Virus record (IMG/VR): IMGVR_UViG_3300025626_000115
Span: 1 to 26,152 of that record
DNA from: a virus
Strand: one strand, 5' to 3'
Length of the DNA: 26,152 nucleotides
The notes below the pieces were generated by a model. The model searched no databases and was not told where the DNA came from. It saw nothing but the letters and a program-made list of their open reading frames with translations. A program made the translations under genes and the position numbers. Below are positions 1 to 26,152 of the stretch, in pieces; within the stretch, counting starts at the first letter, position 1; every line of letters starts with the position of its first letter.

Positions 1-484
1 TATTTATTTAATGGGAGTTGATCAAGAATATTACTTTAGATTTAAAACATCAATGATATCACAGTTTAATGTTGACTACACTCCTAATGGATTAGCAGTT
101 AATAAGGGCGGTAAGCCATCTGCTATTCGTATTACAATGACATTAAACGAAGCATTTATTCATACAAAAGGTGACGTAGACAAGTATCCAACAACAGAAA
201 TACAAAGAGTACCTGAAAAGACAGGACAAGTGTTAGAGGATAGTACTGATAATTCAGACGATAGTGATACTGTTAATAGCAATCCTACTGGACAAATTCC
301 AACAGATGCGCCTGCTCAATCAACTGATGAGGTAAAAGTTACTAATACTTTGCCTACTGGAGAGACAGTAGAAACAACTATACCTATAACTGAAGCAGTT
401 GAGTCAACAGGAAAGACTCAAGCACAACTTGCATCATCAACTAACCCAGTGTATAGATTTCCTGAAGTGCCGGGAGGATTTTAA
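1..484 (+). CDS. 48: Baseplate tail-tube cap protein, gp48-like, C-terminal part (5' end outside window)
   Basis: The reading frame is open to the left edge (codons at 2, 5 and 8 are sense), so the ATG at 11 is probably an internal Met and the gene starts outside the window. The visible part has the end of a folded domain, including SQFNVDYTPNGLAVNKGG and PSAIRITMTLNEAF, a pattern typical of the C-terminal region of T4 gp48/gp54-family proteins that cap the tail tube on the baseplate. About 100 further residues are rich in Thr, Ser, Asp, Glu and Pro and look disordered, ending in YRFPEVPGGF. It sits 2 nt upstream of gp53, which fits a baseplate operon. gp48 is preferred over gp54 because of the YTPNG and long beta-strand pattern and the position next to gp53, but the assignment between these two related proteins is not certain from this fragment. 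Confidence 0.65.
   Translation, partial: IYLMGVDQEYYFRFKTSMISQFNVDYTPNGLAVNKGGKPSAIRITMTLNEAFIHTKGDVDKYPTTEIQRVPEKTGQVLEDSTDNSDDSDTVNSNPTGQIPTDAPAQSTDEVKVTNTLPTGETVETTIPITEAVESTGKTQAQLASSTNPVYRFPEVPGGF
474..479 (+). promoter_or_regulatory. Ribosome binding site of gene 53
   Basis: GGAGGA is an almost complete anti-16S match and lies 7 nt before the ATG at 487, embedded in the last codons of the tube-cap gene. It supports the chosen gp53 start. Confidence 0.7.
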
Positions 485-486
485 TT

Positions 487-1050
487 ATGTCATACTTTAG
501 TAGATTTCCTACAACATCATTCAACGGCGAAGAAGTTGTTGACATTACTCGTAAGGTCGCCCTATCAAATACGACAAGAGATAACGCTCTATCTTATATG
601 AGCTATACAGTAAAAGAGGGAGAAAGGCCTGAAGATATCGCATATTATTACTATGATGATCCGTCATACGCTTGGTTAGTATTAGCATCTAATGATATTG
701 TTGATCCGTATACACAGTGGCCGAAGAATCATAATGCATTTGAAAGATACATTATGAACGAGTATGAGAGCGCATCAGGCACAACAGGATACGCAGTCAT
801 TGAGTGGAGTAAGAACGCTACTCTCGGTGCTAACATCGTAGAGTATAGAACACACTCTGACTCTAATATTAAATTAAATCGAGCCTCCTATCTAGCACAA
901 GACGATAACGAAAAGTCTGAGTTCTATCCAGTTCGAGTATATGATTATGAATTTCAATTAAATGAATCAAGACGAGAGATTGTTTTAACGAATAAATCTT
1001 ATCTAGAAGATATTGATAGTCAATTAAAAGAAGAATTAAATGCCAAGTAG
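487..1050 (+). CDS. 53: Baseplate wedge subunit gp53
   Basis: This 187-aa protein is close to the size of T4 gp53 (196 aa). It starts with MSYFSRFPT and carries the family's LysM-like core, with the characteristic stretch YYYYDDPSYAWLVLASNDIVDP at about residues 56-77, followed by W79 and a charged C-terminus. gp53 binds the gp6/gp25/gp7 wedge and completes wedge assembly so that wedges can join the hub. A strong Shine-Dalgarno (GGGAGGA, 473-479) lies inside the end of the upstream cap gene at good spacing from the ATG. Its last 11 nt overlap the start of the next gene, suggesting coupled translation. Confidence 0.9.
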   Translation: MSYFSRFPTTSFNGEEVVDITRKVALSNTTRDNALSYMSYTVKEGERPEDIAYYYYDDPSYAWLVLASNDIVDPYTQWPKNHNAFERYIMNEYESASGTTGYAVIEWSKNATLGANIVEYRTHSDSNIKLNRASYLAQDDNEKSEFYPVRVYDYEFQLNESRREIVLTNKSYLEDIDSQLKEELNAK

Positions 1051-2377
1051 TCAAGCACAAGCAGGATATTATGTTCTAAGATCATTTAAAGTTCGACCTA
1101 TGTTCGATAATAGGGAGAATACTATATCTGATCACATAGAACTATCAAAGGTCATTGTCAACTGGAGTCTTTCAGAAGCAATGGGTTCGCCTTATATCAC
1201 TGGAAGCGCAGTTATACACGAATCAGATAACCTCCTTGAAGATGTTCCGCTACGAGGAGAAGAAGAAATTGAAATCACTTACGAAGACTTCTATGGTGAA
1301 AGCGCCACGCAGAAATTTTTCCTATATGCTGTTGAAGATATAAGTCCCGAATCATCTATTAATGATAGAATGCAGTCATATACTATTAAGTTTACTACAA
1401 AACAAAAGCTATTCTCTGATACTAAAGAGATAAGAAAGTCCTTTGCTAAACAAAAGATATCACAAATAGTAGAAGAAGTCTATAACGATTACTTCATTAC
1501 AGGCGATAAGTCAGTAGATAAAGAGATAGAGATAGAAGAAACAGATGGAGAACAGACATTAGTCATTCCTTCTCTTAAACCAGACGCCGCAATGCACTTT
1601 TTATCTAGAAGAGCATATAGTAGTGAGAATAATACATCATCATTTAGATTCTTTGAGACAAGAGAGAAGTATTTCTTTTGTACCTTTGAGTACTTAGTGG
1701 GAAAATATGGCGATTTGGGGGAGAAAAGTGGGGAAGAAATAAACCCGTTATTTTTTATATACAACACGTTAAATGACAATACGGGGCCAGGCCAAAGAGT
1801 AGCACAGCAGAGTATAAACGAGATTACATTTCCTTCAAAGGTCGATACATTCTCTGATATAAAGCAAGGCGCATATCGGCGGAGCGTGACAGAACTTGAC
1901 ATCAATACGAGAACCCGTATATCAAGAGACTATGATTACACGACAGAATACGATGGCCATAAGATGCCCGAAGAAGTTTCTCTAACACATTCGCAGGAGT
2001 TTGTCAACACTTATATGCCGACTCACGAGGCGCCTGAACAGATATTGATTACAGACTTTCCACAGATAGGAATGAACGAAGGAAAGGATAATATGCTTCG
2101 GCCTTATCAGCACTTCTATGAGAACTATACAGCAAAGCCTATTACACAGTATCATCTACAACGCAATTCGTTTAATGTTGTTATTAAGGGAAGGATTGAA
2201 CTCTACCCAGGCATGATGATTAATCTTGATTTGATTAAGTTTAGTCATACGCCAGCGGGGACAAGAGAGAAGGATACTCAGCGAAGTGGTAAATATGTAG
2301 TGACTTCTATTACACATTCATTCAATGAAGATAACTATACTCAGTCGATTGGCTTATCTAGGGGTGGCCTAGTATGA
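1040..2377 (+). CDS. 27: Baseplate central hub protein, gp27-like
   Basis: This 445-aa protein is slightly longer than T4 gp27 (391 aa) and is encoded directly before gp5, its expected binding partner. gp27-type hubs form the trimeric ring that joins the tail tube to the gp5 spike. The middle part (ITYEDFYGESATQKFFLYAV and following) and the C-terminus (GKYVVTSITHSFNEDNYTQS, then a short end) match the beta-barrel 'YxVTSITHxF' ending typical of gp27 and phage late-control D hub proteins. The ATG at 1040 overlaps the end of gp53 by 11 nt, and a purine-rich AAAGAAGAA precedes it. The family call rests on position and these motifs; the sequence is divergent from T4. Confidence 0.75.
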   Translation: MPSSQAQAGYYVLRSFKVRPMFDNRENTISDHIELSKVIVNWSLSEAMGSPYITGSAVIHESDNLLEDVPLRGEEEIEITYEDFYGESATQKFFLYAVEDISPESSINDRMQSYTIKFTTKQKLFSDTKEIRKSFAKQKISQIVEEVYNDYFITGDKSVDKEIEIEETDGEQTLVIPSLKPDAAMHFLSRRAYSSENNTSSFRFFETREKYFFCTFEYLVGKYGDLGEKSGEEINPLFFIYNTLNDNTGPGQRVAQQSINEITFPSKVDTFSDIKQGAYRRSVTELDINTRTRISRDYDYTTEYDGHKMPEEVSLTHSQEFVNTYMPTHEAPEQILITDFPQIGMNEGKDNMLRPYQHFYENYTAKPITQYHLQRNSFNVVIKGRIELYPGMMINLDLIKFSHTPAGTREKDTQRSGKYVVTSITHSFNEDNYTQSIGLSRGGLV

Positions 2378-2386
2378 TGAATGCTT

Positions 2387-2440
2387 CGGTTGTTACTTCC
2401 ATTATACCACATTTTTGCGGTTTGTCAACAAATATTTTAA
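2387..2440 (-). promoter_or_regulatory. Minus-strand sigma70-type promoter P1 (antisense to the hub gene end)
   Basis: Read on the minus strand: -35 TTGACA (2428-2423), a 16-nt spacer, -10 TATAAT (2406-2401), then GGAAGTAACAACCG (2400-2387). Both hexamers match the consensus exactly. An AT-rich tract (CCTTTAAAATATTT) lies upstream of the -35. Transcription would start near 2394 and run leftwards, antisense to the end of the hub gene. Two further copies lie at 4034-4088 and 4214-4268. No minus-strand gene is visible downstream. Confidence 0.6.
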
Positions 2441-2453
2441 AGGAATTTGATTC

Positions 2454-4025
2454 ATGAGTGCAGGTTTTGACAATATGTTACACTTTGTGGGAGTCGTAGA
2501 AGACGCTCATGATCTAACAAATAGTGGGCGGGTGAGAGTAAGAGCGTTTGGAATACATCCTCCTCGTGATGCTAAGACGAATCAAGATAGTGTTCCTACA
2601 GCGTATCTTCCTTGGGCCACTGTATTAGATGGAACTTATGGAACGTCTCCTATCATTCCAAGTGTCGGAGACTGGGTGTTTGGATTCTTTATTGATGGAC
2701 GAGAAGCGCAACAACCCATCGTTATGGGCAGACTGCCGGGGATGAATTTGTCATTTCCAGCAGGATCAGGTGAGCCTGGAGAAGACGGATACACTCCACC
2801 AGAAGCGATTCATAAATGGGGCGAGCCACATTGTCATCGATATGTGACTGGAGAAGATGCCGCAATGGGACAGGGAGTGAATCAACGAGTCTATCAGAGA
2901 AGCAATATAGAGACTGCTGATGGGGGATCGTTTGATGAACCCGCTATTATGATGCCTGAGAATAACTATAACAATAGAGTGATTCAATCAAAAGATGGAG
3001 ATAACTTCATTGTATTAGGATCAGCAGAAGATGGAGATGCTAGTGATTACTTTTTGATCTCTCATAGTTCAGGATCAGTTGTACAGATAGATGCTAACGG
3101 CACAGTCTTTATTAAAGCATTTGGAGACAAGTATAACTCAACAGAGGGATGTGAAGCAACGAATGTTCAGGGATCGTTTGATCAGAACATTAGCGAAGAC
3201 TATACATTACAAGTAGGAAAGTCTGGAACGATTAAGATTAAAGGCGACCTTGATATCGAGTGTAATGACTTTAACGTAAGAGCCGCTCGTAATATTAATC
3301 TACACAGCGCACTTAAAACGAATGTATCAGGAGCAGGCATTGGACTTCATGCTACAGCAGATGATATCAATATGGTGGCTCAAGCAAATCTAAAAGCAAT
3401 GACGAACCTGGGAGGAATGTACTTCAAGTGTCTCATGCCGGGTAATATAGCAGGAGATGGAGGAGACTTTCATGTTGACTCATATAAGACAAATATGTAC
3501 AGTCTTGCTTACACGAAGATACATAGTACAGGAACGCCTGCTATATCATCACAGATACTTCCTTATCCAGATGTTGCTCATCTTGGGGTTGACATTAGCA
3601 GTAAGACATCGTTAAGAATTGATGCACTTGCGACTATGAACATTAATGCTTTGGGAATCATGGGAATAAATAGTGGTGCCGCACTTGGAATCAAGAGTAT
3701 CGGAACATTAGATATCCACTCAACAGCACAGCTTGGATTGGGGGCGGGTGCCCTTGTGAATCTAGATGGATTACTTGTGAACATTGGTAACGGAACAGCA
3801 AGTGCTACAGGTGGATTAGCGACAGGAACAGTAACAACGTCTCTTGCTCCTCAGATAGTACAGAGTGCATTAGGAGCAGTTCCTAATATAAGTGTAACAG
3901 AATTAGCCGCTGTTGTCAAGCCACCTGAGATAACTAATTCATTGTTCCCTAAACTGAAGAGATTAATAGAGAGATTGAAGCCGATCATAACAGGAGTTAT
4001 GGGATCGGGAGATAACTTAGATTAA
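2454..4025 (+). CDS. 5: gp5-like baseplate hub spike protein, lysozyme domain absent
   Basis: This 523-aa protein forms the membrane-piercing spike under the hub. Residues about 1-100 are an OB-fold domain like that of gp5/VgrG (FVGVVEDAHDLTNSGRVRVR, then WATVLDGTYG, VGDWVFGFFIDG and QQPIVMGRLPGM). The C-terminal half is rich in beta-helix octads; the clearest run is residues 386-441, seven consecutive 8-residue units of the type SLRIDALA / TMNINALG / ALGIKSIG / TLDIHSTA, the pattern of the T4 gp5 triple-stranded needle. Between them, where T4 gp5 has its lysozyme, there is no Glu-Asp-Thr lysozyme motif; the linker (about 105-180) is Gly/Pro/Asn-rich. The C-terminus ends in a Lys-rich amphipathic segment, LKRLIERLKP. 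AAAGGA (2439-2444) serves as RBS. The gene is bracketed by promoter cassettes P1 and P2. Confidence 0.88.
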   Translation: MSAGFDNMLHFVGVVEDAHDLTNSGRVRVRAFGIHPPRDAKTNQDSVPTAYLPWATVLDGTYGTSPIIPSVGDWVFGFFIDGREAQQPIVMGRLPGMNLSFPAGSGEPGEDGYTPPEAIHKWGEPHCHRYVTGEDAAMGQGVNQRVYQRSNIETADGGSFDEPAIMMPENNYNNRVIQSKDGDNFIVLGSAEDGDASDYFLISHSSGSVVQIDANGTVFIKAFGDKYNSTEGCEATNVQGSFDQNISEDYTLQVGKSGTIKIKGDLDIECNDFNVRAARNINLHSALKTNVSGAGIGLHATADDINMVAQANLKAMTNLGGMYFKCLMPGNIAGDGGDFHVDSYKTNMYSLAYTKIHSTGTPAISSQILPYPDVAHLGVDISSKTSLRIDALATMNINALGIMGINSGAALGIKSIGTLDIHSTAQLGLGAGALVNLDGLLVNIGNGTASATGGLATGTVTTSLAPQIVQSALGAVPNISVTELAAVVKPPEITNSLFPKLKRLIERLKPIITGVMGSGDNLD

Positions 4026-4033
4026 GAAACACT

Positions 4034-4088
4034 GGGTTGTAACTTCTATTATACAGTAAAAAGCCCAGTTGTCAAGAAGTATTTAAAG
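4034..4088 (-). promoter_or_regulatory. Minus-strand sigma70-type promoter P2 (antisense to gene 5 end)
   Basis: On the minus strand: -35 TTGACA (4075-4070), a 16-nt spacer, -10 TATAAT (4053-4048), then AGAAGTTACAACCC (4047-4034). An AT-rich CTTTAAATACTTC precedes the -35. Transcription would start near 4041 and enter gene 5 antisense. An inverted repeat ACTGGG (4031-4036) / CCCAGT (4064-4069) flanks the -10 and the start region. Spacer sequence differs from P1 and P3 while its length is identical. Confidence 0.6.
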
Positions 4089-4089
4089 A

Positions 4090-4222
4090 TTTTTTGATCC
4101 AGGTGCATCATCGATCCAGGTGCATCATCGATCCAGGTGCATCATCGATCCAGGCGTGATGTTGATCCAGGCGTGATGTTGATCCAGGCTCAAGTATAGT
4201 GCCCGGTATACAAAGGTTGCAA
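4090..4222 (-). ncRNA. Possible antisense/noncoding RNA from P3 across the repeat array
   Basis: Transcription from P3 would begin near 4221 and read leftwards through the 17-bp array, giving an RNA with six evenly spaced CCUGGAUC motifs. No convincing minus-strand ORF with a ribosome binding site is present, so any product would be an RNA. No terminator is seen before P2, so the 3' end is unknown and the transcript may continue into gene 5. This is an inference from promoter orientation only. Confidence 0.3.
4096..4189. repeat. 17-bp tandem repeat array, 5.5 units in two subtypes
   Basis: Units start at 4096, 4113, 4130, 4147, 4164 and 4181, with exact 17-bp spacing. The first three are GATCCAGGTGCATCATC, the next two GATCCAGGCGTGATGTT, and the last is cut after GATCCAGGC. 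All share the 8-bp head GATCCAGG. The two tails contain CATCA and its complement TGATG, so RNA from either strand could pair one subtype with the other. Copies within a subtype are identical, implying recent expansion or conversion. The array lies between promoters P2 and P3 in the only large gap of the window. Confidence 0.95.
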
Positions 4223-4268
4223 CTTTTATTATAACACAAATTTGTACATTGTCAATAACTAATTTAAA
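4214..4268 (-). promoter_or_regulatory. Minus-strand sigma70-type promoter P3 (reads into the repeat array)
   Basis: On the minus strand: -35 TTGACA (4255-4250), a 16-nt spacer, -10 TATAAT (4233-4228), then AAAAGTTGCAACCT (4227-4214). The spacer contains the palindrome ACAAATTTGT (4236-4245), and the start region contains the palindrome GTTGCAAC. An AT-rich CTTTTAAATTAG lies upstream of the -35 and overlaps the leader of the + strand peptidase gene. Transcription would head into the 17-bp repeats. Confidence 0.6.
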
Positions 4269-4283
4269 AGAAAAGAGAGAAAT

Positions 4284-6221
4284 ATGTCAATAGAATGTGA
4301 TAACACAACACCGATAGCGGGTAAAGCCGGATCGACTTTGGGGAATGATAGTGCGCTATTTGATAATCTTATTGATGTATCGTCTTTGATTGATGATACT
4401 GATCCATTTGGCGGTAGCGGATTAAATCGTAATTCTATCATTGACTTGACAAATGGATTAAATGGGTTATTAGGAGCATCTGATCTAACTGGATTTGATA
4501 CACTCAAGAAAAGATTCGATCAGTTTCCTCTTACGTTTACTGAGATAGCGGCATTTGCTATCAACAATAATGAAAATGTTGATGATCTTCTTAACGGACT
4601 GAACAACTTTCAGGAAGGAAACGGAGGAAAGAATACTGGATCAGGGGGTGGAAACACTCTGGGGCCCTATGTGGGATATAGTTCAAAAGACGGAGGACTA
4701 GATGGATCAAATAGTAATCTATTAACGGATGCGTTCTTAGGTGGCCTATTAGGAGATCTTGACTTCTACTATAATCAGAATCTAGGAGCATCTATTAGTG
4801 CGGGTACTTGTGGGGCATTCGGAAATGCTTTAATGCAGTTGCTTGGAGTATTTCAATTACTTGATACACTGAATGCTACGTTAGCTAAGATTAAAGATCT
4901 TGATCCTAAGAAGCTTGCTATTCAGTTAGCACAGAAGCTAAAGATCGAAGCCATTAAGAAGAAGATTAAGGACACTATTAAAAAGCTAGTTGAGAAGATC
5001 AAGCGTCAAGTTCTCAAGACTATTAATAGTATTATTCCACAACTCAAGAATATGGGATGTGCGAGTAAGGCCTTCTTTAAGAAGATGAGAAAGAAGATAG
5101 ATCAGATTAATGAGTTCTTCTCTGAAGAGAATATAAAGCGTATTAGAGACGAGATTGATACATTCATTAATAACATGGTGGCCAACTTTCAACGTCTGAC
5201 ACTAGAGAATGCTCTTATGCTTATGTATCAGCTATGCCGATTTACTGAGCAATTACAAGCACTTCTTATGGGAGATGCGAATGAAGTACAGAGAATCGCT
5301 ATTGTAACACAGAACGAGACAAGGGCGTTAGAAGCCGCAGGACTTAAACAGACTATGAAAGCTGTTGAGAACGGAGCAGTACGAGTGGCGCCTGAGGAGC
5401 GTCTCAAGAAGCGTGAGGAGGTCATTAAGAAGAACAACGAAGAGTCTAAGAAGTCTAAAGTTCCTAAAGATCATATCACAGATCCTTGTCCAACACAAGA
5501 AGAGATAGAGATTATTAATAAGATTAGTGAAGCAGGACTAGGCGCTAGTATAACATTTTCTTCTAGTGTTGTCAAGAACAAAGAATGGCAGGATGTTGAT
5601 AACTCTGTATGGAGTAAGCTACTGCGTATTGTTAAAGCGACAGATGGAAAGTATGAAGTTACTAATGGAGTGAAGAAGAAGACTAAGACAACTGCTACTA
5701 TGGGCGGTACATCTAATCATATACATCTAACAGGATTTGCTGTAGATATTTCTATCAATGATGAGAATAGAAAAGATACTATTATAGCCGCCAGTAAAGC
5801 CGGATTCTCAGGCATAGGAGTATATAAGACATTCCTTCATCTAGACGTAGGAACAAGAAGATCATGGGTGGCCGGAGATAAGGGAATTGATATATCTCCT
5901 ACTGAACAGTTCTCGGGCACTGATCTAAGTGATATCAAGAAGATTATGAATAAGCATGATAGTGATGGACATAGAAAGGTTCGTGACGAAGAGGAAGAAG
6001 TTGAGATAGTTGATTTAAGTACAATAGCGCCTGATTCAGTATTAACTCTAGAGCAGATTAATGAGAGAGCGAAGAATGCTAAACAGTCTTCATACGAAGC
6101 AGAACAAATCAAGAAAGAGGTTGATGCATCATATAATAGTCTAGGGAAGAAGTCAATACGTCAGATGACAAAAGAAGAACTAGAAGAGTTTGATAAATCA
6201 GGCAAACGACCTAACGTATAG
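4284..6221 (+). CDS. Hub-associated structural protein with M15-type zinc peptidase domain
   Basis: This 645-aa protein has three parts. Residues 1-200 are Gly/Asn/Leu-rich with no recognised domain. Residues about 200-390 are strongly helical and Lys-rich (LAIQLAQKLKIEAIKKKIKD and on). Residues about 400-535 resemble M15/DUF882-type peptidoglycan peptidases: SNHIHLTGFAVDIS fits HxxGxAxD with H481 and D488 as likely zinc ligands, and GIGVYKTFLHLDVG gives H519-x-D521, followed by RRSW. Such enzymes cut the peptide part of peptidoglycan. The tail (about 540-645) is acidic/charged and probably coiled. Lying directly after the lysozyme-less gp5, it probably supplies local wall-degrading activity at the tail tip. 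AAAAGAGAGA precedes the ATG. Peptidase fold is fairly sure; location in the virion is inferred. Confidence 0.75.
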   Translation: MSIECDNTTPIAGKAGSTLGNDSALFDNLIDVSSLIDDTDPFGGSGLNRNSIIDLTNGLNGLLGASDLTGFDTLKKRFDQFPLTFTEIAAFAINNNENVDDLLNGLNNFQEGNGGKNTGSGGGNTLGPYVGYSSKDGGLDGSNSNLLTDAFLGGLLGDLDFYYNQNLGASISAGTCGAFGNALMQLLGVFQLLDTLNATLAKIKDLDPKKLAIQLAQKLKIEAIKKKIKDTIKKLVEKIKRQVLKTINSIIPQLKNMGCASKAFFKKMRKKIDQINEFFSEENIKRIRDEIDTFINNMVANFQRLTLENALMLMYQLCRFTEQLQALLMGDANEVQRIAIVTQNETRALEAAGLKQTMKAVENGAVRVAPEERLKKREEVIKKNNEESKKSKVPKDHITDPCPTQEEIEIINKISEAGLGASITFSSSVVKNKEWQDVDNSVWSKLLRIVKATDGKYEVTNGVKKKTKTTATMGGTSNHIHLTGFAVDISINDENRKDTIIAASKAGFSGIGVYKTFLHLDVGTRRSWVAGDKGIDISPTEQFSGTDLSDIKKIMNKHDSDGHRKVRDEEEEVEIVDLSTIAPDSVLTLEQINERAKNAKQSSYEAEQIKKEVDASYNSLGKKSIRQMTKEELEEFDKSGKRPNV

Positions 6222-6223
6222 CA

Positions 6224-6231
6224 TATAAATA
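6224..6231 (+). promoter_or_regulatory. T4-type late promoter box TATAAATA before gene 25
   Basis: TATAAATA is an exact match to the T4 late promoter recognised by the gp55 late sigma factor. It lies in the 30-nt gap before gene 25 and would give a leader of roughly 15 nt carrying the RBS AAAGGATAAA (6238-6247). It is the only exact copy in an intergenic position in this window. Confidence 0.6.
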
Positions 6232-6251
6232 CACTATAAAGGATAAAAGAA

Positions 6252-6659
6252 ATGTCATTAACGCCCCGCACAAGATCAGCAGAGTTCTTCTCAGATTTCA
6301 CAAGGAATCTAGAGCAGATACCTGGCCGTAAGGATCTGAGTAGACGTATTAACGAGAATGCTGTAAAAGAGAGTATACATAATCTCGTTATGACGGATCG
6401 TGGAGAGCGTTTATTTCAGCCTAATATAGGATGTGATATACGAGGATCATTGTTTGAGAACATAGATCCCAATACTATATTACTACTGAAAGAGAACATT
6501 CGATACACGATTACTACATATGAACCAAGATGCAATCTTCATAACGTAGAAGTTGAAGCTAACATAGACACAAACGAACTGCGAGTAAGAATAGTATTCT
6601 CTGTGATAAATACTAGTAACACTTCAGAACTTACAATTGATCTTAATAGGGTAAGATAG
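6252..6659 (+). CDS. 25: Baseplate wedge subunit gp25
   Basis: At 135 aa this matches T4 gp25 (132 aa) and the GPW/gp25 family, which starts sheath polymerisation and belongs to the conserved wedge core found in all contractile injection systems. The family pattern is clear: an N-terminal helix and RRINENAVKESIHNLVMTDR, then the conserved GERLFQPNIGCDIRGSLFEN (about 51-70), and a C-terminal beta sheet LHNVEVEANIDTNELRVRIV. The conserved E52-R53-x-F/x-P-x-x-G segment forms the turn used in wedge contacts. Gene 6 follows after 4 nt. It has its own late promoter box just upstream. Confidence 0.95.
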   Translation: MSLTPRTRSAEFFSDFTRNLEQIPGRKDLSRRINENAVKESIHNLVMTDRGERLFQPNIGCDIRGSLFENIDPNTILLLKENIRYTITTYEPRCNLHNVEVEANIDTNELRVRIVFSVINTSNTSELTIDLNRVR

Positions 6660-6663
6660 ACAC

Positions 6664-8424
6664 ATGGCCAACTTGTCACCAATAAAAAATTTAGACTTCG
6701 CTGAAACTAAAGAAGCACTCAAGACGTTTCTAAAGAATCAGGATCGTTTCAAGGACTTTGACTACGAAGGCTCTAACACGAATGTGCTACTTGATGTACT
6801 ATCATATAATACGTTCTATAACAACTACTATTATAACATGATGATATCCGAGATGTTTTTGGATAGTGCCTCTCAACGTAATAGTGTATTGTCTCACGCA
6901 AAGGAACTTAACTATCTTCCTACAAGTAGACGTAGTGCAAGTGCTAAAGCAACGATTAGTATAGTCGCCCCCAATCTAGACAGTAACTACTTTAACATTC
7001 CTGCTAATACTAAGTTCATTGGACGATGTGGTAACAAGACATATAATCTATTAACGGATAAAGCATATACTGCTGTAAGATCTAATGGTGATAATAGTCT
7101 ATATGTCATTGAGAATGTCGATCTATTTGAAGGCCGTGTTATTAACGAAACTCTCACGATATCTAATACTACTCTCAGTAATGATGCTATTGATACTCGG
7201 TCTCTCAAGATCACTGTTAATAACGAGACGTACACATATAGAAGTGATATCTTTGGTGTTTCAGCGACTGATAAAGTCTTCTATCTACAACCTGAGAATG
7301 ATGGAAAGTATTCTCTACAGTTTGGACAGAACAAGTTTGGAGTACAGCCTACAGCAACTGATATCATTAAAGCAGAGTATAGAATAGCTTCTGGCCCTTC
7401 CGCTAATGGAGTGACTTCATTGACGATTGGCGCTTTCGGCGGAGCGAGTTCTATAACTGTGAATGTCACGACTGCTACATCGGGCGGATCGATGGCTGAA
7501 GATATAGAGTCAATTCGGACGTTCGCTCCTAAGGCGTTTCAAGTACAAGAGAGAGCAGTAACGAAACGAGACTACGAGACTCTACTACGTTCTCGCTTTC
7601 CTAATATTCAAGCAATCTCTGTATATGGTGGTGATGAAGTTGATCCTCCTCAGTTCGGAAAAGTAATTATCTCAGTTGATGTAACTGGTGGTGAAGGTGC
7701 GGCTGACTATGAGATTGCTAACTTCAAGAACTATCTAAAGGATAAGACTCCTCTTACTATTGAGCCTGTCTTTGTTGTTGCTAAGTTTCTATATGTTAGT
7801 GCTAACATTAGTGTTGCGTATGATCCTAATGTAACTAATAAGTCGCCAGCCCAGATTCGATCTGAGTTGAATGACTCTATTATAGCATATCAGAATACAA
7901 ACCTCAATGACTTTAATAAGACACTTCGTCAATCAAGACTAGCGGCATTCCTTGATACTGTTGACGGATCTATTGTATCTTCTGATATTGTGGCCAAGCC
8001 TATTATTGAGTATGTTCCTACACTTAATCTAGCAACAAGTCCATCATTCTCCTTTGAGTCTGAGTTAGTTAAACCTTATCCGTTTGATGACGTAGAAGGC
8101 TTTACTACATTCAAGCCTGCTGTATCATCTAGTAAGTTTACTGTTGATGGATCACTTGTATCAGCAAAGGATGATGGTAAAGGAAACATTATGCTAGTGA
8201 CTGGTGATACTACTATTGAGAGTGTGTTTAAATCGTCTGTTGGAACTGTTGATTATGCTACAGGCGCCATCAAGTTGTCTAATCTAAACATTAGTTCATT
8301 CCAGAATCAGGCAATTAAGTTTACTGCTAACACAACGAACAAGGATATTCGTCCTCCAAAAGATCGTATCATCGTGATTCGTGGTGAAGATGTTCTTATA
8401 ACTGTATCTCCATTGGAATCATAA
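6664..8424 (+). CDS. 6: Baseplate wedge subunit gp6
   Basis: This 586-aa protein (T4 gp6 is 660 aa) forms the inner iris ring that holds the wedges together. The N-terminus is diagnostic: FDYEGSNTNVLLDVLSYNT followed by FYNNYYYNMMISEMFLDSAS and the 'SVLSHAKELNYLPTSRRSA' region (about residues 36-100), as in gp6/J-type baseplate proteins. Further on, TFAPKAFQVQERAVTKRDYE and LLRSRFPNIQAISVYGGDE (about 284-325) match the conserved core domain of the Baseplate_J/gp6 family. It sits between gp25 and gp7, exactly the T4 module order, with 4-nt and 3-nt gaps, so these wedge genes are surely cotranscribed. Confidence 0.93.
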   Translation: MANLSPIKNLDFAETKEALKTFLKNQDRFKDFDYEGSNTNVLLDVLSYNTFYNNYYYNMMISEMFLDSASQRNSVLSHAKELNYLPTSRRSASAKATISIVAPNLDSNYFNIPANTKFIGRCGNKTYNLLTDKAYTAVRSNGDNSLYVIENVDLFEGRVINETLTISNTTLSNDAIDTRSLKITVNNETYTYRSDIFGVSATDKVFYLQPENDGKYSLQFGQNKFGVQPTATDIIKAEYRIASGPSANGVTSLTIGAFGGASSITVNVTTATSGGSMAEDIESIRTFAPKAFQVQERAVTKRDYETLLRSRFPNIQAISVYGGDEVDPPQFGKVIISVDVTGGEGAADYEIANFKNYLKDKTPLTIEPVFVVAKFLYVSANISVAYDPNVTNKSPAQIRSELNDSIIAYQNTNLNDFNKTLRQSRLAAFLDTVDGSIVSSDIVAKPIIEYVPTLNLATSPSFSFESELVKPYPFDDVEGFTTFKPAVSSSKFTVDGSLVSAKDDGKGNIMLVTGDTTIESVFKSSVGTVDYATGAIKLSNLNISSFQNQAIKFTANTTNKDIRPPKDRIIVIRGEDVLITVSPLES

Positions 8425-8427
8425 TTC

Positions 8428-11400
8428 ATGGCTTTGAACCTGAGAAGTAGTATCTATGCAGAGATAGCTGATCAATTTCCAGATGTCTATAAGGAAAATG
8501 GTGACTTTCTCATATCCTTTGTAGAGGCGTACTATGAGCATCTTGACGAAAAGATGGATCGTGACGTTCCTAAACTTCGTGATATTGATAGCACTCTTAG
8601 TTCCTTTATAGTATTCTTTAAGAAGAAGTATCTTGCTGATTTACCATTAGATGCCGCTATTGATGTTCGATATGTACTCAAGCATATTAAGGATATGTAC
8701 ACACGAAAGGGTACTCAGGAATCACTTGAGTTGCTGTTCAAGATATTCTTTGATCAAGACATTGAAGTCTTCTATCCTAGTACTTCTATTTTGCGGCCTT
8801 CGGATTCTATTTGGGGAGGAGACGCTTATCTTGAAATGCGTACTGTATTCCAAGTAGATGACTATCCTATTAATAAGGGCGATAGAATAAAAGGAGATCT
8901 ATCTCAAGCAGGCGCATTCGTTGATGAAGTAATCTTTGTTAACTTCTCGGGCGCATTATCTCCTATCATATATCTATCAAACATAACTGGAACATTCTCT
9001 GCTGATGATGGCATAATCGTATTCTCTGCTGATGGTGAGACTAACGTAGGTAAATTAATATCTGGATCAGTGAGTGAAGTTAATATTAACCCACTAAACA
9101 GAATAGCGAATCAGAAAGTTGGTGACGCTGTTAGTCTTCGATCAGCACTTACTGGTATTGACGGCACTGCTCGTGTATTAACCACATCACAGCAAGAGAC
9201 TGGATCTATAGACTTTCGGATTCTTGATGACGGGTTTGGTTACATTGATCCTACTAGTACTAGTATGACTGTAAGCAATAAGATAGGGATTAGTAATCAA
9301 GTTCTTATTGTGAATAATGCTAACACGTTACAACTAAAGCCAGGCGATATTATTAGTGCTTCTTCATCTCCATTGACTTACACTGGAAGTGGAGATGCTG
9401 ATGCAGTTCCTTATGTAATGAGTGGTCATGCAAAAGTTATACAATATAATCATCCTCTACTATTTGTCGAGAGTTCAAACATAGATGACTATAACACACT
9501 ATGGAGTACTCAAGTATCTAATGGTATTCCAAACACTGGACTTCTTACTCAAATAATATCTTCTATTGCGATATTTGGTGGTGCAAGCGGGTTTTCAGAT
9601 CCTACTATATATGCTCCATATGAGAACTGGGCATCTGCGCTGAGTGATCCGTTTCCTGTAGCGGGCGAGACTAATTCTGCTGTAGATTTGGACGATAGCG
9701 GTGCTGTCGATCATATTGATATCGGATTTATATCTAATATGAATCAGCAAGCTGAAACAGATGGTGACACGAGTGGCTTATCATATTCAGTATATGGAAC
9801 ACCAACTGATTTCAATTATGATGCTTTTGGAGGAGCAACTCCAGAGGCAACGGAAGCTGTCAAACTGCAAGCAAAGAGATGGCTTAGGGCTCTTACTCTA
9901 GTTGATTTCTATACACCCCTTACTGCCGTGACGACTCAACCGACTCCCAATGTTGATAATCTCCAAGGCTATTTAGCGACAGGAGTTGCTTTTCCCACAG
10001 CACTACAGAATCCGTCATTTACTGTTGAGGTTAATCACAACTCTAGTAATACGGTCGACATTGTTGGTTTGGGAACTCCTAATGACACAGCGAAGTTTGA
10101 TATTGGTAATGTGAGAAACAAAGAAACTGTCACATTGATTACGGATCAGATTGGTGATTTTACAGATGTCGTGTTAGATGCTGATGGTAATCCATCGAAC
10201 GATGACTATGGTATGACAGGCCCTAATGCAGAAAATCTAAACACAAGCATAGCTGATGCGTTCTCACCAATAACAATTACTATAGGGTCATTAGATACGT
10301 TAAATGTATCGGATGCTGGTTCTAACTATCAGAACGATGTTTTTGCTAATATAGAATTTGACTTAATCTCGAAGTTTCAGAAACATGACTTTATTTTAAA
10401 CTTTGATGTTGTAGACTTTAACCTTAGTGTTGGAGATACTATAATTCAGAATAGAACTATTCCAGATATTGAAGTTGGCCTAACAGGTAACCTTTCTGAA
10501 GCTGAGATAGAAAACTTGGCCGCAACATCGACTAATGGTGCTGTTGGTTATCAGGATAGTGTGACTTCATTCGACTACATCTCTGGTGGCACTATAGCAT
10601 ATGAATCAAAGGCAAAATTCTTAAAAAGAGTTGGATCAGATTTCTACTTTAGACCTATGTCTTTCTATCAGTTCGATGAAAGCAGAGATGACGCTGATGT
10701 ACTATTAACTAAAGTTTTGGTTGGGGGTATACTCAAATCATTTAGTGGTTTAAGAGAAGATCTGACATCTAGTGTTATGGGAAATAATGGTAGGGTTCAG
10801 GGAGTGGCATCATATCAAACTGGACAGATAGATACTGTAGCTATAACTAAGACAGGATATAGATATACGGATGGCGAGGCTGTCGAAATCTTTAATGAAG
10901 AAGTCGGTAGTCCTAGCTATGGTAAAAAGATTGCTGACGCAACAATTAGAGCATTGGGTCAGGGAAAGACAGCAGGTAGATGGAAATCTAAAACATCTTT
11001 CTTGAGCGAAGAGTCTAAGAAGATTCATGACAATAATTACTATCAAGAATATTCATATGATATATCCTCTATCATTGATCCCAAAAAATACACAGGACTT
11101 ATCAGCGATGTTGTTGGTGTTGCGGGTACAAAACTATTCTCTACTCCACTGATAAATAGTGATAACGTAATTGATACAACACTGGATGCAGAATTCGTGT
11201 ACTATAATATAGAGTCTCAAAATTTCATAGCGACTAATGGTGTGAGTGAGTTTGAATATGTAACCCAAAACTCAGTTACATATCCAGGCGTTAATGCTTC
11301 GGGCGTCACTTATGCTCCAAGCACATTACTCTTTGACCAGAATACAATCGCAGTTCTGACATCTTTTGATTATGTACCTCAAGTTGGAGACTTCGTGCAG

Positions 11401-11700
11401 ATGACTGGTGGAGGAACAGATGTCGCCAATAATCCGTCCAACTTTATAGCACCGAATACAACATATCAAGTTAAGACAGTCGGGTCGATACAGGGCACTG
11501 CGCCCTTTGCTTACAGGAGTGTAACGCTTCATGCTGTTGGGAATTCGGGATTGGACATAACTATTCCTACTATAACTTACAATGCGGCTGCGACAGATCC
11601 ACTATATTCAACAAACGGGCTTGTTGTAACATTCCGTTCTGACAACGTAGTTACACAGAATCTAGTTGCAGATATTGCAATTGAAACAGGAGTTTCGTAA
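8428..11700 (+). CDS. 7: Baseplate wedge initiator gp7-like, with an EF-hand/dockerin-like insert
   Basis: At 1090 aa it is close to T4 gp7 (1032 aa) and occupies the same slot after gp6. The N-terminal 150 residues are well conserved in marine T4-like phages (AEIADQFPDVYKENGDFLIS, LFKIFFDQDIEVFYPSTSIL). gp7 nucleates wedge assembly by binding gp10 and gp8. The middle is a long beta-rich region. Residues 420-431, DLDDSGAVDHID, fit a 12-residue calcium-binding loop: acidic or Ser side chains at positions 1, 3 and 5, Gly at 6, Val at 8 and Asp at 12, as in dockerin-type EF-hands. The gene's stop codon overlaps the ATG of the next gene (TAATG). Identity as gp7 rests on N-terminal pattern and synteny. 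Confidence 0.82.
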   Translation: MALNLRSSIYAEIADQFPDVYKENGDFLISFVEAYYEHLDEKMDRDVPKLRDIDSTLSSFIVFFKKKYLADLPLDAAIDVRYVLKHIKDMYTRKGTQESLELLFKIFFDQDIEVFYPSTSILRPSDSIWGGDAYLEMRTVFQVDDYPINKGDRIKGDLSQAGAFVDEVIFVNFSGALSPIIYLSNITGTFSADDGIIVFSADGETNVGKLISGSVSEVNINPLNRIANQKVGDAVSLRSALTGIDGTARVLTTSQQETGSIDFRILDDGFGYIDPTSTSMTVSNKIGISNQVLIVNNANTLQLKPGDIISASSSPLTYTGSGDADAVPYVMSGHAKVIQYNHPLLFVESSNIDDYNTLWSTQVSNGIPNTGLLTQIISSIAIFGGASGFSDPTIYAPYENWASALSDPFPVAGETNSAVDLDDSGAVDHIDIGFISNMNQQAETDGDTSGLSYSVYGTPTDFNYDAFGGATPEATEAVKLQAKRWLRALTLVDFYTPLTAVTTQPTPNVDNLQGYLATGVAFPTALQNPSFTVEVNHNSSNTVDIVGLGTPNDTAKFDIGNVRNKETVTLITDQIGDFTDVVLDADGNPSNDDYGMTGPNAENLNTSIADAFSPITITIGSLDTLNVSDAGSNYQNDVFANIEFDLISKFQKHDFILNFDVVDFNLSVGDTIIQNRTIPDIEVGLTGNLSEAEIENLAATSTNGAVGYQDSVTSFDYISGGTIAYESKAKFLKRVGSDFYFRPMSFYQFDESRDDADVLLTKVLVGGILKSFSGLREDLTSSVMGNNGRVQGVASYQTGQIDTVAITKTGYRYTDGEAVEIFNEEVGSPSYGKKIADATIRALGQGKTAGRWKSKTSFLSEESKKIHDNNYYQEYSYDISSIIDPKKYTGLISDVVGVAGTKLFSTPLINSDNVIDTTLDAEFVYYNIESQNFIATNGVSEFEYVTQNSVTYPGVNASGVTYAPSTLLFDQNTIAVLTSFDYVPQVGDFVQMTGGGTDVANNPSNFIAPNTTYQVKTVGSIQGTAPFAYRSVTLHAVGNSGLDITIPTITYNAAATDPLYSTNGLVVTFRSDNVVTQNLVADIAIETGVS

Positions 11701-12536
11701 TGGCTACATTAAGAATACAATCAGACGGCGATCCGTTTCCTGCGAAGGCTGGGCATAATGGAACAAATGTTCCAAAGAACGATGGTACTACTAGAACATT
11801 CCAAGACTCATCGAATATTGCAGATCAGAGTAACGACTTCACTATTAAATATAGAGGCGGAAGTAATACTTCCAATCCTCAGATTGTCGATAAGGATTTG
11901 CCGATAGGTATAACGACAACGGGTGTTGTTGTATACTCACCAATGGCACCGGATTCGGTTTTACCAGTTTCTGGACAGGCGGCACCACCTGGATATCACT
12001 GGAATGTTATCAAGAATCAAACAGAATTTTATCAAGATCTCTGTGGTGGAAAGCCAGAGACTGATGGAGAGTATAGATATAGAAGTGGTGGGTTCTATAG
12101 AAATGGACTTCAAAGTAATTCATCATTCACAGGATCTAGTACATATTATACTAATGGTACTGAGCATCCAGATGGACACTCTAGAATCTTAGGATATGCA
12201 TTTGATGGATACCCAATATACGGCCCAATGGGATACGCTTCACCGACAGATAATACATCTGCTGTGATCAGGATGGAGTCTAGTTATACTGTTAGACCAG
12301 TACCACTAGCATCTAGACTTAACGGATATGATATAATCCCTCAAGGTAAGTTCTGTGAAGATTATGAGTATACATCTTCAGGAAATTTAGATGAATATAA
12401 TGGAAGATATTGTGTTACCCCAGATTACACAAACGGAACATACGCATACTTCTTGACATTCTCGGACGGAACATTTACTTCTCCTGCATATCCATATATA
12501 GTAGGTAGAAGTACTAAAGAACAAAGATCGTCATAA
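11700..12536 (+). CDS. YHYH-domain virion protein with Arg in place of the signature His residues
   Basis: This 278-aa protein carries the YHYH domain that is common in marine T4-like phage baseplate clusters. Matching blocks are ILGYAFDGYPIYGPMGY (163-179), LDEYNGRYCVTPDY (230-243) and NGTYAYFLTFSDGTF (245-259), followed by the AYPYIVG end. The block that names the family, normally DGEYHYH, reads DGEYRYR here (122-128), and the preceding Cys-Gly-Gly is followed by Lys. The biochemical role of the domain is not known; metal binding has been suggested by its His content. A short N-terminal part (1-90) may anchor it to the baseplate. It starts inside the gp7 stop codon, so it is translationally coupled to a wedge protein, and gp8 follows after 18 nt. 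Confidence 0.85.
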   Translation: MATLRIQSDGDPFPAKAGHNGTNVPKNDGTTRTFQDSSNIADQSNDFTIKYRGGSNTSNPQIVDKDLPIGITTTGVVVYSPMAPDSVLPVSGQAAPPGYHWNVIKNQTEFYQDLCGGKPETDGEYRYRSGGFYRNGLQSNSSFTGSSTYYTNGTEHPDGHSRILGYAFDGYPIYGPMGYASPTDNTSAVIRMESSYTVRPVPLASRLNGYDIIPQGKFCEDYEYTSSGNLDEYNGRYCVTPDYTNGTYAYFLTFSDGTFTSPAYPYIVGRSTKEQRSS

Positions 12537-12554
12537 CGAATACGGAACCCAATA

Positions 12555-14576
12555 ATGGCAAAGATAATTACAGAAAATTTTAAAGTCGAGACAACTAACG
12601 AGTTGTTTAAGTCATTTAAAAATCAAAATAAAACTCTGGGTGATAACTTCATGTCCGAGTTAGCAGTCTATGATACTCAGTCGTCATCAATATCGTTGAC
12701 TGCGGAGGATAATATTACAATTCGTGCTTTGGTTGATGATCAACTTGACAGACTAAGACCAGAATCTAGTTATTATATTATGGCATCGAAGGCATTGCCT
12801 TCTGGACAGGATGAGTCTGGTAGTATAAAGAATACACAGAATAATAAAAGGGATTTCCAACGAAAGGTTATATTTGGTTCGAAAGTGGGAGACTCCACAG
12901 CAAGATATATGTTCTACGAAAACAACTGGCAAACAGGTACTGTCTATGATGCATATGACGATACTGAACCATTTGAAGGTAGCAACCAAATCGTCACTGT
13001 TCTTAATTCCGATTCCGACTATCTAGTATTCAAGTGTATTGAAAATAACAATGGTGGGCCGTCTACAATTAACCCTCAGACAACTCTATCTCAGTTTACT
13101 GCTAATTATCAGTCAGTTGAAACTGGAGACAAGTACATCTGGCACTATATGTTCACAGTACCTTCTTCTGATGCTAACATATACAAGACGACCGATAGTC
13201 TACCTCTACCAATAGTATCTGATGGTGTGTATGGAGATGCACAAGTAATTAGTAACGCAAAGGAAACTATATCGCAAGTAATTATCGAAGACACTCCGGT
13301 CAACTTATTCAACCAATACTTGTTTGGTACTGCAACTAGCGTGGCTAACTCGTCTGACGTTGAATCTTTATCTCAGACTTCAGCAGGATCGGGAGTCACA
13401 AATCTAAAGGTAAAGCCAAAGGACTTGACTGGTAGATCACTATATAATGATTCAGACTCGTATAAGTATATGTACTTCAGATCTGCTGACGGGTCAACAT
13501 CTGGAAAGTTATATGATGTGATTGGATCAACCACAAACACGACTGACAGTACAATAACATTATTGCTAGAAACTACTGATGCAATTTCAGGCTCTGGTCA
13601 ACTAGTACCCAAGATTGAAATTAGTTCTCCAGACTATAACGGTGTTAGAGCAAAAGCATATGGAGTTATCGATCAGTTTGGTACACTGAAGCGTGTTGCG
13701 TTTGAGACTAGAGGGAGTATCTATAAGTTTGCATCAGCGAAACTAATAACCCCAAAGAGTTTAAGTTCTACAGGAACTACCAATCTTCGTGCTGTAGTTT
13801 CAACTAAAGGTGGACATGGGTCTAATCCAATAAATGAGTTAGGGATGAGTAGACTCTCTATTGTTACAAACTTTTCTGGAGATTCTGATGATGTCCCAGA
13901 TAGCAACACATATACGCAAATGGGATTAGTTAAAAATCCACAGTTTACTAATGGGGCAATCCCCGAAAGTTTTGACAATAGAGTCGTGATCAGCAAGGTC
14001 GGTGATCACACCGCAGTCGCAATACCTGATTACTATATTGAGCAATATATAGAGTTCGTTAATGCTACAGATCTGACTATAGGTGAATCATATGTGATAT
14101 CTGACTTGGGTAATATGTCTACTTCTGATTGGAACGCAATATCGACTACAGAACTTACTGATGCTACTGCAATTACAGGAACATCGTTTGTGGCATCCTC
14201 GGGCGTGTCTTCACTATCTGCGACTAAAACTGGCGTAGCTACAGTGGCAGTAGATACTCTTTCTCGTGATAAAAAGCAAGAGATTGTAACTGCTAAAATA
14301 CACGAGAGTTCGTTTGATCTCCTCACCGGTATCACTAAAATATATTTGGTAGACTATTACGGAGATTTTAGAAGTAGACTTCAGAAGGGTAACATCCGTA
14401 TAAAAATTACTGCAACCGCAGAAAACGCCACTGCGATAAGCATAAATAACTTTAGTGATATTGTTTATGGTGCTTATACTCCGTACACAGGAGACTTACT
14501 ACACTTTATCGATTTTGCGCCGATAACCAGATCGTCAACCACAAGAGAAAAAGTAAAGTTCACATTTGACTTTTAA
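12555..14576 (+). CDS. 8: Baseplate wedge subunit gp8, enlarged
   Basis: The 673-aa product starts with IITENFKVETTNELFKSFKN and continues with SSYYIMASKALP and DKYIWHYMFTVPSSDANIYK (about 195-214), the pattern of gp8 wedge proteins in marine T4-like phages; the end EKVKFTFDF is also typical. T4 gp8 has 334 aa, so this form is about twice as long. gp8 dimers bind gp7 and gp10 at the wedge periphery. The extra length lies in the second half and includes, at about residues 500-560, a small module (GESYVISDLGNMSTSDWNAI and on) also found in the DUF4815 and beta-helix proteins of this window. RBS is weak (GGAACC). Confidence 0.82.
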   Translation: MAKIITENFKVETTNELFKSFKNQNKTLGDNFMSELAVYDTQSSSISLTAEDNITIRALVDDQLDRLRPESSYYIMASKALPSGQDESGSIKNTQNNKRDFQRKVIFGSKVGDSTARYMFYENNWQTGTVYDAYDDTEPFEGSNQIVTVLNSDSDYLVFKCIENNNGGPSTINPQTTLSQFTANYQSVETGDKYIWHYMFTVPSSDANIYKTTDSLPLPIVSDGVYGDAQVISNAKETISQVIIEDTPVNLFNQYLFGTATSVANSSDVESLSQTSAGSGVTNLKVKPKDLTGRSLYNDSDSYKYMYFRSADGSTSGKLYDVIGSTTNTTDSTITLLLETTDAISGSGQLVPKIEISSPDYNGVRAKAYGVIDQFGTLKRVAFETRGSIYKFASAKLITPKSLSSTGTTNLRAVVSTKGGHGSNPINELGMSRLSIVTNFSGDSDDVPDSNTYTQMGLVKNPQFTNGAIPESFDNRVVISKVGDHTAVAIPDYYIEQYIEFVNATDLTIGESYVISDLGNMSTSDWNAISTTELTDATAITGTSFVASSGVSSLSATKTGVATVAVDTLSRDKKQEIVTAKIHESSFDLLTGITKIYLVDYYGDFRSRLQKGNIRIKITATAENATAISINNFSDIVYGAYTPYTGDLLHFIDFAPITRSSTTREKVKFTFDF

Positions 14577-14594
14577 GGAAAGAGAATATAGCCC

Positions 14595-17500
14595 ATGGGT
14601 ATTAACACAGATTTAAACGTAGATCCGTATTACGATGACTTTAATGAAGCTAAACAATTCAATCGTGTTTTGTTCAAGCCAGGTAAGGCTGTCCAAGCAC
14701 GAGAGTTAACTCAGCTTCAAACTATTCTACAGAAACAGGTGGAACGATTCGGATCTAATGTATATAAAGAAGGAACTATCATTAGCGGTATTAACTTGAC
14801 TGCTCGTGATGACTTGTTTTATGTCAAAATAAATGATCAAGTAGATTTTACCAATCCATCTTTATATAATCAGATTGTCTCTGATGATGGAACAAAAACT
14901 ACCTATGTATTAGTCGGTCAAACTTCTCAACTTAGAGCAGAGATCATAAAGGGCGATAATGGATTCCAAACTCAAGATCCCGATCTAAAAACTCTTTATA
15001 TCAAGTATCTAAACACAAGTCAAGATAATGATGGTGATGTTAAGCAATTTATCGCAGGTGAAGTATTAGAAATTAGAAAAGAGTCTGACGATAGTCTTCA
15101 AGTCAGTATTACTGTTGCCAGTGTCGCTAATCAGACAGGAAATTCTTTTGGAGTATCATGTGAAGAAGGTGTTATCTATCAGAAAGGACATTTCATTTTT
15201 GTAGATAATCAGTTTATCATTGTTGAGAAGTATACGAATACGCCTGGTAACAAATCAGTAGGATTTTCTGTAAATGAGAATCTTATCGACTCCGATGCAG
15301 ACGCATCTCTTCAAGATAATGCGGCAGGGTTCAATAACGTAAATGCACCTGGCGCTGATAGACTTCAGCTTGTACCAACTCTAGTATCTTATGACAGCGC
15401 ATCTGAGCCCACAGAATTTTTCGCACTCATCAGATATGTCGATGGTAATCCAGTTCGTATTAGGGATAACACTGAGTTCAACGTAATCGGTGAAGAGATC
15501 GCAAGAAGAACATTCGAAGAGTCTGGTAACTATGTGGTTAACGGGTTAGAGGTTTCTCTAGAGGAAGAAAATAATACTGCCTACGCTGTAGTCAGCCCCG
15601 GTAAAGCTTATGTGTATGGTAAAGAGGTTACAAACGTATCTCCAACTAGACTTGCAATAGATCCAGTTACTTTAACTCAAAGTAGAACTAGTCAGCACAC
15701 TGGTATTAACTACGGACAATATTTCACATACAATGCTAGTACAACGACAACTGTTGATCACTTTCAGGTAGACGGTACTCGGTACACGTTATATTCAGAT
15801 ACAGGTGGCACGACTGCAATAGGAAAATGTTCAGTCTCTAATCTTTTGCCAGGTAAGATATTTGTCTTTGGTATTAAGAAAGATGCGGGTTCTGAAAACA
15901 CTCCTGTACTAAGAATAGGTAATACTGTATTGAGCGCACCTGCAGGTTCTTCTGAGCCAGCAAGCAGACTATATGAACCTGAATCTGCATCTATGATATT
16001 TGACGCAGGTCGACCCGATATGCAAAGCATATCCAATATCAATGTAGTTAGAAGAATTCGTGAGACTAATGTTAGTGTAAACGCTAGTGGCGAATTGACT
16101 ATATCTGGTACTGGTGATACTGCCCCACTATCAACTGATGTGATGGGGATGAGCGCAACTAATGTTGTTGTTCCAGTAGAAACTGCAACCCCTGATGCTA
16201 GTAATGTGAATGTGGATTTCGATAACTCAGTGAATGATCCTAATGTTTTATATTACACTCGTGTAGACTCTAACCTGTCAGCAGATACTCTGACGGAGAA
16301 AGTCGGTTATGTGAAGGCAACCCACAGCACTGTTAATGCATTTGGCAACAGTGGTAATGCAATGGCCAGTCTCGGCATACCCAATGTTATTGACCTCATT
16401 AGCGTTACAGATTTCTTTGGTAATACTAACTCTACTTCGGGAACAGTGGGTACAGACGTAACATATAAATTTAGATTGAATAAAAATCAAAAAGATGATT
16501 TCTATGGACATTCTTTTATCTCTTTGAGATCGGGAGAAACCCTTTCTAATAGCGAACTACTAATTAAGTTTCGATATCTCGATAGAACTACTTTAGTAAA
16601 CAGTGGATTCTTGACTGCTAATAGTTACGATACGGTATCTAGTAAGTCTCTAGTTACCACATACACCACTAAAGATGGAACAGTCTTTAATCCGCTAAAC
16701 TCATATGACTTCAGACCATATGCAGATGCAACTATCACACCGGCACTAGATGCAGGTGGCTCAAGTGCAGTTCCTACATTTGTGGATTATACATTTAGTC
16801 GTGGCGTAGCTGTTATGAGTAATACTGCTATATCTGGAGATCAGACATACTATATGTCTAGAATCGATAGAGTGGTGTTAGACGAGTATTCAAATATTAG
16901 TATTATTAAGGGCGGAGAGTCTGAAAATCCATCTGCACCCAAAGTCGGCAGATTATACGCAGTTGGTCAAATAACATCGCCGGGTAATACTACAAAGGTT
17001 TCTGGTGAAAATAGAATATATGTTGAAAATGTTTCTTCTAAAAACTACACAATGGAAGAGATCGGATTTATCGATAGGAGATTAGACGCATTAACCGAAA
17101 CAGTATCTTTGAGTCTTCTTGAACAAGAGACTATTGATATGAGTATAACCAGTGTAGTCAATGGTGTTGTCACAAATAGATTTAAAAATGGAATACTAGC
17201 AGACTCGTTTAACACATTACTAAATGCCGATATTATTGATGCAGAGTTCTTATCAAGTATCGATAAGAGTAGAAGAATTATTGCACCTGCTGTAGAACAG
17301 TTTCCAGTTGATCTAAAAATTGATCCTGCTTCAGCAAGCAATACAAGAATAACATTTGATGATGTGGTAACACTGACTGATTCGGGTAGTAATCTTCCTG
17401 TTATTGATCAGCCATATGCAACTGCATTTAGAAACTGTGTATCTAATTTCTATGACTTTAGAGGCCAGGTAGCTATAGATCCTCCATTCTCCTCTGGATA

Positions 17501-20135
17501 TGATGTAATCAATAATCCGGCAATAAATCTTGAAATTGATATTGCTGGTCCTATGTTGGATTTGGTTGATAATCTACAAGAGATTATGCCTCTTACTAGA
17601 GAAGATGTCATATCTGAAGTAAGAACTGGAACTAATAGACCCAGACGAAGAGTTATTATGGGTGAGTTTGAGCAGACTGTGGCAAATACCAGCCTCACTA
17701 GTTCAATATCTAGTGCTACACAGCAGGTTGGTAACTTTATAACAGATATCAATATGAAGCCGTATTTGAGACGACAGCGAGTTAAGGTTGCCGTAACAGG
17801 ATTAAGACCTAATACTGAACATCACTTCTTCTTTGACGGAAAGAGTGTTGATCAATATGTAGCACCTGGTAGAGTAGGCACATTTAGATCTGAAGAGACT
17901 AATAGATTTTCGGGAAGAGGAAGACATATTAATGTTAAGCGTGTTTATGACATTGGTGACACGGTTGCTCCTTTCAATCGAAAGAGTGGTGTTGGTCAAA
18001 AAGTTAAGTCTAACTCACAAGGCATTCTTTTTGCAGTCTTCTACATACCAGAAAGAACATTCTTTGTTGGTGAAAACAACTTAGAGATTGTTGATGTTGA
18101 CACATATAGTTCTATCGATTCCGCATCTACTTCATATGGTAAGGCTACATATAGAGGATATAACTTTGCAGTTAATAAGTCTGAGATGAATGTAACGACT
18201 AGGACAGTGGACTTTGATACTAATGTTAACATTACTAAAAGAGAAGTTCAGAGACAAGTCGGAGATCCACTTGCTCAAACATTTAGAATTAAATCTACAA
18301 GCACATCGGAAGCTAATGTAATTCATGTTAGTGATATCGACCTCTTTTTCAAGAAGAAGAGTGCTACTGTTGGTGCAACCGTACAAATACGAGAAGTTGA
18401 AAACGGATACCCAACTAAGAAAGTTCTACCTTTTGCATCAAGACATCTAGACTCCGCAGATATAGCAGTATCGGATGACGGCACAGCAGTAACTAAATTT
18501 CAGTTCACTAATCCTATTAAGTTGAATGCTAATACTGAATATGCTATTGTAGTTCTTCCAGATGGCAATTCTCCAGACTACTTAATCTACACCTGTAAGG
18601 TTGGAGACACAAGTCTGTCTAGAGGAACAAGTCCTTATAGAGTTGCTGTTACTAACGATTGGGGTGATGGAGTTTTGTTCACATCTACTAACGATAGTGC
18701 ATGGAAGTCTTATCAAGACGAAGACATTAAGTTTGTTATCAATAGATTCGATTATAATGCCTCTGTTGGAACTATTGATCTAGTACCAAATGATATAGAA
18801 AACCTTACCCTTCGTGAAGGTGCCGGTAACTTTAATGTAAGTGAACTTGCTTATGTTAAAAAAGATAATCTTCAATTTCAAGGAAGTATTAGTGGCGACT
18901 CTTTTGAAACTTTAACTATAGCAGACACATCTCTTCCGTTTACTAGTGGAGACTTTATCTATATTGAGTCTAATGCTACTAGCACTGTTAACTTTGTAGC
19001 AGAGGTTATATCGAGCACTACGAATCTATCCAACACAGTAATAACTCTAGATAGATCGATATTCCAAGAAGTAGCGGCAGTAACAGCAAATGTATGTGTG
19101 GTTGGAGAAGTGTCTCATTTCAATAATAGACACCCTAATAGTATACAGTTAAAGGGTAGTAGTGCAAGATCAAGTAACTACATTGATGACAGCGCAACAG
19201 TAGAAAATGGAAGCTTTGTTCCAGGTCATACATACACGATTACGAATACTGGTAGTATGGGAACAACTAACTGGAATACTGTTGGTGCTTCAGGGGTTCC
19301 TTATGTTGGTCAAGTATTCAAAGCATTAGTAGTCGGAACAGAATCTGGATCTGGATCAGCCAGACCTAATATGCAAGTATTGAGAGGAACTGAAAGTGGC
19401 GCAACTGCATTCGTGACTTCTGTTAATAATCAGAAAATATCGTTTATTCAGCCACAAGTATTTTCTCATAACTCTATCAATACAAGTAGTGATCTGGATC
19501 TATTCAGAAATAATACTAAAGTTAAGTCTATAGGTAATAATGAGAATGTTTATACATTAGATACTCCTTTGACTATAGCAAGTAAGAGTCGTATTGTTGC
19601 TGATAACAACGAATCTACTGATATGAAAATTCGTGTTAACATGAATAATAACGGTAAGAAGACAGATACTCCACTACTAGATCAGGCACTATCTGAACTT
19701 GTTGCATATAAATACATCATTGATGAGTCGGCCGCACTTACGTCTAAATTCATATCTAAGCAAGTTATACTAAGAGATGGGTTAGACGCTGTAGGGCTGA
19801 GAGTTCTGCTTTCTGCGTACAGACCCGCAGGAACTGTAATTGAAACCTATGCTAGATTTACATATCCAGAAGATGTTAGTAATATGAGCGATTGGATTCA
19901 GCTAACGAATGATACGCCTGAAGTATATTCCAACTTGGCAAATACTAGAGACTATAGAGATTTTGAGTACTCTCTTCCAAGTGAAGTTAACGAGTATAGC
20001 GCATTCCAGATAAAGTTTGTTATGCGTCATGCAACCACTAGTGAGTTGAGTGCTAGTCCAGATCTGAAAAATATAGATCCAGACATTAACATATTCCCTC
20101 ATCTATATGACTACAGAGCGATAGCGTTAACATAA
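14595..20135 (+). CDS. Giant DUF4815-type baseplate/virion structural protein
   Basis: This 1846-aa protein is the largest in the window. Residues 10-62 (PYYDDFNEAKQFNRVLFKPG, AVQARELTQLQTILQKQVER, FGSNVYKEG) are the hallmark of DUF4815 proteins, which are virion structural proteins in cyanophages and related phages. It occupies the slot where T4 has gp9 and gp10, suggesting a peripheral baseplate role at the base of the fibres. The C-terminal third contains RHINVKRVYDIGDTVAPFNR and further beta-rich domains. At about 1537-1591 lies a GHTYTITNTGSMGTTNWNTV module shared with two other proteins here. RBS AAGGAAAGAG is good. A TAATG overlap couples it to the small coiled-coil gene. Exact function is unknown. 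Confidence 0.82.
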   Translation: MGINTDLNVDPYYDDFNEAKQFNRVLFKPGKAVQARELTQLQTILQKQVERFGSNVYKEGTIISGINLTARDDLFYVKINDQVDFTNPSLYNQIVSDDGTKTTYVLVGQTSQLRAEIIKGDNGFQTQDPDLKTLYIKYLNTSQDNDGDVKQFIAGEVLEIRKESDDSLQVSITVASVANQTGNSFGVSCEEGVIYQKGHFIFVDNQFIIVEKYTNTPGNKSVGFSVNENLIDSDADASLQDNAAGFNNVNAPGADRLQLVPTLVSYDSASEPTEFFALIRYVDGNPVRIRDNTEFNVIGEEIARRTFEESGNYVVNGLEVSLEEENNTAYAVVSPGKAYVYGKEVTNVSPTRLAIDPVTLTQSRTSQHTGINYGQYFTYNASTTTTVDHFQVDGTRYTLYSDTGGTTAIGKCSVSNLLPGKIFVFGIKKDAGSENTPVLRIGNTVLSAPAGSSEPASRLYEPESASMIFDAGRPDMQSISNINVVRRIRETNVSVNASGELTISGTGDTAPLSTDVMGMSATNVVVPVETATPDASNVNVDFDNSVNDPNVLYYTRVDSNLSADTLTEKVGYVKATHSTVNAFGNSGNAMASLGIPNVIDLISVTDFFGNTNSTSGTVGTDVTYKFRLNKNQKDDFYGHSFISLRSGETLSNSELLIKFRYLDRTTLVNSGFLTANSYDTVSSKSLVTTYTTKDGTVFNPLNSYDFRPYADATITPALDAGGSSAVPTFVDYTFSRGVAVMSNTAISGDQTYYMSRIDRVVLDEYSNISIIKGGESENPSAPKVGRLYAVGQITSPGNTTKVSGENRIYVENVSSKNYTMEEIGFIDRRLDALTETVSLSLLEQETIDMSITSVVNGVVTNRFKNGILADSFNTLLNADIIDAEFLSSIDKSRRIIAPAVEQFPVDLKIDPASASNTRITFDDVVTLTDSGSNLPVIDQPYATAFRNCVSNFYDFRGQVAIDPPFSSGYDVINNPAINLEIDIAGPMLDLVDNLQEIMPLTREDVISEVRTGTNRPRRRVIMGEFEQTVANTSLTSSISSATQQVGNFITDINMKPYLRRQRVKVAVTGLRPNTEHHFFFDGKSVDQYVAPGRVGTFRSEETNRFSGRGRHINVKRVYDIGDTVAPFNRKSGVGQKVKSNSQGILFAVFYIPERTFFVGENNLEIVDVDTYSSIDSASTSYGKATYRGYNFAVNKSEMNVTTRTVDFDTNVNITKREVQRQVGDPLAQTFRIKSTSTSEANVIHVSDIDLFFKKKSATVGATVQIREVENGYPTKKVLPFASRHLDSADIAVSDDGTAVTKFQFTNPIKLNANTEYAIVVLPDGNSPDYLIYTCKVGDTSLSRGTSPYRVAVTNDWGDGVLFTSTNDSAWKSYQDEDIKFVINRFDYNASVGTIDLVPNDIENLTLREGAGNFNVSELAYVKKDNLQFQGSISGDSFETLTIADTSLPFTSGDFIYIESNATSTVNFVAEVISSTTNLSNTVITLDRSIFQEVAAVTANVCVVGEVSHFNNRHPNSIQLKGSSARSSNYIDDSATVENGSFVPGHTYTITNTGSMGTTNWNTVGASGVPYVGQVFKALVVGTESGSGSARPNMQVLRGTESGATAFVTSVNNQKISFIQPQVFSHNSINTSSDLDLFRNNTKVKSIGNNENVYTLDTPLTIASKSRIVADNNESTDMKIRVNMNNNGKKTDTPLLDQALSELVAYKYIIDESAALTSKFISKQVILRDGLDAVGLRVLLSAYRPAGTVIETYARFTYPEDVSNMSDWIQLTNDTPEVYSNLANTRDYRDFEYSLPSEVNEYSAFQIKFVMRHATTSELSASPDLKNIDPDINIFPHLYDYRAIALT
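19707..19714 (+). promoter_or_regulatory. Candidate internal late promoter box TATAAATA
   Basis: A second exact TATAAATA lies inside the DUF4815 gene, in the same 13-nt context (GCATATAAATACA) as the box before gene 25. It is about 420 nt upstream of the coiled-coil and fibre genes and could give them a separate late transcript. It also encodes an ordinary Ala-Tyr-Lys-Tyr, so chance is possible. Confidence 0.25.
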
Positions 20136-20323
20136 TGTCAGCATCATCTTATATAAGGTCTAAAACTGGAGCAGGAGTAGTCAACTCTGATATTTCTGCC
20201 TATAATGATGCGGTACTTAAAAGAAAGCAAGATAAATATATAAAAGGTTTAGAGCAGAGAATTATAAAACTTGAGTCTGCGCTATCCTTACTCGAAAACA
20301 CAGTTAAAGAGATGACAAAATGA
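20135..20323 (+). CDS. Small coiled-coil protein coupled to the fibre gene
   Basis: A 62-aa protein with no recognised family. Residues 1-30 are polar. Residues 36-60 form a very regular heptad pattern with I36, L39, I43, L46, L50, L53, V57 and M60 at a/d positions, predicting a short parallel coiled coil. The ATG overlaps the stop codon of the DUF4815 gene (TAATG), and its stop overlaps the ATG of the collar fibre (ATGA), so all three are translationally coupled; this argues strongly that it is real. By size and position it could be a fibre trimerisation factor or chaperone (T4 gp57A is a comparable small coiled coil) or a baseplate-fibre connector. No sequence identity to gp57A is claimed. 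Confidence 0.75.
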   Translation: MSASSYIRSKTGAGVVNSDISAYNDAVLKRKQDKYIKGLEQRIIKLESALSLLENTVKEMTK

Positions 20324-22107
20324 CAATCAACAAAACTGATTTGGCAAACACCTCCACATTTGGTACTTGGAAAACACGAACTAATGAGCTTTTGGCATTC
20401 GCTAGAAAGACGGTCAGTCTTGGTGATAGCGGAGAGGACAACAATGGTAACATAGTCCTGAATGGTAATTTATCATTGGGCGGAATTAGTCCAACTACGG
20501 ATACAATAACCGTAAACAATATATCTAAGTGTGCTACTGGCGACTTTAAAATAACTAATGCCGCTACACTTCAAGGCGTTTTAACTCTCGACTCTGGTTC
20601 AGGGTTGGCATCTTCAATTCAATTCAGTAATGGTGAAACACCTACATGGGATATCTCAACACAGACTGATCATAGTTATCTAGAAATTGGTGACGGTACT
20701 TCTTTCATTAGATTCCAAGCAGACGGTTCTGGTGGTAAAGAAATAGATGGAGAGAATATTAGAATTAACAACGATATTCTACCAACAGAAATATCTGCTG
20801 TTAATTTTACATCAACAGGAACAGGCGCATCTAGATCGGTTTTTGCAGAGGCAAATATTGGTGCAGGATCAATCACTGCTACTACAATAACCTGTCTCGG
20901 AACTGGGGCGAACAAGACAACTCTGTCCGAAGTTGATATTAATGGTGGTGCTATTGATGGAACTGCGATAGGTGGTACGTCAGCATCGACTGCCGCATTC
21001 TCGACTGTATCTGCATCTGGTCTTATTACTGCAAGTGGTGGCGTTTCGGGTGATCTAACTGGTAATGTGACTGGTAATGCAAGCGGAACAGCAGGCGGAT
21101 TGACGGACCAGGCAATAATTGAAGTTTTAAAAGCTGTCTATCCTATCGGTTCATTATTCACATCAACAGCTAATGTAGATCCCAGTGTTGCTAGATCGCC
21201 CATCTTTGGGACTGGTGGTTTAGGATTTGGTACATGGGAAAGATATGCAGAGGGTAGAACATTAGTTGGTGTAGATGCTGAGGGATCAATAGGTGTTGTT
21301 GCTGGTCATACTAGTGAGAAGAGTTTGGCAAATGCTATTGCAGGAAGAGGTCGAAGTGGGGTGGTTTATTTAACTACCTTTGATCATGGGCTTGATGTGG
21401 GTGACCTTATTGATATTAATGTTGGCGACAACGTAACTATGGATGCATACTCAAGTCCAAATTCACCTAGTGATGCGTTCAACCCTTGGGCATATACTGA
21501 TGCTAACGCAAGAGGGTTAGAGATTATCGAAATCGGTGGTTCGTCAGGAACCGTAGGAACGGGTGTAGGTAGTGGTGTGCCATTTGTAAGATTTAGCATA
21601 GAGAGCCTCTATACTAATATGACTTCACAACAGCAAGCAGACTATGATGCGATTGTATCATTTAAAAACTTTCAAGTAGGCGGGGTCGATCTTACTGTTA
21701 GTAATGGAATGACAATTAGAAATAGTCGTTTCAGAAATGGTCTCGCCAAGGGTGGTACGAGCCATGTTAAACTAGATCCTAAACATATTCCCGATCATGT
21801 TCATACTATGGAATCGTGGGAATCTGGTATTCAGTACTATGGGTTTAATGATAATAACAGTTTACCTGCGCCAAAATCCGGCTTTGATGCCTTTGGTACT
21901 CACACTAATACGCAGTATGGTACTTTGTTGGCTGATGAGCATCGGCAACAAGGGCCAGGTAAAGATGATGATGGTCAATCCTGTAGTAGTACTGGTGTTG
22001 TAAAGGGCTATCCAGGTAGTACTGGTATAGTAGATACTGATGTTGATCAAGGACACGAAAATATGCCTCCTTATCAAGTGGTATATATTTACAGAAGAAC
22101 AGCTTAA
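20320..22107 (+). CDS. Short-tail-fibre-like protein with phage collar domain
   Basis: This 595-aa protein has an N-terminal baseplate-binding-like region (TFGTWKTRTNELLAFARKTV, about 14-33), a Gly/Thr/Ser-rich beta shaft (about 40-265), and a C-terminal collar region. The collar signature starts at Y274 (YPIGSLFTS), continues with TWERYAEGRTLVGVD, and ends with IPDHVHTM and ENMPPYQVVYIYRRTA. H493-V494-H495 is the HxH motif that binds metal along the trimer axis in T4 gp12 and gp37. It is therefore probably a trimeric receptor-binding fibre. About 170 residues (about 330-480) are inserted between the collar signature and HxH and may carry the receptor site. The start overlaps the coiled-coil gene by 4 nt. 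Confidence 0.82.
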   Translation: MTINKTDLANTSTFGTWKTRTNELLAFARKTVSLGDSGEDNNGNIVLNGNLSLGGISPTTDTITVNNISKCATGDFKITNAATLQGVLTLDSGSGLASSIQFSNGETPTWDISTQTDHSYLEIGDGTSFIRFQADGSGGKEIDGENIRINNDILPTEISAVNFTSTGTGASRSVFAEANIGAGSITATTITCLGTGANKTTLSEVDINGGAIDGTAIGGTSASTAAFSTVSASGLITASGGVSGDLTGNVTGNASGTAGGLTDQAIIEVLKAVYPIGSLFTSTANVDPSVARSPIFGTGGLGFGTWERYAEGRTLVGVDAEGSIGVVAGHTSEKSLANAIAGRGRSGVVYLTTFDHGLDVGDLIDINVGDNVTMDAYSSPNSPSDAFNPWAYTDANARGLEIIEIGGSSGTVGTGVGSGVPFVRFSIESLYTNMTSQQQADYDAIVSFKNFQVGGVDLTVSNGMTIRNSRFRNGLAKGGTSHVKLDPKHIPDHVHTMESWESGIQYYGFNDNNSLPAPKSGFDAFGTHTNTQYGTLLADEHRQQGPGKDDDGQSCSSTGVVKGYPGSTGIVDTDVDQGHENMPPYQVVYIYRRTA

Positions 22108-22128
22108 ATAAATCAAGGATAAATCCGA

Positions 22129-25100
22129 ATGAGTACAACAAAGAAGTTTTCACAGTTAGATAGAATCCAGACACTGGATGCTACGGATATATTCGCAGTA
22201 ACTGATGTCGATCAAACTAAGTCGATGAAGATTCAGACTGACGATCTTTCTAATGTGATCCTGTCTGATGCCAATCTTACATCAAAAGCAGAAACGATAA
22301 AGAACAAGCTGAATGCATTTCAGTCTGGAGTAGGTAATGGTCTTCAGGCTCAGAAACTTTGGGATGATGGTCAATATAGAGACTCAACTTACTTTAGAAA
22401 TTACAACAATCTAAACGGTAAGCCGGATATTATTACTGATCTTGGTCAGCTTGAGAATAGCCCAGAATATATAAAATATGATAATGCATCAGAGTCCATA
22501 CTTGTTTCTGGCGCAGGCGCAACCAGCAGAACAATGACAACAGATTTCCTTAGAGAAGGAAATACTAACGAGTATTATACAAACGATAAGGTGATCACTC
22601 AACTTACTCAAAGCTTTGGAGCATTGTTTAATAGTTATAGCGATACATTTGATGGCGGTGGAGTAGGCGATAGTTTGATGGATGTCTCTGGGACATTCTT
22701 AAATGTTACTACTAGTCAGTCTTCTACTATTCGTGTACTAGATCCAGATAGCACATTAGCACTTAGCTTTCAGCCTGGACAAATTTTAAGACTATATGGT
22801 GCAAATCTAACAGACAGTAATATAACTACTGCACCCACAGCAGGCAATCTCGGAGTCACTGTAAGTACCGGATTTACTTCTGGCACAGGCACAAATAGTA
22901 AAAACTTCTCATACAAGATATGCTTCTATAATTTAAAGACTGGAGAGATTACGCCAGCCTCGCCAGCACAAAGCGTTGATGTCTATAATGCAGGTAATGT
23001 GGTATTCGATGCATCGTCTACATCATTCAATACTGATAAGTTTATAGCACTTTCTATTAGCGGATACGCTGTTGGTAACGATCCTCAAGGCGTATTAATC
23101 TATAGGGCGATAGCACCTTCAACAGAATATAAATTGATTGCTGTTCTAGGCGATAAAGAGTTACCGAACTGGAAAGATTATCACACATTCGATTACACTA
23201 GCTGGTCTGGAAAAAACTCTATTGATAATAGCTATTCTTCAATAACGCATTTCCCACTAACCGCCTCATCTACTGCACAGAGAGGGTGGACTGATGTGAC
23301 AATATCGACTATTACTCAGAATGTTTCCTCTTTTGATCTTGGATTAACAACATCATCTTTTGTGAATACGTCTAATACTGTTCAGTTGGCACATAATGAC
23401 ACTAGTCTGATCACTGCGGCTATTTCCTCTAAGTCTACATCGGGCAGAAGAAGCTTGTCTCTTAATGCTAAAACATATAACGCTACTCACATTAGTGTAC
23501 CAGATGACTTTGGTCTAATTGGGACAGCTAACATCACACAAATTAAAAAGCTGCCTTGGAGTGGTTACAATGGGGCAAATGCTGATAACAGCCTAGTCAA
23601 ATCGACCCAACCAACTAATGCACAGAATATTTCAGTTGTTGGAGTGGACTTTGATGGAAACCTACTGAATCAATATTTAATCAACGATGATTCTGACCCA
23701 TCATTGAACTTTTTAGTTGATTTTGGATCTAATCCAACTTCTATTATCTTAGATAGATCAAGATTTAAAAACCAAGTTGGTGCGGGCATATACGCAACAA
23801 GTCCCAATCAGTTCAAGATGACTGCGAGTGAAGTTGTTAACAGTGGAGTCACAGATAGATTTACATTCTCTCCCTTAGTAATTGATAATGGTAGTTCGAC
23901 AATTATTACAGGAAACAGATTCGAAAACTTTACTGATAATATAGATGCGTCTATCACATCAGAGGGTGCTATCGCAAATAATATTATTAAAGCTTGTGGA
24001 TCTGGCCTGTTTGTATATGGGTCAACATTCTTAGTATCCTCTCCTAATGTTCTTATGGGTGCGGCTAATGAGTTCTTATCTAGTCCAGACATATTGAATA
24101 GTGAATACGACTCAATAAACATATATCTAGAGCAACTAGGAGATACTGCACCATACAGCAGTGATGTATTAGTATATCAAGAAAATGGAGCGGCATTTGA
24201 TCTTGCATATACAAGCACTGGCTTCTCTAGTAGTATAGTGTATAGACTAAATCTTGTTCAACAGTTGAGTGACGGATCTACTCAGAAATATGGAACATTT
24301 GTTGGGCCAGGCGCAACTGGGATTGATGGAAATGCTCACAACACATTTGTTGTTGGTAAAAGATATGTAATTGTAGAGCCCGGTGATGTTACTTGGACTA
24401 CTCATGGAGCGATTAATAGTAACGCAGGCACTGAGTTTACATATAGTGGTGTTGTTCAGCCTAGCGGTTCGACCGGATTTTGTACACCTAGTGAGTTTGT
24501 AGGATACGGTGATGGTACTAACACACCTATTACATTCACTGACGTTCCTGCATCTGAACCACATATCACTAGAAATAAAGGACAGTTCCAGTTCCAGATA
24601 TCAGATCCAGACTACACTAAAATTAGGACTGGTATATATTCTCCTGCTAGTCTACAGTCTCTTTATGCCGCAAACACCAAAACAAGTGTGAACGATGCTA
24701 CTAAGATACACCCATTCGGATCATCTCATGTTGGTTTGGCTTGGTCAGCTAGTTACAGATATGATGCTAAAGTTGCTTCTATAACTGGTTCTGGATCTTG
24801 GGCTACTAGTGGTAATTACGGTGCCTCGACAACTAATCCTGTGTATACAGTTAACACTACAGTGTCGATTTCTACTCCACTTTCGGTTGGACAATTCGTT
24901 AGAATATATGAACACACCAGTTTTGCGCTTCACGCAGATCCAAATTCAGGTCTTGCAGAAATTGTTGCTATTGGTCTTGGTGGAACAACGCTCAGTCTGA
25001 AATATTGGGCCTCAGGTGACGGCGCTACTGCCGCAAGTGTCGATGGTGCTACTGGAGCAGGGTGTACCAGAGGAACTGAAAATACAGGAACAATAAATAT

Positions 25101-25140
25101 AGTAGACGACTTTGTGATGGCACAAGGGCTTATTAAATAG
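22129..25140 (+). CDS. Beta-helix tail fibre/spike-like structural protein
   Basis: This 1003-aa protein has a fibre-type N-terminal adaptor, KKFSQLDRIQTLDATDIFAV followed by TDVDQTKSMKIQTDDL, a pattern that recurs in baseplate-attached fibres of T4-like phages. The centre (about 515-690) has spaced hydrophobic and Asn-containing rungs such as IILDRSRFKNQVGAGIYA, STIITGNRFENFTDNI and GAIANNIIKACGSGLFVYG, the look of a right-handed parallel beta-helix as in tailspikes. At about 739-788 it has the module GKRYVIVEPGDVTWTTHGAI shared with gp8 and the DUF4815 protein. Host surface binding or glycan cleavage is plausible, but no catalytic residues can be assigned. AAGGA lies before the ATG at 22129. 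Confidence 0.72.
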   Translation: MSTTKKFSQLDRIQTLDATDIFAVTDVDQTKSMKIQTDDLSNVILSDANLTSKAETIKNKLNAFQSGVGNGLQAQKLWDDGQYRDSTYFRNYNNLNGKPDIITDLGQLENSPEYIKYDNASESILVSGAGATSRTMTTDFLREGNTNEYYTNDKVITQLTQSFGALFNSYSDTFDGGGVGDSLMDVSGTFLNVTTSQSSTIRVLDPDSTLALSFQPGQILRLYGANLTDSNITTAPTAGNLGVTVSTGFTSGTGTNSKNFSYKICFYNLKTGEITPASPAQSVDVYNAGNVVFDASSTSFNTDKFIALSISGYAVGNDPQGVLIYRAIAPSTEYKLIAVLGDKELPNWKDYHTFDYTSWSGKNSIDNSYSSITHFPLTASSTAQRGWTDVTISTITQNVSSFDLGLTTSSFVNTSNTVQLAHNDTSLITAAISSKSTSGRRSLSLNAKTYNATHISVPDDFGLIGTANITQIKKLPWSGYNGANADNSLVKSTQPTNAQNISVVGVDFDGNLLNQYLINDDSDPSLNFLVDFGSNPTSIILDRSRFKNQVGAGIYATSPNQFKMTASEVVNSGVTDRFTFSPLVIDNGSSTIITGNRFENFTDNIDASITSEGAIANNIIKACGSGLFVYGSTFLVSSPNVLMGAANEFLSSPDILNSEYDSINIYLEQLGDTAPYSSDVLVYQENGAAFDLAYTSTGFSSSIVYRLNLVQQLSDGSTQKYGTFVGPGATGIDGNAHNTFVVGKRYVIVEPGDVTWTTHGAINSNAGTEFTYSGVVQPSGSTGFCTPSEFVGYGDGTNTPITFTDVPASEPHITRNKGQFQFQISDPDYTKIRTGIYSPASLQSLYAANTKTSVNDATKIHPFGSSHVGLAWSASYRYDAKVASITGSGSWATSGNYGASTTNPVYTVNTTVSISTPLSVGQFVRIYEHTSFALHADPNSGLAEIVAIGLGGTTLSLKYWASGDGATAASVDGATGAGCTRGTENTGTINIVDDFVMAQGLIK

Positions 25141-25149
25141 GAAAAAGAA

Positions 25150-26152
25150 ATGTCAAGTATTACAAATGTAAACCAAAACACATCAGTAGTAAACGTAGGT
25201 AGGACGACTCCTGTATCACCAGGCGCCCAAAACGCTGACAAGTCTATACCAGTAGTAATGGCTTCGGATCAGACTCCTATTCCTGTTGTAGAGCAGAATA
25301 AGGTTCAGTCTGAAGTAGCACTATCGCTTCTAGGTATTCCAAGAGCAGAAGTTGCACTAGGTATTTTTGCTGACGTAAACACTTATGACGTTAACCCGTC
25401 AGAATGGTCAATGCAACCTGCATTTCATATTCCAGGCGATGGTGTACAGCATCTTCCTACAGAAGCCGGTGCGCTTGTAGAAGCATCTCGAAACAAGACA
25501 GCGGTATTGACATCTAAGCGTTTCTTCAGATATCAGCCCGGTCGTGTATCTGCCGCTACTTTCGGTGTTAAGAGTTCTGTATCTATTGCAAACTTTGCAC
25601 AGAATCCTGCCATTCGCAAGTTTGGTATCTATGATAAGTATGATGGCTACTACTGGGAAACTAGAAATAACGCTCAAGGTGATAACTTTGGTGTAGTTCG
25701 TAGAACGCAATCTCTTCCAAATGCTCCACTAAGCACATATGGTATAGGAGGCGCTACTGGCGCTACTACGCCACTTAGAGGCGATGGTGCCGCACCCGGT
25801 AACGTAACAACTACTCAGCTAGACGACTATAGAATAGTTGGTTTAGGTGCAAGCGAAAAGTCATCTGAAGATGCTGGTCTAGCTGTTGCGGATAGAAAGA
25901 TTTTAACTGATAATAGATTTGCTATTATTGATGCAGTACTTGCGAGTGCAATAACAACTTATGGTACACCTAGCGGAAGTAATATTTTAGGAACTAATAA
26001 TGTTGCACAAACTGGTAGCGGATATTATGCTGACTTTGTGGAAGCCTATAACGCTGTGAGCGGTATCGCTGGCTTTACTGTGGATCAAATAAAAGCTAAG
26101 TGTAGACGAGATCTAGACTACTGGATAGATAACTATCTTCTCGATTTAAAGC
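25150..26152 (+). CDS. Virion structural protein, partial (3' end outside window)
   Basis: An open frame of 334 codons runs from the ATG at 25150 to the right edge without a stop. AGGAAAAAG lies just before the ATG, and the upstream fibre gene ends 9 nt before it, so the start is well supported. The N-terminus contains KSIPVVMASDQTPIPVV followed by LSLLGIPRAEVALGIFADVN, a block I associate with large unnamed structural proteins of marine T4-like phages. Later blocks include KRFFRYQPGRVSAATFGVK and CRRDLDYWIDNYLLDL at the edge. It is probably another peripheral baseplate or fibre protein; the function is unknown. Confidence 0.8.
   Translation, partial: MSSITNVNQNTSVVNVGRTTPVSPGAQNADKSIPVVMASDQTPIPVVEQNKVQSEVALSLLGIPRAEVALGIFADVNTYDVNPSEWSMQPAFHIPGDGVQHLPTEAGALVEASRNKTAVLTSKRFFRYQPGRVSAATFGVKSSVSIANFAQNPAIRKFGIYDKYDGYYWETRNNAQGDNFGVVRRTQSLPNAPLSTYGIGGATGATTPLRGDGAAPGNVTTTQLDDYRIVGLGASEKSSEDAGLAVADRKILTDNRFAIIDAVLASAITTYGTPSGSNILGTNNVAQTGSGYYADFVEAYNAVSGIAGFTVDQIKAKCRRDLDYWIDNYLLDLK

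Follow-up and report, generated by a model that had tools for sequence, protein, structure and literature searches.

The stretch analysed here (the window) is an entire IMG/VR virus record of 26,152 bases, probably a fragment. It carries a T4-like baseplate operon on the plus strand, comprising a tube cap gene, gp53, a gp27-like gene, the gene 5 hub, an M15-type peptidase, gp25, gp6 and further genes, some of these names being assigned by position. Only two gaps of more than 50 nt (76 and 258 nt) separate the large plus-strand ORFs, and all three minus-strand promoter sites that concern us, P1, P2 and P3, lie inside them, as a sequence-only reading of this DNA had stated. A mini-ORF of 27 codons (2374-2457) also occupies the first gap and overlaps both flanking genes. 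The features of the locus are:

1040..2377, plus strand: gp27-like tail gene (PHROG 350, tail protein; gp27 name partly by position), antisense to the predicted P1 transcript
1649..1673, no strand assigned: 25-nt element conserved at the nucleotide level, inside the gp27-like gene, ~0.73 kb downstream of P1 in the antisense direction
2388..2400 (P1), 4035-4047 (P2) and 4215-4227 (P3), minus strand: start-region motif RRAAGTNNCAACC, downstream of each promoter
2401..2428, minus strand: P1, TTGACA-N16-TATAAT with TGn, between the gp27-like gene and the hub (gene 5); predicted start ~2394
2454..4025, plus strand: gene 5-like baseplate hub gene (PHROG 430, baseplate hub subunit and tail lysozyme, E 1.8e-34), antisense to the predicted P2 and P3 transcripts
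4048..4075, minus strand: P2, TTGACA-N16-TATAAT without TGn, in the hub-peptidase gap, in a layout as in locus L068; predicted start ~4041
4096..4188, no strand assigned: 17-nt direct repeats, iteron-like, with six GATCCAGG cores, between P2 and P3
4228..4255, minus strand: P3, TTGACA-N16-TATAAT with TGn, in the hub-peptidase gap, the conserved copy; predicted start ~4221
4284..6221, plus strand: M15-type peptidase gene, on the upstream side of P3 (Pfam M15 matches slightly under the curated cut-off)
5547..5575, minus strand: TTGACA-N17-TATACT with TGn (11 of 12 letters), inside the peptidase gene; also in G005, G006, G010, G011 and G013, all near relatives

P1, P2 and P3 each match all 12 hexamer letters across a 16-nt spacer, and they are the sole perfect matches on either strand of the whole 26,152-base record, in a promoter scan that included spacers of 15-18. 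Base composition predicts ~0.014 perfect sites, and 100 dinucleotide shuffles of the record gave none, against the three observed. The three minus-strand sites of the sequence-only reading are thus real at 12 of 12 letters. Its start-region consensus, RRAAGTNNCAACC, was found as described at all three copies. The extended -10 TGn is present in P1 and P3 and absent from P2. An upstream CTTTWAAWTA tract, said to precede every -35, was exact at copy 1; copies 2 and 3 fitted it only roughly.

Relatives were gathered by a hub protein search (15 loci) and by an alignment search that gave 147 relatives, of which the best 80 were kept, representing 79 loci. Fourteen of the 79 were excluded because they duplicated one phage, broke off within the hub or gave a short hub match; the other 65 and the window made 66 loci, and 62 remained after removal of four without a readable gap. 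In this set (the best 80 of 147 relatives, window included), a post-hub gap of at least 60 nt occurred at 33 of 62 loci, and 29 of these 33 carried an antisense site with at most one mismatch in 12, at hub identities of 52 to 100%; the counts are of sequences, some near-identical, and do not imply independent events. The remaining four of the 33 long-gap loci from these best 80 relatives, at 45% identity, had TTGACA-N17-TACTAT with TGn, at two mismatches. At the 29 loci with a gap of 42 nt or less (same best 80 of 147), no site with at most one mismatch was present in the interval from 60 nt ahead of the hub stop to 240 nt beyond it; in the gap-site count such short gaps were searched within themselves only, where a 28-nt site hardly fits. 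A sister clade at ~51% identity is almost gap-less, lacks promoters near the hub end and has sites inside genes only.

Among 20 distinct sites from the best 80 of 147 relatives, identity was 1.00 in the -35, 0.98-1.00 in the -10 and 0.33-0.57 in the spacer core; these sites were selected by hexamer match, and the unbiased conservation figure is 29/33. TGn was present in 18 of the 20, and the AGT and CA letters of the start motif were invariant in all 15 distinct sites of this set with a 16-nt spacer. Spacers of 16 or 17 nt are used by the relatives; the 16 nt ascribed to the window copies holds for all three. A hub-peptidase gap may contain one promoter (e.g. L064), two (the window, L067, L068), four (L079) or five (L076), always in the same orientation. 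Upstream of the hub a P1-type site occurs in 6 of 42 distinct regions (window included); 18 of the 36 regions without it have a mini-ORF of 24 to 31 residues ending at the hub start. The retention of hexamers beside diverged spacers is the pattern of selection for promoter function and supports that claim of the sequence-only reading; relatives with as little as 52% hub identity keep the -35 without change and the -10 almost without change. Conservation of the hexamers in relatives, on which that reading had staked its claim, was borne out at 29 of the 33 long-gap loci among the best 80 of 147 relatives.

We defined a strict site as one with TGn and at most one mismatch. The window and five long relatives (316 kb) contained 17 strict sites. 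Thirteen of them fell in a stretch that starts 100 nt ahead of the hub and extends to 2.2 kb past it, and 12 of the 13 were antisense; the six contigs are mutually related, so a binomial figure for this concentration is too favourable. Codon-block shuffles gave 0.1 to 0.27 strict sites per contig. Three of the other four were sense sites at the left ends of G011 and G008, those of G008 lying near genes for the late coactivator, the helicase loader and gp32, and one was antisense elsewhere (G015 55065). When the collection was searched for a perfect N16 promoter followed by the start motif, 13 of the 15 stretches found were hub loci. A wider scan for promoter plus start motif returned 46 stretches; of the 28 that were read, five were hub loci and 23 were scattered promoters of other phages.

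Left of the operon the long relatives have a block of minus-strand genes, which in G014 comprises gp4, an SNase-like gene, gp2, the tail tube gene, gp26, gp51 and others. The gp4/gp48 gap has TATAAATA-type late boxes in both directions in four of the five long contigs (four read), so neither gene block needs sigma70 sites for late expression. The early antisense direction proposed by the sequence-only reading is supported by the promoter type and by these T4-late-type boxes serving genes in long relatives. Taken together, the sequence data support promoter function well, of a strong host-sigma70 type directed leftward, and from them we strongly infer early leftward transcription by the host polymerase.

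Several searches were made along the path of the predicted leftward RNA. Neither window gap contained a terminator-like site, and a terminator scan of 1-6300 found four against 2.9 expected, which is chance level; one was on the minus strand (306-284). Among relatives at 60% identity or more, no antisense frame of gp53, gp27 or hub was open with a conserved start, starts being judged by eye. An antisense ORF at 1489-1905 (minus), which coincides with a peak of synonymous conservation, was rejected; it has stops in many relatives and no conserved start was seen. RNA structure in the conserved gp27 stretch was likewise rejected, at -3.2 kcal/mol over 189 columns with double changes in 2 of 16 pairs (15 sequences). 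Rfam gave nothing at gathering score in the window and nothing up to E 0.1 for 1-6300. An A+T-rich unwinding element was absent over the 80 nt past 35 predicted starts, where the mean AT percentile was 0.49. Because no A+T-rich stretch is present and the predicted RNA is C-rich, R-loops are not favoured. Fourfold-site AT skew was higher left than right of the hub at 22 of 25 loci of at least 60% identity and at 13 of 17 loci of the 51% clade, each with at least 60 countable sites on either side. Replication skew is not diagnostic as a sign of an origin, the AT-skew change being present in the sister clade too and GC skew giving no clear picture.

Synonymous codon conservation in the gp27-like gene peaks at 1505-1675 (ranks 1, 7 and 8 of all non-overlapping windows); peaks in gp6 are also strong (ranks 2, 5 and 6). 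A comparison of six genes, over 26 to 36 sequences each, gave just two runs of at least 12 nt at 93% conservation or more, both 12 nt long and both at 1649-1673. The 22-mer ACTTCTCTCTTGTCTCAAAGAA was found in 47 IMG/VR stretches, all within gp27 homologues of 54 to 100% identity. In the tests made, this element was neither an ORF nor an RNA structure, and it is kept in the sister clade, which lacks the hub-end promoters. The 17-nt repeats between P2 and P3 recur in L031, a near relative of the window, and L068 has a related CCTGGATC set between its two promoters; no iteron-like repeats were seen in the other gaps read.

The closest precedent, overlooked by the sequence-only reading, is oriE of T4. 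In the T4 record gp2 and gp4 are on the minus strand and 53 and 5 on the plus strand; oriE lies at 79355 in gene 5, in the minus direction, with a primer RNA complementary to the gene 5 transcript, and repEB and repEA lie antisense in gene 5. Passages of PMC3016281 describe oriE as apparently dependent on an early promoter, near a transcription switch, call its repeats ill defined, and treat its priming as less known than that at oriF and oriG. At T4 79349-79377, antisense in gene 5 at the oriE position, we found TTGATG-N17-TGTTATAAT, which is presumably the oriE promoter.

Gene order and strand in the long contigs match those of T4, the locus lying beside the divergence of gp2/gp4 from 53/5 (gene names from one contig). 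At the sequence level both phages would have a sigma70-type early promoter antisense to gene 5, with the extended -10 TGTTATAAT in T4, and direct repeats are nearby in the window. In contrast to the T4 promoter, which is inside gene 5, those of the window are in gaps at both ends of the gene, occur as tandem copies, share a start motif and have a perfect TTGACA -35. No counterpart of repEA or repEB was found in this group. The window repeats are non-coding, 17 nt long and poorly conserved, whereas the 12-nt repeats of T4 look like codons of gp5 beta-helix octads. P1 and P3 contain all the elements of T4 early promoters given in the consulted part of PMC2988021, namely UP, -35, TGn and -10, with UP judged by A/T content alone. 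They differ from the GTTTAC-like T4 -35 of that source in their TTGACA consensus. P2 departs further in lacking TGn, and the AGT..CA start motif marks this marine group.

The comparison was extended to gene 5 of 13 T4-like phages outside the group (T4 included). Sites of the form TGN-TATAAT with a -35 within two mismatches numbered five antisense and none sense, in T4, Shf125875, KP17, HTVC008M and Mosig, the first three sharing one position; in the other eight phages gene 5 had no site of this type. Pelagiphage HTVC008M (147 kb) has three strict sites, one antisense inside gene 5, one antisense at gp4/gp48 and one elsewhere, and the single strict site of pelagiphage Mosig is antisense in gp53. 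All five strict sites of methylophage Melnitz fall in an island between the gp27-position gene and gene 5, three of them in tandem leftward and two sense. Strict sites were absent from 13 of 20 named phages. The five in RB49-like SFHK24 all lie away from gene 5, and cyanophages S-PM2, S-WAM2, S-SKS1 and P-SSM2 have 1, 0, 1 and 4, as whole-genome counts irrespective of gene 5 position; one of those in P-SSM2 lies in an island before gp25, on the sense strand. The consulted part of PMC12753301 deals with two pelagiphages of other types and is uninformative here. None of the literature titles and abstracts searched reports early promoters running antisense at gene 5 in marine T4-like phages.

Could the sites be accidents? 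A TTGACA-N18-TATAAT ~4 kb away in gp6 coding sequence is apparently a by-product of codons, and P1 lies inside an open mini-ORF, as a chance or coding artefact might. P2 and P3, however, are outside the large ORFs, and the absence of shuffle matches and the contrast between constant hexamers and varying spacers already contradict this reading, which has a negligible share of the probability. We consider it unlikely, if plausible in outline, that the early leftward RNA or its transcription silences hub, gp27, gp53 and gp48 or tunes the amount of hub against other baseplate parts. Conserved, consensus-strong promoters directly facing late genes would suit such a role, as would the late-promoter-like box (ATAAATA or CTAAATA) that shares the gap with P3 and faces it head-on in three of the five long contigs (G015, G008 and G016). 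Late genes of T4-like phages are off early for want of late factors, which they would need regardless of an antisense RNA. Moreover, the rest of the late region has only one antisense site among the 17 strict ones (G015 55065), which leaves general early silencing unexplained. The silencing of late genes proposed by the sequence-only reading thus found no support: besides the early lack of late factors, the gaps contain no terminator, the downstream stretch tested has no conserved RNA structure, and no conserved antisense ORF was seen. An antisense RNA in a T4-like phage does have a precedent in CfrI of cyanophage S-PM2, which is described in the consulted part of PMC2984593; its locus, however, is psbA with a homing endonuclease gene, and CfrI was seen experimentally whereas the window transcript is predicted.

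The promoters might instead be mobile or relict early-promoter cassettes of a plastic gene 5-gene 25 region, maintained by recombination and not by local function. PeSL cassettes of T4-type phages are reportedly units of this kind, made of an early promoter and a stem-loop terminator. Copy number does range from one to five, and P1 is present in some relatives and absent from others. In L029 the spacer of P1 is the one that its relatives usually have in P3, the two gap copies of L067 share one spacer, and small genes, some of them encoded on the other strand from the late genes, form an island between genes 5 and 25 of Mosig and HTVC008M. The likeness to PeSL (Arbiol 2010, Comeau 2014), as presented in part of PMC4503421, lies in early promoter units of variable copy number in plastic places; the window gaps differ in having no stem-loop terminator, and place and direction are conserved. 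The long contigs read have no promoter-strand gene between hub and gp4 (automatic calls of at least 45 codons, small overlapping minus ORFs apart), yet 29 of 33 loci keep sites. The hexamers show no decay, which makes a relict or mobile cassette less likely, and we regard this explanation as distinctly unlikely. The leftward RNA might also serve as an mRNA that encodes a small antisense protein or that expresses the minus-strand gp4-SNase-gp2-gp26-gp51 cluster, 3 kb further along. That cluster is downstream in the same direction, T4 has repEA and repEB antisense in gene 5, and a 59-codon gp27 stretch poor in antisense stops coincides with the strongest synonymous conservation. The antisense frame nevertheless has stops in several relatives and no start codon conserved by eye, and in four of the five long contigs (four read) the gp4/gp48 gap supplies the cluster with a TATAAATA-type box of its own, for which reason sigma70 sites as its drivers were rejected. 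Such a messenger is highly doubtful.

The reading that we prefer is an oriE-like region of early antisense promoters whose leftward early RNA may prime replication, to which we give a probability of roughly 0.45. Perfect host-type promoters kept backward beside the hub, near the place of a T4 origin, point to an early backward transcript, which may help to start replication. In favour of an oriE-like region are the perfect, conserved sites, their concentration at the hub, the T4-like neighbourhood and the antisense sites in HTVC008M, Mosig and Melnitz. Against it stand the lack of an A+T-rich stretch, the C-rich RNA, the absence of a RepEA/RepEB ORF, the unconserved repeats, the nearly gap-less sister clade, the eight of 13 phages without a gene 5 site, the 13 of 20 named phages without a strict site, the strict sites of SFHK24 away from gene 5, the sense sites of Melnitz and the AT-skew change shared with the sister clade. 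From the analogy we infer an oriE-like origin function with moderate confidence; we do not assert a proven oriE, because we found neither RepEA/RepEB-like ORFs nor an A+T-rich unwinding element nor conserved iterons.

Under the oriE-like reading, host RNA polymerase would fire the promoters straight after infection, tandem copies increasing the output, and the leftward RNA would cross gp5, gp27, gp53 and gp48 towards the gp4/gp48 divergence. Less certainly, RNA from an early promoter antisense to gene 5 would prime leading-strand replication as at T4 oriE. Late transcription of the opposite strand would later turn the locus off. A fuller version, which we hold to be improbable, is that marine T4-like phages share a promoter-array origin, in which one to five perfect host promoters antisense to the hub fire on infection and their RNA meets the nearly invariant gp27 element at 1649-1673, where it would be cut or annealed and start leading-strand replication; the baseplate module would then hide a replication element that overlaps late coding sequence and predates the split of T4, pelagiphages and this group.

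The finding bears on how such phages are annotated, since promoter annotation limited to gaps, as in the consulted part of the Melnitz paper, can miss strong antisense promoters inside late genes. Antisense early promoters kept in the same module by separate lineages would suggest an old property of the T4 superfamily, an idea made testable by the cultured marine phages HTVC008M, Mosig and Melnitz.

The interval between P2 and P3, two predicted minus-strand promoters in the gap after the gene 5-like hub gene, carries one repeated element:

window 4096-4188, P2-P3 interval: 17-nt direct repeats with the core GATCCAGG

These repeats are shared with the related locus L031, and a related set, CCTGGATC, is present in L068. 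The 17-nt repeats were absent from L064, a relative of 99% identity. Some promoter spacers are palindromic, among them that of P3 (ACAAATTTGT, 4234-4249) and one in the gap of L076 (ATAGGCATGCCTAT); they look as if a putative operator had been placed between the -35 and -10 hexamers.

In the sister clade (L093-L131), which has little or no gap, antisense sites with an extended -10 element (TGn) recur within the hub gene, where coding constraint and promoter selection are not told apart. One example reads TTGACA-N18-TATACT and lies ~800 nt ahead of the match end. Perfect predicted promoters also occur in Melnitz-3:

L185 1143-1322 (Melnitz-3 MZ577098.1 72881-73060): three perfect predicted promoters in tandem

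Their spacing is ~75 bp, and the tiny ORFs annotated on the opposite strand may not be genes.

AT skew at fourfold sites was higher to the left of the hub gene (window 1-2377) than to its right (window 4284-8424) in most relatives of both clades. Within the preceding gp27-like gene, a 25-nt stretch (1649-1673) is conserved at the nucleotide level among relatives of at least 54% identity; the surrounding conservation peak spans 1505-1675. A 22-mer of this stretch was found in 47 IMG/VR stretches, always within gp27 homologues (47/47). The junction of this gene with the hub gene contains a further reading frame:

window 2374-2457: mini-ORF of 27 codons, overlapping both the stop codon of the gp27-like gene and the start of the hub gene

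A mostly hydrophobic peptide of 24 to 31 residues is encoded at this junction in 18 of the 36 distinct relatives lacking P1, the predicted minus-strand promoter at 2401-2428. This arrangement suggests translational coupling.
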